A DNA stretch of 64,000 nt from assembly GCA_009887095.1 (NCBI GenBank), contig QXYC01000015.1, positions 1 to 64,000 on the forward strand. Direction: 5' to 3'. Of this stretch, positions 1 through 64,000 are shown piece by piece (position 1 is the stretch's first letter; every line of letters starts with the position of its first letter). A program made the position numbers and the translations under genes. The notes beneath the pieces are model-generated. The model did not search any database and was not told where the DNA came from. It was given only the letters and a program-made list of their open reading frames with translations. The DNA comes from Candidatus Poseidoniales archaeon (lineage in GTDB: Archaea; Thermoplasmatota; Poseidoniia; Poseidoniales; Poseidoniaceae).

Positions 1-10
1 AGGGTGCTTA

Positions 11-89
11 AGCATCCCCCCGACTTACCACCCATATATGAACGAATCGGTTTGGACCTCGGCTATGGGTGTCGAGAGGAGGGGGTGCT
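11..89. other. long imperfect hairpin at the window start, possible structured RNA
   Basis: Three nested stems can be read by eye. Bases 11-19 pair with 81-89 (one G-T pair), 21-24 pair with 71-74, and 30-36 pair with 64-70. The inner loop of about 27 bases contains a small GGT/ACC stem. The rest of the gene-free stretch (90-242) is AT-rich around 110-165 and holds no coding sequence I can support. It lies beyond the 3' end of the minus-strand gene that stops at 243. It could be a structured RNA, a terminator-like element or the edge of something outside the window. The pairing is seen in the sequence; a function is not assigned. Confidence 0.3.
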
Positions 90-242
90 ATACGATACAT
101 AGCGAGCCTGTTTTAATGTTGTCATTAATGCAAATTTAAGCCTAATTTTCGGGTATTTTACTGGACGAAGGTCCGCCGAATTCTTTTGGCATCTGAGCAA
201 ACCGTGGAAGATTGTTGATTCCCTCAATCAAAACAGGTAGCA

Positions 243-1736
243 TCAGTAGGAGAGCCGGTCGAGATTTGCTTGCACCACTTCATCCTGATGCAATCGTTGG
301 AGAAGAGATTTTGCAGCACCGCTTTCGCCCATGCTGACCAAAGCAGCAGCGTAGAGGTTCCCACTCACAGTGGTCTGCGGCTGTGTCTGATCGTGCATTT
401 GTACGAGACCGATTGCCTTTTCTGCTCGCCCACTGACAAGAAGGGCGTGGGCCAGGTTCAGGAGAATAATGCCCTCTGTTGGAGCGGATTTAGCAGCCTC
501 CCTTAAGGCAAGAATGGAAGATTCGAACTGTGTAGAAGCAAGCGTTTGAAGTTCGAGATCGGGGCTTTTTGCCATCGTGAGTGCTCGTTGAAGCAGCGAC
601 AGTCCGTAGTTGTTGAACACGGCTGCGTCCCCTGGCATACGTGCCGCAAGCTTCTGGAAGGCGATAGCAGCTTGTGCCCATGACTCTTTGCCGAGCGCTT
701 CGAACCCTTGCCTGAGTGTCGGCTCCAACTCAGGCAGGCCATCCAGGCGGACTGCAAGCGCTTGAGCAGGGTGGATATCCAAGGAGATTACACCGCTCGT
801 CACCGATTGAACTGGCTCGCTTGGTTCATGCGCGTAGACCGTGGGTTCAGCATCCATTGTATGAACAACTTCCACAACTTGGTCTGATTGAGCATAGATT
901 TGCTCCATGTTTGGTGCAGCGGCGTCGATTCGCCACATTGCGGGAACGTCAGGGTCGCTTGACGGCTCATCGATTGCAACCACTGGATCTGCCTCTACAC
1001 GCATCACGGTGGGTGGTGAAACATTGACAGCTTCAAGGCGGGGGAGCGTGGGTTCGACGAGTGGTGCCGCCTCAATCCGAGGCAACGGGACGGCAGGTAA
1101 AACTGGTGCTTCAGGCGAGGAAGGTACGGGAGAAGGCAGCGGGGTTGGCACCATCATAGAGGGCTTGGGCACTGGTGGCAATGCTGTGGGCTCAACAAGG
1201 GCCGGAACTGATTCAACAGCAGGAGATCCACTTGGAGTGATTGGAACTGTTTCAATGACCTGGGACGGTGGCGAGGGGGCTTGTGTGGCCTCAACAGCCT
1301 GGAGAGGCACTCGAGGGGCTACGGCGTCCGCAATGGGTTCAGCAGTGGACACAACTGGTTCTCTTTGCTCGGCCTTCTGCTCACTCACCAATGGCAGGGG
1401 GGCATCGTCTGCAGAGCCGTCAAACGGCATCCCCGTCGCATAACTGCCAATACCGAATGGTAAGCGTGACACGTTGGTGTTGGATGTGCCGGAGAAACCA
1501 AATGGTAAGGTGCCCTTTGAGTCAGCTTTCTTGGGAACTTCCTCTTCCCCAACTGCAGGTTCAATGCCTTCGAGATCGTTCCACGAAGCAACGGCTTCAT
1601 CCAATCCCGGCACCTCGGTTGGGAGGGGTGAACCATCATCATCTTGTTCAGTCAAATCGACTCTGATTTGACTCCCGCATGCGGGACAAGCGTTGCCTCC
1701 AAGGGAAAGCAAACCGCAAATCGTGCATTCGAACAT
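243..1736 (-). CDS. zinc-ribbon protein with Pro-rich linker and C-terminal TPR-like domain
   Basis: The 497-residue protein opens with a compact zinc ribbon: Cys4, Cys7, Cys17 and Cys20 in two CxxC knuckles. A long low-complexity linker follows (about residues 40-330), acidic at first and then rich in Pro, Val and Glu. The last 150 residues or so are helical and look like tetratricopeptide repeats (alanine-rich, paired helices, NNYGLSLLQRA- and NLAHALLVSGRAEKA-type segments). There is no signal peptide or membrane segment, so it should be cytosolic. It is the last gene of a minus-strand run, 63 bp after the transporter. The start is an ATG just before the first cysteine. TPR and ribbon suggest protein-protein contact; no enzymatic function is visible and the family is not recognised. 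Confidence 0.75.
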   Translation of the reverse strand: MFECTICGLLSLGGNACPACGSQIRVDLTEQDDDGSPLPTEVPGLDEAVASWNDLEGIEPAVGEEEVPKKADSKGTLPFGFSGTSNTNVSRLPFGIGSYATGMPFDGSADDAPLPLVSEQKAEQREPVVSTAEPIADAVAPRVPLQAVEATQAPSPPSQVIETVPITPSGSPAVESVPALVEPTALPPVPKPSMMVPTPLPSPVPSSPEAPVLPAVPLPRIEAAPLVEPTLPRLEAVNVSPPTVMRVEADPVVAIDEPSSDPDVPAMWRIDAAAPNMEQIYAQSDQVVEVVHTMDAEPTVYAHEPSEPVQSVTSGVISLDIHPAQALAVRLDGLPELEPTLRQGFEALGKESWAQAAIAFQKLAARMPGDAAVFNNYGLSLLQRALTMAKSPDLELQTLASTQFESSILALREAAKSAPTEGIILLNLAHALLVSGRAEKAIGLVQMHDQTQPQTTVSGNLYAAALVSMGESGAAKSLLQRLHQDEVVQANLDRLSY

Positions 1737-1799
1737 ACCGGCCCTCAGTCATGACGGGAAGGCGTGACTCTTCAATACAACGCAAAGAAGCGTCTCAAA

Positions 1800-3530
1800 T
1801 CACTCTTCGGAAGAGGTGATGCTCTTGATGCGGTCAACGGCTTGTTCAGCCAAATCCGTGAAGACATCGAGATCGTCATCCACGAGGGCTTCGGCGAAGT
1901 TCTTGCCTTTACCCATGCCACGAGAAACTTGCCATATGATTCCGAACATTGTGATTCCAACACAGACGCCCTTCCAAACATTTGCTCCACCATCTGCACC
2001 GATGACATAGACGAGCACCATGTAAACTGAGACAATGGCCGTCGTGAGGATCATAATTGGGAAACCTGCTTTGAAGAACTCATTGAACGAGATTGGATAG
2101 CCTGCTTCCTCTGACATTCCTGCAGTCACAACGTTTGCGGAAGCACCGATGAGCGTACCATTGCCACCGAGGCAGGCACCGAATGCAAGCGCCCAAATCA
2201 TCGGGTTTAGATCAATGTTGAGGTCGTTGGCGATTTGCATGACAACTGGAATCATCGTGGCTGTGTAAGGAATGTTATCAATGAAGGCCGAAGCGATGGC
2301 TGAGACCCACAGAATAATCAGAACCGCAGCGGCAAGTCGAACCACATCTCCCGCCTCATCAGTGCCGAACATAGCGATGCCTTTGGTGACATAGTCACCG
2401 ATGAAGGAAATAACGCCAAGGTACTGCAGAGCATGGACCAAGACAAAGAGGCCGGCGAAAAACAGGAGTGTTGTCCATTCCACGTGTTCAAGCGGCTTTT
2501 CGAGTTCGTGACGATCGGTTGCCAAGAGCATCAAAACAGCACCGACGAGCGCAATCCAAGAAACTGCAATGTGCGTGATTGGATGGAGGAAGAAGTTCAA
2601 AACAACAAGCGCCAAGATGGTCCCACTTACTTTGAGCATGGCAGCATCCTTAATGCCGTATTTTGTTTCAAGCTCAGCGATGTCACGAACCCGGGTTCCT
2701 GAGAATTCTTCCCTGTAAAACCACTTGATGAACATAAAGCTTGGAACAATTGTCATCAAAATACCTGGAGCCATTTCGATGATGAAATCGTTGAATGTAA
2801 CGCCAGCACCAGCCAAGTCAGGATACCCTGCTTTTTCAATCGCTGCGGCAGACAAACCAGATCCAATCATGATGTTTGGTGGGTCGCCGATCATGGTCGC
2901 TGCGCCACCGATGTTGGAGAAAAGGACCTCTGAAATGAGCAAGGGAATTGGTTTGAGATCGAGTACTTTCGCCAGTTGAATGGTCACTGGCGTCAGCAAC
3001 AACATGGTGGTGACGTTGTCGAGAAACGCCGAAAGCACAGCCGTCACAGAACATAGGATCACAACGAGGGTCCAGACAGACCCGCCGCTTTGCTTGTAGG
3101 CTTGAACAGCAAACCACTCAAACAAACCGGTGTGGGAAAGGATGCCAACCATGACCATCATTCCCAAAAGAAGACCGATTGTCTCCCAGTCAATGAGCGT
3201 GGTCACAGCACCTAGGCTGAATGAGACATCTGCTGATTCGGGCGTGTAATAGGCAAGGGCAATAATTGCGAGGAGCCCACCGACTGCTGCTGCAAGTGTT
3301 CGATGGACGTATTCCGTGATAATGAGCGCATAAACTCCAAGAAGAATACCGAGGCCAACCCAGACAGCCTGAGTGTCCTTGATGTCTTGGAAACCAGCAG
3401 AACTCGAGGAGCCACCGCCAGCAATCGACTGGGAAGTAAACATCATTGTCCCAGTGAACGCCAAGAGCCCCAATGCAATGTACTGCGAGGGGTGTCGTCG
3501 TCGTGTTCGTAGCAATCCGCCGGTGCTCAT
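1800..3530 (-). CDS. ArsB/NhaD/P-protein-type ion transporter
   Basis: This polytopic membrane protein (576 residues from the chosen start) belongs to the ion-transporter superfamily that includes NhaD Na+/H+ antiporters, ArsB and the P protein. Two inverted halves each carry a signature loop: GDPPNIMIG in the first and GGNGTLIGASANVV in the second, each preceded by a conserved Asn segment (AFLDNVTTML and AFIDNIPYTA). About 12 hydrophobic segments are visible, and an N-terminal hydrophobic stretch is followed by a Gly/Ser-rich loop. The substrate cannot be read from sequence; Na+/H+ exchange is a reasonable guess for a marine archaeon. The ORF extends to a GTG at 3542. The ATG at 3530 is preferred because an AGGTGG element lies about 8 bases upstream of it. 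The gene lies 51 bp downstream of the CRM-domain gene. Confidence 0.85.
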   Translation of the reverse strand: MSTGGLLRTRRRHPSQYIALGLLAFTGTMMFTSQSIAGGGSSSSAGFQDIKDTQAVWVGLGILLGVYALIITEYVHRTLAAAVGGLLAIIALAYYTPESADVSFSLGAVTTLIDWETIGLLLGMMVMVGILSHTGLFEWFAVQAYKQSGGSVWTLVVILCSVTAVLSAFLDNVTTMLLLTPVTIQLAKVLDLKPIPLLISEVLFSNIGGAATMIGDPPNIMIGSGLSAAAIEKAGYPDLAGAGVTFNDFIIEMAPGILMTIVPSFMFIKWFYREEFSGTRVRDIAELETKYGIKDAAMLKVSGTILALVVLNFFLHPITHIAVSWIALVGAVLMLLATDRHELEKPLEHVEWTTLLFFAGLFVLVHALQYLGVISFIGDYVTKGIAMFGTDEAGDVVRLAAAVLIILWVSAIASAFIDNIPYTATMIPVVMQIANDLNIDLNPMIWALAFGACLGGNGTLIGASANVVTAGMSEEAGYPISFNEFFKAGFPIMILTTAIVSVYMVLVYVIGADGGANVWKGVCVGITMFGIIWQVSRGMGKGKNFAEALVDDDLDVFTDLAEQAVDRIKSITSSEE

Positions 3531-3581
3531 GCGAAAATCCACCTGAGGGACACTATTGAGGATTTCCTATCGAGGGAATGC

Positions 3582-3857
3582 TCAACGCCAAAGTACGCCC
3601 ACATTTCCACGGGCCAGAACCAACGTGGAATTGGTCTCTTTTGCGAGGTGAGACCAGACTGCGCCGATGTCCTTTCGCTCAAACAAACCTCTGTTGATTT
3701 TAATTTTGACAAGGGTACGGGTGTTGAGTTGACCATCGATTTCCTCGATGAGGTTTTCTGTGATCCCAGACTTACCAATACGAATGCTTGGTTGGAAATC
3801 TCGTGATTGAGCCTCACGACGAATGGACGCAGGGATGTCACGACTCATGGCACTCAT
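3582..3857 (-). CDS. YhbY/CRM-domain RNA-binding protein
   Basis: A small basic protein (91 residues from ATG 3857; ATG 3848 is a second candidate) that fits the archaeal CRM/YhbY family. It has an N-terminal RREAQS helix, then RIGKSGITENLIEEIDGQLNTRTLVKIKI, corresponding to the family's IGKxGlt...i...l...eLvKv segment, and ends with a beta strand carrying a GNVGVLWR-type ending. Known members bind pre-ribosomal or intron RNA. It follows rnp4 by 55 bp on the same strand, so an RNA-processing role fits the context. An open frame runs upstream to 4040 and would overlap rnp4 by 128 bp. That extension has no family similarity and is taken as a shadow of rnp4. Confidence 0.75.
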   Translation of the reverse strand: MSAMSRDIPASIRREAQSRDFQPSIRIGKSGITENLIEEIDGQLNTRTLVKIKINRGLFERKDIGAVWSHLAKETNSTLVLARGNVGVLWR

Positions 3858-3912
3858 GCTGCCCTGCAGGCTGTTGTTCAAGAAGATGCTCCCCTGAACC
3901 TTGGGTATGCCC

Positions 3913-4254
3913 TCAAGAGGAGCGGTGAGATTTGGGGCCGCCCCCGTACCTTCGAATCGATGAGCATTCAAGACAGGTGATGATGCGCTGACCATGTTTG
4001 ATGCGAACCCTTGCATTGATTCCAAACTGGTGCGGTGCATGGCATTTTCTGCAAATCAAATGCCTCGCTTCGTTGGGAATTTGGAGACGATGCCGACGGG
4101 ATAGCTTGACCAAGTGTTTAGCAGATGACCGGAGCAAACGCTCGTCAACACCGTCTGCACTGGTTAAAATCGAAATCAAGCGCTGTTGACCTTGTTGCGC
4201 GATGGCTCGCCTTTGTTGCCCACTTTTCTTCCGAGAACGTTGGCGTGAGGACAC
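3913..4254 (-). CDS. rnp4: RNase P protein component 4 (Rpp21/Rpr2 family)
   Basis: The 113-residue protein matches archaeal Rnp4/Rpp21, one of the protein subunits of the RNase P ribonucleoprotein that trims tRNA 5' ends. The N-terminal half is basic and helical (SRKKSGQQRRAIAQQ, then a leucine-rich helix pair). The C-terminal half is the zinc ribbon: CRKC, a GINARVRIKHG strand region and a TCLEC knuckle followed by SSIRRYGG. The start is GTG 4254; there is no internal Met in the helical part and an AAGGTGG element sits just upstream. Its start is 10 bp after the adk stop, with the ribosome-binding site overlapping the end of adk, so the two are probably co-transcribed. Length is normal for the family. 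Confidence 0.85.
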   Translation of the reverse strand: MSSRQRSRKKSGQQRRAIAQQGQQRLISILTSADGVDERLLRSSAKHLVKLSRRHRLQIPNEARHLICRKCHAPHQFGINARVRIKHGQRIITCLECSSIRRYGGGPKSHRSS

Positions 4255-4264
4255 TTGACCACCT

Positions 4265-4891
4265 TCACTGAAGCGCTGCTAGGATGTCACCAGTGATGTC
4301 ATCGATGGCTCGGTCCCCGTCGATTCGATGAAAAATTCCTGCAGATTCATACCACTCAGCGAGGGGTGATGTCTGCTCGTGGTAAGCGTTCAGACGCGAC
4401 ATCACGGTCCCTTCATTATCATCCGCTCTGCGCTTTTCCTGCCATTCGCCACAGTCGCAACCTTCGGCAGCCACTGGGTTGAATGTGTCGTGGAAAACGC
4501 TTCCACATCCGGCACAAGAGTACCGGCCACAGATCCGCTCGACAATTCGTTCGTCAGGCACTTCGATGGCGATAACATGAGAGACTTCTGTGATTGTTGC
4601 GAGCGCTTCAGCTTGTGGAATGGTCCGAGGGAATCCGTCGAACATCACGCCGTCTTTAGCGTCAGGGTGCGTGATACGCTCCTTAATCAGATCAATAATG
4701 ACCTCATCTGGTACCAGTTGACCTGCATCCATGTAGGTCTTAGCCAAGGAACCAGTTTCAGTTCCAGCCTTGACCGCAGCACGAAGCATGTCGCCCGTAG
4801 AAATTTGTGGCAAACCCGTTTGATCGGTGATGCGTTCGGCTTGAGTGCCTTTTCCAGCGCCAGGGGGGCCAAAGAGAACAATGCTGCTCAT
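4265..4891 (-). CDS. adk: adenylate kinase
   Basis: Interconverts ATP + AMP and 2 ADP. At 208 residues it is the long, bacterial-like type rather than the short archaeal AdkA type. Visible motifs are the P-loop GPPGAGKGTQ at residues 8-17, the AMP-site STGDMLR and FDGFPRT segments, the LID with a zinc site, and the RRADDNE arginine-finger region. The LID cysteines are CAGC and then GCDC. The second pair is spaced CxC, where the usual zinc LID has CxxC, so the metal site may be slightly reshaped. ATG start. It lies upstream of rnp4 (10 bp) and downstream of the giant subtilase gene (41 bp). Confidence 0.95.
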   Translation of the reverse strand: MSSIVLFGPPGAGKGTQAERITDQTGLPQISTGDMLRAAVKAGTETGSLAKTYMDAGQLVPDEVIIDLIKERITHPDAKDGVMFDGFPRTIPQAEALATITEVSHVIAIEVPDERIVERICGRYSCAGCGSVFHDTFNPVAAEGCDCGEWQEKRRADDNEGTVMSRLNAYHEQTSPLAEWYESAGIFHRIDGDRAIDDITGDILAALQ

Positions 4892-4932
4892 GGCACTTCC
4901 AGTCGGCGACCCGTTTTAGAGATGCGCCCATC

Positions 4933-7900
4933 TCATTGACCATTGCGTTGGAGCCACTGGTGACCGTAGTGTTGCCATTGTTCCATCGTCCAGCCGTCAG
5001 GTAAACCCGACGGTGGGAGCGGTGGTCCCGTTGCAGCAGTTACCGGAGCAGGTGTAGGAACGGGGGCAGGAAGTGGCGTGGGCACTGGAGCCGGTATTTG
5101 CGGAAGGGCCTTTGGAGGAAGACCAGCCGGAGGCAAACCGGCAGGGGGGAGACCTCGAGGCAATGCGCCAGGGGTTGGCAGACCACGTGGCACAGCACCG
5201 GGAGGAAGTCCTTGAGGCACGACGGCAGGTGCAGGTGGGAGGTTGAGGGATTGAGCCAGAGCCGCTGCAATTTCATCCTGCGATACTTCTGCACTTGCGA
5301 TTTCATTCACAGCGTGGCCAATGTCAAGTGCTTCATCGCGCCGTGTTCCAAGGTGATCTGGATTGACGAATGCATCAGGGGCCACAAGTTCACTTCCATC
5401 ATCCTCAAGTTCGCCAGTGCGCTTCATTCTCAACGCAAGCACCGCTCCTGCGGCAATGAGCACTCCGATTAACGGAATTGAGACATAGAGAGGTAATACG
5501 GCGAGCAAACCACCATTGGTGTCGACGGAGGAAACAGTCGTTTCAATCGAGAATGTCCCCACGGTTTGTTCCTGTGAGGTCACAGAAATTTGTGTGAGCA
5601 TGAGGCCTTTTGATGCTGATGCCTTCGGGGTGACGGTCACTTCAACGGTGAGGCTTTCACCAACGCCGAGACTCCCAATGGTGGTTTCTGAAAAAGAGAC
5701 GCTCCAATCAGTGGAGGCGTTTCCGTCAGCGTCCAGCACAAGGGCGCTAAGTGCGCCAGTGATCGGTAAGTTGCCATCATTCCGTATAACAATGGATTGG
5801 GTTGCGCCCTCTTCCTTGGCAATGCTTCTGAACGGGCGAATGCTATCATCAGCAACCGACATGTTGGCGAATTGAGACGGCAAGACAGCGACGTCAATAC
5901 GCACTGATGAGTTGACGAGGCGCCCGTTGTTTCCCCCGGTCACTGTGATTAAGAGGTCAAAGACTTGTGAGTCTGCAGCGGCATTTGCCGGTGGAATCAA
6001 GCCAAATCGAACGGTTTTTTCTTCCCGTGGTTCAAGGTAAGTGATCGGGTTAGCAAAGCCGACGACCCATCCATCAGGAGCGAGGCCATTGCTCCAAGCA
6101 AGCGTCAAAGGAGCATTGCCGGTGTTCGTCACGTTGAAATTTCCGTAGCTGAATGTGGAACCAATCACGGTTTCGATAACATCCCCTTCTGGACCTTGGA
6201 GGTTCACGGCGAGTTCATCCCTTACTTTGAGCACTGTTGTGTTTGAGATGAATACCTGTGCGCTCAATTCTGTACGTATGACGAAACTGTTGGTATCGCC
6301 TTCTTCCGCTGCACCAGGCACGCCAATCACGAAGTTCACATCGATGGATTGCCCGGGGCCAAGAGCAATGGAAACTTGACGGGCATCCGTCTGGTCTCCA
6401 GTGGTGACTTCAATCGGCCATGTTGGGTTGGAGGGCTGGATTTTGACATTCATGTCGAGGTCTGTGTTTCCGGTGTTCTCAACGGTCAGGTTCATGCTGA
6501 TTTGTTCCCCACTGTCGACAAGAACTTCTCGGTTTTTGGAAGATGGTCCGATTGGCCCGATGTCGTCGTACAAATCAGCACCAAAGGACTGCTGAGGGAG
6601 AACTGTGATGGTCGCAGATTCACTGAAGTTCATCGAAACATCCGTGCTAGATGTCACATAGCATGTCACAGTATCTGTTGAACCTGTAAGCGGAACGCCG
6701 TTCGCCACCGGTGGCACAAAAAGATCAATTTTAATCGCCCTGTATTCGCGAATGCCAATGGGTTCAATTTCTAATGTCGATGAGTTTGTGTCCTTGAGCA
6801 TGATCTGCCAGCGGTTCTCAGATTCGCAGCTGATTGAGTATTGTGCGGGCGAGTTACCAATGTTCGCAACAGAAATTCTGAAGCCGGCAGAGTCACCGGG
6901 TTCAGCCTCGAGCCCTTCTGTTCCAAGCGGCGTAATGAGGACCTCGTCCAATTGGTCGATTGTAAATGTGAGTCGCTGAGTGTGAGCAACGGTAGGATTG
7001 TCTTGGTACCGTGCGGTCACATCCACCACAAATGTTCCAGAACGGGCATACCTTGGCGAAGCAGGATCGCTCAGGTCCGCATCCTCGTCCTCAAGGTGGA
7101 TTGTAAGCAACTGGAAATCACCAGCTTCTCCTTCCCCTTGAACTGTATATGGCCCCATTTGAGAGACACTCTTTGACCATGTATCCTCTGGCGAAAGGAG
7201 GAAATCAGGTCGACCTGGTTGTGGCACCTGCACCCCGGTGACACTCAGTGTGACATTTTTCTCTCCGGTACCCTCGTGGAGAATGTGAATGGGGATATCA
7301 ATACCAGTTTGGTTTCGAACATCGAACGTTCGTATGGCCGCCGCTTCACGATCTTCAGAAGTGACCGGTACCGTACCATCGTCGTTGAGTACGACAACAC
7401 GAACACCGAGAGCTGTGACTTCAATGTCCTGTTCCCAAATGTTATTGTCGATACCAGTGGTCCCATCGTTCATTTCAGCAACCTGATCATTGGTATCGAT
7501 TCGCAAGCGCATGCTGTGCGTCCCCGTGGTCAGGAATTGATGTTGAATCAAAAGTGAATCGATGGTTCCTGCAGCCAATGCAGAGCGGTCACCTTCAAAC
7601 AGCGTTTCTCCAGCAGTGAGGTCTTCAAAGATGACACGGAAAGAGCCGGTGGCGAGGGTACCTTGGTTGATCCATCCAATTCGGATGGCAATCAAATCAT
7701 TGCGAAGGGGTTCGGGGGAGGAAGGGATGATGCTCCCGTCGTACAGAGCAAGGTCGGCTTGGGGCGTCGGGGTTGCATCGGCAGTGACCACAAGTCCGAA
7801 ACTTTGGGTCGTTCCGCCACGATGGAGAACCTTAACGAGCCATTGACCCGAGGTTGAAAGGGTACCAGGGGCGACCTTTATGCGCTCCACATTGTTGACT

Positions 7901-9918
7901 GAATCGCTTGTTTGCCCTGATGTGGTAAAGCCGTTTGCGAAATTATTGCCATACCATTCGTTTCCAGATGGGTCAACGAGAACAAGGTCGAGGTTGTTAA
8001 CAAGACGAGATTCACTCTGGGCGGCATTTGCAGAACCTGCTACATCCGACCAAGCCAGTGTGATATCAATCCCGTGCGATGCGTCTAACTCGAACGCATA
8101 GAGGAGACCAAAGCCCGCATCCAGGGGAGTATTATCGTCCATGAACGTTGCAAGGGCAGAAGTGCTTGGCGAGGACGCATCCCAAACAGGTAAGACGGTG
8201 CGATCGAGGTCGATTTGACCCCAGCCCTCAGCGTCGTTGGGAATATCAGGTGCGCCAAGATCTCGAGCACCGTTAATCATGGCCGCTTTCACGAGCGAGC
8301 CTGATGGTGCTGAGATCCCGACCTGTTCTCGAATGAACTCTCGGGTCAATGCTGCGACGCCACCGGCGACAGCGGTTGCTTGGGAAGTACCCGAAAGCAG
8401 AGTGTAGACATCTTCCCCATTGCTGTGAGTTTCAGTGGAGCATGTGGTTCCCGGCGAGGTTTTTGCTTCCTCAGCGGCCCCTGAGCACACATCGACCCCG
8501 GGCGCCACAAGGTCGGGCTTGATTCGTCCATCGAGGCTAGGTCCATTGCTTGAGAATGAGGCCACGCTTCCTGAGGTCGAACCCGTTTCTGAAGCACCAA
8601 TGGCAAGCACGTTCTTGGCCGTGGATGGAGGCGTGATTTGTGATGCACCTTGTGAACCACGGTCACCAACAGCGAACAAGGGGAGCATGGAAGGCTTGTC
8701 GTGAACGAAGATGTCCACTGAACGAGAATCGGCAGAGTACTGACCATAGTTCCCATTCGCCCCCCAAGCGTTGATAGCGATCCTGGCAGTCTTCTGTTCC
8801 GCATCCCTCAACAAATCATAGATTGAACCGATTCGTCCGAAGACACCTGTTGGGTCATGCTCAAGAGCGTACATCACAAGGTCAGCATTTGGTGCCATGC
8901 CCGTAGCGTTCCCGTTTGATTGCCCATCCCCAATGGCAGACACTGCAATGTGAGTGCCGTGTCCGGTGTTGGAATCGGCAGGAGATGAATCGAGGCCAAA
9001 TTGAGTGTAGACGCCTGCAACTCGTCCTGTCAAGTCAGGGTGATCCAAATCAAGTCCAGTGTCGGCAATGGCAATCATTTCGCCCGACCCATCGAGGGTG
9101 AAGGTTGCATTTGCCCGCACATCGATGATGCCGGATGCTGCGGCGGCGGCGGCGTTATGCAATGAAAAGTCAGTGGTTGGTTCAATCCATATGATCCGTC
9201 CATCGTTTGCAACAGCAGCGATGAATGAGGGGGCCATTGACGGAGGAAGTTCGACTTCACACACACCAACGCCACACCACGCATTGTGGGCCCCCATTCG
9301 AATCAAATCCAAACTCAACGCTTCAAACCCACCGTAGGAAAGATCCGCTGCTGGAATCAATGCCAGTCGTTGGGAGGCGTCACCTTCAAGCAGGGAAGCA
9401 TCGATTCGCCAGCCTGGGTGTTGGGCGCCAACCCAGCGAACATCGTCATCGACAAGAAGAGCTCGAATTGAATCCACTGGAGGATCCGCCAGTCGGACCA
9501 GCCAGGCCTCATCACTGATGAAATCGAGTGGAGTAAAGTCATGACGTTCGATGAGTTCCTGCAAAATCATGCCATCATGAGCGTGGAGTTGAACTATCGC
9601 AAGCCCGGTCGTTGTGAAATCGTTTGCGTTGAACAAACCAATTCCTGGTGTTGGATGTTCATGCAAGGTCGGGTCGAAACTTCCGATGTTCATGTTGAGA
9701 ACGCCAGTCGATGGCTGAAGAGGAACTTGAATCCGCTCGGTTGGTGTTGCAACGTGCCACATCGAGGCGGCGAGTGCCAAGCGTTCGGCTTCGGACATCA
9801 CGGTGTTTGTTGGTTCATTGATTGATTCAACAGATTCCGAACTCACTGCAAGCATCGGTGAAAGCGATGTCAGGACAAGCAAAACAAGCATCAGTAACGG
9901 TCGGCGTAGTGCTTGCAT
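4933..9918 (-). CDS. giant exported subtilisin-like protease (S8) with C-terminal anchor and GLPxGWT tail
   Basis: The protein has 1661 residues from ATG 9918, which opens a clear signal peptide (MQALRRPLLMLVLLVL). The open frame continues to a TTG at 9993, but the ATG has a GTGGGAAAG element upstream and makes a normal signal sequence. The S8 triad is present: Asp286 (IADTGLD), His320 (GHGTH) and Ser512 (SGTSQA). The oxyanion-hole segment reads AVGDRG, so the usual Asn is Asp. About 800 residues of beta-rich CARDB-like modules with NTGN-type repeats follow. After them come one membrane segment (SIPLIGVLIAAGAVLALRM), a cytoplasmic linker of GLPP-type repeats and Pro/Val/Ala, and the terminal motif GLPDGWTMEQWQHYGHQWL. 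The likely role is cell-surface proteolysis of exogenous or envelope protein. It lies 75 bp after gap. Confidence 0.9.
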   Translation of the reverse strand: MQALRRPLLMLVLLVLTSLSPMLAVSSESVESINEPTNTVMSEAERLALAASMWHVATPTERIQVPLQPSTGVLNMNIGSFDPTLHEHPTPGIGLFNANDFTTTGLAIVQLHAHDGMILQELIERHDFTPLDFISDEAWLVRLADPPVDSIRALLVDDDVRWVGAQHPGWRIDASLLEGDASQRLALIPAADLSYGGFEALSLDLIRMGAHNAWCGVGVCEVELPPSMAPSFIAAVANDGRIIWIEPTTDFSLHNAAAAAASGIIDVRANATFTLDGSGEMIAIADTGLDLDHPDLTGRVAGVYTQFGLDSSPADSNTGHGTHIAVSAIGDGQSNGNATGMAPNADLVMYALEHDPTGVFGRIGSIYDLLRDAEQKTARIAINAWGANGNYGQYSADSRSVDIFVHDKPSMLPLFAVGDRGSQGASQITPPSTAKNVLAIGASETGSTSGSVASFSSNGPSLDGRIKPDLVAPGVDVCSGAAEEAKTSPGTTCSTETHSNGEDVYTLLSGTSQATAVAGGVAALTREFIREQVGISAPSGSLVKAAMINGARDLGAPDIPNDAEGWGQIDLDRTVLPVWDASSPSTSALATFMDDNTPLDAGFGLLYAFELDASHGIDITLAWSDVAGSANAAQSESRLVNNLDLVLVDPSGNEWYGNNFANGFTTSGQTSDSVNNVERIKVAPGTLSTSGQWLVKVLHRGGTTQSFGLVVTADATPTPQADLALYDGSIIPSSPEPLRNDLIAIRIGWINQGTLATGSFRVIFEDLTAGETLFEGDRSALAAGTIDSLLIQHQFLTTGTHSMRLRIDTNDQVAEMNDGTTGIDNNIWEQDIEVTALGVRVVVLNDDGTVPVTSEDREAAAIRTFDVRNQTGIDIPIHILHEGTGEKNVTLSVTGVQVPQPGRPDFLLSPEDTWSKSVSQMGPYTVQGEGEAGDFQLLTIHLEDEDADLSDPASPRYARSGTFVVDVTARYQDNPTVAHTQRLTFTIDQLDEVLITPLGTEGLEAEPGDSAGFRISVANIGNSPAQYSISCESENRWQIMLKDTNSSTLEIEPIGIREYRAIKIDLFVPPVANGVPLTGSTDTVTCYVTSSTDVSMNFSESATITVLPQQSFGADLYDDIGPIGPSSKNREVLVDSGEQISMNLTVENTGNTDLDMNVKIQPSNPTWPIEVTTGDQTDARQVSIALGPGQSIDVNFVIGVPGAAEEGDTNSFVIRTELSAQVFISNTTVLKVRDELAVNLQGPEGDVIETVIGSTFSYGNFNVTNTGNAPLTLAWSNGLAPDGWVVGFANPITYLEPREEKTVRFGLIPPANAAADSQVFDLLITVTGGNNGRLVNSSVRIDVAVLPSQFANMSVADDSIRPFRSIAKEEGATQSIVIRNDGNLPITGALSALVLDADGNASTDWSVSFSETTIGSLGVGESLTVEVTVTPKASASKGLMLTQISVTSQEQTVGTFSIETTVSSVDTNGGLLAVLPLYVSIPLIGVLIAAGAVLALRMKRTGELEDDGSELVAPDAFVNPDHLGTRRDEALDIGHAVNEIASAEVSQDEIAAALAQSLNLPPAPAVVPQGLPPGAVPRGLPTPGALPRGLPPAGLPPAGLPPKALPQIPAPVPTPLPAPVPTPAPVTAATGPPLPPSGLPDGWTMEQWQHYGHQWLQRNGQ
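4936..5007 (-). other. coding for the 24-residue GLPxGWT C-terminal tail motif (subtilase copy)
   Basis: The last 24 codons before the stop encode the motif GLPxGWTxxQWxHxGxQ and its short extension, directly after a proline-rich linker (PPLPPS). The same tail at the same distance from the C terminus closes the 1806-residue surface protein (codons at 35891-35962); 11 of 24 positions are identical. It lies on the predicted cytoplasmic side of the membrane segment in both proteins. Confidence 0.7.
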
Positions 9919-9961
9919 GACTTTCCCACTTGTCGGGCCTTTTTGAAAACGCCCCTTGCTT

Positions 9962-9978
9962 GTGCCCCTACGGGGCAC
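9962..9978. terminator. 7-bp perfect stem-loop between gap and the giant subtilase
   Basis: GTGCCCC and GGGGCAC flank a 3-base loop (TAC). It starts 16 bp past the gap stop codon and ends 44 bp before the subtilase ATG. On the minus strand a short GTTTTC run follows about a dozen bases later. It may be a gap terminator or attenuator, or an RNA-stability element that separates expression of the two genes. There is no long T-tract, so termination is a guess. Confidence 0.4.
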
Positions 9979-9993
9979 GATCGATTCACTCAA

Positions 9994-11031
9994 TCAGAGG
10001 TGATTATACGATGAAATCGCAGCATCTGTCTTTGCCACTGAAGTCATCCAGTCGGCCTCTGTGTTCATCAATGCACGGATGGCATCGACGTTCTCAGGAA
10101 TCACATCTGACTCTTGGTGAATGGCTTGGAAATAGTACAGCGTGTTGCCTTCGAGTTTGACACCGTCTTCCCAAACAAAAATTTCGTGAAGATCACCCCA
10201 CTTTCGACCGATGTCTCGTGCAAATTCCATAACTTCCGCTGTTGTTGTAATGCCAGTATCAGAACCGTTCATGATGACGATTCGTGGACGTTCACTCCAC
10301 ATCGACAGAACCGACTCGGTTGTAAGACCGTGCCCTTCGGGCAATGTTGCCACAATGACGTGGACGTGCATGAGGGTAGTTGGAACCGCCACTGCCATCG
10401 AATTGATTTGGATTTCAGGTTTCACGGTCATTACATCTGGTCCGTGGTGAGAAGGAACCTTGAGAACCGGCTTGATCGCATTAATTGGACCCTTGCTGGA
10501 ATCACCGGGGTCAGCAGCACGACGGATCATGGTGCATTCGACAGAAAGTGAACCGCAGTGTTCGTAGAGCGGGACAAGTGTTCGAGACAGACCGGTCGTG
10601 TTGCAGGAAACCACTCGTGTGCCTTCCACACCAAGGTTTTCGGCGTGATTGGCAGACGAAGTGTAGGAGTTTCCAGTCATGGCGTGCTTTTCGCCACCTT
10701 GGAAAATCCATTTGATGCCAGCAGCGACATACTTCTCTTTATTTGAAGCACCGACTTTCCCTGGTGAACAATCGACGACAATATCTGCAATTTCGAGTAA
10801 ATCACTCAGGCCACCATGGCATGTATAGCCCGCAGGGCCGAAAGCAGCAATTCGATCTGCATCATCATAGGTGCAAAAAATAGGGTAGCCCTTTCGAACC
10901 GCCAAGTCGCAGCCAAATGCTGGCCGAGTTTTGGTCACGCCAACAATTTCCATGTCGTCTTGGGCGTCCACAGCATCTGCAACACGCTTTCCAATCGTCC
11001 CGTATCCGTTAATAGCCACCTTGATGGTCAT
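9994..11031 (-). CDS. gap: type II (archaeal) glyceraldehyde-3-phosphate dehydrogenase
   Basis: Phosphorylating GAPDH of the archaeal class, catalysing reversible oxidation of glyceraldehyde 3-phosphate to 1,3-bisphosphoglycerate with NAD(P)+. The Rossmann motif INGYGTIGKRVADAV starts within the first few residues, the catalytic cysteine is in SCNTTGLSRT, and the archaeal hallmarks VDCSPGKVGASNKEKY, IFQGGEKH and MTVKPEIQINSMAVAVPTTLMHVH are all present. Length (345 residues) is typical. The start is uncertain: ATG 11031 gives the family-typical N terminus, while ATG 11043 adds four residues. A TTAATA-type box centred near 11066 would put transcription start close to 11040, leaving a very short leader. 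First gene of a minus-strand run. Confidence 0.95.
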   Translation of the reverse strand: MTIKVAINGYGTIGKRVADAVDAQDDMEIVGVTKTRPAFGCDLAVRKGYPIFCTYDDADRIAAFGPAGYTCHGGLSDLLEIADIVVDCSPGKVGASNKEKYVAAGIKWIFQGGEKHAMTGNSYTSSANHAENLGVEGTRVVSCNTTGLSRTLVPLYEHCGSLSVECTMIRRAADPGDSSKGPINAIKPVLKVPSHHGPDVMTVKPEIQINSMAVAVPTTLMHVHVIVATLPEGHGLTTESVLSMWSERPRIVIMNGSDTGITTTAEVMEFARDIGRKWGDLHEIFVWEDGVKLEGNTLYYFQAIHQESDVIPENVDAIRALMNTEADWMTSVAKTDAAISSYNHL

Positions 11032-11062
11032 GATTCTCAGCATGGATGCCCTTGGAGACCCT

Positions 11063-11070
11063 CTATTAAC
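11063..11070 (-). promoter_or_regulatory. TATA-like box for gap
   Basis: On the minus strand this reads GTTAATAG. Its centre lies about 35 bases upstream of ATG 11031 and 23 upstream of ATG 11043. With the usual archaeal distance of about 26 bases to the start of transcription, the mRNA would begin near 11040, so the gene would be leaderless or nearly so. Confidence 0.35.
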
Positions 11071-11152
11071 ACATCGTTAAGTTTGACAAAATTCATCGAT
11101 GACATTCGCATTCGAAAATAGACCCATGAACGAGGAATTTCTTTGATTCCAT

Positions 11153-12772
11153 ATGGGAGGCTATTTGGATGGGAAGCAACAGCCAATCAACATGGCCGAT
11201 GCTCATGATGTCGTTGAACGCTCCTTCAACATCAATTCCAAACTCGGACCACGACTGGTTGCTGCTGCTGAACAAAACGCTATTTTGCGAATTGGATGGA
11301 CAAACGCTGGGGAACCCGTACCCAAAAACGGAGAACTGGGCCTTTGCCCAAACCTCCCGAAAGGGGCTCGAATGCGTGCTTTGGGCGTGCTCGGTTCGTG
11401 GACAGCACCCTTTGGAAGCGGTGGGACCTTCACCCTCCAAGGCGATGCTGGCGCATTCTTAGGAGCAGGAAATCGTGGTAATGTCATCGTCTGTGAACGG
11501 CTTGCTGGAGATTTTGCAGGGTTCGCAATGCGAGACGGCAAAATCAGCATCCTCGATGGCGCGGGCTCTGACGCCGGCGCATGCATGCGTGGCGGATTGC
11601 TCATTGTCAGAGGCACCGCTGGCGCACGGGTTGGCGGCGGAATGAGCGAAGGTCTGATTGTCATCCATGGCGATGTTGGCAGCGATCCCGGAGCAGGCAT
11701 GACCGGTGGAAAAATCATCATCAACGGACGATGCCCTACCCCTCCTCCAGGCGTATCACTGCGCCCACTCACTGCGGCTGAGGTGAAGGCTGTCAACAAG
11801 CAACTCAACGATGAAGAATTGCACATCCCCTCCGACTCAGTGTGCCTCACCCCATCAGAAACCATTCAAGTCGAACATGAAAGCGGACAAGTATCAGCAT
11901 CCGATTTGTCCATGGTCGGACTTGTACCAAACGACCGGCAACAGAGTCAATCGTATGCTACCTATGACACGGTTACGCTCGTAGGAGAACGCGGCGACAA
12001 GGGCACACCAGCTGCCTTGCCACTCCCGTTGATGGCCATCATTCCCGACGGAAATGAGTTGGCGATGGACAAAGATGCATTGCCGCATGCAGTGAACCTC
12101 CTTGCCCATCAGCCGTTTTTAGCACAATCCAACCCGCGTGCCATCGATTTTGCACTCATCGGACAACAGAACCTTGCAGATGCGCCCGAACTCTTGGCGG
12201 CCTCAGCTGGTGCTGTGTTTGACTTTGATGACTTACCTGCGATGAACTCAGAACAACTTGATGGGTTCTTTGTCGCTGTTCGAACCTTGCTTGGCCGAGA
12301 AAAGCCGTTTGGGATGCTCGGCGCTCTTGGCCGCACCACAAACCTCCATGTTCGTGCTGCGCACCACAAGGCGGACCTTGCGATGTCGAGGATTGAAGAC
12401 GGCAGTGGCGTACCAGAAGCAGCGTCCCTCCCAATGATTGGCAGGTCTGCAAAGGCGCATCTTGATGCAACTCACACAGAAACGGCCGTTTTGCTCGGCC
12501 TCTCAGCCAGCGCTCATGACCTTGCGGTCCTCAAAGCATCAGGAATCAAGGTGATCGCTTGTGAGGTGCCAATGGCTGATGCCAATGATTTGGCCCATTG
12601 GTTGCAAACCCTCCATCAAGACATGGCATCCCTTCTTTCTCGGCTCGGCATCGAATCAATCGACCGATTGGAGCGATCCCATTTGCGAGCCCTTGACCAC
12701 GAGACAGCAGCCATCAGTGGTTTGCGTCTTGTAGGGTACGAACGACCCTTGCCCCATTGGTTTGCTCGTTGA
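11153..12772 (+). CDS. GXGXG-domain protein fused to a decayed glutamate-synthase FMN-type domain
   Basis: A 539-residue protein in two parts. Residues about 60-200 form a right-handed GXGXG beta-helix as in the GltB alpha subunit and FwdC (GAFLGAGNRGNVIV, GSDAGACMRGGLLIV, GARVGGGMSEGLIVIHG, GSDPGAGMTGGKIIING), closed by GRCPTPPPGVSLRPLT. Residues about 290-539 follow the order of the glutamate synthase FMN domain: an EQL...VRTLLG helix, HKADLAMSRIEDGSG where active enzymes have GGTGA, an AVLLGLSAS strand, and the typical ending LxxxLGIxSIDRLERSHL. The iron-sulfur cysteines of GltB are absent. It is therefore probably not a glutamate synthase and may be a scaffold or a repurposed enzyme. It is first in a plus-strand run with pheT. 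ATG 11192 is an alternative start. Confidence 0.75.
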   Translation: MGGYLDGKQQPINMADAHDVVERSFNINSKLGPRLVAAAEQNAILRIGWTNAGEPVPKNGELGLCPNLPKGARMRALGVLGSWTAPFGSGGTFTLQGDAGAFLGAGNRGNVIVCERLAGDFAGFAMRDGKISILDGAGSDAGACMRGGLLIVRGTAGARVGGGMSEGLIVIHGDVGSDPGAGMTGGKIIINGRCPTPPPGVSLRPLTAAEVKAVNKQLNDEELHIPSDSVCLTPSETIQVEHESGQVSASDLSMVGLVPNDRQQSQSYATYDTVTLVGERGDKGTPAALPLPLMAIIPDGNELAMDKDALPHAVNLLAHQPFLAQSNPRAIDFALIGQQNLADAPELLAASAGAVFDFDDLPAMNSEQLDGFFVAVRTLLGREKPFGMLGALGRTTNLHVRAAHHKADLAMSRIEDGSGVPEAASLPMIGRSAKAHLDATHTETAVLLGLSASAHDLAVLKASGIKVIACEVPMADANDLAHWLQTLHQDMASLLSRLGIESIDRLERSHLRALDHETAAISGLRLVGYERPLPHWFAR

Positions 12773-12777
12773 GGTGA
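12771..12777 (+). promoter_or_regulatory. ribosome-binding site of pheT overlapping the upstream stop codon
   Basis: GAGGTGA lies 4 bases before the pheT ATG (12782) and overlaps the TGA that ends the GXGXG gene (12770-12772). This is a near-perfect match to the archaeal anti-Shine-Dalgarno sequence. It fixes the pheT start and implies one transcript with coupled translation. Confidence 0.75.
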
Positions 12778-12781
12778 CAAT

Positions 12782-14530
12782 ATGCCAACAATTTCCATCG
12801 ACCAAGACCTAATTGCAAGCCTGTTAGGGAAGCATGGAATCAAGAATGATATCGAACGCATGGCCGATGAACTGCCATTGTTGGGAACCGACATCGACGA
12901 CTGCAATGAGCACACTCTTGACATTGAAATCTTTCCCGACCGACCGGACTTGCTGTCTGGTGAAACGCTGACCCGTGCAATGCGACCTTTTCTCTACGGG
13001 CAGCAAGCAAAGCCCACGCTTGACGTCAAGAAAGGCGCTCTCAAAATGAACGTTGACCCTTCACTGGAACACATTCGACCCATCGTCATGGGTGCCGTGG
13101 TCCGCAACGTCAACACTGGCGCAACGCCTGAGGAAAATGAAGCATTCATCAAAGCACTCATGGACCACCAAGAGAAACTGCATTTCGCACTTGGACGAGG
13201 TCGAAAGCGGGCTTCCATTGGTGTCCACGATCTCGCCACGCTTGCCCCACCGTTCACCGTCACCACGGTACCCGGCAGCACCCAATTTATTCCGCTTGCC
13301 ATGAATGAACCAATGAGCATTGATTCAATCCTCACCATTCACCCAAAGGGGATTGACTATGCACACCTCCTCGAGGGCATGAAGGCGTATCCCGTCATCA
13401 TGGACTCCAATGATGCAGTGCTTTCATTCCCCCCAATTATCAACGGCAACCACACAACCGTCACCTCCAGCACGAAAGATTTCTTCATCGATGTAACTGG
13501 GTGGGACCCACGGGCATGTGAAGCGAGTTTGATGCTGATTGCAAGCCAACTTGAAGAACGTGGAGGTGTGGTGGAGTCCGTTGAAATTACCGCCCACGAT
13601 GGAACAGTATCCGATTTGCCAAAGGCCCAAGCACAAACCCACACCGTATCCGAGCGGTTGCTGAACGGTCTTCTCGGCCGTGCCCTTACCGACGAAGAAA
13701 TTCAAACAGCGATGAATCGTATGGGCGGATCTTATCTTGGGCGAGCCTTGGCCGAAAAGGCCCCCTCAAGAACACCAGTAAACATGGCAGATGTGGTCGA
13801 TGGCGATACAGTCTTGTCATTTTTGATGCCACACTGGCGGTTTGATATTCTCCACCCGATCGATTTGGTCGAAGATGTAGCCATCGGTCATGGGTACGAA
13901 GATTTGGGCACGGATGTTCCGCGCGCTCCACTGACCGCTCTCCCAAGAAGCGATGGCCACATACGCCGACGCATTCGCGACTCGCTCCAAGGTCTCGGAT
14001 TGATGCAAATTCAATCCCTCACCTTGTCCAACGAGACCGACCAATTTAGTGCCATGCGGTGGCCTGCAATGGGTGAGGTAACCCGGATCACAAACCCAAT
14101 CACCATTGATCACACCCTACTACGCCAATACCTCCTACCTGGCTTGTTCAGGCTGCTTGCTTCAAACAGACACCACGACCTGCCGCAAGCGGTTTACGAA
14201 CTGGGGACCGTTGTTCGAGACCACACCAACAGCGATCGCTTTGCCTTCCTCGTAGCTGAACAGAACGGTGGATTTGCCGCGGTTCGAGGCCGCATCCAAG
14301 CCATCATGAGGGACCTTGGCGCCACAGAGTACTCAATCGAGCCGCTCGGCGGTGACATGGGTCCGTGGCTCGAAGGCCGTGCTGCAAAAGTTCTCGTGAA
14401 TGGCATCCATGTCGGCTGCTTTGGTGAAATGGACCCCCATGTCGGGCATCATTACGAATTGAAAGTCCCACTAAGCGGCGCCGAATTCGATGTCAAGGAA
14501 TTAGAACGTGCGCTCCCAGACCCAGTGTGA
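12782..14530 (+). CDS. pheT: phenylalanyl-tRNA synthetase beta subunit
   Basis: Non-catalytic beta subunit of the alpha2beta2 PheRS, charging tRNA-Phe together with PheS (not in this window). It is the archaeal/eukaryotic form: 582 residues, starting directly with the B1-like domain (ISIDQDLIASLLG) and lacking the bacterial EMAP-type tRNA-binding insertion. Recognisable segments are LDIEIFPDRPDLLSGETLTRAMRPFLYG, the B3/B4 region, the B5 segment PHWRFDILHPIDLVEDVAIGHGYEDL, and the class II-like core with LRQYLLPGLFRLLASNRHHDLPQAVYELGTVV. The length is typical. Start ATG is set by the GAGGTGA element. A 9-bp gap separates it from the SRAP gene downstream. Confidence 0.95.
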   Translation: MPTISIDQDLIASLLGKHGIKNDIERMADELPLLGTDIDDCNEHTLDIEIFPDRPDLLSGETLTRAMRPFLYGQQAKPTLDVKKGALKMNVDPSLEHIRPIVMGAVVRNVNTGATPEENEAFIKALMDHQEKLHFALGRGRKRASIGVHDLATLAPPFTVTTVPGSTQFIPLAMNEPMSIDSILTIHPKGIDYAHLLEGMKAYPVIMDSNDAVLSFPPIINGNHTTVTSSTKDFFIDVTGWDPRACEASLMLIASQLEERGGVVESVEITAHDGTVSDLPKAQAQTHTVSERLLNGLLGRALTDEEIQTAMNRMGGSYLGRALAEKAPSRTPVNMADVVDGDTVLSFLMPHWRFDILHPIDLVEDVAIGHGYEDLGTDVPRAPLTALPRSDGHIRRRIRDSLQGLGLMQIQSLTLSNETDQFSAMRWPAMGEVTRITNPITIDHTLLRQYLLPGLFRLLASNRHHDLPQAVYELGTVVRDHTNSDRFAFLVAEQNGGFAAVRGRIQAIMRDLGATEYSIEPLGGDMGPWLEGRAAKVLVNGIHVGCFGEMDPHVGHHYELKVPLSGAEFDVKELERALPDPV

Positions 14531-14539
14531 GGCTCCAAC

Positions 14540-15211
14540 ATGTGCGGAAGATTCGCACTCGGCACGCCCATTGATGAGATTGCAGCTGCGATTCAATCCG
14601 AGCCACTCTCTCCGCTTACACCCTTCACCCCATCATGGAATGTCGCACCAACCCAATGGGTCCCCGTGATTACGGAAAACGGACTTCAACAACGGAGTAA
14701 AGCGCCTCGTCACATGAGGCTGATGCGTTGGGGATTGAGGCCGAGTTGGTCCAAACCATCGACCCATGAACCGAATAACGCTCGAGCGGAGACGGTTGAT
14801 CAAAAGCCAATGTTCCGACATGCATGGTCACACCGTCGTTGCATTGTTCCCGCAGACGGCTGGTATGAATGGATGACGACTGTCCAGGGAAAGGTTCCAT
14901 GGTACCACCACCGAATCAATGGAGGTCAGTGCTGGCTTGGCGGCATCTGGGAATCTTGGTCCTCACCTGAGGGCGATCATGTGGAATCGTTTGCGCTTTT
15001 GACAGTTGAAGCGAATGAGGACGTGCGTGAAGTCCACCATCGAATGCCTCTTCTTCTTGAGGAACACCAAGTTGCTTCCTACCTTGCCGGTGACGACGTG
15101 CGAGCCCAACCACAGAACCTCATCGTCGACCGTCATGTGGTCAGTCGAACGGTCAATTCCTCAGGTGAGGATGGCGCTCATCTTATCGAGGCCGTTCCCA
15201 CCTTGTGGTGA
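14540..15211 (+). CDS. SRAP (HMCES/YedK-type) abasic-site protein
   Basis: SOS-response-associated peptidase family protein of 223 residues. Family members crosslink to abasic sites in single-stranded DNA through the N-terminal cysteine, protecting the lesion. The catalytic Cys2 is present in MCGRFAL. Also visible are the Asn in SWNVAPTQ, the Arg/Glu segment NARAETVDQKPMFRHAW, RRCIVPADGWYEW, and the histidine in VHHRMPLLL. All expected active-site elements are there, so it should be functional. It is 9 bp after pheT and ends exactly where the next, convergent gene ends (stop codons abut at 15211/15212). The family is widespread in bacteria and eukaryotes and patchy in archaea, so ancestral transfer is possible. 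Confidence 0.93.
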   Translation: MCGRFALGTPIDEIAAAIQSEPLSPLTPFTPSWNVAPTQWVPVITENGLQQRSKAPRHMRLMRWGLRPSWSKPSTHEPNNARAETVDQKPMFRHAWSHRRCIVPADGWYEWMTTVQGKVPWYHHRINGGQCWLGGIWESWSSPEGDHVESFALLTVEANEDVREVHHRMPLLLEEHQVASYLAGDDVRAQPQNLIVDRHVVSRTVNSSGEDGAHLIEAVPTLW

Positions 15212-15595
15212 TCACGAATAGGGTTCATAGGTACCATCTGCATTTCGTATGTGGGCAACCGGATCGAATGAACCATCTGCGGCCTTCTTGTAGTGGTATC
15301 CATCGGTATGAGCAACCCATTCAACTGGATCTTCTTCGGGAGAAGCGGTTGAGTCTGATGGGGTTGCAGAGACGACAACCCCGTCATATCGCTGTGATTG
15401 GTCTGGGGCCTTCTCGACCGTTGTATCGCCACTTCCAAAAAAGGAAAGCGCTGCCTTGTAATCTTCTTGTTGTTGACTCGTGGAACCAGAGTCCACGCCT
15501 TGGTCCTCGGTTTTCCGATAGACAATTGGGGTTGGAGCTTCTTCCTCTAAGGCGAGTGGTTGCTTCTTTTTATTGAACGGCCAAATGGGTGGCAT
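15212..15595 (-). CDS. small acidic hypothetical protein
   Basis: A 127-residue protein of unrecognised family. The N terminus is short and basic (WPFNKKKQP); the middle is low-complexity and rich in Glu, Asp, Ser, Thr and Gln. The last 40 residues form a compact aromatic stretch with the pattern DGYHYKKxxDGSFDPxxHxxxxDGTYEPY, which may be a small fold or a binding peptide. There is no signal peptide or membrane segment. ATG start. It is divergent from the exported protein at 15690 (94 bp between starts) and its stop touches the SRAP stop. The aromatic tail loosely recalls the W/D/P-rich tail of the beta-helix protein at 54589, but the match is too weak to claim homology. Confidence 0.6.
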   Translation of the reverse strand: MPPIWPFNKKKQPLALEEEAPTPIVYRKTEDQGVDSGSTSQQQEDYKAALSFFGSGDTTVEKAPDQSQRYDGVVVSATPSDSTASPEEDPVEWVAHTDGYHYKKAADGSFDPVAHIRNADGTYEPYS

Positions 15596-15689
15596 GGCTT
15601 ACGGAAATCGACCCCATTCAAGAACAATCCGAACCAACATTGACACATCTCAGGGGTCAGGTTGAAGATGGTCATGGCCTGCACGAAGC

Positions 15690-18170
15690 ATGCGCTGGCA
15701 CTTCATCCTCGTGATGCTGTTCCTCCACAGCGCCACTCCACTCGCCTCAACAATCGGGGAAGCTGCGCATGCATCCTCACGATCAACCGATGCCACGTTG
15801 GTGGGATTGGAGGAAACTGTCGTCCACAGAAATGAGCTCGTAGAGGTCCAATTCACCCTCCATAACCGCGGTTCACAAGAGCAAACATTCACCATCAATG
15901 CCACGAGCATCCCGTCTGACCTCCTTGTATCTGGCCTCCCTCTTACGCACACGCTTGAAGCAGGCTATCTGAAAAATCTAAAATTCAACCTCAGCGCCAT
16001 ACCCACTGCACCTTATGGTACACTCACAATCGAACTCGAACTCACAACGAGTGATGATGCTGAATGGAATGAACAGGCAAACGCAAGCGTGCGTGTCGCA
16101 CCATATTCAAGACTGGATTTCGGAACCCAGGACATCTCCTCATTCATCAGCGATGCTGGGACACGAACCTCTGTCGCAGTGAACATCACCAACAATGCAT
16201 CCTTCGATGATGATGTGCTCTTCAACTTGTACACAACAAGCGGTTGGAATTGGGGATGGACCATGAATAACTCAGATGGCGTCAATGCATACGAAACGCT
16301 CGCACCGGGGCAGTTGGCCTACGTCTACCTCTGGGTCGATGTTCCTGAAATTATTGACGGAAGCCCTCTTGCAAACACTGGCCCACGCTTCCAGTTGAAG
16401 GCGGTCTCAGGCCTCGATAGAGCTGTGTCCCAGTGGTCGTTTGACCTCCTACTCGATGCATACAGGAATGCTTCCATCGATGCCAAGGACGAGGACTTAG
16501 TCCTTGACCCGGGTGCGAATGGCCGCATCAGTGTCGATGTACGCAATGTTGGCAACACCAACAACCGCCTCGACATAACGCTGCAAGCAATTGACCAACA
16601 AGGCCAACCAATATCCGGCATTGCCCTTGAGGACAGAATTGCGAGAAATGGGTGGACGATGGCGCTCTTCGGTGGCCTCGAGGAAGTTGAACTTGGGCCA
16701 AATGAGACTCGAACCATCGAAATCGGTTTCCAAGCCCCCGGTGATTACACAGGGACCATCGATGTTAGGGTCCGTGTGTTTGCCTTGGGAGCACAAGAAC
16801 GGGTGCGCACCGTTGACGTCGGTGCTACGATTGAATGGAAGCGAAATGCAACGCTTGCGTTACAAACTGATCAATGCCGATCGCTGTTGCCAAACACCTC
16901 ATGCTCAGCATCGGTGTTCATCGAAAACACTGGAAACGCACGGGACACCTTTTCGTTCCATCTCATTGAGGCTCCTCCATCTGTTATGGCTACTTTAACC
17001 GAAACGAGCGTGAGCCTAAACCCGTTTGAATCGACTGTGATTGAGTTCATACAAATCCAAGCCTCGGCAGAAGCGCTGGCCTTCCAAACTGGTGATGTCG
17101 ATGTTGAAATCCATCTCGGTGGAACCGATACGATTGTCGGTGCAATTGGTGTACCAACCAAGATTGCCCCGGTGATCAGTTGGGTGTTTGAAGACATCGA
17201 GGAAACAATCGACAAGAACGGACGCCTTTCGATTTCTATGACGGCCCGCAATGAGGGAAATGCTGTTGATGGTTTGCTGGTGCAACTGCAATCGTCACAT
17301 TCGACCCCGATGTCATTCATCCCCCCTTTCATCGCTGTTTATGAAGAAAACATCGAATACCCCCGCTCCTATGAAATAACGAACATCCCCATTGGATTCA
17401 ATTTCACAATCGAAGCATGGGTCGATCTTCCTCAAGATCAACTCAGCAATGGTACAGTGTATGTCAACACAACCGTACGCTCACAATTTGCCCCGGATGA
17501 ACCATTTGTTCAAACGAGTACGGGTGGTTACCTCGGGACCCCTTGGCAGGCAACGGAAGAGACTGGAGGCTGGTTCGACCCTTCGACCATCATCGCAACC
17601 ATCGTGGAAATATTCACTGCATGGCTGTGGGTCATCATCTCGATCGTCATATCAGTTGCCATCATCCAACGAGCATATTCGGCCCGAAAAGAGCGCACAG
17701 CGGAACGACTGCTGTTCGAAGAAATGCACGCACCTAAGCCAAAAGAAGCCCCTGAGGACTGGATGCAAAAATTCCAAGTAAAGCCAAAACAGGTGCAACA
17801 AGAAGCCGTCATGGCAGTTTCTGCAGAACACTTCCAGCAGGCATTCACCAACCGTGCTGGCGCACCAACACCCGCTCCTGCCCCTGTGCAGGCGGATATT
17901 CATGGTGCCGCAGCTCAAGCATTGGACGCTCAAGACAATTTACGAACCATTGCAAAGGCCGATGATTTGCTGCTCGACATTGAAACAGGAAACGTTGCCC
18001 AGCCAATGGCAAACCAAGCGATTCTTCCTGATGTGGTGATACCATCCAACATGACGGTACGCCATGACCCAAAAGAGGTTCTCGGAACCACCAACTCAGA
18101 GATCACATCAGCCAGCGTACCGCTCCCCTCTGTACCATCGATGATGGATCTTGACGATTTGGATGTGTGA
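15690..18170 (+). CDS. exported, membrane-anchored CARDB-like protein
   Basis: An 826-residue protein with an N-terminal signal sequence (MRWHFILVMLFLHSATPLAST). The extracellular part (about residues 30-630) consists of beta-sandwich modules of the CARDB/NEW3 type, each with a VxxxNxG or ENTGNxxDTFSF signature (TLHNRGSQEQTF, VRNVGNTNNRLDI, IENTGNARDTFSF, ARNEGNAVDGLLV). Many N-x-S/T sequons are present. One strong membrane segment (IFTAWLWVIISIVISVAII) is followed by a basic YSARKERTAERLL stretch and a cytoplasmic tail of about 170 residues with a Pro/Ala linker and an acidic end. No enzymatic motif is visible, so a surface structural or binding role is inferred. It ends 3 bp before rnhB. 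Confidence 0.8.
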   Translation: MRWHFILVMLFLHSATPLASTIGEAAHASSRSTDATLVGLEETVVHRNELVEVQFTLHNRGSQEQTFTINATSIPSDLLVSGLPLTHTLEAGYLKNLKFNLSAIPTAPYGTLTIELELTTSDDAEWNEQANASVRVAPYSRLDFGTQDISSFISDAGTRTSVAVNITNNASFDDDVLFNLYTTSGWNWGWTMNNSDGVNAYETLAPGQLAYVYLWVDVPEIIDGSPLANTGPRFQLKAVSGLDRAVSQWSFDLLLDAYRNASIDAKDEDLVLDPGANGRISVDVRNVGNTNNRLDITLQAIDQQGQPISGIALEDRIARNGWTMALFGGLEEVELGPNETRTIEIGFQAPGDYTGTIDVRVRVFALGAQERVRTVDVGATIEWKRNATLALQTDQCRSLLPNTSCSASVFIENTGNARDTFSFHLIEAPPSVMATLTETSVSLNPFESTVIEFIQIQASAEALAFQTGDVDVEIHLGGTDTIVGAIGVPTKIAPVISWVFEDIEETIDKNGRLSISMTARNEGNAVDGLLVQLQSSHSTPMSFIPPFIAVYEENIEYPRSYEITNIPIGFNFTIEAWVDLPQDQLSNGTVYVNTTVRSQFAPDEPFVQTSTGGYLGTPWQATEETGGWFDPSTIIATIVEIFTAWLWVIISIVISVAIIQRAYSARKERTAERLLFEEMHAPKPKEAPEDWMQKFQVKPKQVQQEAVMAVSAEHFQQAFTNRAGAPTPAPAPVQADIHGAAAQALDAQDNLRTIAKADDLLLDIETGNVAQPMANQAILPDVVIPSNMTVRHDPKEVLGTTNSEITSASVPLPSVPSMMDLDDLDV

Positions 18171-18173
18171 ACC

Positions 18174-18902
18174 ATGTGGTCTGCTGGCGTAGATGAGGCG
18201 GGGCGAGGCCCTGTCATTGGACCCTTAGTTGTAGGCGCTGTCGCCATTCCAACTGCCGACCTGCCAATGCTGAAGCAGAACGGTATCCGTGATTCTAAGG
18301 ATTTGAGTCACGAAAAGAGAGTTGCAATGGCTGATTGGTTTCATCAACAAGCGGAGCAACGCGGTTGGTTTCATCAGGTAATTGTCTGCCCGCCACCACG
18401 CATTGATGCTGCCGTCATCCATAATGGATTGAACCTCTTGGAAGTTGAGTTGTTTGCAGAGGCACTTAACCCAATGCGAAAGAACGTCGAAGAAGGCGTC
18501 AAAATCCTCAATGATGCGTGTGATGTGAACGCTCAGCGGTTCACTGATCGCATAGCCGCACGGCTCACAGGCTGGCCATGGAATCAATCCACGATGAAAT
18601 CGGAGCATAAAGCAGACACAAACCACCCCATCGTAGGCATGGCGAGCATCCTCGCAAAAGTACGAAGGGATGAGATCATCGAAGCATTGAGAATCAAAAT
18701 TGGCACGCCAATTGGCTCAGGCTACCCATCGGATCCCAACACAAAGGCAGCTCTTCCGTTCCTCCTGTCAGGTGACACTCCCCACGAAGCACTGCGTTGG
18801 TCCTGGAAAACGGTGACGCGAGAATGGAACCTGCTTCATGGTCAAGACCCTCCCTCGCGACCAGCACCAAACCAAAACCAACGTACATTGTTTGATGCTT
18901 GA
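18174..18902 (+). CDS. rnhB: ribonuclease HII
   Basis: Cleaves the RNA strand of RNA-DNA hybrids and removes single ribonucleotides from DNA. The type 2 signature is at the N terminus: Asp7-Glu8 in VDEAGRGPVIGPLVVGAV, then IRDSKDLSHEKR. The later acidic positions are visible in KILNDACDVN and KADTNHPIVGMASILAKVRRDEII; the tail carries GSGYPSDPNTKAAL. The C-terminal end (NQNQRTLFDA) resembles a PIP-box-like QxxLFxx sequence, which would tether the enzyme to the PCNA clamp; that is an inference. At 242 residues it has the family's length. It sits between the exported protein gene and gltX with only 3-bp spacing on the upstream side. Confidence 0.95.
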   Translation: MWSAGVDEAGRGPVIGPLVVGAVAIPTADLPMLKQNGIRDSKDLSHEKRVAMADWFHQQAEQRGWFHQVIVCPPPRIDAAVIHNGLNLLEVELFAEALNPMRKNVEEGVKILNDACDVNAQRFTDRIAARLTGWPWNQSTMKSEHKADTNHPIVGMASILAKVRRDEIIEALRIKIGTPIGSGYPSDPNTKAALPFLLSGDTPHEALRWSWKTVTREWNLLHGQDPPSRPAPNQNQRTLFDA

Positions 18903-18950
18903 CCGTTGTTTGGTTCCACTCAATTGATGAAGGGTAGGCGACAGCACCGA

Positions 18951-20672
18951 ATGAGTCCCATGTCTTGGTCGCCAGATGAAGCAACCCTTGCTGCGTTCCG
19001 ACATCTCGCGATTCAGAACGCCATCGAGTATGAAGGAAAGGCTGCACCAGGTTCTGTGATTGGCCGCCTCATGGGGACACGGGCAGACCTCCGCCAACAT
19101 GGAAAGATCATTTCTCCGCTCATTGCAAAAGCAGTGGCTGATGCAAACGCAATGGCTGCGAACGAAGGTCTTGATGGACTCAGAGACATTCTTTCCAAGG
19201 AAGCCCCACACTTGCTGGAAAAGCGTGAGAAAAAGGAACGAAGGGTCGGACTTCCAGAATTAAAAAATGCTGTGAAAGGCAAGGTCGTCCTCCGTTTCGC
19301 ACCAAACCCAAACGGTTCACTCAGTTTCGGGCACGCCCGAGGAATTGTCATCAATGGAGAATACGCCAAAGAGTGGGATGGTGAACTCATTCTTCGATTT
19401 GACGATACCGACACAGTGGTCAAACCTCCGCTTCCGCAAGCCTATGAAGACATACCAAAAGAAGCGGAATGGTTGCTCGGTTATGCACCTCACCGCATTG
19501 TCATTGCGAGTGACAGAATCCCGCACTACTATGAGCACGCTGAACAAATGCTTCAGGAAGGTTTTGGATATGTATGTCAGTGTTCTGGCGAGGCTTTCAA
19601 AGTGTTCAGAGTCGACAAAACCGAATGCCCATGCCGACCAAACTCTCCTGAGCTCAACATGGAACTGTGGGGCAAAATGCTTGATGGGACATTCAAGCCT
19701 GGCGATGCAGTCGTTCGAGTCAAGACAGATATGACGCTGAAAAACCCGGCACTGAGGGATTGGCCCGCTCTCAGAATGCAAGACACAGCGAACCATCCCC
19801 ACCCGCGATCGGGCGTTGGTTCCACCTACCGTGTCTGGCCATTGTTGGATTTCCAGAGTGCCGTTGAAGATCACCTCCAAGGCGTCACGCATATCATCCG
19901 TGGAAAGGATTTGATGGACTCGACGAGGAAGCAAACTTTGTTGTACGCTCACTTCGGTTGGTCGTACCCTGAAACCATGTATTGGGGCAGGGTCAAGGTG
20001 CACGAGTGGGGAGGCTTTTCGACCTCACAGATGCGACGGGACATCGAGGCAGGCACCTTTACCGGATGGGACGACCCACGTCTGCCAACCCTTCAAGCAT
20101 TGAAGCGCAGGGGCATCACATCAGAAGCGCTCCGAGCCTTTTGGGTTGAACTCGGTGTGACGCAGAAAGATATCTCAGTGCCGCTTTCAGCTCTTTTCTC
20201 TCATAACACAAAGCAAATTGATGATGACGCACCTCGCCTTGCATTCATTCGATCGCCGATTGAAGTTGACCTCACTGGAGATCATCCTCTACAAGTAGAA
20301 ATTGATGTGCATCCAAACCATGCATCGATGGGGCAACGAAGATTCTCCTTTGAGCCTGCAACACTGTGGCTTGAAGAGGAAGACATGGCCAAAGGAAACC
20401 TCCGTTTGAAGGGGTTTGCTGATCTTGAAATCGAAGAGCAATCAGCAACCGTGGCATCAATTGAGCGAAGTGACCAGCGACCCATTGTCCACTGGCTAAG
20501 TGAGGCTCAGAGTTGCGAAGCCACATTGATCGTTGCGAAGGACGGAGAGATTATTGAGCACAAGGGACGGATGGAGCGTCATGACTACCCAGAGGGTACC
20601 ATGGTTCAGTTGGAAAGAATCGGCTATGGCCGAGTGCTGAATGCGACCACAATTTTGTTCAGCCACTCCTGA
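18951..20672 (+). CDS. gltX: glutamyl-tRNA synthetase, archaeal type
   Basis: Charges tRNA-Glu (and, in many archaea, tRNA-Gln, for later amidation). It is of the archaeal/GlnRS-like class: an N-terminal helical extension with IQNAIEYEGKAAPGSVIGRLMG, then the HIGH-region RFAPNPNGSLSFGHARGIVINGEYA, FDDTD, the CQCSGEAF and CPCR cysteines of a zinc knuckle, the GKDLMDSTRKQTLLYAHFGW segment, and FSTSQMRRDIEAGTFTGWDDPRLPTLQALKRRGI at the KMSKS position. The usual KMSKS lysines read STSQM, so the second class I motif is divergent. The frame opens at a TTG (18906); ATG 18951 fits family N termini. 573 residues. Follows rnhB closely. Confidence 0.93.
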   Translation: MSPMSWSPDEATLAAFRHLAIQNAIEYEGKAAPGSVIGRLMGTRADLRQHGKIISPLIAKAVADANAMAANEGLDGLRDILSKEAPHLLEKREKKERRVGLPELKNAVKGKVVLRFAPNPNGSLSFGHARGIVINGEYAKEWDGELILRFDDTDTVVKPPLPQAYEDIPKEAEWLLGYAPHRIVIASDRIPHYYEHAEQMLQEGFGYVCQCSGEAFKVFRVDKTECPCRPNSPELNMELWGKMLDGTFKPGDAVVRVKTDMTLKNPALRDWPALRMQDTANHPHPRSGVGSTYRVWPLLDFQSAVEDHLQGVTHIIRGKDLMDSTRKQTLLYAHFGWSYPETMYWGRVKVHEWGGFSTSQMRRDIEAGTFTGWDDPRLPTLQALKRRGITSEALRAFWVELGVTQKDISVPLSALFSHNTKQIDDDAPRLAFIRSPIEVDLTGDHPLQVEIDVHPNHASMGQRRFSFEPATLWLEEEDMAKGNLRLKGFADLEIEEQSATVASIERSDQRPIVHWLSEAQSCEATLIVAKDGEIIEHKGRMERHDYPEGTMVQLERIGYGRVLNATTILFSHS

Positions 20673-20719
20673 AGAATGACAAAGGAAGGCTCTTAGAGCC
20701 AACGCCTCGTCTTGCCAAC

Positions 20720-21130
20720 ATGGCCAAGACCGTCGCTGACTTGAACCTCGATGATGAACACATCACAATTGGCATTGAGGATACAATCCAAGAAGGAGCG
20801 CGTCGGATGTTGAGCATTACTGGCGGTATTGTGGTCGTACTCTCTCATGACAACAAGGTGCGTGGTGTTCTTGGACACAATCAGTTCTTGAAGGCCATGG
20901 CAGAATCTGTTGATCCAACAACCTCAACATGTGCCGAATGGATGGAAATGGATTTCCTCCAAGTCCAACAGAAAGACACGCTCAAACATGTGTTGTCAGA
21001 AATCAAGAAGCGTTCACCACAAGCCGTTGTAGCCGTTGATTCGAACGGTGAATTCTGTGGATACTTTTCACCGAGTGATTATCAAGAGGCAAGCAACTTA
21101 GTGAGCACGCTTCGATCTGTCGGCATGTGA
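20720..21130 (+). CDS. CBS-domain pair protein
   Basis: A 136-residue stand-alone protein made of two CBS motifs that would form one Bateman module. The first is about residues 10-65 (ITIGIEDTIQEGARRMLSITGGIVVVLSHDNKVRGVLGHNQFLKAM). The second is about 75-130 (FLQVQQKDTLKHVLSEIKKRSPQAVVAVDSNGEFCGYFSPSDY). Such modules bind adenosine nucleotides or S-adenosylmethionine and regulate partners; the partner cannot be read here. It follows gltX by 47 bp and converges with the membrane protein gene, the two stops being 2 bp apart. ATG start. Confidence 0.85.
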   Translation: MAKTVADLNLDDEHITIGIEDTIQEGARRMLSITGGIVVVLSHDNKVRGVLGHNQFLKAMAESVDPTTSTCAEWMEMDFLQVQQKDTLKHVLSEIKKRSPQAVVAVDSNGEFCGYFSPSDYQEASNLVSTLRSVGM

Positions 21131-21132
21131 GA

Positions 21133-23187
21133 TCAAGCCACGAGCTTGATGACACGAGCGCAACCTGCACAAGCAAATCTCAACGGCCGCTCATTGCTGA
21201 GCACAGGGTTTGGAGTTGAACATGCAGGGCACGGGATGGTTTGTGTGTTGGCCTGAGGCATGGCGTCTCCCGGTAGGCGTGTTCGTGGACTGGAAACTGC
21301 AGTGATGAACCACAGAAGAACGGTGAACACCACTGCTCCTGCGACAAACATATTTGAGAAGGCGAAGAGATGGATGAAGGCGATAAGTGGAATCAGCAGT
21401 AATTCAAGCGCCAAGAGGCTTCTTGATCTGTTCTTTGACAAACGCAAGGCAACGAAGAGCCCTGCAAATAAAGCCATTCCAACGCCGATTGTAAGGGGCA
21501 TCGGTGCCGCTATGGGCGAAGCGGTTGGAAGGAAAGCAATCGTGAATTTCTCCTCTTGGCCAAGGCCCTCAGCATCAATCGAGAGGGTTTCTCCCCATGG
21601 GAATCGTGAGTGACTCACTTCAAATTCCTCGGATTGGAACGTCTTTGGCGTCAAGAAGGCTGAGAAGCCAGACGATGTACCCTCCAGTGAGACATCCAAT
21701 TGAGACCAAATGGGGCTGGTTTGCACAACGATGAAATCCCTGAGAAACTCCATTTGCGTGTTGGCCGTTACCGTTTGCACTGACTTAAACACCAAAGAGA
21801 CTGGGTGATTCACCACATCGACCTCGCCGTGGAGGTCAAGTTTGATTTCAGTTGAGGAAAAAGAACTGTCCCGGTAATCTCCAAGCAAGTCATCACTGTC
21901 AAGGCCGAGGCCTTGGAACATGAAAAACGAATACAATCCTGAGGCTGTACCAGATTTCAACTGCATTTGGTTTTCAAATTCATTGACCTCATTTGCCTCA
22001 ATCGATCGACTCGTTCGGTCATCATCGGTGACTGACCCTTCGTCGAATGCTTGCAGAGCGGGTGACAAATCGGTGACATCATCACCAATGTGGTCCAGCC
22101 CCCAACGCATCCAAAATGCCATTTCATCCTCAATGGTAATCGTGGTTTCACGGGTAAGTTGTGGGCCTCCTTCTCCACTGGCAAGAGCGAACGTACCAGT
22201 CACAGAAATTTTGCTCCCTTCACCATCGGTTTGCAGGGGTTCATCTGGTGGGTAGTAAGTTCCAGTACCGCCATTTGAATCGAACGTTTCTACAAGAAAT
22301 GTCGTGGTTCCAGAAAGGATGCTATCGCCTTCTTGCAGGACCATTTCGACCTTCGCTTCGACGGATTCTTCCCCTCCGGTTGCATCCAACCATGTCCATG
22401 TGATTCGAACACCATCACCTTGAGAGGTCTCGATTGGGTCGCCTTCTAGAAGAACCCCATTGACTCTCATGTTGAGCGACTCGGAGTTGGAGAGAATTTT
22501 CGTACCCCACGATGAATCAATAACCACAGAAAAATAGACTTCTGAACCTTCAACCTCTGGTTCGAGAAGCGTCAGTGACATGAGGGGCATGTCTCCTTTA
22601 ATCACAGAGTCACTTTCTTCACTTCCCCATTGAAATTGGAGTTGTGCTTCACCAGTTGGCAAATTGAAGACCACGCTGCGTGCGGTCACAGTGAGGACAA
22701 CATTGCTGGAAGAGGAGATTGAGGTGCTGTCCACATCTATTTCGAATTGGAGCGTCCCGGTTCCTTGGCCCAAAAATGAGTCGCCTGGTCCAGTCTGTGC
22801 AGTGTATGTTTGTGAACCGATTTGCAAGGATGCTGTTGCGTTCACCTGCGCACCTGCAGCGTTGGTGACTTCGTAGGCGATGTCGACTTCCCAAGTTGAC
22901 GCAGGGACTGTGCCAGGCCAAACCTCAGGCAACGACCATGTTCCCACTGTTTCTTCGGACGCAACAGCGGTAGCGATGGTCTTCGTCATGGTCGTTTCAG
23001 TGAGATCTTGTACGAATGGTGTGAGCGATCCGCTGCTATCGGAGCCAATCAAGTGAAGAGATACGCCGACTGAATCGCAGCAAACTGTCGTGTCCTCGGC
23101 TTGCGCGTAGCCAACGAACATGCTGTTCATCGGAGCGAACAGAGCAACCAAAAAGATGGATGCAAAAAACAACGGACGCCACGACAT
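21133..23187 (-). CDS. exported beta-rich membrane protein with C-terminal zinc ribbon
   Basis: A 684-residue protein from ATG 23187 (the frame opens at GTG 23196). The signal peptide is SWRPLFFASIFLVALFAPMNSMFVGYAQA. A beta-rich extracellular part of about 530 residues contains early paired cysteines (CCDS) and acidic loops. Three hydrophobic helices follow (LTIGVGMALFAGLFVAL, LLALELLLIPLIAFIHLF, FVAGAVVFTVLLWFITA). A cytoplasmic zinc ribbon then closes the protein: IPCPACSTPNP and FACAGCARVIKLVA, a CxxC-CxxC pair at the extreme C terminus. The family is not recognised. A surface sensor with an internal ribbon is possible but unproven. It converges with the CBS gene. Confidence 0.75.
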   Translation of the reverse strand: MSWRPLFFASIFLVALFAPMNSMFVGYAQAEDTTVCCDSVGVSLHLIGSDSSGSLTPFVQDLTETTMTKTIATAVASEETVGTWSLPEVWPGTVPASTWEVDIAYEVTNAAGAQVNATASLQIGSQTYTAQTGPGDSFLGQGTGTLQFEIDVDSTSISSSSNVVLTVTARSVVFNLPTGEAQLQFQWGSEESDSVIKGDMPLMSLTLLEPEVEGSEVYFSVVIDSSWGTKILSNSESLNMRVNGVLLEGDPIETSQGDGVRITWTWLDATGGEESVEAKVEMVLQEGDSILSGTTTFLVETFDSNGGTGTYYPPDEPLQTDGEGSKISVTGTFALASGEGGPQLTRETTITIEDEMAFWMRWGLDHIGDDVTDLSPALQAFDEGSVTDDDRTSRSIEANEVNEFENQMQLKSGTASGLYSFFMFQGLGLDSDDLLGDYRDSSFSSTEIKLDLHGEVDVVNHPVSLVFKSVQTVTANTQMEFLRDFIVVQTSPIWSQLDVSLEGTSSGFSAFLTPKTFQSEEFEVSHSRFPWGETLSIDAEGLGQEEKFTIAFLPTASPIAAPMPLTIGVGMALFAGLFVALRLSKNRSRSLLALELLLIPLIAFIHLFAFSNMFVAGAVVFTVLLWFITAVSSPRTRLPGDAMPQANTQTIPCPACSTPNPVLSNERPLRFACAGCARVIKLVA

Positions 23188-23256
23188 GGTTGTCACTCAA
23201 AGCGGACCAAACGCACTTGGCTCATAACATGCACGATGCTTCGTGAGTTAAAGCAA

Positions 23257-23607
23257 CTAAAGTGCCTTTTCCAAAAGCGCCCCAAGTTCTTTCTCAAACA
23301 AGGACACCACTGCCTCCCCAACCTCGCCTTGGAGGTCATCTGGAAGCAAGCGTAAGCCAAGTCGAGTGGCCGCTCGTGTCGCCTTCAATTCAGCATAGAC
23401 GGTTCGGGCCTTGGTGTGGAAATAGTAAGCAACAGCCTCTTTGATTTCGGCTTTGAGGTCAGGGTCTTCATCGACTTTTTGTCGGATGTGAGCCTTCAAT
23501 TCGTCCTTCACAAGGTCTCGAAACGCTTCGATGACCAAATCTTCTGTTGACATCAAATCTTGAACTTGGTCGCGAATGCTCCCTGTGAGAAGTCGTTCAA
23601 TGGCCAT
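23257..23607 (-). CDS. small helical hypothetical protein
   Basis: A 116-residue, strongly helical and charged protein (MAIERLLTG, then DQVQDLMSTEDLVIEAFRDLVKDELKAHI and an Ala/Lys-rich middle), with no cysteine and no membrane segment. The family is not recognised. ATG 23607 is chosen; the open frame runs back to 23703 but would overlap the upstream gene. The 25-bp gap to the upstream gene contains a run of nine identical bases (see the homopolymer entry). The co-directional order rps15, DHH-like gene, this gene parallels the archaeal rps15-recJ neighbourhood, so a role linked to that conserved cluster is possible. Confidence 0.6.
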   Translation of the reverse strand: MAIERLLTGSIRDQVQDLMSTEDLVIEAFRDLVKDELKAHIRQKVDEDPDLKAEIKEAVAYYFHTKARTVYAELKATRAATRLGLRLLPDDLQGEVGEAVVSLFEKELGALLEKAL

Positions 23608-23618
23608 GATCGGCCTAA

Positions 23619-23627
23619 GGGGGGGGG
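23619..23627. repeat. homopolymer run of nine G (nine C on the coding strand)
   Basis: The run lies in the 25-bp gap between the stop of the DHH-like gene (23633) and the start of the small helical gene (23607). It covers the place where a ribosome-binding site would be expected. It is the longest single-base run noticed in the window. Confidence 0.6.
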
Positions 23628-23632
23628 TGGTT

Positions 23633-24556
23633 TCAATCCGTCGATGCCGTCGATGGTTCGAAAGCGCCGTGAAGAATGAAAAAATCAGCCAATTTCGAAG
23701 CATGGATTTTGGCTGCGTCCGCTTCTTTTGGCCATGCCTCCATGGCGATGTGAAGTTGACTCACAACATCCACTGGATGATCTGCGATCAGCAAACGATG
23801 CCAAATGAGTTCCTCGAGTCGAGGTGTTGAAAGATTGGAACCTGTGAGGCAAGGCAACACCAATTCCGAAAGGGCTTGTGTCCGGGCCTCGACATCCATG
23901 GACGGCCAGGCCTTCGTGAGGCGCTTAAGCATCCGTTCTGAGAGGTTAGGAATCATATCGTTCGAGGGAGATGGCACATCTGGAAGAGCAACAACTCGTA
24001 ACGACCCTTCTTCACTCAACACGTCCCTGATGGATGTGTGGACGGGATCGAACGTGGTGTCGAGGGCTTCTCGCAACCATAACCCGGAGCCAGCGAAGGG
24101 TCGGAGGCGACGCACCCGTGGTCCATTGGGGGCAAGCGCAGAAGCAATCGCTGCGCATTGAGCAACCACATCGAGGGCCCCTTGGCGTGCATTCTTGCTG
24201 GTACCAAGTCGGACGCTCACAGAAAGTGGCGTGATGTGAGTGGGTGAGCGTTGCTTGATGTCTTCGATGGCCCATGTTTCCTCAAACGGGTCGAGAAACA
24301 AAAGGCACCCGTCATCCACCTGCTGCGGTTGAACCACTTCGTCTCGAGGAAGGGTGCGATGTGGCGGCATGAACCTGCGAACATACGGCAGACCAAGGTC
24401 CAAACAAGCCGCTTCAATGAACCCCAAGCTAAGGACGCCTGCTGCATCTGCCGGCGCATGAATATGAACCTGCGATGCGGTTCGTATCGAATCACAAATA
24501 GCCTCCATGATTGGGCGTATGTCATCGAATGGTGCGGAAGCCAGCATGTCCTTCAT
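23633..24556 (-). CDS. decayed DHH-family (RecJ/Cdc45-like) protein
   Basis: A 307-residue protein whose N-terminal third follows the DHH phosphoesterase fold. Residues about 28-50 read VHIHAPADAAGVLSLGFIEAA, where active RecJ-like enzymes have the HxDADGxxSaa motif; the second aspartate is Ala. A FLDPF strand follows at the second motif position, and no DHH triplet is found. The remainder is helical. The gene sits directly downstream of rps15 on the same strand, where many archaea carry a RecJ-like gene. The best reading is a catalytically dead RecJ/Cdc45-like (GAN-type) protein, perhaps a CMG-type replication factor. The open frame begins at GTG 24568; ATG 24556 has a GGTGG element upstream. 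The assignment rests on motif order and context, not on a full alignment. Confidence 0.6.
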   Translation of the reverse strand: MKDMLASAPFDDIRPIMEAICDSIRTASQVHIHAPADAAGVLSLGFIEAACLDLGLPYVRRFMPPHRTLPRDEVVQPQQVDDGCLLFLDPFEETWAIEDIKQRSPTHITPLSVSVRLGTSKNARQGALDVVAQCAAIASALAPNGPRVRRLRPFAGSGLWLREALDTTFDPVHTSIRDVLSEEGSLRVVALPDVPSPSNDMIPNLSERMLKRLTKAWPSMDVEARTQALSELVLPCLTGSNLSTPRLEELIWHRLLIADHPVDVVSQLHIAMEAWPKEADAAKIHASKLADFFILHGAFEPSTASTD

Positions 24557-24623
24557 TGCCGCCACCACACATAAGCAAGGGGTGGCTGTTCATCAGCCTA
24601 CCGAGTGAAACAACTGTTAGACT

Positions 24624-25082
24624 TCACTCGACCATGAGTCGGAGTTCGTCTCGCTTGTATCGCCAGTCAGATGGCAAGCGACCTTCACCGATGTAGTAGT
24701 TCGACAATCGGCGAATCTTTGATTCGGTGATCTCGAGGGAGCGCTTGTTGTGCAGGTCCTTGTGGTTGCCGCTTCCTAAGTGGTTGATGATGGCGACGGC
24801 TTGGCGCATGAGGTTCATCATGTCCTCTGGGTAAGTTCCACCGATGTCGTTCTCAGCGAGAACAGCGCCGATGCGCTTTCCGAGAACAAGTCGAACGTTA
24901 GGAACAGCGTGTTGGTCACGAAGAATGGTGCCGATTTCCGCTGTGGAGTGACCGGCCTTTCCGAGGTCAAGAATGAGTTCTGTAACGGCTTTTGCATCGG
25001 TGTTTGACCACTCTGGTGCTTCGCTTACAAACGGTCTGTTTGAGCCGCTCTTTCCTTTGCGTGACTTGTACATACGTGCCAT
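24624..25082 (-). CDS. rps15: small ribosomal subunit protein uS15, archaeal type
   Basis: Binds helix junctions of 16S rRNA in the central domain. The 152-residue protein is the long archaeal/eukaryotic form, with the N-terminal extension MARMYKSRKGKSGSNRP before the four-helix core. Recognisable segments are VTELILDLGKAGHSTAEIGTILRDQHAVPNVR, LGKRIGAVLAENDIGGTYPEDMMNLMRQAV, the HLGSGNHKDLHNKRSLEITESKIRRLSNYY rRNA-binding turn, and DWRYKRDELRLMVE at the end. ATG start. Upstream gene arcS ends 113 bp before; downstream is the DHH-like gene. Confidence 0.97.
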   Translation of the reverse strand: MARMYKSRKGKSGSNRPFVSEAPEWSNTDAKAVTELILDLGKAGHSTAEIGTILRDQHAVPNVRLVLGKRIGAVLAENDIGGTYPEDMMNLMRQAVAIINHLGSGNHKDLHNKRSLEITESKIRRLSNYYIGEGRLPSDWRYKRDELRLMVE

Positions 25083-25195
25083 AAGGACATCTCCAAGGAA
25101 AACGGCGACTTGTCACCCCTTCTTAATCGCTCCGCTTGTTCTCAACGCAACACGAAGGTGAGAAACGATTTACTGCTCAGCCGTAGGCCAAGAAT

Positions 25196-27043
25196 TCATA
25201 GACGCTGATGCGACTTTGCGAGGCGCCCCGGAGTGGTTGGCCATTCCCAACCGGGCGCATGTGCTCGAGCAAGTCCGAGGACCTTTCCCGCTTGATACAC
25301 AAGCAGGTCAGCCCCGTTTCGAATGCTCGGATCAAACGAGTCAACAATTGCACCAAAAATATCTCCTTTCCATGTCACACCTTCCTTGAGGTGAACCTCG
25401 GGGAGTGCCTTCGTGTCCGCCAAAGTGGTCACGACCGCCTTGGAGAGAGAAAACCCACCACGGTCGATGGACCAAAGCGCCACCTGCTTCCCGTTTGACT
25501 CCAAGCGATATCGAGGAGGTTTTCCACGAACCTTGAGATCTGCGACCCACTCATCACTGCTCATGTTTTTTCTTGCAACACTTGCGAATGTATCGAGGAG
25601 CATCCGTTCATTCTTCCGGCCACGTGCGCTGAACTCATCGACTGCTGCACGCACAGCTTCGGTAAGACGCTCGAGCGCCTCATGGCTACCTGCACCCTGG
25701 CCTTGGCGAGTGTCCACAATCGCAACCGATGGGTGTTTGAGCGCCATTCCGGAGTGATTGATGACACGCTTGTACTGATGTCGATCGACCAAGCGGGCGA
25801 ACATGCGTTCGATTCTAGCCTTTTCATCACCGGTCCAATCGCCGGTAACAGGCACGTCATAGTGGGCGGCAGGCCACACTTCTTCCAAATCACGGGGTAC
25901 TAAGCCAAGCGGTGATGTCACCATGACTTCGTGGCAAGCGCTTGTTCCGATAGCTCGGATGAATCGTCCATGAGATTTCGACAGTCGATACGGTTTTCGT
26001 GCTGAGCAGGGAAGAAGAACGAGGATGGTGTCCAATCCATCCGGGGCTTGGTAAGACTCGCTCATGAATGCCTCCCAATCTGCAATGAGTGGATCGGTCT
26101 GAATTGATGCACTGTGGCAGGGGAAGGAGTGTGTTCGCGCGACATGCGAGGTCAACAATCCGGGAACGGTTGCACAGTGCGCATCATGGCGTCGCAAATG
26201 CTCGACAGAACGGGCGCTGTTCAACGATTGGCGGTCCACAAGGGCCCGCATTTGGTCGCTTGCCATGGCTGCGCGGACTTCGGCGATTGATGACTCCCAC
26301 TGCTGGACTTGCTTGTCCATGGAAGCATCCTCACCCATCGTAGGCACACAATGGCGAGGACCTTGAGCAGTCAACAGCACGCCAGCCGCTGCTGCTTGTC
26401 GGCTTCGAGAAAGATCGAACAAGTCAACACCAAACCAAGTCAAGAGGGCCACGTTGTCCGGCCCACCAAGTCCGGGAGTCCACAAAAGAGCACCGGGAAA
26501 ACGACGTTTAAGCACGGTGATGGCTTCAACAAGCCGCCCCGGTTGAGCAGCCAGTTGCAGGGCGTCAACAAGCACAACAACATCCGGAAGCAACTCAGGT
26601 TCCATTAACGAATCATCATGGTTGAGTCGTTGCCATGAAACGGGGAGCAATTGGGCAGTGCCGGCAGCCTCCCCAGCATCTGCTTCTTCAAGCGAGGGGG
26701 GGAGGACGTGCCCAACGGACACCTCATAGGAAGGGCCGATGCTTTCGAAATCCGGTGGACAAAGTGGTAACCTGCCGTTCAACGTGAGCATCGATGGGAT
26801 CGCAGTGGAACTCGTTGATGAAAACGGGGCCAATTTGGCATCCACTTCCGGATCGCCTTCTAACAAAATGAGGGCAGGAGTGTAAGCCTGCGGGTTCTTT
26901 CGGTCTCCAAGGCCCCACATGCGTGCAAAGCGGTGTCGAGCGAGTATGCTTCGGCCCAAACCTTCGCCCATGGTTTGGCCTGCGGCCTTTGCTTCTTGAA
27001 AGATTGGAAGCAAATCGTGCCTTAAGTTGAAAGCAAGTTCCAT
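25196..27043 (-). CDS. arcS: archaeosine synthase ArcS (TgtA2)
   Basis: Amidates or lysinylates preQ0 at position 15 in archaeal tRNA on the way to archaeosine (G+). It is recognised by the core motif PCSARKPYRLSKSHGRF (about residues 343-360), the hallmark PCxxxKPYxxSxxH of ArcS, and by a C-terminal PUA domain (about 535-615: IDRGGFSLSKAV, DIFGAIVDSFDPSIRNGADLLVYQAGKVLGLARA). The N-terminal half is a TGT-like domain. At 615 residues it has the expected size. The first ATG is 27043, only 12 bp from the divergent ATG of the next gene; ATG 26971 is possible if the N-terminal extension is not made. The PUA domain reads tRNA. Context with rps15 fits translation. Confidence 0.9.
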   Translation of the reverse strand: MELAFNLRHDLLPIFQEAKAAGQTMGEGLGRSILARHRFARMWGLGDRKNPQAYTPALILLEGDPEVDAKLAPFSSTSSTAIPSMLTLNGRLPLCPPDFESIGPSYEVSVGHVLPPSLEEADAGEAAGTAQLLPVSWQRLNHDDSLMEPELLPDVVVLVDALQLAAQPGRLVEAITVLKRRFPGALLWTPGLGGPDNVALLTWFGVDLFDLSRSRQAAAAGVLLTAQGPRHCVPTMGEDASMDKQVQQWESSIAEVRAAMASDQMRALVDRQSLNSARSVEHLRRHDAHCATVPGLLTSHVARTHSFPCHSASIQTDPLIADWEAFMSESYQAPDGLDTILVLLPCSARKPYRLSKSHGRFIRAIGTSACHEVMVTSPLGLVPRDLEEVWPAAHYDVPVTGDWTGDEKARIERMFARLVDRHQYKRVINHSGMALKHPSVAIVDTRQGQGAGSHEALERLTEAVRAAVDEFSARGRKNERMLLDTFASVARKNMSSDEWVADLKVRGKPPRYRLESNGKQVALWSIDRGGFSLSKAVVTTLADTKALPEVHLKEGVTWKGDIFGAIVDSFDPSIRNGADLLVYQAGKVLGLARAHAPGWEWPTTPGRLAKSHQRL

Positions 27044-27055
27044 GCACCCAAGACC

Positions 27056-29284
27056 ATGCAGGGGTTGAAATCATCGCTTTGCGCAATAGGTTTGATCCTT
27101 ATTGTGTTCACGATGAACATGGCACTACCGAATGTGGGTGCCGAGGTGGGAGGTACCCTCAATGGCACAGAAAACGTCCGTGATGGACGCATCATCAGTG
27201 TGTTGACAACCCCTGACCAAACTTACGAGCGCACTTGGACACTCAACGCTGGAGAATGGACGAGTGTAACGAGTGAATGCGACCAATGCACGGTGACCCT
27301 CAATGTCGATGGAGTGAACCTCGACGCATCGACGCCAGTCGCCGTACAAGCATCGCAGAATGGATCTGCAACGCTAACCATTACTTCACCCGTGTCAGAA
27401 CTGGTCAGTTACTCACTCATCGAAACAATCGATGAAGCCCATCCCACCCTTCGACCAAGCCCGGGTGAATCCATCGCCAGTCAACCAGCATGGCGATGCG
27501 AACACACCTCCGATTGCTCTATGCTGGACATTGGACTGGAAGCCATTCCTTCGACAGAATTTACTGAGGAAGAATTCCTACTTGGTGTGCTCGAGAACGG
27601 TCAAGCAGAGTACATTGCCGTCCCAGTGAGCGCAGGTGAAACCCTTGAGCTGCAAATTCTCCATGCTACTGCAGACATAGAAGTCGATGTGTTCATGCAA
27701 ACAGACACTGAAGTGCACCTGAATCGAAGTCTTGCCCAACCGATGGCCCTCGAAACAAACTCCCGTCCTGATGAAGCCTATTGGCATGCAGAAGAACAAG
27801 GACGATTCATCCTCAAGGTGAGCAGCCAATCACCAACCATTGCCTTTGCAATCAAGCAAGTGGTGCACGCCTCAACCGCTGCGTCCCATATGGTCAACCT
27901 TAGCCAGCAAACGATGATCAGCGGCTACCATGAAGCAACTGTCATCATCGAAACCACGGACACTGCGACTCTAAATGTCCAAGCACTGCATCGAAATGTA
28001 ACGGTACAAATCCAGCAATTGGTAGATGGAACATGGCTCACAGCCACACAAGTCGTGTTCGATGCGAATCATTTGGAAAGAATCTACCCTTATCCGAATG
28101 CCTCAGCCTTCCAAATCGAGATGCACGGTGAGCGATTTGCAATCGAAGTTGGAAGCACTGACTTTAGCGACACGGGAACGATGGTTGAAGCACCCTCGCA
28201 ATTACCAGCAAGCTCCGTGACAAGCAATGCATCATGGCCGTCGCTTGGAATGGATACAGATCCCGTGGAAGGTGAACTCACCCTCGCAATCCATGACACT
28301 GCTGATGTTTACAGAATCGAAATAAATGGGTACGAAGACTCGGTTTATTTAATCCAAGTGAAACTGATGAGCAGCCACTTGGAACACCTTCAACTGGATA
28401 TGTGGGAAATTGACCAAGCGCTCTGGGAAGCTGTGGACACTCGGAACGCTCAAATCATCAATGGAAAGATTGTAACGGCCCTGGAATTGACACCTGGGAC
28501 CCATTTCGTCCGTGTCTCGCATGTAGATGTGGTCAATGCAACCAACCATACATGGGGTTCTCAAGTGACCCCAGTGAAATACATGATTTCCACCGCTTCT
28601 GAAATGATTGAAGAAGGCTATCCACCGTACTTCCCACCGGATGATGAGACCGTGAAATGGGGTGAAGTCGCTCGTTGGTTTATGGGACTCCTCTTCTTGG
28701 CACCGTGCGCTTACTTTGCTGTGATTTTTTCCTCGAACCGAAAGCGAGCGACGGAAATGTCCCTCAAGACTGAACAGCTGGCTTGGTTCAAGCTACAGAT
28801 GGATTCGGGCGAGGCTCAACCGAACACATTACGAAAGTCACTCGACAAATCATTGCAAGCCATTGCGCAATTGGATTGGTCGACAGCATGCACGACGTGG
28901 GGACCGCCGGACGGTCAACATCGTACTGAGGGCATCGCCATGGCAGCATGGGTCCTCGACCAACGTCTGGCCAAGAAAGAAAACGGTCTCCCAATCATGG
29001 TTGGTGTCCATGTGCTGAAGGGAAATTGGGAACTCGCCGCACTCCGATTGGACGCACCCGAAGGCCAACCTTGGGAAGTCGTCAATGTCGAGCCACGGTT
29101 TTTGCATCGAGGTGAAGAAATCTTCCTCGACACAATGCGAGAAGGCAACATCACCTTCCTCACACTCGAAATCAGTGGTCCAGCAGATGCTGTTGATGTG
29201 GAATTGAACGGTCGTTCTGATGGGCAACCAATGGCAGCACGCATGCCTCAAGCGTTGCTATTAAACGCACAAAACGAAGAGTGA
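27056..29284 (+). CDS. exported, membrane-anchored protein with cytoplasmic C-terminal domain
   Basis: A 742-residue protein with signal peptide (MQGLKSSLCAIGLILIVFTMNMALPNVGAE) and an extracellular beta-rich part of about 500 residues. Within it, the stretch around residues 410-500 (YRIEINGYEDSVYLIQVK and PGTHFVRVSHVDV) resembles PPC-type jelly-roll modules. One membrane segment (WFMGLLFLAPCAYFAVIF) is followed by a cytoplasmic domain of about 160 residues with several Trp residues and alternating helices and strands. That domain has no recognised family. Many Asn sequons are present outside. Its ATG is 12 bp from the arcS start, back to back. It converges with dnaJ, the stop codons abutting at 29284/29285. 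Confidence 0.78.
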   Translation: MQGLKSSLCAIGLILIVFTMNMALPNVGAEVGGTLNGTENVRDGRIISVLTTPDQTYERTWTLNAGEWTSVTSECDQCTVTLNVDGVNLDASTPVAVQASQNGSATLTITSPVSELVSYSLIETIDEAHPTLRPSPGESIASQPAWRCEHTSDCSMLDIGLEAIPSTEFTEEEFLLGVLENGQAEYIAVPVSAGETLELQILHATADIEVDVFMQTDTEVHLNRSLAQPMALETNSRPDEAYWHAEEQGRFILKVSSQSPTIAFAIKQVVHASTAASHMVNLSQQTMISGYHEATVIIETTDTATLNVQALHRNVTVQIQQLVDGTWLTATQVVFDANHLERIYPYPNASAFQIEMHGERFAIEVGSTDFSDTGTMVEAPSQLPASSVTSNASWPSLGMDTDPVEGELTLAIHDTADVYRIEINGYEDSVYLIQVKLMSSHLEHLQLDMWEIDQALWEAVDTRNAQIINGKIVTALELTPGTHFVRVSHVDVVNATNHTWGSQVTPVKYMISTASEMIEEGYPPYFPPDDETVKWGEVARWFMGLLFLAPCAYFAVIFSSNRKRATEMSLKTEQLAWFKLQMDSGEAQPNTLRKSLDKSLQAIAQLDWSTACTTWGPPDGQHRTEGIAMAAWVLDQRLAKKENGLPIMVGVHVLKGNWELAALRLDAPEGQPWEVVNVEPRFLHRGEEIFLDTMREGNITFLTLEISGPADAVDVELNGRSDGQPMAARMPQALLLNAQNEE

Positions 29285-30406
29285 TTACGAGCGTCGATCT
29301 CTGGCGTCTTGTTTAATCCGCTCGATCATGTCACTTGGCGCAAGCGCCTCTCTGACTTCCTGAAGTGCCTTCTTGGTTTTTTTGTTGACTTTCTTTGGCA
29401 TGTGAAGTTTGACCAAGACAATGATGTCACCACGCCCCCCTGAGCGTCGACCGGGCAATCCTCGTTTGCGGATTTCCAGTGTCTCCCCGGAGTTTGTTCC
29501 AGCTGGAATTTTGATGGTCAAATCTTTCCCGTCGAGATGCTCAAGGGTGATTGAGGTGCCGAGGACCAGATCCGCATAGCCAAGGGGAAGCGACATGATC
29601 AAGTCTGGACCGGAGCGTTCGAACCAGGGATGCTCCTCGACTTCAATCTCGATGAACAAATCACCCTGCTGACCTTTTCCTTGAGGCGCAGGAGCGCCAC
29701 GCCCACGCATGCGCAAACGGGTTCCTTCTTCCGCACCTGCAGGAATGGAAAATCGCAAGGTCGTCGCCTTCGTTGTTTGGCCCGTGCCGGCGCACAGCGA
29801 ACATGAATTGGTAGAGGTTTGTCCCACTCCGTTACATGTAGGGCACTCTCGGACAACATCCTGCACGAATGGTCCAACTTGTTGGCGCATTCTGACCCTG
29901 CCTTGGCCGTTGCAATCACCACAGGTACTCGTTTCGCCGCCTTCTGCCCCCGTGCCGCCGCATGGCTCGCATTGGGTCGGCAAATCCAATTCAATTTCTT
30001 CCGTGCTGCCGTTGTATATGTCGAGGAGACTGACGGTGTGGATGATTCGTATGTCGTTGCCTCGCCGACGGTTTGAACGTCCTCCACCACCCCCAAACAT
30101 GCTCGAAAAGAAATCTCCACCGAGGATGTCTTCGAGGTTGATATTGAAACCACCACCACCAAATCCACCAAAGGGTGAACCCGATGGACCGTTGTGCCCA
30201 AAGCGATCGTATTGGGCTCGCTTCTCGGCATCGGAAAGGACAGCGTATGCTTCTTGAATTTCCTTGAATTTATCTTCAGCATTTTCTTCGGTGCTGCGAT
30301 CTGGATGGTACTTTCGTGCGAGGCTGCGGAAGGCATTCTTGAGGTCGCTTTCGCTTGCAGACTTCTCAACGCCGAGAACTTCGTAATAGTCACGCTTGTC
30401 AGACAT
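29285..30406 (-). CDS. dnaJ: chaperone DnaJ (Hsp40)
   Basis: Co-chaperone that delivers unfolded proteins to DnaK and stimulates its ATPase. This is a full-length type I DnaJ (373 residues): J-domain with HPD in KYHPDRSTEENAE, a Gly/Phe-rich linker (FGGFGGGGFNI), four zinc repeats (CEPCGGTG, CGDCNGQG, CPTCNGVG, CSLCAGTG) and the C-terminal peptide-binding domain (IPAGAEEGTRLRMRGRGAP). It is bacterial in type, as expected where archaea obtained the DnaK system by transfer. The start region reads GTG-ATG-GTG-ATG in frame; ATG 30406 gives MSDKRDYYEVLGV, the usual N terminus. dnaK and grpE are not in this window. Confidence 0.97.
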   Translation of the reverse strand: MSDKRDYYEVLGVEKSASESDLKNAFRSLARKYHPDRSTEENAEDKFKEIQEAYAVLSDAEKRAQYDRFGHNGPSGSPFGGFGGGGFNINLEDILGGDFFSSMFGGGGGRSNRRRGNDIRIIHTVSLLDIYNGSTEEIELDLPTQCEPCGGTGAEGGETSTCGDCNGQGRVRMRQQVGPFVQDVVRECPTCNGVGQTSTNSCSLCAGTGQTTKATTLRFSIPAGAEEGTRLRMRGRGAPAPQGKGQQGDLFIEIEVEEHPWFERSGPDLIMSLPLGYADLVLGTSITLEHLDGKDLTIKIPAGTNSGETLEIRKRGLPGRRSGGRGDIIVLVKLHMPKKVNKKTKKALQEVREALAPSDMIERIKQDARDRRS

Positions 30407-30469
30407 CACCATCACCCAATGCGCAAGCCTAACGGAGGACCTCTTTCAACTTCTCGTCAAAGAAGGGCT

Positions 30470-31447
30470 TCAAAGATCGAGCCCACAGTGAGGGCAGAAA
30501 CGCTCACCTGCAGGTACTGCATTCTGACAGCCCTTGCAAGTTGGTACTTGCGCTACAGCTTGTTGAACAATGGGCGCGGCAGTCCGGATCGGGGTTGAAA
30601 GCATGGCCATGTCTTCGATGCTTGCAGCTGCCGAGGTAGGCGTTGGTTGGTCCCATGCGTAAACTTTTGCCGCTTCCGGCGTCATACCAGTTGACGACAC
30701 GACTTCACCTGTTGCATTCACTGTGGCATCAATGCCACCTCCGTCGCTCATCGAGGTCACCTGCAGGCTTACATCATCCCTTGATTGGGCTTGATTACGA
30801 ATGGGCGCCACAGGGCGTTGGGCTGTGACGGGAGCGGCTTGGGAGGCAGCCTCTAGGCGTGCTTGTTTTCTTAGCCGGCGTTGCTCACCAGCATCGCCTC
30901 GTCCAAAGAGTCCGCCGAGTGAATCCAACAGCGAGTCCATTGGAGAGTTCTTACGAACAGCACCAATCGTTGAATCAACGGCTTGCTCATCAAATGACCC
31001 ATCACCACTCATACGACGGTTGGCTTTCTGAATATGAGAGGCGTCCATGAGCATGGTGACATCGACACGGTCGTCCTCTCCAAGGTTCATTTCTGGAGCC
31101 TCGGAATCAATCGTGCCGACTTGACCCTTGAGTTTGAGTTGTGCTTCAGCAGAGAGTTCTGATCCAAGTATGGCATTGCTTTGCCAAACACCTTGTTCTT
31201 CAGCTTGGTAGACTTTCTTCATGTCCTTCATGACCTTCGAACGATGGTATTCGTGATCTTTTACTTGTGTTGAGCGACGCCACAAAATGACACCAACGCC
31301 CAATGCGCCGGCATAGAAGAAGTACATTAGAAAGGGCTCGACTTTGAACATCTCGCGCAACGGTGTCACGGTGACATGAATCATGGCCATGACAAGAAGC
31401 GGTAATACCGCAATTCCCTTGGAGGTTGCACTGCGTTCACCTGCCAT
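30470..31447 (-). CDS. membrane protein with C-terminal zinc ribbon
   Basis: A 325-residue protein from ATG 31447. Two membrane helices at the N terminus (IAVLPLLVMAMIHVTVTP and FLMYFFYAGALGVGVILW) are followed by a basic coiled stretch (KVMKDMKKVYQAEEQ), a long low-complexity cytoplasmic region rich in Gln/Ala/Ser, and a terminal zinc ribbon CKGCQNAVPAGERFCPHCGLDL. No catalytic motif is seen and the family is not recognised. Its position between the glycosyltransferase and dnaJ (63-64 bp gaps) on the same strand suggests a common transcript. The internal zinc ribbon is shared in kind with the proteins at 243 and 21133. Confidence 0.7.
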   Translation of the reverse strand: MAGERSATSKGIAVLPLLVMAMIHVTVTPLREMFKVEPFLMYFFYAGALGVGVILWRRSTQVKDHEYHRSKVMKDMKKVYQAEEQGVWQSNAILGSELSAEAQLKLKGQVGTIDSEAPEMNLGEDDRVDVTMLMDASHIQKANRRMSGDGSFDEQAVDSTIGAVRKNSPMDSLLDSLGGLFGRGDAGEQRRLRKQARLEAASQAAPVTAQRPVAPIRNQAQSRDDVSLQVTSMSDGGGIDATVNATGEVVSSTGMTPEAAKVYAWDQPTPTSAAASIEDMAMLSTPIRTAAPIVQQAVAQVPTCKGCQNAVPAGERFCPHCGLDL

Positions 31448-31511
31448 TGTGCTCCCCGTCCCGTGCTCCGTACATCGCCTCAAGTATCTTGCCTACGCAT
31501 GCGTCGGTGCT

Positions 31512-32546
31512 TTAGCGGTCTGTTGCGGCCCTGCCACGTCGGAGAAAACCGTCGACCAAACCAATCGAAAAACTCGTATGGAGCATGAAAAGGCACAACG
31601 GGACACCAACAAGCAATGACGGTCTCTTGAACCGAAGGACCATCCGAACTGCTTCGGCGACCAAGACACAACCGTATGCCCCGACTGGAACAACCCACCA
31701 TGGCGATTCCAAAGCAAAGAGTGCGGTGGTGAGCAGGAGGCCGAACCAAGGCAGGTATTCACGAAGACTCATGCGCTTTGGATGGCGCAGCACTGTTTTG
31801 GTTCGCCAAAAACCATACCGGTGACCCATTTTCCACCAGCGCCCCAACCCTGTTCGTTTCGTCATATGGACCGTCGCCCGAGGTGTTCGCCATAAGGCAT
31901 AACCTTCGGCAGCAAGTCGCATGGATACATCGCTATCCTGGCTTGAAATGAACGATTCATCCCAGCCACCAACTGCGACCAGGGCATCCCTTGCATGAAG
32001 GACAAAGGCAGGTATTTTGCAGGGTGTGGCTTTGGCGAACGCGTCAAATTGGCCACCACCACTCCCCAGAGGCGAGGCAAGTGTTGCTTCGACCCAAGAC
32101 TCCACGACCCCTAACTGACCCTCTCTCGATGTCACACGGCAACCAAGTGCTGCCAGCGGTCGAGATTCAATCTCAGAAATCCGGTTCCATTCCTCCACCA
32201 GAGCAGTGATGTGGTCTGGTTTTACAGTGCTGTGGCCGATGAGTTCGAGCATGTGTGTCACAGAGTCTGGAATCATTTTTAGGGCTAAATTCCGCCCTTC
32301 GGCCACAAACCGGCCTGGATTTGAATGGAACTCAATCTTCGGCCCGTCTGTTCGGGTGGAGCGAAGGATTGCTGCTTCGACTTCCTTGGCAGTTTCATCT
32401 GTTGATCCACCGTCTAAAACCATGATTGAATGCTGTGAAGCGGGGTATGTTTGTTGAATCAGTGAATCCAGACAGGCTCCAATGTGAGCCCCTTCATTCA
32501 GCACAGGAATAACGGTGGCAATCATTGGATTGAACGCCGCCCCCAT
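31512..32546 (-). CDS. family 2 glycosyltransferase, membrane-associated
   Basis: A 344-residue GT2 enzyme (GT-A fold). MIATVIPVLNEGAHIGACLDSLIQQTYP is the nucleotide-sugar entry, followed by VLDGGSTDETAKEV. The acceptor-side pattern QDSDVSMRLAAEGYALW carries an acidic catalytic segment, and GHRYGFWRTK follows as in ExoA-like transferases. Three hydrophobic helices close the protein. In the middle, where ExoA-like enzymes have RxDGHs, this protein reads LELIGHST, so the first aspartate of the metal-binding pair is absent. A surface glycan or glycolipid acceptor is likely; the sugar is not readable. Starts at 32546 and 32525 are both possible; longer ATG-initiated forms would lack family support. 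Divergent from the COG1325 gene. Confidence 0.85.
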   Translation of the reverse strand: MGAAFNPMIATVIPVLNEGAHIGACLDSLIQQTYPASQHSIMVLDGGSTDETAKEVEAAILRSTRTDGPKIEFHSNPGRFVAEGRNLALKMIPDSVTHMLELIGHSTVKPDHITALVEEWNRISEIESRPLAALGCRVTSREGQLGVVESWVEATLASPLGSGGGQFDAFAKATPCKIPAFVLHARDALVAVGGWDESFISSQDSDVSMRLAAEGYALWRTPRATVHMTKRTGLGRWWKMGHRYGFWRTKTVLRHPKRMSLREYLPWFGLLLTTALFALESPWWVVPVGAYGCVLVAEAVRMVLRFKRPSLLVGVPLCLFMLHTSFSIGLVDGFLRRGRAATDR

Positions 32547-32637
32547 GATGCTGGGTTTCGCCCCGAGATATTCACCTCTTCGCTTCACACAACCGCGAAA
32601 GGCATGTTCATGTGCAACGAACCTTTCGCCATTCAAC

Positions 32638-33153
32638 ATGGACCAACCACTCGTCAAGCTTAACGGTGTCAACGAAGGCATAGCAGTCCATATTCAAACG
32701 GTGCTCGAGGGCGCCGATGAGCCAAACAAAGTGGCAGATGCTGTCCATGCCTTATTCCCTGAGTTCCCACTTCCTACCGAAGTGTTGGAGCCTCAATTCG
32801 GTGCTGCGAGCAACCATGTATGGGAAGCGGAGCATGTGTCCCTCGGCCATTTCCTTTCCATGCTTCACACACAACGAATCCTCGATACATCCTTGGATGC
32901 AATGGGCCGTCATCTCAACGGAGACACAACGGTTTTCCAAATAGCTCGGCAAGCAGCACTCTCGTCGAAAGTTGCGTTTCCCCTTCCGGGTGAAGCACCA
33001 CTTGGTGGAGTGATCCAAGTAACACTCACATCGCCCAATTTGATGGATTGGCTGCACGCAGCAACATGGCATAAAGGTCGAGACAGTGTACCTCGAACGC
33101 TCGATGATGAACGGTCAATGGCAGAAGACGGTGAAGCGAGCACCTGGGTTTAA
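32638..33153 (+). CDS. COG1325-type RNA-binding protein (predicted exosome-associated)
   Basis: A 171-residue protein that follows the archaeal COG1325 pattern: an entry strand (VHIQTVLEGADEPNKVADAVHALFPEFP), a central FGAASNHVWEAEHVSLGHFLSMLHTQRILDTSLDAMGRHL segment, then FQIARQAALSSKVAFP and a final IQVTLTSPNLMDWLHAATW. COG1325 members are predicted dsRBD-like RNA binders found near exosome genes; a direct function is not established. ATG 32638 is chosen, because the frame upstream (to 32515) overlaps the divergent gene's leader. It ends in a 4-bp stop overlap with the Pcp-Nudix gene. Confidence 0.65.
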   Translation: MDQPLVKLNGVNEGIAVHIQTVLEGADEPNKVADAVHALFPEFPLPTEVLEPQFGAASNHVWEAEHVSLGHFLSMLHTQRILDTSLDAMGRHLNGDTTVFQIARQAALSSKVAFPLPGEAPLGGVIQVTLTSPNLMDWLHAATWHKGRDSVPRTLDDERSMAEDGEASTWV

Positions 33154-34163
33154 TCAATTAAATCCAGTTCCTTCAAGCGTTCAACAACTTGGCGATCTGA
33201 ACCTGTAAAATCGAGCGCTTTGCTGCTTTCGTAGGTGTGCCATTCTACAGAATCATGGGAAGTCCAACGCGGACTGAGGATGAACGACGGTATCACGCCA
33301 ACGAATTCACACATCAAGACATCCAATTCGATGGTGACTTCCGGCAATTCATGGTGCCATGTGCCAATCGATGATTGGGCACTGACAAGCCAACCAAACT
33401 CTTCTTCGATTTCCCGAACAATCGCTTGTTGAAACGTCTCGTTACATTCGAGTTTACCGCCCGGGAACTCCCATGTACCCGCATGACGTTCGTGCGAAGC
33501 CCGACGAGCCACCAGAAACTTGCGTTCATCAAGGAGCAGCGAGCCAACCACCCTCAGCACTGGTTTGTGGAGCATCCGTGCAATGACTTGGATGACAAGT
33601 TCAAGCGATGCTCCAAGCGGATACACGGATGCTGGTGGCAGGTGAAGAAAGAGGATTGGGATTGATTCGTCCGTGTTTGCCTCTAAGCTTCTGTACAATG
33701 TTTCGTTGCACAAATATGCCCCAGCGTCCGTCGAGGTTTCCGCGTCGGTCTGCCAAGATTGGAACCAGTGCTTCACAGGAACTGTTGATGGACGATCGCC
33801 TTGACCAGAAAGTGGGGCCGATGCTACCTGTCGACCCGCATTATCTGGAATCCTCATTGCGAGTCGGTCTGCTGCTAATGTCTCAAGCCGAGGAACGGTG
33901 CAGGTACCGCAAACGCCGAGGTGAAGAACAGCATCCCAAGACTCACCTGAGGCAATGCGATTGGCCACCGTCATGCTTCCTGCCTTGTCAACAGAAAGGA
34001 CCAACCGTTCAAGTTCCACATTCATCGGCTTAGACAAAGCCCTCAACGCCGACCATGGATCTTCGACGACCAGTGTATCGGTCAACGCGTTGACAATATC
34101 CATCGAGATATTGACCTCCGAGCCACCAAACGGTTCGAATCCTGTCAGAAGTACACGGACCAC
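33150..34163 (-). CDS. pyrrolidone-carboxyl peptidase fused to a Nudix hydrolase
   Basis: Two complete-looking enzymes in one chain (337 residues from GTG 34163). The N-terminal 195 residues or so are a C15 pyroglutamyl peptidase: VRVLLTGFEPFGGSEVN start, RIPDNAG, SxDAGAYLCNETLY and LFLHLPPA. The triad is Glu94, Cys152 and His174 on this numbering. The C-terminal 135 residues are a MutT-like Nudix domain: VGSLLLDERKFLVARRASHERHAGTWEFPGG and the box GKLECNETFQQAIVREIEEEFG (Gly236 to Gly257). All key residues are present in both. The frame opens at a TTG (34169). The fusion may couple pyroglutamate removal to nucleotide-pool cleaning, or simply join unrelated genes. I do not recall this pairing as a standard architecture. 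Confidence 0.85.
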   Translation of the reverse strand: MVRVLLTGFEPFGGSEVNISMDIVNALTDTLVVEDPWSALRALSKPMNVELERLVLSVDKAGSMTVANRIASGESWDAVLHLGVCGTCTVPRLETLAADRLAMRIPDNAGRQVASAPLSGQGDRPSTVPVKHWFQSWQTDAETSTDAGAYLCNETLYRSLEANTDESIPILFLHLPPASVYPLGASLELVIQVIARMLHKPVLRVVGSLLLDERKFLVARRASHERHAGTWEFPGGKLECNETFQQAIVREIEEEFGWLVSAQSSIGTWHHELPEVTIELDVLMCEFVGVIPSFILSPRWTSHDSVEWHTYESSKALDFTGSDRQVVERLKELDLID

Positions 34164-34267
34164 GGCCAACCCTAATGGTGGAGGTTTTTCATTCCAATGC
34201 CCATCAAAGAAGCGTCATCTTGACAAGGCCGACACCACACCAACAGCCACGGCGCAGGGGTGAATGA

Positions 34268-34600
34268 ATGGAAGAAATGGTTGTTCAATTCCCCGCAGAA
34301 GACAAAAGGGACATCACCGATCGGCGGGAAGTTCGATTCGTTCGTGAAGTCTGGCGACAAATCACGTTTGGTGTTGGCGCGTGGGGGACACTCCGTCCGA
34401 TAATCACTGCGCTGCTTGCTTCGATTCCGTTCCTCTTCCTTGGGCAACATTTCAACCGTAAACACCGACGGGGCTTTGATTGGTTCCTACTACAAATTCC
34501 ATTGGCCCTAACACTCGTGCTTTGGGTTGGCCTCTACCTGTACTCGATTTACGATGCGTGGAGGGACGCAACAATGGTCGGCGCAACGATCGATGCTTAG
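34268..34600 (+). CDS. small two-helix membrane protein
   Basis: A 110-residue protein of unrecognised family. A charged N-terminal stretch (AEDKRDITDRREVRFVREVWRQ) precedes two hydrophobic helices (LRPIITALLASIPFLFLG and LLQIPLALTLVLWVGLYLYSIYDAW), separated by a basic loop (QHFNRKHRRGFDW). There is no cleavable signal peptide. ATG 34268, with an AGGGGTGA element just upstream. It is divergent from the Pcp-Nudix gene and overlaps the end of the lipoprotein gene by 4 bp (TTAG). Confidence 0.6.
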   Translation: MEEMVVQFPAEDKRDITDRREVRFVREVWRQITFGVGAWGTLRPIITALLASIPFLFLGQHFNRKHRRGFDWFLLQIPLALTLVLWVGLYLYSIYDAWRDATMVGATIDA

Positions 34601-35388
34601 GGACGCCACAATTGATTCTCTGATGAAATTGAGCCGTCTGCCAACCCATTCAAATCATCGAGATCGTCTTGGTCGAATTCGGTCGGCAAGTCGCCTGAAA
34701 AGAACGAACCAACGGATCGAGAGTTGATGGCCCAATACATCACAGAGTCTTCATTGTTGGAATGACCCTTGTTCTCGCTGTCTTCATGGTCTGCTGGCGA
34801 GGTGTAAACGAGGTTCACCAAGCCCAGCAAATGACCGACTTCATGAACAATCACGCTGTTTTCGACTTCTTCGGCAGATGGTCGATTGAACCAGCCTGCA
34901 GCATCATCGACGGACTCTCCGAAGATAGCAATGGTGGAAGCGTCAACTGCAACACCGAGAACACTGTCATCTTCGTAAGTCCCAGAAGGGAAAATGATCT
35001 GCCACGTGAGGACTGAGCCTTCTCTCGGTTCGTCTGCCTTTGCATCCCAGCCCTTGTCACGAACATCATCTGCGCTCCATGAGCCTTCATGATTGAATGT
35101 TGTAGCGGTGAATTTTATGTCCACTCCGTTGGGCTTATCGCACACTGATTCAAGCCGCTCGGCAAGCATGTCGGTACTGGATTCTTCCGGCTTGAAGCCT
35201 TCCTCGTAGTCGATTTCAATGACCAGGCGGGTGTAGGAACTGTCATCTAAGCACGCCAAGGTAAGTCCGCCGGGTACCCCGTGGTTTTCGAACAAATCGT
35301 TGGTGAGGTTTGACGTTCCAACACAGCCAGACAGCGGAGCGAGGAACACAAGGAGCATGAGGATGATTCCAATAGGCCCTTTCGTCAT
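34597..35388 (-). CDS. lipoprotein zinc protease, metzincin-like
   Basis: A 263-residue exported lipoprotein. The signal peptide IGIILMLLVFLAPLSGC has a lipobox with Cys22 as lipidation site. The zinc site is HEVGH (182-186), followed by LLGLVN, so the classical HExxHxxGxxH/D motif has Asn192 at its third place. A second ligand set follows: a ADHED segment (His201) and GHS (His209), then SVMYW with Met217 as a likely Met-turn. The same general pattern (GLVN followed by HED and a VMY Met-turn) is known to me from some bacterial metzincin-like proteases, in which the third ligand is probably the later His. Anchored outside the cell. It closes the minus-strand surface cluster. Confidence 0.75.
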   Translation of the reverse strand: MTKGPIGIILMLLVFLAPLSGCVGTSNLTNDLFENHGVPGGLTLACLDDSSYTRLVIEIDYEEGFKPEESSTDMLAERLESVCDKPNGVDIKFTATTFNHEGSWSADDVRDKGWDAKADEPREGSVLTWQIIFPSGTYEDDSVLGVAVDASTIAIFGESVDDAAGWFNRPSAEEVENSVIVHEVGHLLGLVNLVYTSPADHEDSENKGHSNNEDSVMYWAINSRSVGSFFSGDLPTEFDQDDLDDLNGLADGSISSENQLWRP

Positions 35389-35425
35389 GATAACCCCTCA
35401 TGCCAACTGCTTTCAAACCCATGTA

Positions 35426-35878
35426 TTACCAGTCTTCTGGAATCTCAAGTGGCGAGAACAACTGCCCTGGCCCTTGCGCCCGAGACAATTGAGCACGTGA
35501 CAATGCTTCCCAAGGCCGCAATGCAAGCAATCCTTCGGCAAGTGTGGCCTCAATTTCCACAAGGGTTACACGTATTAGCGTCGAAAGGATGTCCATTCGA
35601 TCTTCATCAATGATTTTGAACACCTTTTCGAGGTCGAACGTCGCGCTGACATCACCTTGGCTGCCTTCTTCGATTGGCCAAGGAGCTGTGATTCGCTCAC
35701 TGAAAGACTGCCCACTTGCTTCGATGTGAGCATCAAGCGAACGGGAAAGACCTGCGATGTGACGGCCAACAACGAGACTGACTTCTATCAAAGGCATGTT
35801 GAGTTGGTTAATCAGGTTGACCACGCGCTCTTGCATCGTCACCATGCCTTCGACGGCAGCGTCGGGTGTGTCGCTCAT
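35426..35878 (-). CDS. small hypothetical protein
   Basis: A 150-residue soluble protein, largely helical (MVTMQERVVNLINQLNMPLIEVSLVVGRHIAGLSRSLDAHIEAS, then DILSTLIRVTLVEIEATLAEGLLALRPWEALSRAQLSRAQ). It has no cysteine, signal peptide or membrane segment and no recognised family. It lies 9 bp after the 1806-residue surface protein gene and 37 bp before the lipoprotein protease gene, on the same strand, so it is likely part of that transcript. ATG start. Confidence 0.6.
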   Translation of the reverse strand: MSDTPDAAVEGMVTMQERVVNLINQLNMPLIEVSLVVGRHIAGLSRSLDAHIEASGQSFSERITAPWPIEEGSQGDVSATFDLEKVFKIIDEDRMDILSTLIRVTLVEIEATLAEGLLALRPWEALSRAQLSRAQGPGQLFSPLEIPEDW

Positions 35879-35887
35879 TGCTAAGCC

Positions 35888-38800
35888 TCACTTCTTCATT
35901 GATTCGACGTACTGCCAACCAAAGTGATTCCACTGGTCTTGAGTCCAACCTTCAGGAAGGCCTGTTGGTGGGAGTGGAGGTGGGGGTCGTTGCCCTGGAG
36001 CAAGAGGCTGTGCTGGCGCTGGAGCGACGGGAGCAAGTGGAGCAGCAGGTTGAGCCTGTGTTGGTGGTGCATGTGTCGCATCTGCGAATTCTGGAAGGAC
36101 CTTTGCAGTGTTCATATCTTCCACTACAGATTGGGTTTCATCGGTGAGGCCACCCTCAAGACCTTCTGTACGGATTCTGCGGTTGAGAACCAACATCCAC
36201 ATGGCCAAGGAAAGTGATACCAAAGCGACAATGTAGAGCACAATAGCGAAGGTACTTTCCGAGGCTTGTTGTGCGAGTGCGTCACCATCACGAACCGTTT
36301 CGCCCTTGACAATCAGGGGGTCAACAGTACGACGGTCCATTTCGACTTCATCAACCAAAACCAACAAACGATATTCGACGCTTTCACCCTCGCCGACATC
36401 TGCGACGGTGGCCATCTGTGCTTCTGTCAAACCACCTGCAGTGGCGACGAGATCGACGCGTACGACTTCTGCCCAGAACCCGCCCTCTACGGCCCGCTGG
36501 AGCACGTAGGCGACGTCACCCTTGCCACCTTGATTCAAAACCTGAACTTCCAGATAGACAGCTTCTCCTTCAACTGGCGAAGGATTGTTCCATGAGAGGA
36601 CCGTGTCGTCATGACTCAAATCGAGTGATGGGCCAAGCAGTGCCAGAGGCCACGATGCGATTGGTGTCGAAAGTGAGTTGTCGAGCGTATCGAAAGGATT
36701 GCCTGCAGCGTCTGAGCCTGAGACCCAGACATCAACCACGTAGGATGGAAGCAGAACTGTTGCCCCGGCGTCTGTTAGGTCGAGGTGGCCGGTCCAGAAG
36801 AATTGCTCACCAAATGGTGTTGTGTCGGGAAGTGGGAGGCTGCCTCGAGAGATTTCTGCCTCTCCTGCACGAACTCTGTAATGGAGAACCGCCGGTTCAT
36901 CAAGATCGAATCCATAATCATCCAGGGTCTCAAGCATCACGAGCAAGTCGCCAGCGTCACCAATTGAGAGAGGGGAATCGGAGGAGACTTCGTTGAGTGC
37001 AATGGCTGAGATGGTTGGGCGTGAACTGTCGACTGCAAGTCGAACGCGAGGAATAATGGATGTTTCATCCATGGCAATTCCCGGCAAGTCATCCAGACCC
37101 AATCGAAGGTCTAAGTGCCCAGACCGAACCGATGGAATCAACAAATCAAGGCTAAATTCACCAGCATCTCGTGTCGATGTTCGCCATGTGTAGTCATAAT
37201 CACCAAACACGACGTCAAACGCACCAGCAGGAGCAGGCGTGTCATCTTCGGAAAACAGAACGCGACCGTTCACCCTCAAGGCTTGTCCTGCACCGATGAG
37301 CGTCTCGCTGAATTCATTGTTGTAATGGTTGGTTCCATCCCTCAATTCTACGGCACGAATGTGTCCATCCATTGTATCGAATCGGAAGTCATTGTCCAAA
37401 CTCCATGCGTCATTCCCAAGGCCAGCCTTTGCTTCGAAACATGGCGTTTCTTCGCCCACATTGCACGGCAAATCGGTTACCAAAATCTTCGGAATGATTC
37501 TTGACTCCCCATTGGTGTCAAACACTTCAGGGAAGGTCCAAGTCAATTGGAACCTCGCAAGGATTTTGATGATGCTGTTGTTCGCCTCATCAATCGATAC
37601 AGAGGAGTAGAGGTTCGAAACAGCGATGCTGCCAGATCCGGCCTCCATCACGGCGGTTGGCATTCCGTTTTGGTCAGCCATGAGTGAGATAAAGATCGAA
37701 GTATCATCGTCATCGTAATCGCCACCAAGCGCTAACTGAACATACTGGATATCTTGCCATCCATTCCGGTCTGAAAGAACAATTTGAGCTGAGTACGGAA
37801 TACCAGGATGCAGCGGTGATTTGTCATCGTGACCAAGAATGGTCGAATTATCCAAATCCAATTGCGGTTCAAATTCAACACGGATTTTGTAAGTGCCCAG
37901 GTCGTTGTCCCAATCTGGAACGGTTTCACCAGGAGCATAGCCACATGGAATGGTCGAGTCTGGGCACACTGGGCCCTTCCCCATCGCCACAGCATTGTTT
38001 TGTGCATCCTTTCCGGTCACATAGTAGGAGACTTGTTGGCCGTGGCCAAGCATTGAATCGTCAATCAATCCCTGGAAAATATTCAGGCCGCCGGGTTGTA
38101 TTTCTGGAGAAGAGAGTGTTTTTATCTCATATTCGTCTTCATTCGGCAGGCCATCAAAGTTGTAATCGCTGCAGCCTATAGCGGAACTTGCTTTGCATCC
38201 AATCCAGTAGTGCAATGAAATTTGATTTGGTGGATCGACTGAATCCTGGATGGCAACACTGAGAGATTGTCCGCCAGGAGCGGGTGGGCCCGCGTGGCGC
38301 TCTTCACCGTCACCGGGGGTTGAGGACAGAACGAGCGGTGAATTCCCATCAAGAATCAAACGCAGGGTATTGTAACCCGGATTGGTATAGGTGGAACCGT
38401 TTGGAAGGTCGCTTGGAATCACATAGAAAATCATTCCACCAGGTGAAGACTCAAGCGGTGCAGTGAAGGTCATGTTGTACTCACCAAACGCCGGATTCTG
38501 CTCGACTGCCAGCACGACAGGTTCGCCGATTGGGTCTCCGTCATAGGTGACGTTTTGTCCGATAATGGTCATGTTGAATTGACCAGCAAGCGGTGAAAGT
38601 TGGGAATCTTGGAAATGAATCCCACCAGTGAATGTGAGGTTGAACCCGCCACGTACCCAATCCTGATTGTAGAGTTCCCTCCCAGTCTCTTCATAGACGC
38701 GAAGGCCATCGAGTTGGATATCATTTTCCACAACCAAATCAAGCGAACTTGTCTCCCATGCCGAGACAGAAAGACCGAGATCATCCTCTACCGAGATGAG

Positions 38801-41308
38801 CGCCTCGGTTCCAGATTCGTCGTCCCAAGCCCAATCGACTCTGAGCGGCATGCGAATAGAAACAACGCCCAACGCATCGGTCGTTGAGGTGCAATTGGCC
38901 GCATCGAACATAACAACGCCTTCACCATCGCTGACAACAGTGCAAACATCACCACGTTCCCAGCTAAACGCTGGATTTTCACCGTATGAATTGCCGAGAG
39001 CAACAAGTGCATCGGTCACATAGTCAACATCGTCTCCTGGTGCAACGCGGGTCACAAGGTTCCTGTAGGCACCATCGGGAGCGATGAGGCCACCTTCGAG
39101 TGATGCGTCGACAGCGCGGGTTTGCATCTTGTACGCAACATCGATGTTTGAGATCTTAACTCGGCCGGAACTTGCAGCCTTGATGGCAATCGGGACAAGG
39201 ATGTCGCCGTCACCGTTTTCTGGGACAGCGTCATTAAACGCATCAATGAGCATAGGTGCGAACTTCACATCGACACCCACGACAGACTCGTCACTCGCCT
39301 CGACAGCAGATTCGTTCAGGAAAAGAAGTGATTCCCATTCCCAAACTTGGTCGTTCCCGATGTCGATCCGTGGTCGGTCCGGGTAGCCTTCCTCGTATTC
39401 GAGGAGCATGCTGTCCATCGTCGGAGTCAGGCTGGGGTCAGAGGTCGACATGCTGACGGCGTACCGAACCGTTGAACCTGCTTCATCCGCCGTGAAACTT
39501 ACTTCTTGTCCGTTCGTGGCTGGCAACCATGTGCTCCCGTTATCATTGGAAACTTGAACCTGAAGTGTGGTACCTGCTGGAGTTGTCGAAATCCATTGGG
39601 GTCGAACCTTGCCAACCTTTGTCCCGGCTGTGAACGGATCAGAGGTCCATGAGCCACTTGAAACATAGGATGTTGACATCTCAACATCGACCCACCAAGA
39701 GACTGCCGTCGAACCGATCAACTGCGCCTTCCAAACGAGTTCTGTCCCGGGGTATGCAAAGTGAATCGTCTCATTCGAGGTGACCGATTCCCAATGCGTT
39801 CCGTTATCAGCAGAAATCCAGTAATCAACACGGTCACCGGTCGATGCTGCCGACCAGTAGGTCTGCATGTTTGCAGCGACAATGTCATCGCCGGATGTCG
39901 TAACGGGCCCATACCATGTCGTGGTACCCGGCGCAGGTGTGGTTTTGTATTGCCAACCAGTACCGTATTCACGGTAGTAAAGAGTGGAAGAGGACCATGT
40001 TGAGTAGCCACAGTCAATTGTCACGAATCTGTTCCCGTCGAATTGGAGGCCATAGCCGAGAGCGGAGAGGAGACGAGTACCGATTTGTGGAACAAGCGAG
40101 GATGAAGATCCTGAAATCGACCACGCTTCAAGCTGGTCCTTATCTTGGCTCGTGGAACCTTTTTGGCAGCGCATGAAGAAGGTGGTTGAATTAACTTCCA
40201 AACCACGAACTTGCTGACCTGTTTTCCCACACTCGAATGATGTTCCAGAAGAAGATGAATAGGAGTACATATTCGTACCACGTTGGTATTGCCCGTCACC
40301 TGCACTGGAGAATGTGTAGGGAACAATACGACGTTGACTGTTGTGAACAATCCAGATGTCTTCGGTGTCCCGGTCATATGCAATGCCGGTGTAATCAGAG
40401 TATTGTGGTGAAACATCGTAGGTGTCGATGCACGTCCAAGTGTCATCTCGGGAGATATCCATTTCAACAACACGATGGTATTGGGATGGTGCAGTTGCGC
40501 TGTAATGATAACGGTACCCTGAGAGGATGCCGAACATACGCTCATCATCGGTGATGGTCCAGTCTCGGAATCCATATGAGCCATAATAGCTGCTCGGGTG
40601 GAGGAAATCGATGCTGCAATCGGCTTCATCAAGGGTAATGGTTGATTCACGAGACAAATTATTTGGATAAAGGCGGTCGACGATGTTATGGAAGGTCGAG
40701 CCGCTCCACTTGGACATAAACACCCAATCGTGATGCTTGAGAACGGCACCTTGAGATTGCTTGGTTAGGCTACTGCTTGTTTTGAGAACCTGTTGAGAAA
40801 ATCTGTTTTCCGTTGCGTTGGAAGTGTGAGGTTGGCGCAAGGCATACGAGCCATTGTCCAGCCAAGCATCGGAGTTCCCATCTGTGAATTCCTCATAACC
40901 ATGGGGGAAGAAGGAGTCAGTTGTGTTGGCAAATGCAAGACTCAAATCACCAGAACGAGCATCAGCAGCAGAAGGAAGCCCTTGCATCCAATCGGAACGG
41001 TCGTCGTCGACGATCTGAGACCAACCCGTGGCGGAGGCGCCAGAAAGTGTCATGGTCACGTCTGTGATTTTAGCGCCACGGGGTATGGCAACTTCTGCAC
41101 CGGCGTCTGCATTGCCGCCTTGGTAGAGGGCCACGTACTCTGTTGAACCGTCTGCGAACTCATAGACGTGACGAGCGACACCCGACGCATCCGATGGTTG
41201 TACCAACACATCGGCAAATGGCGACATTGGCGACAGCACCATGATGATGAAGAGCAAGAACATCACGCCGCGGCCGGCTGGAATATTGTCATGCATTACG
41301 CGGTTCAT
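35888..41308 (-). CDS. giant anchored surface protein with GLPxGWT C-terminal tail
   Basis: An 1806-residue exported protein. A signal peptide (about 1-35: GVMFLLFIIMVLSPMSPFADVLV) precedes beta-propeller-like and beta-sandwich modules with many Tyr/Ser/Thr strands. The last external stretch includes CARDB-like modules. One membrane segment (FAIVLYIVALVSLSLAMWMLVL) is followed by a cytoplasmic region and a proline-rich linker (PPPPLPPT). The chain ends with GLPEGWTQDQWNHFGWQYVESMKK, the same 24-residue tail as the giant subtilase. There is no clear catalytic motif. It is 54 bp after the 1918-residue gene and 9 bp before the small gene. A shared cytoplasmic partner of the tail is inferred. Confidence 0.85.
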   Translation of the reverse strand: MNRVMHDNIPAGRGVMFLLFIIMVLSPMSPFADVLVQPSDASGVARHVYEFADGSTEYVALYQGGNADAGAEVAIPRGAKITDVTMTLSGASATGWSQIVDDDRSDWMQGLPSAADARSGDLSLAFANTTDSFFPHGYEEFTDGNSDAWLDNGSYALRQPHTSNATENRFSQQVLKTSSSLTKQSQGAVLKHHDWVFMSKWSGSTFHNIVDRLYPNNLSRESTITLDEADCSIDFLHPSSYYGSYGFRDWTITDDERMFGILSGYRYHYSATAPSQYHRVVEMDISRDDTWTCIDTYDVSPQYSDYTGIAYDRDTEDIWIVHNSQRRIVPYTFSSAGDGQYQRGTNMYSYSSSSGTSFECGKTGQQVRGLEVNSTTFFMRCQKGSTSQDKDQLEAWSISGSSSSLVPQIGTRLLSALGYGLQFDGNRFVTIDCGYSTWSSSTLYYREYGTGWQYKTTPAPGTTTWYGPVTTSGDDIVAANMQTYWSAASTGDRVDYWISADNGTHWESVTSNETIHFAYPGTELVWKAQLIGSTAVSWWVDVEMSTSYVSSGSWTSDPFTAGTKVGKVRPQWISTTPAGTTLQVQVSNDNGSTWLPATNGQEVSFTADEAGSTVRYAVSMSTSDPSLTPTMDSMLLEYEEGYPDRPRIDIGNDQVWEWESLLFLNESAVEASDESVVGVDVKFAPMLIDAFNDAVPENGDGDILVPIAIKAASSGRVKISNIDVAYKMQTRAVDASLEGGLIAPDGAYRNLVTRVAPGDDVDYVTDALVALGNSYGENPAFSWERGDVCTVVSDGEGVVMFDAANCTSTTDALGVVSIRMPLRVDWAWDDESGTEALISVEDDLGLSVSAWETSSLDLVVENDIQLDGLRVYEETGRELYNQDWVRGGFNLTFTGGIHFQDSQLSPLAGQFNMTIIGQNVTYDGDPIGEPVVLAVEQNPAFGEYNMTFTAPLESSPGGMIFYVIPSDLPNGSTYTNPGYNTLRLILDGNSPLVLSSTPGDGEERHAGPPAPGGQSLSVAIQDSVDPPNQISLHYWIGCKASSAIGCSDYNFDGLPNEDEYEIKTLSSPEIQPGGLNIFQGLIDDSMLGHGQQVSYYVTGKDAQNNAVAMGKGPVCPDSTIPCGYAPGETVPDWDNDLGTYKIRVEFEPQLDLDNSTILGHDDKSPLHPGIPYSAQIVLSDRNGWQDIQYVQLALGGDYDDDDTSIFISLMADQNGMPTAVMEAGSGSIAVSNLYSSVSIDEANNSIIKILARFQLTWTFPEVFDTNGESRIIPKILVTDLPCNVGEETPCFEAKAGLGNDAWSLDNDFRFDTMDGHIRAVELRDGTNHYNNEFSETLIGAGQALRVNGRVLFSEDDTPAPAGAFDVVFGDYDYTWRTSTRDAGEFSLDLLIPSVRSGHLDLRLGLDDLPGIAMDETSIIPRVRLAVDSSRPTISAIALNEVSSDSPLSIGDAGDLLVMLETLDDYGFDLDEPAVLHYRVRAGEAEISRGSLPLPDTTPFGEQFFWTGHLDLTDAGATVLLPSYVVDVWVSGSDAAGNPFDTLDNSLSTPIASWPLALLGPSLDLSHDDTVLSWNNPSPVEGEAVYLEVQVLNQGGKGDVAYVLQRAVEGGFWAEVVRVDLVATAGGLTEAQMATVADVGEGESVEYRLLVLVDEVEMDRRTVDPLIVKGETVRDGDALAQQASESTFAIVLYIVALVSLSLAMWMLVLNRRIRTEGLEGGLTDETQSVVEDMNTAKVLPEFADATHAPPTQAQPAAPLAPVAPAPAQPLAPGQRPPPPLPPTGLPEGWTQDQWNHFGWQYVESMKK
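35891..35962 (-). other. coding for the 24-residue GLPxGWT C-terminal tail motif (1806-residue surface protein copy)
   Basis: Last 24 codons of the gene, encoding GLPxGWTxxQWxHxGxQ with H[YF]GxQ[WY] at the end of the motif. Compared with the copy in the subtilase, positions 1-3, 5-7, 10-11, 13, 15 and 17 are identical. The DNA diverges, so this is not a recent local duplication but a conserved element. Confidence 0.7.
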
Positions 41309-41363
41309 GCTTGAGCACAGGGGCTTGAGGCTTTAGAGGGTACGCCGTCGTGTCAGAACGATT

Positions 41364-44300
41364 TCACGAACCAGTCTGGCGTGAATCGTATCGGATTGGC
41401 GAAGAGTCACCACGAACACCATCTTCTTCATCATCGTGAACTTCAAACCAGTCCACCATCCAGTCGCCATCCGTATCCCAGTTTGTAGGATCGGTACCTT
41501 CAGCGATGTGATCGTCATCAAAGTCGAGCAAATACCAACCGAATTCATGCTCACCAACTGAACGCACTGGTGATGAATATGGAGATGCTTGGTAGTAAAT
41601 CTCCCACGCATCGGTCCAGTTTCCAGCAAGATGGACTTCATCGTCACCGGAATCGAGAACGAGGAAATTTGTATCCTTGTCATCGACGATGTAGGCAAAT
41701 CGGATGTCGTTTGAGAAGGATTGATCCATTTTGAGGTAATTTTCTGTGCTTGCACCGTTTTCATCCAAACCAAGCATAGCAGCTCTAAATTGCCACCACT
41801 CGAGGACAATTTCACCATCGTAAATCAAACCGCTCAAGCGGACTGCATTCGGAGAAGCATAATCTGAATTTGTGATTGCATAGAATTCTTGGAAGTTCGT
41901 GTACGGCTCGTAGACACAACCTGCACCGGTGCAGTCCCAATTTCCGTCTTGGTCTGGATCAAGGTTGGCATCGAGGGGATTTGCGGGATCGAGTGTGAAC
42001 CATGTGAAGGTCAAATCTGGTCTGCTCAGAGCCCCACCTGCCCCTTGTTGCGACAATGGCAAACAGGAATTCGTATCCGTATCACACGCTCCACCGTTGG
42101 CGGCGTCAATCCAAACGACTCGGATTTTCAAATATGAACTGAAGTTATCATTCGATTCATTCCATGCCTTGGCATATTCATACCAATCTGGGATCATATC
42201 ACCATCGGTGTCGTTGTCACTCGGGTTGATACCGTACTTGAACACTTCACGGCCGTCAGAGAGATTGAAGTCTCGGTCATGGGCAGTGACTGCTCCGTTC
42301 ACCACGGTCGTAGTGTAGGAAACACTGTCGCCGTCAGAATCATTCAAATCCGGTCGAGTTTGGTTGTCCCATTCCATCCAATTGGTGAAAGGAAGGTCGC
42401 CAAGACCTGGCTGAATAACATCACTCGAAGGTGTGAACACACGCCCGCTCCATGTGCCTTGGTCCGCAGGAATATCAAACGCAGTCCTACCATACCAACC
42501 GTCTTGGTCCCCGTCATAATCGACGTCCCATGGATTGATTGGATTGGATGCCCAGTGGTTAATGGTGGTTGCATCTTCCATCCCGTAGAGCGCATAGCAG
42601 TATTCCCAACCATCAGTGATTCCATCGCCATCGGAGTCATCGCTTGTTGGATCAGCAACACCAATCAGTGTTCGGTTGAAATTGTCGAAGTTGAATTCGT
42701 TGATTTTTTCCATTCGATCGGCACTGTCTTGTGATTTTTCCACGAAATCATCGTAAATCGCATCTTTGGCTTGAACAAGGCTCATACCAGTTTCTTCCAT
42801 GTATGCATTCATTGCATCTTCACCGAAGTCGATGATACCAAGGGCAGCAGGTACAGAAGAACGTTCGAGGTATTTACCCCATGTGCGAGATTCCCATTCC
42901 CGGAGATTGCTGAAGGTTTCATTCTGGCTGATGATTCCATCGCCGTTGCAATCGAAACTGTCCTCATCCGTGTCGAGGTTGACATCATTATCGATGAGCG
43001 GGTTCATACTCCAACGGTTCTGGTCCAAGTTCCACGCTGTGAACCAATACTCAAACCCGTCATACATTCCATCGCCATCCGTATCAGGATTGGTTGGATC
43101 GGTCATTCCCAAAAGAATCGAAATGATTGCGTTTGGCGGTTCGCCTTGCTGCCATCCATTGAAGTCGGTCAGCAACCGCTTTCCACGGGTCTCTTTTGTG
43201 ATGAGAATGTTGAACACACGCTGAGCTTTCTCTGTCGCTTGTTGTGCATCCCCATCGATGTGGAGCAGTGGGGCATCGCTTGGATGGTCGATTCCATTTT
43301 CAGGATTCGAGGAGGCGAGCGCAAATTCTTGTGCATCGATCAGACCGTCTTCATCGCCATCGAAATCGCCGTCGCCTGCAACAAGTGGATTCAGCGTCCA
43401 TGTTTCAGCAGACAGGTTCCATGCGGTGAACAGGTGTTCGATGCCGTCAAGCATGCCGTCACCATCGGTATCGACGTTGTTTGGGTCAGAAGTCCAACCG
43501 CTGATGTTGATTTGATCTTGCGTCAAGAAGGAACCAAACGAAGCAGTCGTTGAAATGCTAGGCCATTGTTGTAGAGCAAACGCCTGGCCAACAGTTGTAA
43601 CAAACCATTGGGGTGACGACCGGTTTGCATCCGTTTCGCTGTATTCCGGGGCAATTGCATTGTATTCTTCCCAGTTGGCCATACCATCGTCGTCAGCGTC
43701 CTGCCAACGGTCAGAGGCATCAAGTGGATTAAGCGTCCATGCGTCATCGAGAATGGCCCATCGAGCGAACCAAATTTCCCAACCATCGGGCATGCCATCA
43801 TTGTCTGTGTCTGCATCGAATGGATTTGCCGCACCGGTGCTGGTGACTGGTTGAGTCGCCGTCACAGCACCCGAGGCACGCTCGCCAAATGTTGCCTCTG
43901 GCATGCCATAATCAGCTACGTTGGCAAAGAGGTCTGTGGAGAATCCATCTGGCAGGGGCACGCCCGACATCGTGGTGTTGGTGGCGAAGAGGTCAGAGCG
44001 GACATGGAATTCCAACCAGTTCACAAAAGCCTCGTTTGAATCCAAAACTCCATCGTGATTGATATCATATCCATCACCATCGGGATTTTCAAAGAGGTCA
44101 GAACCGTTGAGAGGATTTACGCCAACGCGTGAAGGATCCCATTCACAAGCGCCATTCGATTCCCAACCATCAGGTAATGAATCACCATCGGAGTCGACGT
44201 TGTTTGGATCTGCTGTGGACCAGGTAGCGGCGGATTCTGCCGACTCACCGTGGCTCTCAAGGAGCAAACCTTCCATGGCCGCTCCTTTGACCAGCGACCA

Positions 44301-47120
44301 TTGGTATTCGCAGAGGTTGGCAAGACCATCTTGGTCAGCGTCCCAGTTTGCATCATCGGCACGGTTCGGGTCAAGCGACCAATTGTTGCCGCCAGTGAAA
44401 CTCGAACCAACCCACCGGCGGTGGGTTATTTCCCAGCCATCAGGCATCCCATCGCCATCCGAATCGAAATTCGTAGGATCGGTGCCAATGTCAGTCGATG
44501 ATAATCCGAGGTAAGTTGTGTTCGCTGCAAGACCAGCAGCATCATCACAGATGTATTCCAGTTGTACGGTGTAGTGACACCACAAATTGCTCGTTTCATA
44601 GAAGAATCCGAAATATTCTTCGCCATCGCCAAGGCCATCGCCATCGGTATCGCCTTCTCGAGGATTTGTCGAATTGTAACCGAGTGGTGTCGTTTCCACA
44701 TATCGGAATTCGTCGAGGTTTGTCCAGAGGCGTTCCAAGAACCCATCGGCGGCTTGGTCAAGGTCGAGCCCATCACCGTCCATATCGAGCAGTGCATCAT
44801 ATGGATCGGTTGGGTCAAGCCCGTTAGCGACCTCCCATCCGTCGGGCATTCCGTCGTTATCAGAGTCGTTTGCCCCGGGGTTCATCAGTTCAAGATTGGC
44901 GTATTGACCGGGAGCTGAACCTGCCAGAATCGTAATGTTTCCATCGATGCTGACCCAGTTGAGTGTGCTCAGTTCTCCGTAAACAGGCTCTTGGTCCTGC
45001 AATCCATACACGGCCGTGTAATCACCAGAAATAGCCCAAAGGCCACGCTCGGAACCAATCAACAGTTCGTCACCGGTCGGGTAAATCGAATGGATGTTGT
45101 TGAGGTCACGGAGGTATTGCCCCTCGATGCCAGGATGTTCCAAAAGACCGCTGTGTGTGATGCTTGAATCGAGCAGGCTCATTCGATGCAATCCCGATGG
45201 GGTTCCGAACCACAGCACCTGTGCATTGTTTGCATTTGGTCCGTCAAGAACAAGAGTGCGAACTTCTGCTGGATTGGCCACCATGCCGAGGGAAAGAGAA
45301 CGTAATTCATCGATACTGGTTGGGATTGGTGTCGATTCCGTGGTGTAATGGAATCGCCATGTTGGCGTGAATTCGTCCCGAACGGTGGCAGTCTCAGCCA
45401 TCACAAGGCCACGATCGGTTCCGACATAGAGCATCTTTGCGCCCCCACCGGCCGCCCCATGAGCAATCGATGTCACGCTCGCATTGGATTCGCTCAGTGC
45501 AGTGGTCAACGAAGTCGAAAGTGCATAACTTTGGACAATGGCTCCAGCGGAGTTGATTTCGATGACCGCTCCGGCACCCGAATCACCAAGTGCGAGCAAT
45601 TGTTGGTTTTGGCCTTCGATGTCAAGTTCTGCGAGGGCGTTGAGTTCATCGCCCATGGACCATGCCCATGTGCTCAGTTCTGCGAAGGAACCGTCAGCCT
45701 GCAGTGGTGCGACAGCCATGCCAATGCTTGTAGCAACGGCGAGAGCATAGGCGTCATCACCGCTCTTGAGCAAGGAGGCATCATTGATTTCCACACCTTG
45801 TGGCATCCATTGATCGACGCTTGTTTGAGCTGCGAAGTCTGCGAATGTCAGCCCATACCGAGTTGAAACATAGACATTGGAACCGTCTGTTTCTATGTCA
45901 CGGATGTCGTAGTGCAGAACACTCAGTTCGTCTGGAGCTGCGGTGAATGTGAGCGGAATCATACCGGCCGTTCCTTCCTCATCCCCGTAGGATACGGTTT
46001 TCAAACCAGCAATAACTGAATTTCCATCGTCTTCGTGAACCATGTATTCTTCGAGCGTTGAGAGAGCCTCACCGAGCTTAATCGCTGTCAGTGTACGGCT
46101 TACATCCGGTGAGACTCCACCGTCTCGGTTCGCATCCCAGCCATCGTTATCGTGGTCGACAAGGGCGTTTGTGCGGTTCAATGGGTCAAGCCCAAAGTGA
46201 ACTTCCCAACCGTCAGGAATCCCGTCACCGAATGAAGGGAACAATCGCCGGATGGAGAAGCCATCCCAGTGGTAGCGATCTGAATCATCCAACAGGGGGT
46301 CGGTTCCGAGCCAAAGATCTTCATCGACCACATTGGTTGCGTTAGTAGTGCACGCTGAGAGAATATTTTGGAAGGTTGCGTTCGCACCCGTCGGTATGAA
46401 CGGCCAATTAACGAGCACTGAGCCCTCTGGCAATGAGGCAGAGCACCAAAGTCCATCCAATTCGGTGGTGTGGTTGAGAGGCGCACCCTGAATGTATTCC
46501 TCAGGTGAAGTGAACCGTTCGGTGACGGAAAGCACGCCGTCTCGATTGACATCAAATCCATCATCGTCAGGATCATCAGTCATGTCACTCGCATTCAGCG
46601 GGTCGAATGCAGGGCAGACGTATCGGAGTGTGAAGATATCAAAACCACCAGTTCGATGGCACATGTACACCTCGTAACCATCTGGCATACCATCGCCATC
46701 AGTGTCCGACATTCGTGGATCAAGGTAGGTTCGTTCGCCTGAACCATCGACTGAACCAGTCAATCCGCGTGGAAAACCAGACGCCGTGCAATTCGCAGGG
46801 TATGGCCAGCAATATTCTTCGGTGGCGTTGAGACCATCTCGGTCGTTGTCCACAAATGCGTCCGAAGCATCTGTTTTGTCCATTCCGGGCATGTAGATCT
46901 CGCGACCATCAATCGCAGTCCAATTCATCCATGATTCGAATAGATTTTCGTGAACGTCTGGGATTTTGTCACCGTCCGTATCGGTGGACGGAGGTTTTTC
47001 GCCCTCCGTGATTCGAGGATCTACGCTCGAAACCGATGAAATCGCAGGAAATTGCGACATAAAGAGGAGGCTTGCAATAACTGCAAGCGTTGTGAGAAGG
47101 GTGGTTAGGCTTCGTCGCAT
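41364..47120 (-). CDS. giant exported protein with thrombospondin type 3-like calcium repeats
   Basis: A 1918-residue protein from ATG 47120, which opens a signal peptide (MRRSLTTLLTTLAVIASLLFMSQFPAISS) with GGTGAT just upstream; the open frame continues to 47228. About thirteen copies of a DTDGDGMPDGWE-type element are spread through the chain. Each is followed by DxNxDG/DxDxDG stretches that would each bind calcium, as in TSP3 and dockerin-like repeats. Residues about 430-760 (VSTRYGLTFADFA, LYVGTDRGLVMAE, LLIGSERGLWAIS) look like propeller blades. No membrane segment or GLPxGWT tail is seen at the C terminus, so the protein is probably released or held by partners. It leads the surface-protein run. 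Confidence 0.85.
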   Translation of the reverse strand: MRRSLTTLLTTLAVIASLLFMSQFPAISSVSSVDPRITEGEKPPSTDTDGDKIPDVHENLFESWMNWTAIDGREIYMPGMDKTDASDAFVDNDRDGLNATEEYCWPYPANCTASGFPRGLTGSVDGSGERTYLDPRMSDTDGDGMPDGYEVYMCHRTGGFDIFTLRYVCPAFDPLNASDMTDDPDDDGFDVNRDGVLSVTERFTSPEEYIQGAPLNHTTELDGLWCSASLPEGSVLVNWPFIPTGANATFQNILSACTTNATNVVDEDLWLGTDPLLDDSDRYHWDGFSIRRLFPSFGDGIPDGWEVHFGLDPLNRTNALVDHDNDGWDANRDGGVSPDVSRTLTAIKLGEALSTLEEYMVHEDDGNSVIAGLKTVSYGDEEGTAGMIPLTFTAAPDELSVLHYDIRDIETDGSNVYVSTRYGLTFADFAAQTSVDQWMPQGVEINDASLLKSGDDAYALAVATSIGMAVAPLQADGSFAELSTWAWSMGDELNALAELDIEGQNQQLLALGDSGAGAVIEINSAGAIVQSYALSTSLTTALSESNASVTSIAHGAAGGGAKMLYVGTDRGLVMAETATVRDEFTPTWRFHYTTESTPIPTSIDELRSLSLGMVANPAEVRTLVLDGPNANNAQVLWFGTPSGLHRMSLLDSSITHSGLLEHPGIEGQYLRDLNNIHSIYPTGDELLIGSERGLWAISGDYTAVYGLQDQEPVYGELSTLNWVSIDGNITILAGSAPGQYANLELMNPGANDSDNDGMPDGWEVANGLDPTDPYDALLDMDGDGLDLDQAADGFLERLWTNLDEFRYVETTPLGYNSTNPREGDTDGDGLGDGEEYFGFFYETSNLWCHYTVQLEYICDDAAGLAANTTYLGLSSTDIGTDPTNFDSDGDGMPDGWEITHRRWVGSSFTGGNNWSLDPNRADDANWDADQDGLANLCEYQWSLVKGAAMEGLLLESHGESAESAATWSTADPNNVDSDGDSLPDGWESNGACEWDPSRVGVNPLNGSDLFENPDGDGYDINHDGVLDSNEAFVNWLEFHVRSDLFATNTTMSGVPLPDGFSTDLFANVADYGMPEATFGERASGAVTATQPVTSTGAANPFDADTDNDGMPDGWEIWFARWAILDDAWTLNPLDASDRWQDADDDGMANWEEYNAIAPEYSETDANRSSPQWFVTTVGQAFALQQWPSISTTASFGSFLTQDQINISGWTSDPNNVDTDGDGMLDGIEHLFTAWNLSAETWTLNPLVAGDGDFDGDEDGLIDAQEFALASSNPENGIDHPSDAPLLHIDGDAQQATEKAQRVFNILITKETRGKRLLTDFNGWQQGEPPNAIISILLGMTDPTNPDTDGDGMYDGFEYWFTAWNLDQNRWSMNPLIDNDVNLDTDEDSFDCNGDGIISQNETFSNLREWESRTWGKYLERSSVPAALGIIDFGEDAMNAYMEETGMSLVQAKDAIYDDFVEKSQDSADRMEKINEFNFDNFNRTLIGVADPTSDDSDGDGITDGWEYCYALYGMEDATTINHWASNPINPWDVDYDGDQDGWYGRTAFDIPADQGTWSGRVFTPSSDVIQPGLGDLPFTNWMEWDNQTRPDLNDSDGDSVSYTTTVVNGAVTAHDRDFNLSDGREVFKYGINPSDNDTDGDMIPDWYEYAKAWNESNDNFSSYLKIRVVWIDAANGGACDTDTNSCLPLSQQGAGGALSRPDLTFTWFTLDPANPLDANLDPDQDGNWDCTGAGCVYEPYTNFQEFYAITNSDYASPNAVRLSGLIYDGEIVLEWWQFRAAMLGLDENGASTENYLKMDQSFSNDIRFAYIVDDKDTNFLVLDSGDDEVHLAGNWTDAWEIYYQASPYSSPVRSVGEHEFGWYLLDFDDDHIAEGTDPTNWDTDGDWMVDWFEVHDDEEDGVRGDSSPIRYDSRQTGS

Positions 47121-47233
47121 GGTATCACCAGAGAGCAAGCCATAGGCTTCGCTAACCTCCAACCCTAAATCGACACTTATGAGGATAATGGAACGATGTT
47201 CGGACATTTGCATTTTACAAGTGCGCAATAAGT

Positions 47234-47245
47234 CTTCGGCCGAAG
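47234..47245. promoter_or_regulatory. 12-bp perfect palindrome in a divergent promoter region
   Basis: CTTCGGCCGAAG, in the 233-bp gap between the divergent starts of the giant calcium-repeat protein (47120) and the MBL-fold gene (47354). It is followed by GTCTTCG, a second half-site copy. It could be an operator for a dimeric regulator. The rest of this gap holds no coding sequence that I can support. Confidence 0.35.
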
Positions 47246-47353
47246 GTCTTCGTGGGTGTTTGACGAAGTCTATTCCGGCTCAAAAAGAGACTTTCTGAAG
47301 AATTTGAATCGCTTTGTTCAAAGTCCTACCGCGTTGGGCATCGTTCGGACACC

Positions 47354-48172
47354 ATGACAATGAGCATCACTCACCTTGGCACCGGCAGTCGCGGCAACGC
47401 GACGTTGTTGGAAACCAAAGGTGCAAAGGTGCTCATCGACCAGGGTTTCAGCGGCGCACAACTGCAAAAGAGGCTAAATCGACTCGGCATTGAACCAACG
47501 GAAATTGATTGCATCTTCATCAGCCATCACCATGGCGACCATGGCGGTGGAGCAGCAATTGCGCAAAAGCGGTGGGGTTTGCAAATCTTAGCAAACGAAC
47601 GAACTGCGCAAGAACTTGGACTCGACCCCAAATTGACATCCTACTTCGAGGCCTTAGATATGGTCCGTGTCGGCGATGATTTAGCCGTCTTACCAGTGCC
47701 GGTACCACATGCCGGTTCAGACAATGTTGCCTTTGTTGCCAGCCATGGTGGAGAGCGGGCCGCCATTATCACTGATTTAGGCTCATGGACGGACGAATTG
47801 GTGACACATGTTCGCGGATGCGAATACATCGCTATCGAAGCGAACTACGACCACGATCGATTGATGAACGGCCCCTATCCATACTCCCTCAAGGACCGAA
47901 TCAGTGGACGTGGTGGCCACCTTTCGAACGACCAAACAGGGCAATTTTTGGCGCAGGTTTGTACAGCAGAGACAAGAAGCATCAGCCTCACACATTTGTC
48001 TGAAAAAAACAACCGGCCCCACCTTGCTGAATCAACAGTGCTCTACCACATCGATGAAGTCTTTTCAGGTGACATCAAAATCTCCCTTCAAGATGGGCCA
48101 GAATACACCCATTATGTCGGGAAAACCGCTGATGAAAAGGAAACTTCCGAAACCGACTCACTCGAGGCTTAA
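47354..48172 (+). CDS. metallo-beta-lactamase-fold hydrolase, YycJ/WalJ-like
   Basis: A 272-residue MBL-fold protein with the beta-strand entry ITHLGTGSRGNATLLETKGAKVLIDQGFSG, the HxHxDH metal motif SHHHGDHGGG, a PHAGSDN histidine and TDLGSW aspartate, and LTHLSEKNN with a late histidine. The order and the GSxGN entry fit the YycJ/WalJ branch, which includes nucleases linked to DNA processing, though substrate is not readable here. It is upstream of and co-directional with the pilin-like genes (107 bp gap), but no functional link is evident. A second ATG at 47360 is possible. Confidence 0.9.
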   Translation: MTMSITHLGTGSRGNATLLETKGAKVLIDQGFSGAQLQKRLNRLGIEPTEIDCIFISHHHGDHGGGAAIAQKRWGLQILANERTAQELGLDPKLTSYFEALDMVRVGDDLAVLPVPVPHAGSDNVAFVASHGGERAAIITDLGSWTDELVTHVRGCEYIAIEANYDHDRLMNGPYPYSLKDRISGRGGHLSNDQTGQFLAQVCTAETRSISLTHLSEKNNRPHLAESTVLYHIDEVFSGDIKISLQDGPEYTHYVGKTADEKETSETDSLEA

Positions 48173-48279
48173 CCTTCACATTCGTGCATCAAAAGGTGCC
48201 GGTGAAGGTGAAGGGCTAAATGGTACCGAGCCTTGTCTTGCGTGTGAACACCGAAGCCTGCTTCGTTTCCCGTCCCGCC

Positions 48280-49305
48280 ATGCGCAGGGACGACCGAGCG
48301 GTGAGCGAGGTTTTGGGTGTCGTCATGTTGTTGGCAATGGTCATCACGATTATGGGCGGAGTGTGGATTTTCCTCAACCCATACCTTACGGATTTTGAAG
48401 ACAACACAAACTGGAACAGTGCCGTCGGCATCTCTGAGCGATTCCAAGACCGGATCGATGTTGCAGGAGCGGCCCCTGAGGGCACCGGTATCCGTCACAC
48501 ATTAGCACTTCAATCAACGTACATCCGTCCTATTGACAAAGTGGAAACTTGGACGATTTCAGCGGATGTCGTGTCGAACGAACAGATTACAATCGAGCAC
48601 CTAAATCTCACCGCAGTGAGTGTGAAAGCTGTCAACGAATCCGCCCGTTCATTGACCATCGAAACGCCTTATGGCGTTGAGAGTTCAAGTTTCGATGGAT
48701 CCCACGAAGAAGTGATCGTGCGACATAATTCATCGAGGGACCATTGGATGATTGTTACCGTGTACGATGAAGATGCAACGCCGTTGCACAAAAGCTTGAG
48801 TTACGCTCTCTCCGGCATCCAAATCACCACCTCACTGGGTCAAGGTGAACACGAGTTAGCACTCATGAACAATGCGAGGGTCGAACACTTCCCGAATGAA
48901 CCATGGGCGGTTACATCCTATCCGAGCGTATCGCTTGATCGACTTGTCGATGGCGAATACAGGCTCTCAATGTTGCTTTCCGATGTAACGATTAATGGTT
49001 CGCTGGGGACAGGAAATAGCATCGGCATGAACATGATTTCTCTTGGTCCAATGACCCTCTTCACGGGCGAAGCATACAACTTGAGATTCACCGTACTTAA
49101 CGAACTCAATGACTTGATTACACCGCAATACCACGACCACTGGCTCGATGAATACAATCTCAACCGGGCATCTGGAACTCTGGACACATTTGTTGGCTAC
49201 GGCCCATTCGAACGTGCCAGTGGTGCTGACGGATTCACCGTGGACACCCATGGCGTCCCGTTATTCCTCGAAGTCGATGTTCAACGAGTGGAGGTAAGCC
49301 GATGA
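48280..49305 (+). CDS. type IV pilin-like protein 1
   Basis: A 341-residue protein beginning MRRDDRAVSEVLGVVMLLAMVITIMGGVW, the archaeal class III signal peptide and H-domain. Cleavage by archaeal prepilin peptidase is expected after DR or thereabouts, with the hydrophobic helix forming the fibre core and a large soluble head of about 300 residues. The start is chosen by comparison with the two downstream genes (10-11 residue leaders). An in-frame ATG at 48220 with GGTGAAGG upstream is an alternative and would give a longer leader. First of three genes joined by ATGA overlaps. The length is large for a pilin; a minor pilin or adhesive head is likely. Confidence 0.78.
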   Translation: MRRDDRAVSEVLGVVMLLAMVITIMGGVWIFLNPYLTDFEDNTNWNSAVGISERFQDRIDVAGAAPEGTGIRHTLALQSTYIRPIDKVETWTISADVVSNEQITIEHLNLTAVSVKAVNESARSLTIETPYGVESSSFDGSHEEVIVRHNSSRDHWMIVTVYDEDATPLHKSLSYALSGIQITTSLGQGEHELALMNNARVEHFPNEPWAVTSYPSVSLDRLVDGEYRLSMLLSDVTINGSLGTGNSIGMNMISLGPMTLFTGEAYNLRFTVLNELNDLITPQYHDHWLDEYNLNRASGTLDTFVGYGPFERASGADGFTVDTHGVPLFLEVDVQRVEVSR

Positions 49306-51533
49306 GGTCAATGCTTCAGCGAGATGAGCAAGCAGTATCTGCAGCAGTCGCAACGGTGCTGATGTTTGGAGGCGTGCTCTCAATTATTGCCATCATGATG
49401 GTGTCGATGATTCCTGTCATCGAGGAACTGGAAGGTTCCGTCGAGCGACACGACATGTCGGCACAGATGTCATTGCTCGCCCACCAAACTTCTGCGTTGA
49501 GCGAGAAAGGTATGCCGGGTGACTCAACATCCATCGAGCTCATCCCAGTTGATGGAAGCCTTGAGTGGCAGCACCTGCAAAGTGGCATGTGGTACGCTGC
49601 TACATGGCATGAAGACATGTCGTTCAGAATGCGAGGTGCTTTGGATTTCGATGATGAACTCGAGGTCCGCCACCCTGAAACTGCCAACACCGCTCTTTGC
49701 ATCGACGACCTCCGCCTTGGACCAAACAATCCTTACTACTACACCATCCCTGCTTGGGCGGACAAAGTACTGTTCACTGTGGCACCAGGGCTTGCCATAC
49801 CTCTGGGGCCTGTCGATGTCGAGGTGCTCGAGACCGGGGAAGTCACCGATACAATCCAACTTCGAGTTGATGGCATGCATGAGATGAACGCTTCGAGCCA
49901 GGAGTTGTTCACGCTTGCATCGAGCCATGAGCTCAATGTATTCGTGGAGCGAGGGATTGGCGGTAGCACGCTTGTCAGTCCGAATGATGCAAGCCCCATT
50001 GATGGGACCGGTCGATCATGGTCAGTGCCTCTGCCTGCCGGCACCAGCCAACTGCACCTCATTGGAGACGACGCAAACCAAATCAGCATCACTGATGAAA
50101 GCACGACCGCCACATATTATGCCCTCCCAAGCGGGCAAAACCAAGTTGGAGTTTCATTCACTCAGACGATCGTTCGTGAGGCTGCGGGCGTCATCCATGT
50201 ATCATCAAGCGATGCTTCTCGTCTCATGGTCCAAACCACCACAACCGAGAACAATGGCATCACGCCAATCCCAAGTACCGATGGTCAATTTTTGGGCCAT
50301 GCATTCGTCACCCCATCACTCGACGGGGAAATGGTGTTCACCAATCCGAGCGATGCTTCGGTGACGGTCACATGGCGAGGTGGAGGCGTTTCTGTCGCAC
50401 CTCAGCAACGCACAACGTTCGATTGGCCACCCGCTGGTTCAAACGGTGCACCAATCGTGGACGCTGAAGGCGATGTCTTCCTCACTTGGCGGGCTGCACC
50501 AAGCGGTGAAGGAGCGAACACCTCTGGAGTGCATGTCCTTGCAGCAGACGATACAGGCGCCCGAACCGGCCAACTCCACACCTTCCACGTCGATGCCTCA
50601 ATCCATGCCCAAACGGTTCAACTCATGCGAGCAGGGCAACTGGTCGATTACAACCTCACAGGAGCTACACAAGCAAATGGCACCACATTCAACGATGACG
50701 GAATGACCATGTTAAATCTCAGCGAAGGAACATCCAACCTCGTGGTCACCGACGGTGACACCCTCAGGGTCACCAGACTCAGCGGTGAGAATGGATTGCA
50801 TCACTTGCAACATGATGGCGAGGAGCGATGCTTGTCAATCGGCGTCGAAGCAAGTGGCTGGATCGCAATGTCGCTCCCTTGGACGACCATGAGTGGGCGG
50901 GGCGAAATTGATGTGAAAAACGCATGGAGAGCAGGGACACACCCATCGAGCATGCAAATCACGCTCATCGGTGGAAACGATCGTTCGACACATGCAACAA
51001 TCGGAACGGTCTGGGGCTTCCACCTCTCTCGATTGGCCTATGGATTCTCATCGTCAATCCTCGGAATGGAAGTTGCCTACTCCGGAGGCGCCGTGCTCAC
51101 CAACCATCCAGAATTCGAGGCCTTCGTCGTCGTACCACCGAGCGACCGCGGCGGCCCTGGCCCACGGTTTGCCGCAACCATACCAGCGCTCCATCCGACG
51201 GCTGACAGCACCACAGGTGCTGGCTCAATGCATCTGGACATCGAACTGGTTGATCGATCTTCACTGGCATCTACGACGGCCTATGAAATCAGACGAGGTT
51301 GGTCAGAACCCTACGGCACTGCAATCGCCACAGCATCTGCTGATGGGCTTGAGTCGAGTGAAGATTGGACCATCTATCCGGGACGGATTGATCTGCTCAC
51401 TGATTATGTGGGATGGGTCCCAGACCCATCTTACGGGACAAGTGAGGCAGTGTGGCACACGAATGGTGAAGCTATACAGTTCACACTGCAACTCTCATCA
51501 CTCAATGTTCACATGACGGAGGCGATTTCATGA
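49302..51533 (+). CDS. type IV pilin-like protein 2, very large
   Basis: A 743-residue protein with a pilin-like N terminus (MLQRDEQAVSAAVATVLMFGGVLSIIAIMMVSMIPVI), where AVSAAVATV plays the role of the processed H-domain start. The soluble portion, over 700 residues, is beta-rich and contains no recognised domain. Its size is far above that of ordinary pilins, suggesting an adhesin displayed at a fibre tip, or a pseudopilin-like anchored surface protein. Overlaps the upstream stop by ATGA and the downstream start by ATGA, so translation is coupled and stoichiometry probably fixed. No ATPase or membrane platform gene is in the window. Confidence 0.75.
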   Translation: MRSMLQRDEQAVSAAVATVLMFGGVLSIIAIMMVSMIPVIEELEGSVERHDMSAQMSLLAHQTSALSEKGMPGDSTSIELIPVDGSLEWQHLQSGMWYAATWHEDMSFRMRGALDFDDELEVRHPETANTALCIDDLRLGPNNPYYYTIPAWADKVLFTVAPGLAIPLGPVDVEVLETGEVTDTIQLRVDGMHEMNASSQELFTLASSHELNVFVERGIGGSTLVSPNDASPIDGTGRSWSVPLPAGTSQLHLIGDDANQISITDESTTATYYALPSGQNQVGVSFTQTIVREAAGVIHVSSSDASRLMVQTTTTENNGITPIPSTDGQFLGHAFVTPSLDGEMVFTNPSDASVTVTWRGGGVSVAPQQRTTFDWPPAGSNGAPIVDAEGDVFLTWRAAPSGEGANTSGVHVLAADDTGARTGQLHTFHVDASIHAQTVQLMRAGQLVDYNLTGATQANGTTFNDDGMTMLNLSEGTSNLVVTDGDTLRVTRLSGENGLHHLQHDGEERCLSIGVEASGWIAMSLPWTTMSGRGEIDVKNAWRAGTHPSSMQITLIGGNDRSTHATIGTVWGFHLSRLAYGFSSSILGMEVAYSGGAVLTNHPEFEAFVVVPPSDRGGPGPRFAATIPALHPTADSTTGAGSMHLDIELVDRSSLASTTAYEIRRGWSEPYGTAIATASADGLESSEDWTIYPGRIDLLTDYVGWVPDPSYGTSEAVWHTNGEAIQFTLQLSSLNVHMTEAIS

Positions 51534-52000
51534 AGCAGTCAGTACTTCGACGTGACACATCCGCCGCAGCCACAGAGTTGGGCTACATTTTCACCTTCCT
51601 TCTCGGTGTTCTTCTGCTCACGATGTTCAGTGTCTGGGCATGGGATATCGAAACCGCCACCAGAGAGCGATGGAATGAGAACGCGATCCAAGCAAACATG
51701 GATGACCTAGCAGCAGCTGTTGAGCGAGCCGATGAAGCAAGTCGGATTGGCTCCATCGACTATGCCGAAAAAGTTGAATGGCGAGCCACAGAAGCGGATG
51801 AATCAAGGTTCACCCTCGTCCTGACCGACACCAACATCGAATTAATTCACGACACGGGCGACCTTGATACAAATGTCTCGATTTCCGGCACGGGTGCTGG
51901 AACTCACGTAGGGACACTCACGTTGGCAGGAATCGACAGCATTTGGGTCGTCCACTACAATGGAACAACCTCGATCGAATACGACCGCCCTCAGCATTAG
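51530..52000 (+). CDS. type IV pilin-like protein 3
   Basis: A 156-residue protein starting MKQSVLRRDTSAAATELGYIFTFLLGVLLLTMFSVWAW. Here RRDTS precedes a hydrophobic H-domain with a Glu near the fifth mature position, as in pilins. A short head of about 110 residues follows. It ends 5 bp before the convergent STAND regulator gene. Coupled to the upstream pilin by ATGA. Of the three it has the most ordinary pilin size. The operon has only subunits; assembly genes must lie elsewhere. Confidence 0.75.
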   Translation: MKQSVLRRDTSAAATELGYIFTFLLGVLLLTMFSVWAWDIETATRERWNENAIQANMDDLAAAVERADEASRIGSIDYAEKVEWRATEADESRFTLVLTDTNIELIHDTGDLDTNVSISGTGAGTHVGTLTLAGIDSIWVVHYNGTTSIEYDRPQH

Positions 52001-52005
52001 CGGGC

Positions 52006-54531
52006 TTAACGACCCATTACAGCGGCGTGAACCTGCGCTTGAACTTCTTTCATACGAGATTTGGCACCGAGTTCTCTGAAGACAGCCAATGCACGTTGCA
52101 GGTATTCCATCCGCCGTGGTTTGTCCGGCGCAACGCCTCCAAGCCGGGAAAGAAGCTCACCAATTTGCATCCGCAAATCATTGGCTTCGGCAATCACGAG
52201 TGCTTCTCGATAATGTTCCATAGCATCTTCAGCCCGACCTGCGTCTTGGACAACTTCGCCGAGTAAAATTGTGATTTCCACGAGGGACAGCAAGTCGCCA
52301 GCCACGCTCATTGTTTCGAGAGCGGTGGAGTAGTGGTGCGACGCAACATCAGCGTCGCCCACTTTCGCATAGTATCGACCAAGCACCGCTTGTGCGCGAG
52401 CGTGCAGGACTGCATCGGAACCACCATCGGTTCGTTCGAATGCCTCGAGGGCGTGGTCACGGGCACGGTCAATTTCGCCTAGGTCGAGGAAAGAACGGGC
52501 AAGAATCAATTGCGAACCAATCAAGTCCATCCCGTCTGATTCCTTGAGAATGGCCTCGACTTCGCCATATGCTTCGAGGGCCTTTGTACGATCGTTCTTC
52601 CTTCGCAACAGGTAACCCATGTTATTGTAGGAACGGGCTGCGCCTTTGGCATCTTCCAGTTCGATGAACTTCTCGAGTGCTTCGCGGTGCATGCTTAGCG
52701 CTTTGTCAGCGTTGCCTTGTTTGAGCGAAATATCTGCAAGTGCAGCAAGAATTTCTGCTTCCACCAATGTCGAATTGGATTTACCTGCCAGTGATTGAGC
52801 CTCCGAGAAGACACCCTCTGCTTCGGAAAACCGACCCAACAGGACAAGAACTTCGCCTTGCAGTTGACGAACTCGCATGTAGATGCCAGCCTCAAGATCT
52901 GAGCCATCAACACTCTCCATGAGCGGCAGAAGTTCCATGTGGCCCTGTGCGACGAGGTTGCGTCCATCACCAGCAATCAATTCCGATGCCATTTCATGGT
53001 CGTCTGAACGGATGAGGTGGTGAATGTGTTCAATGGTTAGGTCTGCATTTTTAGGTTGCTTTGCATACCATGAACAGCACTTGGAGTGGAATGACTTGCG
53101 TGTGGCTTCGTCAAGACTCCGGAGCAAGAATTCGCGGATTAAATCGTGAACGTCGTATGTTTCTGTGTCGGCTTGACGGGCTAGGCCTTGTTCGACAAGC
53201 GCATCGAGTTCGTCTGTGTCAAGGCCTTGTTCAGCAAGTGCGGCGAGTTCAACTGGTTCGCGATAAATTGCCAGTGCAGAAAGAACACGCTTTTGCTCCG
53301 CACTCAATTTTGAAAAGATTTCAACCGTGACATAATTTTCCAATGTCTCGTGGAAAGCTCCCGCCGATGCACCTCGATTGATAAGTTCCAGAACCAGAGG
53401 ATGGCCCCGAGATAATCCGTGAATGTGCAGCCATTGCTCATCAGCCAATTCATCGAAGCTGCTGAGAAGTTTCCTTCCAGCATCTGAATCGAGTCCATCC
53501 AATGGAAGAACCAAACTTGCGATTCGACCTTCTGCATCCTTCGTTGGTACCACAGGCTTGAACGATCTGGAAAATAACACAAGGGCTATTTTTTCTTCAC
53601 TGCCAAGAAGCGCTAACGACATTGCTTGGAAAGTCTGATGAAGCGTCACGTCGGCGACCTTGTGAAAATCGTCGATCACAATGAGTGATGGTGTGCCCTC
53701 AAGCGCATCAACGAGCAACCGTGCTGCGTCTGCCGGCTGTGGAACCGGCGTGGCTGCAAGGTAATCTGCAAAAGTGGAGTCACCGATGTTAGCCAGCCAA
53801 TCTGCAACTGATTCAAAGAACGATCGAGAACCTTCCCAGTCCTGACAGCGATGGTAGAGTAAATTTCGGCGGTGCATAAACCGCTCAATGAGCTTCGAAG
53901 CAACGGTTGTTTTGCCAATGCCCGCAATTCCGGGAATAAGCAAGGTCGTCGCACGAGCCTCAATCAAATTCGCCATGTTGTCGAGTTCTTTTTCTCGCCC
54001 ATAGAAATGTCGCAAACGAGGAAGATCTCCCAATGAGGTCACCAGTTGCTTCTCCACGTGCTTGGAGAGGTCCCGCTCGATGAGGTCTGCAGAAAGTGTT
54101 CGAGCATCAAGCACGCAGTTGTCATCCATGTATCGAATGATATCGACCGGGCGCATCGAGAACGGAAGTTTTTCGTTGACTTCACCAAGCGTGGAATGGA
54201 CCGTTTGCCCATCTTCCAAGATTGCTCGAAGGGGGAAGGAACGAAGGCGTCGCCATGTTTCCTCACTGAGATTCATACCAGGATCTGTCAGAAAGTACGC
54301 TTTTCGCTTTCGTGAAACGCCTTTAACATGAGCTTGCCGTTCGATGAGAAGCCCTTGGTCCTTCAGGCCGGCAATGGCTCTTGGTACATTTGAACGTGCA
54401 ATTGCCACAGCATTTGCAATGCCCATTTGGGACAATGCAAACGGCACTTCGACACTGTTCTTGAAGTCGGTGTAATCGAGCAGGTGGAGGAGAATTCTCT
54501 CCTGTACGCCGGGCTTGGGATGAACCGCCAT
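52006..54531 (-). CDS. wHTH-STAND ATPase-TPR signalling protein
   Basis: An 841-residue protein of the MalT-like layout. It has an N-terminal winged helix (about 8-85: GVQERILLHLLDY, then SNVPRAIAGLKDQGLLI and KAYFLTDPG), a STAND NTPase with P-loop GIAGIGKT (201-208) and Walker B IVIDD (284-288), a helical winged region, and TPRs from about 580 to 830 (LGRFSEAEGVF, ALADISLKQGNADKALSMH, NNMGYLLRRKNDRTKALEA, VLGRYYAKVGDADVASHHY). Such proteins switch between ADP and ATP states on ligand binding to the TPRs; the wHTH suggests DNA binding. It may control neighbouring surface genes; that is inferred from position only. It follows the beta-helix protein gene by 57 bp and converges with the pilin operon. 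Confidence 0.88.
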   Translation of the reverse strand: MAVHPKPGVQERILLHLLDYTDFKNSVEVPFALSQMGIANAVAIARSNVPRAIAGLKDQGLLIERQAHVKGVSRKRKAYFLTDPGMNLSEETWRRLRSFPLRAILEDGQTVHSTLGEVNEKLPFSMRPVDIIRYMDDNCVLDARTLSADLIERDLSKHVEKQLVTSLGDLPRLRHFYGREKELDNMANLIEARATTLLIPGIAGIGKTTVASKLIERFMHRRNLLYHRCQDWEGSRSFFESVADWLANIGDSTFADYLAATPVPQPADAARLLVDALEGTPSLIVIDDFHKVADVTLHQTFQAMSLALLGSEEKIALVLFSRSFKPVVPTKDAEGRIASLVLPLDGLDSDAGRKLLSSFDELADEQWLHIHGLSRGHPLVLELINRGASAGAFHETLENYVTVEIFSKLSAEQKRVLSALAIYREPVELAALAEQGLDTDELDALVEQGLARQADTETYDVHDLIREFLLRSLDEATRKSFHSKCCSWYAKQPKNADLTIEHIHHLIRSDDHEMASELIAGDGRNLVAQGHMELLPLMESVDGSDLEAGIYMRVRQLQGEVLVLLGRFSEAEGVFSEAQSLAGKSNSTLVEAEILAALADISLKQGNADKALSMHREALEKFIELEDAKGAARSYNNMGYLLRRKNDRTKALEAYGEVEAILKESDGMDLIGSQLILARSFLDLGEIDRARDHALEAFERTDGGSDAVLHARAQAVLGRYYAKVGDADVASHHYSTALETMSVAGDLLSLVEITILLGEVVQDAGRAEDAMEHYREALVIAEANDLRMQIGELLSRLGGVAPDKPRRMEYLQRALAVFRELGAKSRMKEVQAQVHAAVMGR

Positions 54532-54588
54532 AGACTCCCACCCACACTTATCCTCTTCAAGGCTTGTGACTCATTGAGCACCAGTTAA

Positions 54589-57500
54589 TCACTGGCCAGG
54601 CTTGTAATTCGGGTCTGGAACCCAGCTGTTGCTGGTTTCATCCCAAAGCCATCCTGGGTGAGTGGATGCAGCCGGCACTGCTGTTGTTGCCGCTACCGGA
54701 GCGGCAGCCGCAGCCGATGCGATGGCTACTGGCTCTTGGCGTGCTTTTGCCCATGCATACGGATCTTCTTCAGCCGCTGTTCCCGGAGTGTCGGTCATGA
54801 CGTCTTCTTCAATTTCCTCGTATTCAACTTGGAAGAAGAACGCACCTGCGCCGAGGAGTATGAGAACACCGACAATTGCACCGATGATGAGGAAGAGGTT
54901 GCCACTATCTGATTCAGCGGAATCGGAACTCAACTGGAATTGAGTATCTGCTGTGGTACCTGGTGCTGAGTATACTTGACCATCCATTTCAAAGATGACC
55001 TTTGCATTGTCCGCTCCAGACATTTGGTTTTGAGCGATGTCCATGGTCCAAGTTCCATCCGCTCCAACACGTGTCGAATTCAATCGAACACCCTTTGCGT
55101 CATCGAACCGTGCAGCGACCATGCTGTTTGGCAATCCTTGACCGCTGAAGGTTGCTGGATCGTTTGCAGATACAAAGCCGCTGTCCACACGTTCTGCACT
55201 GAATGCAACGGACACGACGACGATGTTGACCTTGTAGGAGTAGGCCACTGAATCGTATGAGTCGCGTGCCTCGAACATTAATCCAACAAGGGACCAATCT
55301 GCAATCACAGACGTTGGTTGAACCCACGGAGGGTTGTAGGTTGCAACACCTTTGGCACTAATTGAGACATAATCCGCATAGAAATCGTCATCGAGGTTTG
55401 TTTGTTCGTCAAAGACATCGAACAGCAAATCATTTTCCGCCTCACCGGTACCATCAGGGTCACTGAAGTACTGGGTCAAGTCGATGGTTGCGCCGTTACC
55501 ACATCGGTCGATTGCATTCGAATTTGCATCACAGAAGATGGTGATTGTCCCAACCCATCCTTCTTGGTCAAAGATTGGAGCGATGTTATCGGCATCCGTT
55601 GGGTTGTCGATTGTGATACGAATTCGACTCTCAGTCGAGTAATCCTCACCATCGTAGGCACGGATCACAAGTTCGTATTGTTGGTCGTGGATTAACTTGG
55701 AAGTGTCCCAAGCAACAGCCCAAGCACCGTTCGGAGCGAAGTTGGTCACAGGGTTTGGTCCATTGTTCAACATGAGACCGCTTGCGAGGTCCTGAATGTC
55801 GATTTCGACGCGAGTGACTTGGCCGTCATTGTCCCTTGCCACACCTTGAATCAAGTATTCATCTGAGGCACGGATGACATCACTTGGAATTGGTTGACTG
55901 ACTGAAACAAACGGAAGTGCGTTGTCGTTATCAATGGTGAGGGTACGGGTTTCCGCATTGCATACACCGACGAGGTCGATGCAGAAATCGCTGTCAGCCG
56001 CCCAAACTTGGAACGTGTACGTACCAGAGTCTAATTCTTCGAATTGCCAGTCATAGGACCAAACAGTGGAACCTTCAATGGCGAAATGTGAGCTGTAGTC
56101 ATTTGGACCAGAGATATCAAACCAAATTGATTGGATATCACTTCCCCATGTTCCAGAGTATGGGTCGCTGGCGGTTCCAGTGAAGGCAACCTTTGCGTTT
56201 CCATGGGTGGTGCCGTCGTTTGGTGTTTCCACTAAAATCGTAGGCGCCACAAGGTTGAGTTTGTACTTACGGACTTCGATTGGCGAGTACTCAAGTCCGT
56301 CATAGGATCGGACTCGGAAGGTAACATCGCCTTCGCCTTCTGGGTGAGCGGACATGTCCCAATCAAACGACCATGACTTGAACGGGTGATTTGCAAGGGT
56401 GATCTCACCTCCAGCACCGGATGTGTCAATGGCCGAGTACCAGTCTTGTGATCCAGGAGGTTGAACTTCGACTCGCTTAATCAGTCCGAATTGCTTTTCA
56501 TACGCAACAATATCCAACGGATACGGTCCTGCGATTCCGTCCCAAGCAGTCCCTGTAAGGGTCACTGTGGTCGCAAAAGATGCACCGTCTCCTTGAGAAA
56601 CATCGACGCTTGGCTTGAGGTTGTCGAGATTGATGACCTCATCGATGCCACCGTCAAGAACGATATCGAAGTCTTTGGTACCTTTTCCAAACTTGAAAGC
56701 ATTCACGCTGTAGAATGGAAGTTCTCGGTTGCCTGCGTCACAATTGGAGGTATCTTCACCAGTTTGAGCTGCGTCAGCATCGTCGACGAAGGTGTCGCCA
56801 TCGTTGTCGTAACCGTCGGAGCATGTGTTCTCATCCATGAATTCAGTAATGCCTGGTGCGATTGTCACTTCAACATTCGATTCGCCAACAAGATGGTTCC
56901 AGTTTCGGTCGATGTAAAAATCACTTGGGAGCGAGATCTCTGGAGTGAAGCCAAACGCATCGGTTTGCAGGGTGTAGAGTGGCAAGCCAGTTGCATCGCT
57001 GATCACAACGGTTGCATCGGCGACGTTGTTGTTTTGAGCTTTGACTTGATAACGGACAAGCTCGCCTTCCCGGACTTGGCTTCCCCAAGCTGAATTTTGG
57101 TTCTGAACATGGACCTTACTCGCATCAAAATTTTGGAGGTCTGCGTAGGAGAACACCGTCGAGTTGTCGACCACTTCGAGGGCCATTGGCATGAAAGCAG
57201 GTGGCAATGCGGCAGTGGTTGGCACTTGCAAGCACTCATCGAGAACATATGGGCATTCTGCGCCCAACCATTGGAGGTTGACAGGGAAGAGTTCGCCTGC
57301 ACCTGGGTCAGGCATGTATTCAGATTGCACTGTCACTCGTGATTCAGTGATGTTGTACACCTGACTTGCGTTGCTGTAACTGTTTCCAGAGAAGTAGGCA
57401 ATCGAACCGTACTTTGTTCCGTAATTGTCGTCATACATCGAGATGTTTGCTGCAAATGCGCCGACTTCGATGGTGTTGCGTTGTGCGTTGACAATACCGC

Positions 57501-58971
57501 CCTTGATTCGAATTCCATCTCCGCCATTGTTCACCACGGTGTTGTCGTAAAGAGTGGCAGAGGACATGAAGACGTGAATGGCAGGACAAGCGAAATCCCC
57601 TCCATACATTTGAGAGTTGCATGTACCAGAGTTGTTGGAAATTTGGTTGTTCGCAAGGTAAAGACGAGCGGCTGTTGGTGTTGGGACGTTCCATCCTTGG
57701 TCGTTGAAATGGTATTCACCGATAAGCACTGCTTCCTTAGCCGTGTCCTGAATGGTGTTGTTTTCTGCGACGACATCGGATGTACCGTAAATCCACAATC
57801 CATTCCATCCGCCAATTGGGCCGATGACGTTGTTGTGAATAGCAACGGTTGATGAGCGAATTCCGAATCCTGAAGATTCACCAGCGCCCGATATTACATT
57901 GTCCCGGGCAACCACAATTGCATCATCATACGCAGTGATCCCTGCTCCTTCTTCGGTAGTGATGATGTTATTCTCGATGTTGAGGGTGTGACGGATGGTT
58001 CCGGTTTCTTTGTGTGAGTTTGTGTCAATTGCGTTGCACTTTACATCGATCGTGGAGTTTGACAGCCATCCAGAGGTCCCTTTCAGAAACACTCCAAACG
58101 AATTTTCTTGAACATCAAGATTGTCGAGGTTGATGTACGAGTCTTCTATGAACATGACGGTACGGCCGCCGCCCTGACTGCTGCAATCTGGTTCCGTACT
58201 TCCAGTGAGCTTGGAGTTTATGACGTTCACAGTTGCTAGAATTCCTGCACCTGCGTTGTATGCACGGACTGCGGATGCATCGTATCCGTTGCCGTCGACT
58301 CCATTCTCAAACTCGGAATCTTGGAGGGTTGGGGCGGCAAAATCAACTGCGAGGACATTTGAGGTATTGATGTCCTTGAATGAGAGTCCTGTAGCGATGA
58401 TTGAGGAACCATCGAAGACAATGGCGCCGTATTGAACTTGCTGAAGGGAGGGCACGTAAATTGGGTATCCATAGGCATCTTGCATGTAGAGGTAGTTCAG
58501 CGACGTAGCGCTCGTTGATTGATCAACAGTGCTTCGAATAATCAAACCCGACCCGCAGGCCGCATCGGTGTTGGTGTAGGTGCTGGAGCCGTTGACCGCA
58601 CATCGGCCAGTTCTGTTCCAATCCGCTTCACTTTGGGGCTTTTGCCAAATCATTCGAGCCGAGTTCGATGAGGACCCCCCGCTGGCACCGCAAGCAGTGT
58701 CTGCCACGCAGATAGCGCCTTCAACATCGATGAAGGCTCCTACAGGCAAGTTGATGTTGGTTCCTGCGTTGATGATGAGCTTTGAACCTTCAGCCACAGT
58801 GATGTCGCCGTTAAGGTTGATTGTGCCGGTCCATGTTTCCGTCCCGGTGATGGTTCCGGAGGTTGTTTCGTTCACAGCAGATGCAGATGGCAAGGTGATC
58901 AAACCAGCGAGGCTCGAAAGCAACAGAAGGGCAACTAACGATAGGCTTTTTCGGGATGTATGTTCAGACAT
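54589..58971 (-). CDS. giant anchored surface protein with parallel beta-helix
   Basis: A 1460-residue protein from ATG 58971, opening a signal peptide (SRKSLSLVALLLLSSLAGLITLPSASA). Next come a short LTV-type entry (GTITGTETWTGTINLNGDITV) and a long parallel beta-helix (roughly residues 80-600), with repeated N-N-x-I and IxxN segments such as NIENNIITTEEGAGITAYDDAIVVARDNVISG. A CSDGYDNDGDTFVDDADA calcium-type element and cadherin/Ig-like modules follow. One membrane segment (SGNLFLIIGAIVGVLILLGAGAFFF) leads to a cytoplasmic tail with Ala-rich stretches and a C-terminal WLWDETSNSWVPDPNY motif, different from the GLPxGWT tail. Adhesion or polysaccharide binding is a reasonable inference. The promoter region carries TGATAC boxes. 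Confidence 0.85.
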   Translation of the reverse strand: MSEHTSRKSLSLVALLLLSSLAGLITLPSASAVNETTSGTITGTETWTGTINLNGDITVAEGSKLIINAGTNINLPVGAFIDVEGAICVADTACGASGGSSSNSARMIWQKPQSEADWNRTGRCAVNGSSTYTNTDAACGSGLIIRSTVDQSTSATSLNYLYMQDAYGYPIYVPSLQQVQYGAIVFDGSSIIATGLSFKDINTSNVLAVDFAAPTLQDSEFENGVDGNGYDASAVRAYNAGAGILATVNVINSKLTGSTEPDCSSQGGGRTVMFIEDSYINLDNLDVQENSFGVFLKGTSGWLSNSTIDVKCNAIDTNSHKETGTIRHTLNIENNIITTEEGAGITAYDDAIVVARDNVISGAGESSGFGIRSSTVAIHNNVIGPIGGWNGLWIYGTSDVVAENNTIQDTAKEAVLIGEYHFNDQGWNVPTPTAARLYLANNQISNNSGTCNSQMYGGDFACPAIHVFMSSATLYDNTVVNNGGDGIRIKGGIVNAQRNTIEVGAFAANISMYDDNYGTKYGSIAYFSGNSYSNASQVYNITESRVTVQSEYMPDPGAGELFPVNLQWLGAECPYVLDECLQVPTTAALPPAFMPMALEVVDNSTVFSYADLQNFDASKVHVQNQNSAWGSQVREGELVRYQVKAQNNNVADATVVISDATGLPLYTLQTDAFGFTPEISLPSDFYIDRNWNHLVGESNVEVTIAPGITEFMDENTCSDGYDNDGDTFVDDADAAQTGEDTSNCDAGNRELPFYSVNAFKFGKGTKDFDIVLDGGIDEVINLDNLKPSVDVSQGDGASFATTVTLTGTAWDGIAGPYPLDIVAYEKQFGLIKRVEVQPPGSQDWYSAIDTSGAGGEITLANHPFKSWSFDWDMSAHPEGEGDVTFRVRSYDGLEYSPIEVRKYKLNLVAPTILVETPNDGTTHGNAKVAFTGTASDPYSGTWGSDIQSIWFDISGPNDYSSHFAIEGSTVWSYDWQFEELDSGTYTFQVWAADSDFCIDLVGVCNAETRTLTIDNDNALPFVSVSQPIPSDVIRASDEYLIQGVARDNDGQVTRVEIDIQDLASGLMLNNGPNPVTNFAPNGAWAVAWDTSKLIHDQQYELVIRAYDGEDYSTESRIRITIDNPTDADNIAPIFDQEGWVGTITIFCDANSNAIDRCGNGATIDLTQYFSDPDGTGEAENDLLFDVFDEQTNLDDDFYADYVSISAKGVATYNPPWVQPTSVIADWSLVGLMFEARDSYDSVAYSYKVNIVVVSVAFSAERVDSGFVSANDPATFSGQGLPNSMVAARFDDAKGVRLNSTRVGADGTWTMDIAQNQMSGADNAKVIFEMDGQVYSAPGTTADTQFQLSSDSAESDSGNLFLIIGAIVGVLILLGAGAFFFQVEYEEIEEDVMTDTPGTAAEEDPYAWAKARQEPVAIASAAAAAPVAATTAVPAASTHPGWLWDETSNSWVPDPNYKPGQ

Positions 58972-59007
58972 GACTGGCACCGCTGTTTCCCACACATCAA
59001 CACGAGA

Positions 59008-59015
59008 GATATAAC
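59008..59015 (-). promoter_or_regulatory. TATA-like box of the beta-helix protein gene
   Basis: On the minus strand this reads GTTATATC, centred about 40 bases upstream of ATG 58971. The usual archaeal spacing gives a transcription start near 58985 and a leader of about 14 bases. The TGATAC box array begins about 26 bases further upstream, the position expected for an activator next to the BRE/TATA complex. Confidence 0.5.
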
Positions 59016-59040
59016 ACTGCGCCTCTATTGCCACCATTCG

Positions 59041-59110
59041 TGTATCAATTGGGCCTCGATTGTATCACTAATAAGAGAGTGATTGTATCACCTAATAACC
59101 TAAAGTATCA
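59041..59110 (-). promoter_or_regulatory. four TGATAC boxes upstream of the beta-helix surface protein gene
   Basis: On the plus strand GTATCA occurs at 59042-59047, 59062-59067, 59085-59090 and 59105-59110, with spacings of 20, 23 and 20 bp (about two helical turns each). Two of the copies share a longer core: ATTGTATCACTAATAA at 59059-59074 and ATTGTATCACCTAATAA at 59082-59098. Minus-strand reading: TTATTAGGTGATACAAT. The array lies 70-139 bp upstream of the start codon and just upstream of a TATA-like box. A regulator binding one helical face is the natural reading. Confidence 0.7.
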
Positions 59111-59130
59111 AACTTAACGGCAGGGCTACA

Positions 59131-59147
59131 GAGAGGTTTTGCCTCTC
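59131..59147. terminator. stem-loop downstream of the anchored subtilase
   Basis: GAGAGG and CCTCTC flank a TTTTG loop. It begins 34 bases beyond the stop of the subtilase gene at 59181 (minus strand) and lies between that stop and the TGATAC array. It probably helps separate the subtilase transcript from the beta-helix promoter. Six base pairs only; no T-tract follows. Confidence 0.35.
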
Positions 59148-59180
59148 AGTCACCCATTGCATTGGAAAAACGGCGCGTCG

Positions 59181-60401
59181 TCAACAGGTTGGAGCCGTTG
59201 ATGTTACTTCGTTAATCCAGTCCAGCGCTCGTAATTCCCCGTATCCGGTTTGGTCGTCATGCAGTCCATCATCATGCAACGGATTGACCGAGTTCATGAG
59301 TGCAATTTTGATGACATCAATGCACGAGCCGTTGCTGGTTTGTGTTGGCTTGTATTCGGGATGTTCTTCTAAGAGAAGAGAAAGTGCGGCTGTGACAAAC
59401 ACTGTTGCATCTGAGGTACCGGTGCTGGAATACCATGCATTGTTGCTTCCTGTGCTGATAATTCCAACGCCTGGAGCAACGACTTCGGGTTTTTGATTTG
59501 GATGGTCCCTTCTTTCCCCACCCTCGAGGTTTTGTGATCCCTTCGATGAATTAACCCAAACCTCCTGTGTGATTGTGGTGGCACCCACTGTGATGACACG
59601 AGGTATGTTGGCGGGGACTGATACGAGTCCATCATCACCCGCACCACCATCGTTCCCTGCCGCAGCTACAACGAAAATTCCTGAATCAACAGCCCTGCGT
59701 GTGGCCGATGCTGTTGCTCCTTCCCTGTTTGCATCGAGGTTTTGTTCACCGCCCAGTGACAACGAAATGATGTCTGCTTCAAAGGTATCTTGGCACCAAC
59801 GAATTGCTTCTGCTACCGTTCGTTCATCACCACTGTTGCCCCCATCTGGGTCAGCTCCGAGGGCGGCCGCTACCCCGAGTGTAACCCCTGGTGCGGCTCC
59901 AAGTTGATGCCCGTCTGCCACTAAAATCCCAGCCATAAGCGTACCATGGGCGATCAAACCGTAATCAATCGGAACTGATGAGGCACCTCGGAGGTCCTTG
60001 AACGTCAGATCGACTTCTGCAAGAGCCTCATGCGTGCTGTCTATTCCGGTGTCAACCATGCAAACTCGGACTCCAGCGCCCGTCAATCCTGCGTCCGAGG
60101 CATCTGAGAGTTGTGTGACTTCGTTTGCCCATTCGGAAGTTGGTAAGTTCAACTCGACAATCAAGAGTCCAGAATTCCAAATGGCGAACATGGTCGATAT
60201 GAACAAGGCGAAGATGAAACCATTGGCAACAAACGCTCGTTGTCGCCTCGATCGGAGTACTGGAGCTGCCTCCAGTGGAGCCCAACCTGTCACCTCTGCC
60301 CGCCACGCTCCTTGGAAGCCAACCGCTGCAGGGTCGATAGCAGACAGGATCCGAGCATCTTCCGGTTCAGGGAGATACTCAACATGTCCTAATTGATCCA
60401 T
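59181..60401 (-). CDS. membrane-anchored subtilisin-like protease
   Basis: A 406-residue S8 protease. The N terminus is cytoplasmic (about 1-58, with a basic LRSRRQRAF stretch) and is followed by one uncleaved membrane helix (about 59-83: GFIFALFISTMFAIWNSGLLIVEL). The protease domain then lies outside: Asp117 in MVDTGID, His152 in AHGTLMAG, Asn250 in AAAGNDG and Ser330 in GTSDAT. The catalytic set is complete. Unlike the giant subtilase it has no long accessory tail. It may process or shed neighbouring surface proteins; that is inference. Strong ribosome-binding site (GGAGGTG, 4 bases before ATG). Confidence 0.9.
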   Translation of the reverse strand: MDQLGHVEYLPEPEDARILSAIDPAAVGFQGAWRAEVTGWAPLEAAPVLRSRRQRAFVANGFIFALFISTMFAIWNSGLLIVELNLPTSEWANEVTQLSDASDAGLTGAGVRVCMVDTGIDSTHEALAEVDLTFKDLRGASSVPIDYGLIAHGTLMAGILVADGHQLGAAPGVTLGVAAALGADPDGGNSGDERTVAEAIRWCQDTFEADIISLSLGGEQNLDANREGATASATRRAVDSGIFVVAAAGNDGGAGDDGLVSVPANIPRVITVGATTITQEVWVNSSKGSQNLEGGERRDHPNQKPEVVAPGVGIISTGSNNAWYSSTGTSDATVFVTAALSLLLEEHPEYKPTQTSNGSCIDVIKIALMNSVNPLHDDGLHDDQTGYGELRALDWINEVTSTAPTC

Positions 60402-60405
60402 ACTA

Positions 60406-60412
60406 CACCTCC
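60406..60412 (-). promoter_or_regulatory. strong ribosome-binding site of the anchored subtilase
   Basis: GGAGGTG on the minus strand, four bases before ATG 60401. It is one of the best matches to the archaeal anti-Shine-Dalgarno sequence in the window and fixes this start. Confidence 0.7.
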
Positions 60413-60449
60413 ACAGGCTTCGCCCTTAACCTTCAAGCGAAAGGTGACG

Positions 60450-60455
60450 GTATAA
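60450..60455 (-). promoter_or_regulatory. TATA-like box upstream of the anchored subtilase
   Basis: ATTATA on the minus strand, about 50 bases before ATG 60401, in the 68-bp gap behind the truncated surface protein gene. With 26-base spacing, transcription would start near 60425 and give a leader that includes the ribosome-binding site. The subtilase could thus be transcribed independently. Confidence 0.35.
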
Positions 60456-60469
60456 TGGGTTGTTCTCAA

Positions 60470-63400
60470 TCAGAACCGCTTTGAGCCGCTTCCACTGCGT
60501 GAAATCTTGATTCCACCGTATCCGACAAGCAAAGCAAGAGCGATGATTGCAACAGTCAACCATGGGCTGTCTGTACTTTCATCCTCAATGTTGTAAGTAA
60601 TCTTGAAGTCGCCATCTGTGATGGTCACTTCGGTTAGATTCGCCTGCTCACCTGCAACTTCGACATGGTACTCGAATCGTTGCGATGGAGCCTTCATCTC
60701 GCCCACACTGAACTCAGCGTTTACCTTCGAAAGTGCTGGCACGGAAATGGTCACTGACTCGGTGTAATCGCCGTCGACGTGTGTCAGCGTTACGATGACG
60801 CTGTCTGCATCCAAGTAACCGAAGTTTTCGATTGGTAGACGGACCATTGTGTTTGGATCATCAGCGGTTTGATCGCTGGCGACTTGAGCATCTGAATCCG
60901 TAAATCGAAGTGAAATCTTGGCTTGTTGTACCGTCACGTCGAAGCTCTCAGTTGTGGTTCCATCTTCACTTGTTACGGTTACACTCACGGTCTTTGACAC
61001 GCCGTCCCATGTGCTTGGTGCAAAGACGGTGAAGGCCTGTGAGCGCATGTCATCCTTAGCGATGGTCACCACAGATTGCATAGGTGTCACTTCCCATCCT
61101 TCTGGGATGTTATCAGCCAATTGGATGGTGAACGAGTCGTCACCGTTTCCAGTGTTGGTCAGCATGAAGGTGAATTGTCGTGAGGACCCCTCAGCGATTC
61201 CTAGTTCAGTCTGCTCGTCTGTGATTTCGAATCCATAGGATTGTGGGACCTGAACGTTCACCGCAATCTCGCTCGATTCGCCGGTGCTGGTGCTCATGCG
61301 CACCTTCACCATGTGAGCGTCTTCGAGGTTCCATGCTTCAGATTGGTTGGCAAGGTGGACACGTGCAGTGATTGTGGCGGTCTTTTCGACACTGTCATCG
61401 CTTGCATTTGCACCAACACCAAGGGCCAAATCGTAGGATTCAACCCAGTCGGTTCCGTTGTAGAATTCAACAGACCAGAGCGAACTGTCTGGTGCGACAC
61501 CAATTGATCCGGTCACGGTAAAGACATCACTCAGTTCAGTTCCATCGTAGGCTACATCAAGATCGAATTCGATGGTCTTGTAGCCCTCATCAAGGGTTTG
61601 TGCCATCAAATCAGTGTAGATGCCGTCGATGACCGTTGCGTTCACGAGCGTGCTGTTCACCATCGTGAGGCTGCTGTCTGAATTGATGGAGCGTGTGTAT
61701 GACATGGTTACGGGGGAACGTCCCTCGCCGACCGAAGTCTTGCTTCCAGCAATGTATTCCATTTCGAGCATATCGTCGTGTTGGATGGTCAGGAAGGTCG
61801 AATCGAAGTCAATAGCCTCAGCGGGCATCAGCAATGTCAATGTTCCCTCTGCGCTAACAGGCATGTTCCAAGCCAAATCATCGCCAATGGAAATTGTAAT
61901 CTCCACTGCTTCTTCAATCATGTCAAAGCCACTGTCAGCAGATCCTGCATGGTGTGTTCCGAGTTCGAAGTCATCCCATGTTGTATCGAGGTCCACCCAT
62001 CCACCGAGCGCCATTTCCATATCGAGGCTAGCACCGGTTGCAATGGTTGCATCGAGCAAGCCTACAGCGACACCGCCGCCGTTCTCGCCTGCGTTTGTTT
62101 CAGTGACAACAACAATCCATTCGCCGGGGGCAATGTTTGCATCCCAAATGAGGACATCATCAACGAGCGTTCCAGTGATGGTCACGGGGTCACGGACAGC
62201 GTCCAAGGTTGGGTAGAGAACAATCGTAGCACCATCGAGCCGAGAAGCGTCGTTGATGTCTGTCACGTTTCCAGAAACTGCTACATTACCTGCAATCACT
62301 TCAATATCATGCGATTCAGGATTGTTCGCCACAGGGTAAGCGCTCGAATTGCTGAGGTTGTATGATTCAGTGTCGAACCCTTCCTTACTCACTGCGACTG
62401 TGTAGTTGTCTTCAACAGGAACGAAGAGTGACCAAACACCGTTTTCATCGGTGGTAACGTTGGTATCGACGCCAGATTGTGCACCCAGAATCTCCACGAG
62501 GAATCCTTCAACGCCTTCGCTCAGTCCTGGAGTATCATCTTCGTTTAGGTCCCAGAAGACCTTTCCGCCAATCTCGACTTCAAGATCAGCGTTGACGACA
62601 CCGAGGTTCAGTGAGCCATTGGTGGCGTCATCTGTGGTGAATGGAGCACCTGAGGTATCCATCATCCAGTGGCGTTGTGGCGCTGTCTCGTTGAGGAAGA
62701 GGCTCCAGGTACCAGGCATCATTGTTTCGCTGACCATACCGGTTTCGTTCGACTTGGTCAATGTAATGTTTCCATAGCCATCATGGCTCACCGCAGTGAC
62801 ACGAATGTTGCTCATGTTGTTTCCACTTGCAGTTTCTTGAAGTTGGAACATAACCTCAACAGTTTCCACAGTGGAATACTCAAGACCAGTTCGAGTGGTT
62901 GAGTCGGCTCCGATGGTGAGCGGTGCTCGCAAAATTTCAGTTGCGTTCTCATTGGCGATGAACGGTGCCACAATGGCAACCCAATCACCGGCTGGAACAT
63001 ATCCTGCGAAGGTACCGTTCACGTCGCTTTCGATGTTGAAGTAGAGATCTTGTTCAGCTTCATACAACAAGAACTGCTTCTCGATAGCATCACCAGATTC
63101 GTTGGTGAGCGTACCAGTGACGAGGTAATCGTTGCGCAGAGGCATGTCAAGTGACTCTTCAATCTCATCAAGGCCAATCACGAGTGGTTGCAAAGCGGTC
63201 ACGCCACCAAGGGCATAGTCGCTTGCATTCTCAGAATCAGGTGTGGTGAAGTTAAGTTGAACAGAGTAGGTACCAGGCTCAAGAGTAATGGTAATCACAC
63301 CGGGCGAGGTGTAGTCTGCTGATGTGTAGTTCATCTGTGTGCCATGGTTGTTGAGAGGTACAGCGGAGAATGCTGGGCTGACCATGGTTCCGTTTTCGAG

Positions 63401-64000
63401 GACACCATCGTCACCTGCATCCATGAAGAACTGAAGCGTCATTTCTTGGTGAGCGGGGTGAGCGAACAATTCAATCGGTGATGGCGGGGTTTCTGTTGCC
63501 CTCGACACGTTGAAGTTCTCGACGCCGGTGATGTTGAGTTCTGCATCAATTGCGTTGAAATCCCAGTTACCGTCTTGCAAGAAGAATGTGAATTCGCCAC
63601 CTTCAGTAATTTCAGTGCGCCATTCGAGTCCATCTTCGTTGCTTGCAATCAATGTTTGAGCCGCCCATCCAGGAACCAAATTATCCCAGAGCGATGTGTT
63701 GTCGTACAGGAAGACAAATCCGCTGGTGGAGGTGGCCGGTGCGAGGTACATGACGCCCATGTCCAACTCATCTTCGCCGTTGAGTTCAATCAACTGACCC
63801 CCAGTGTAGGTGGAGAAGGTGCTGATTGTGGTCATATGGAAGTCATGTCCGTTTGGCAAGCGCATGCTGTAGTTTCCATCGACATCAGTCACGGTGCTGA
63901 ATTCCAAATCGCCTGCGATGAAGTCAACGGTAAGGAAGCTGGCTGGATCGCTTTCAGCCAATTTGAGTTCGTCTGTTCCAGCAGCCCACTGATCGTAGTT
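60470..64000 (-). CDS. anchored surface protein, 5' end outside the window
   Basis: The reading frame is open to the window edge; a TTG at 63961 is only an internal codon, and 13 more codons in the frame lie upstream. At least 1176 residues are encoded here. The modules include carboxypeptidase-regulatory/Cna-B-like beta domains (TVTDVDGNYSMRLPNGHDF, VEGFLVEILGAQSGVDTNVTTDENGVWSLFVP) resembling SdrD-type B repeats, and a CARDB-like module near the C terminus (FTFMLTNTGNGDDSFTI). One membrane segment (SPWLTVAIIALALLVGYGGI) and a short basic tail (SRSGSGSKRF) end the protein. No proline-rich or GLPxGWT tail is seen. Role: surface structure. Confidence 0.85.
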   Translation of the reverse strand, partial: NYDQWAAGTDELKLAESDPASFLTVDFIAGDLEFSTVTDVDGNYSMRLPNGHDFHMTTISTFSTYTGGQLIELNGEDELDMGVMYLAPATSTSGFVFLYDNTSLWDNLVPGWAAQTLIASNEDGLEWRTEITEGGEFTFFLQDGNWDFNAIDAELNITGVENFNVSRATETPPSPIELFAHPAHQEMTLQFFMDAGDDGVLENGTMVSPAFSAVPLNNHGTQMNYTSADYTSPGVITITLEPGTYSVQLNFTTPDSENASDYALGGVTALQPLVIGLDEIEESLDMPLRNDYLVTGTLTNESGDAIEKQFLLYEAEQDLYFNIESDVNGTFAGYVPAGDWVAIVAPFIANENATEILRAPLTIGADSTTRTGLEYSTVETVEVMFQLQETASGNNMSNIRVTAVSHDGYGNITLTKSNETGMVSETMMPGTWSLFLNETAPQRHWMMDTSGAPFTTDDATNGSLNLGVVNADLEVEIGGKVFWDLNEDDTPGLSEGVEGFLVEILGAQSGVDTNVTTDENGVWSLFVPVEDNYTVAVSKEGFDTESYNLSNSSAYPVANNPESHDIEVIAGNVAVSGNVTDINDASRLDGATIVLYPTLDAVRDPVTITGTLVDDVLIWDANIAPGEWIVVVTETNAGENGGGVAVGLLDATIATGASLDMEMALGGWVDLDTTWDDFELGTHHAGSADSGFDMIEEAVEITISIGDDLAWNMPVSAEGTLTLLMPAEAIDFDSTFLTIQHDDMLEMEYIAGSKTSVGEGRSPVTMSYTRSINSDSSLTMVNSTLVNATVIDGIYTDLMAQTLDEGYKTIEFDLDVAYDGTELSDVFTVTGSIGVAPDSSLWSVEFYNGTDWVESYDLALGVGANASDDSVEKTATITARVHLANQSEAWNLEDAHMVKVRMSTSTGESSEIAVNVQVPQSYGFEITDEQTELGIAEGSSRQFTFMLTNTGNGDDSFTIQLADNIPEGWEVTPMQSVVTIAKDDMRSQAFTVFAPSTWDGVSKTVSVTVTSEDGTTTESFDVTVQQAKISLRFTDSDAQVASDQTADDPNTMVRLPIENFGYLDADSVIVTLTHVDGDYTESVTISVPALSKVNAEFSVGEMKAPSQRFEYHVEVAGEQANLTEVTITDGDFKITYNIEDESTDSPWLTVAIIALALLVGYGGIKISRSGSGSKRF

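Follow-up and report, generated by a model that had tools for sequence, protein, structure and literature searches.

Conserved pairs of TGATAC boxes as a candidate upstream operator of a beta-helix surface-protein operon in Marine Group II archaea

INTRODUCTION

In archaea, activators that recruit TFB or TBP occupy sites which stop some 20 bp short of the TATA box, just outside the BRE and in near-constant helical phase; Ptr2, which has been described as working from upstream sites, is an Lrp-family protein. Other described sites of this kind are those of EarA in front of the archaellum (arl/fla) operon of Methanococcus and Thermococcales: a short motif, TACATA or A(C/G)(C/G)TACA(T/C), is repeated up to three times at a fixed nine nucleotides upstream of the BRE, and the activator, of winged-helix type, is thought to recruit TFB to this surface-structure operon (PMC10665913). 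The Ptr2 sites of Methanocaldococcus likewise lie upstream, and the basal factor recruited from them is TBP (cited in PMC10665913). In bacteria, STAND activators of the MalT or AfsR type use direct repeats by the promoter, with a STAND-TPR protein in the operon, and act on the sigma-dependent RNA polymerase (AfsR: PMC10936776).

The array of boxes which is the subject of this study resembles each of these systems in part. As with EarA, a short repeated motif stands at a nearly fixed distance upstream of the BRE and TATA box of one surface operon. However, the motif, TTGATAYTWTTA, does not match that of EarA; the copies form pairs, with 19-20 bp within a pair and whole-turn gaps of variable length, instead of standing as one to three adjacent copies; and the target is a beta-helix protein together with a STAND gene rather than the archaellum operon. 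The array differs from the Ptr2 sites in motif and in number of sites. With MalT and AfsR it has in common direct repeats by the promoter and a STAND-TPR protein in the operon, but the promoter is archaeal and neither the STAND protein nor its DNA-binding domain tracks the array across genera.

Marine Group II ranks with the most abundant archaea of surface seawater and, to our knowledge, has no cultured representatives. A limited search of the literature found no described operator in this group; start-site data have been published (PMC5069720), and attachment is reported as an axis of difference between Poseidoniales genera (PMC6461757). No more than the sequence is needed to read the array, which is linked to a surface-protein operon and comes with a candidate regulator that can be named. 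In the way its spacing has evolved, nature has in effect run a test of helical phasing at an archaeal promoter.

RESULTS AND DISCUSSION

Four boxes upstream of a surface-protein operon

The window, i.e. the whole stretch of 64 000 nucleotides that was analysed, comes from Ca. Poseidoniaceae (Marine Group II); its nearest named relatives are Poseidoniaceae/Poseidoniales records, including CM001443.1. On the minus strand, an S8 protease gene (59181-60401) is followed, after an intergenic gap, by the gene for a beta-helix/Ig-like surface protein of 1460 amino acids with a C-terminal membrane segment (54589-58971; Pfam Beta_helix and Big_7) and, 57 bp further, by the gene for a protein of 841 amino acids made of a winged helix, an AAA/STAND NTPase and TPR repeats (52006-54531; Pfam). 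Orthologues of the beta-helix protein were found in 58 of 60 relatives, and the order of the two genes is kept in both families studied, f1 and f2, wherever one contig spans both. The STAND gene would be co-transcribed with the beta-helix gene and is a probable second target. The beta-helix frame is also opened by a start codon at 59037 but, because this codon sits upstream of the TATA box, the ATG at 58971 is the likely start. Beside the STAND gene and convergent with it, the plus strand encodes type IV pilin-like proteins (48220-51533; DUF7289, with a weak Pilin_N match). In one relative (L098, G035:C66:24196-26712), the STAND gene contains one in-frame TAA, which is either a sequencing error or the mark of a broken gene.

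The gap contains four copies of TGATAC on the minus strand (59105-59110, 59085-59090, 59062-59067 and 59042-59047). The corresponding boxes, all on that strand, form a distal pair (box 1, 59099-59111, TTGATACTTTAGG; box 2, 59079-59091, GTGATACAATCAC, 20 bp from box 1) and a proximal pair (box 3, 59056-59068, GTGATACAATCGA, 23 bp from box 2 and present in the family f1 promoters compared; box 4, 59036-59048, TTGATACACGAAT, 20 bp from box 3). The putative TATA box, TTATAT (59009-59014, minus strand), lies inside GTTATATC at 59008-59015 and begins 33 bp downstream of the first base of the last TGATAC. Directly upstream of it is a stretch conserved in orthologous promoters (GAGGCGCAGTG, 59015-59025, minus strand), which is the probable BRE region, assigned by position only. 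The preliminary description had reported four TGATAC boxes at 20, 23 and 20 bp spacing beside a TATA-like box and the ATG at 58971, and all of these elements were located and confirmed. It had also pointed to longer near-copies of 16-17 bp (TTATTAGGTGATACAATC and TTATTAGTGATACAATC): they are present, but are peculiar to the species of the window, and relatives share only a box of about 12 bp.

TGATAC alone is not enriched across the window (23 occurrences versus 17.6 expected); the unusual feature is its clustering. When the 143-bp intergenic stretch (59038-59180) was shuffled 20 000 times, four copies on the same strand were never obtained. Pairs of the form TGATAY-N12-15-TGATAY occur three times in the window, where 0.03 would be expected; the array accounts for two of them and the third (at 56114) falls within the beta-helix gene.

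Conservation of the boxes and of their spacing

We compared 44 distinct orthologous promoters of family f1, anchored on the TATA box. The promoter-proximal pair, boxes 3 and 4, is kept in all 44, and most keep the four boxes; the same boxes precede the TATA box (mostly GAGGCGCAGTRTTATAT), and the sequence between them has drifted. Conservation upstream of the orthologous gene in close relatives had been singled out beforehand as the point on which the repeats should be judged: the array persists throughout the genus and, at altered spacings, in a total of 12 genera belonging to both families (genera are designated g1, g2, etc.). The 168 boxes of 42 complete arrays give the consensus TTGATAY(T/A)(A/T)TTA, i.e. 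TTGATAYTWTTA; boxes had been selected by a rule that included the GATA core but not the flanking preferences (T at +6 in 72% of the boxes, T at +8 in 74%, and A/T-rich sequence before TGATA). The box could be read as an imperfect dyad, TTRATA-N-TATYAA (TTRATA-Y-TATYAA).

Seven genera of family f2 (g2, g3, g4, g6, g8, g10 and g12) are without the array, and those sampled form one clade on the STAND tree. Their promoters (L113, L114, L118, L119, L120 and L125) often have a small palindrome, of the GAGCCTACGGCTC type, directly before a CCCTATGATTAAATC box; it could be the terminator of the protease gene or another operator. We may speculate that this clade replaced the array by a simpler promoter.

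The two boxes of a pair are 19-20 bp apart in every lineage seen, slightly under two helical turns. Between pairs, the distance is 23 bp in most of genus g1 and in g14, g16, g18 and g19, 33 bp in g15 and related loci, 12 bp in g9 and g17, 13 bp in g5 and 35 bp in g7. Genus g13 has the proximal pair only, and one f1 subclade (L025-L034) keeps this pair with at most traces further upstream. The largest array seen, in G062 (g11; L376, L301), has six boxes in three pairs, spaced 19-13-19-34-19 before the TATA box. From the last box to the TATA box there are 32-34 bp in most lineages, 45 in g5 and 55 in g9. Since the spacings change in steps of about one helical turn, the phase seems to be under selection; differences of about whole turns across lineages are what characterizes a helically phased multi-site operator. 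Clustering of phase at 10.5-11 bp, with near-equal states collapsed, gave p values of ∼0.008 for the pair distances, 0.03-0.06 for the TATA distances and about 2-3×10−4 for both together, all of which are indicative, because the states were picked after looking and few of them are independent.

The preliminary description had taken the array for an operator lying on one helical face and controlling the beta-helix gene and perhaps the STAND gene. The first of these claims is strongly supported by boxes conserved amid drifted spacers in 12 genera, and we regard the array as almost certainly an operator of some kind. The one-turn steps between lineages argue for the single face, and the nearly fixed distance to its TATA box for control of the beta-helix gene. 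It is plausible that the STAND gene is controlled as well, given the common strand, the 57-bp gap and the order kept in relatives.

Mode of action

The scheme that we propose is that of an upstream operator dedicated to the beta-helix surface-protein/STAND operon and most likely activating. A winged-helix transcription factor would bind each TTGATAYTWTTA box, probably as one dimer per box since the box appears to be an imperfect dyad, and the occupied boxes would be stacked in pairs along a single face of the helix. The stacked pairs, some 20 bp away on the upstream side, would act on the BRE and TATA box and aid the binding of TFB and TBP. The proximal pair would be the essential unit; the further pairs (none, one or two) would probably raise occupancy or sharpen the response. 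If the identity of the binder is left aside, we consider it probable that the array works as an activating operator from one helical face. Activation rather than repression is deduced from position alone: the boxes stand upstream of the BRE and TATA box as the EarA sites do, which favours an activator.

One alternative is that the array is the operator of a repressor, and that TBP and TFB, or the polymerase, are blocked by the bound factors or by a filament that extends from the boxes. Repression is common among archaeal regulators, and multiple phased sites would be compatible with a repressing nucleoprotein complex. However, the usual archaeal repressor sites overlap the BRE, the TATA box or the start site, whereas the boxes stop some 20 bp short of the TATA box, overlap none of the three, and are kept in phase with the TATA box; a repressor thus appears rather improbable.

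Candidate binding proteins

For the binding protein of the proposed activating operator, our leading candidate, put forward tentatively, is a winged-helix/TerB protein encoded elsewhere (G000:C16:69575-70612). It is a separate protein with a winged helix homologous to that of the STAND protein (hhalign probability 98.7) and a TerB-like C-terminal part. It was found in 11 of the 12 array-bearing genera: g1, g5, g7, g9, g11, g13, g14, g15, g17, g18 and, as a short form of 229 amino acids between the same neighbours, g16. In g19 the array is present and the gene is not detectable in G378, a genome 90% complete; it is also missing from several genomes at 60-78% completeness. None of 109 genomes from the seven array-less genera has it, the weaker matches listed there being mostly the STAND protein. 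As the array-less genera form one clade, the match between protein and array represents one evolutionary event, and the array-less genomes are also smaller; for these reasons we call the protein a leading candidate only. The promoter of its own gene has no paired boxes, only scattered single matches. In searches against PDB sequences, the only similarities, to SlyA/MarR and TerB, were weak. Other Thermoplasmatota families also have relatives of the protein. A bolder reading, namely a modular, enhancer-like archaeal operator in which entire pairs appear, disappear or shift, mainly by whole turns, at the one promoter under control, and which is read by a previously undescribed winged-helix/TerB factor family shared across Thermoplasmatota, is possible, though we would advance it with some doubt. 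Another factor altogether could well be the one that binds the boxes.

The STAND protein itself could also be considered. Like MalT or AfsR, it would form a signal-driven oligomer which binds the direct repeats and switches on its own operon. In both families its gene comes next in the operon, the protein has a winged helix at its N-terminus (pLDDT of 48 in the AlphaFold model, too low to be of use), and about one array target per genome is what would be expected of a local regulator. But the seven f2 genera that are without the array keep the STAND gene and, in the six that were aligned, the winged-helix core, including RSNVPRAI, is nearly unchanged with respect to array-bearing lineages, which points to a different DNA target. 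Because of this near identity, the STAND protein was demoted from best candidate binder; we find it unlikely in that role, and autoregulation of the operon unlikely as well.

Search for further targets

Scanning for paired boxes had been recommended in the expectation of a regulon with the same spacing. Triple and pair patterns were run over 61 genomes, and a weight matrix over 1.6 Mb of CM001443. Of 60 related genomes, 19 contain three boxes in series, nearly always as a single occurrence located at the beta-helix promoter; the reversed control gave none. The pair pattern gave mostly one or two matches per array-bearing genome, nearly all at this same promoter, against four control matches in total. 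In the 1.6 Mb of CM001443, the top-scoring pair cluster is the array. The searches having thus returned almost only the beta-helix promoter, the idea of a regulon was rejected, and the array would be a dedicated operator, the number of targets per genome being essentially one. The operon encodes a surface protein and a sensor-type NTPase, and it is reasonable to see in the array a switch reserved for a surface trait. The other matches to the array pattern in f2 are isolated or, for a large part, belong to a conserved run, GATAC...GTGATAC...GTTGATATA, which is probably coding.

Another possibility is that the boxes are recognized by some other DNA-binding or nucleoid protein of wide action, the beta-helix promoter being only its strongest site. 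Some isolated strong boxes do exist in other intergenic stretches of CM001443. Yet intergenic single sites in this genome are not clearly above the permuted-matrix controls and paired sites away from the beta-helix promoter are close to the control level, so that a protein of this sort seems quite unlikely. Finally, we considered chance, a recent tandem duplication, which the 17-bp near-copies in the species of the window resemble, and a place in the terminator of the preceding protease gene, whose stop codon lies about 70 bp before the array. All three are next to impossible, since the boxes persist in 12 genera where the rest of the sequence is unrelated, are anchored on the TATA box, and never arose as a set of four in the shuffles.

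A few sites outside the operon deserve mention. The isolated strong intergenic boxes of CM001443 (G060), at 66565, 1559750 and 155333, are possible further sites of the same factor. The pair TGATACTYAKAGGCCCCATTGATACTAA is common to two genomes of the array-less genus g8, away from the operon (G048:C18:28310-28337, L215; G049:C11:16738-16765, L214), and the pair TGATACTTATSTATCATGTTGATACTAA is common to two g1 genomes at another locus (G022:C38:1005-1032, L213; G032:C60:10253-10280, L212).
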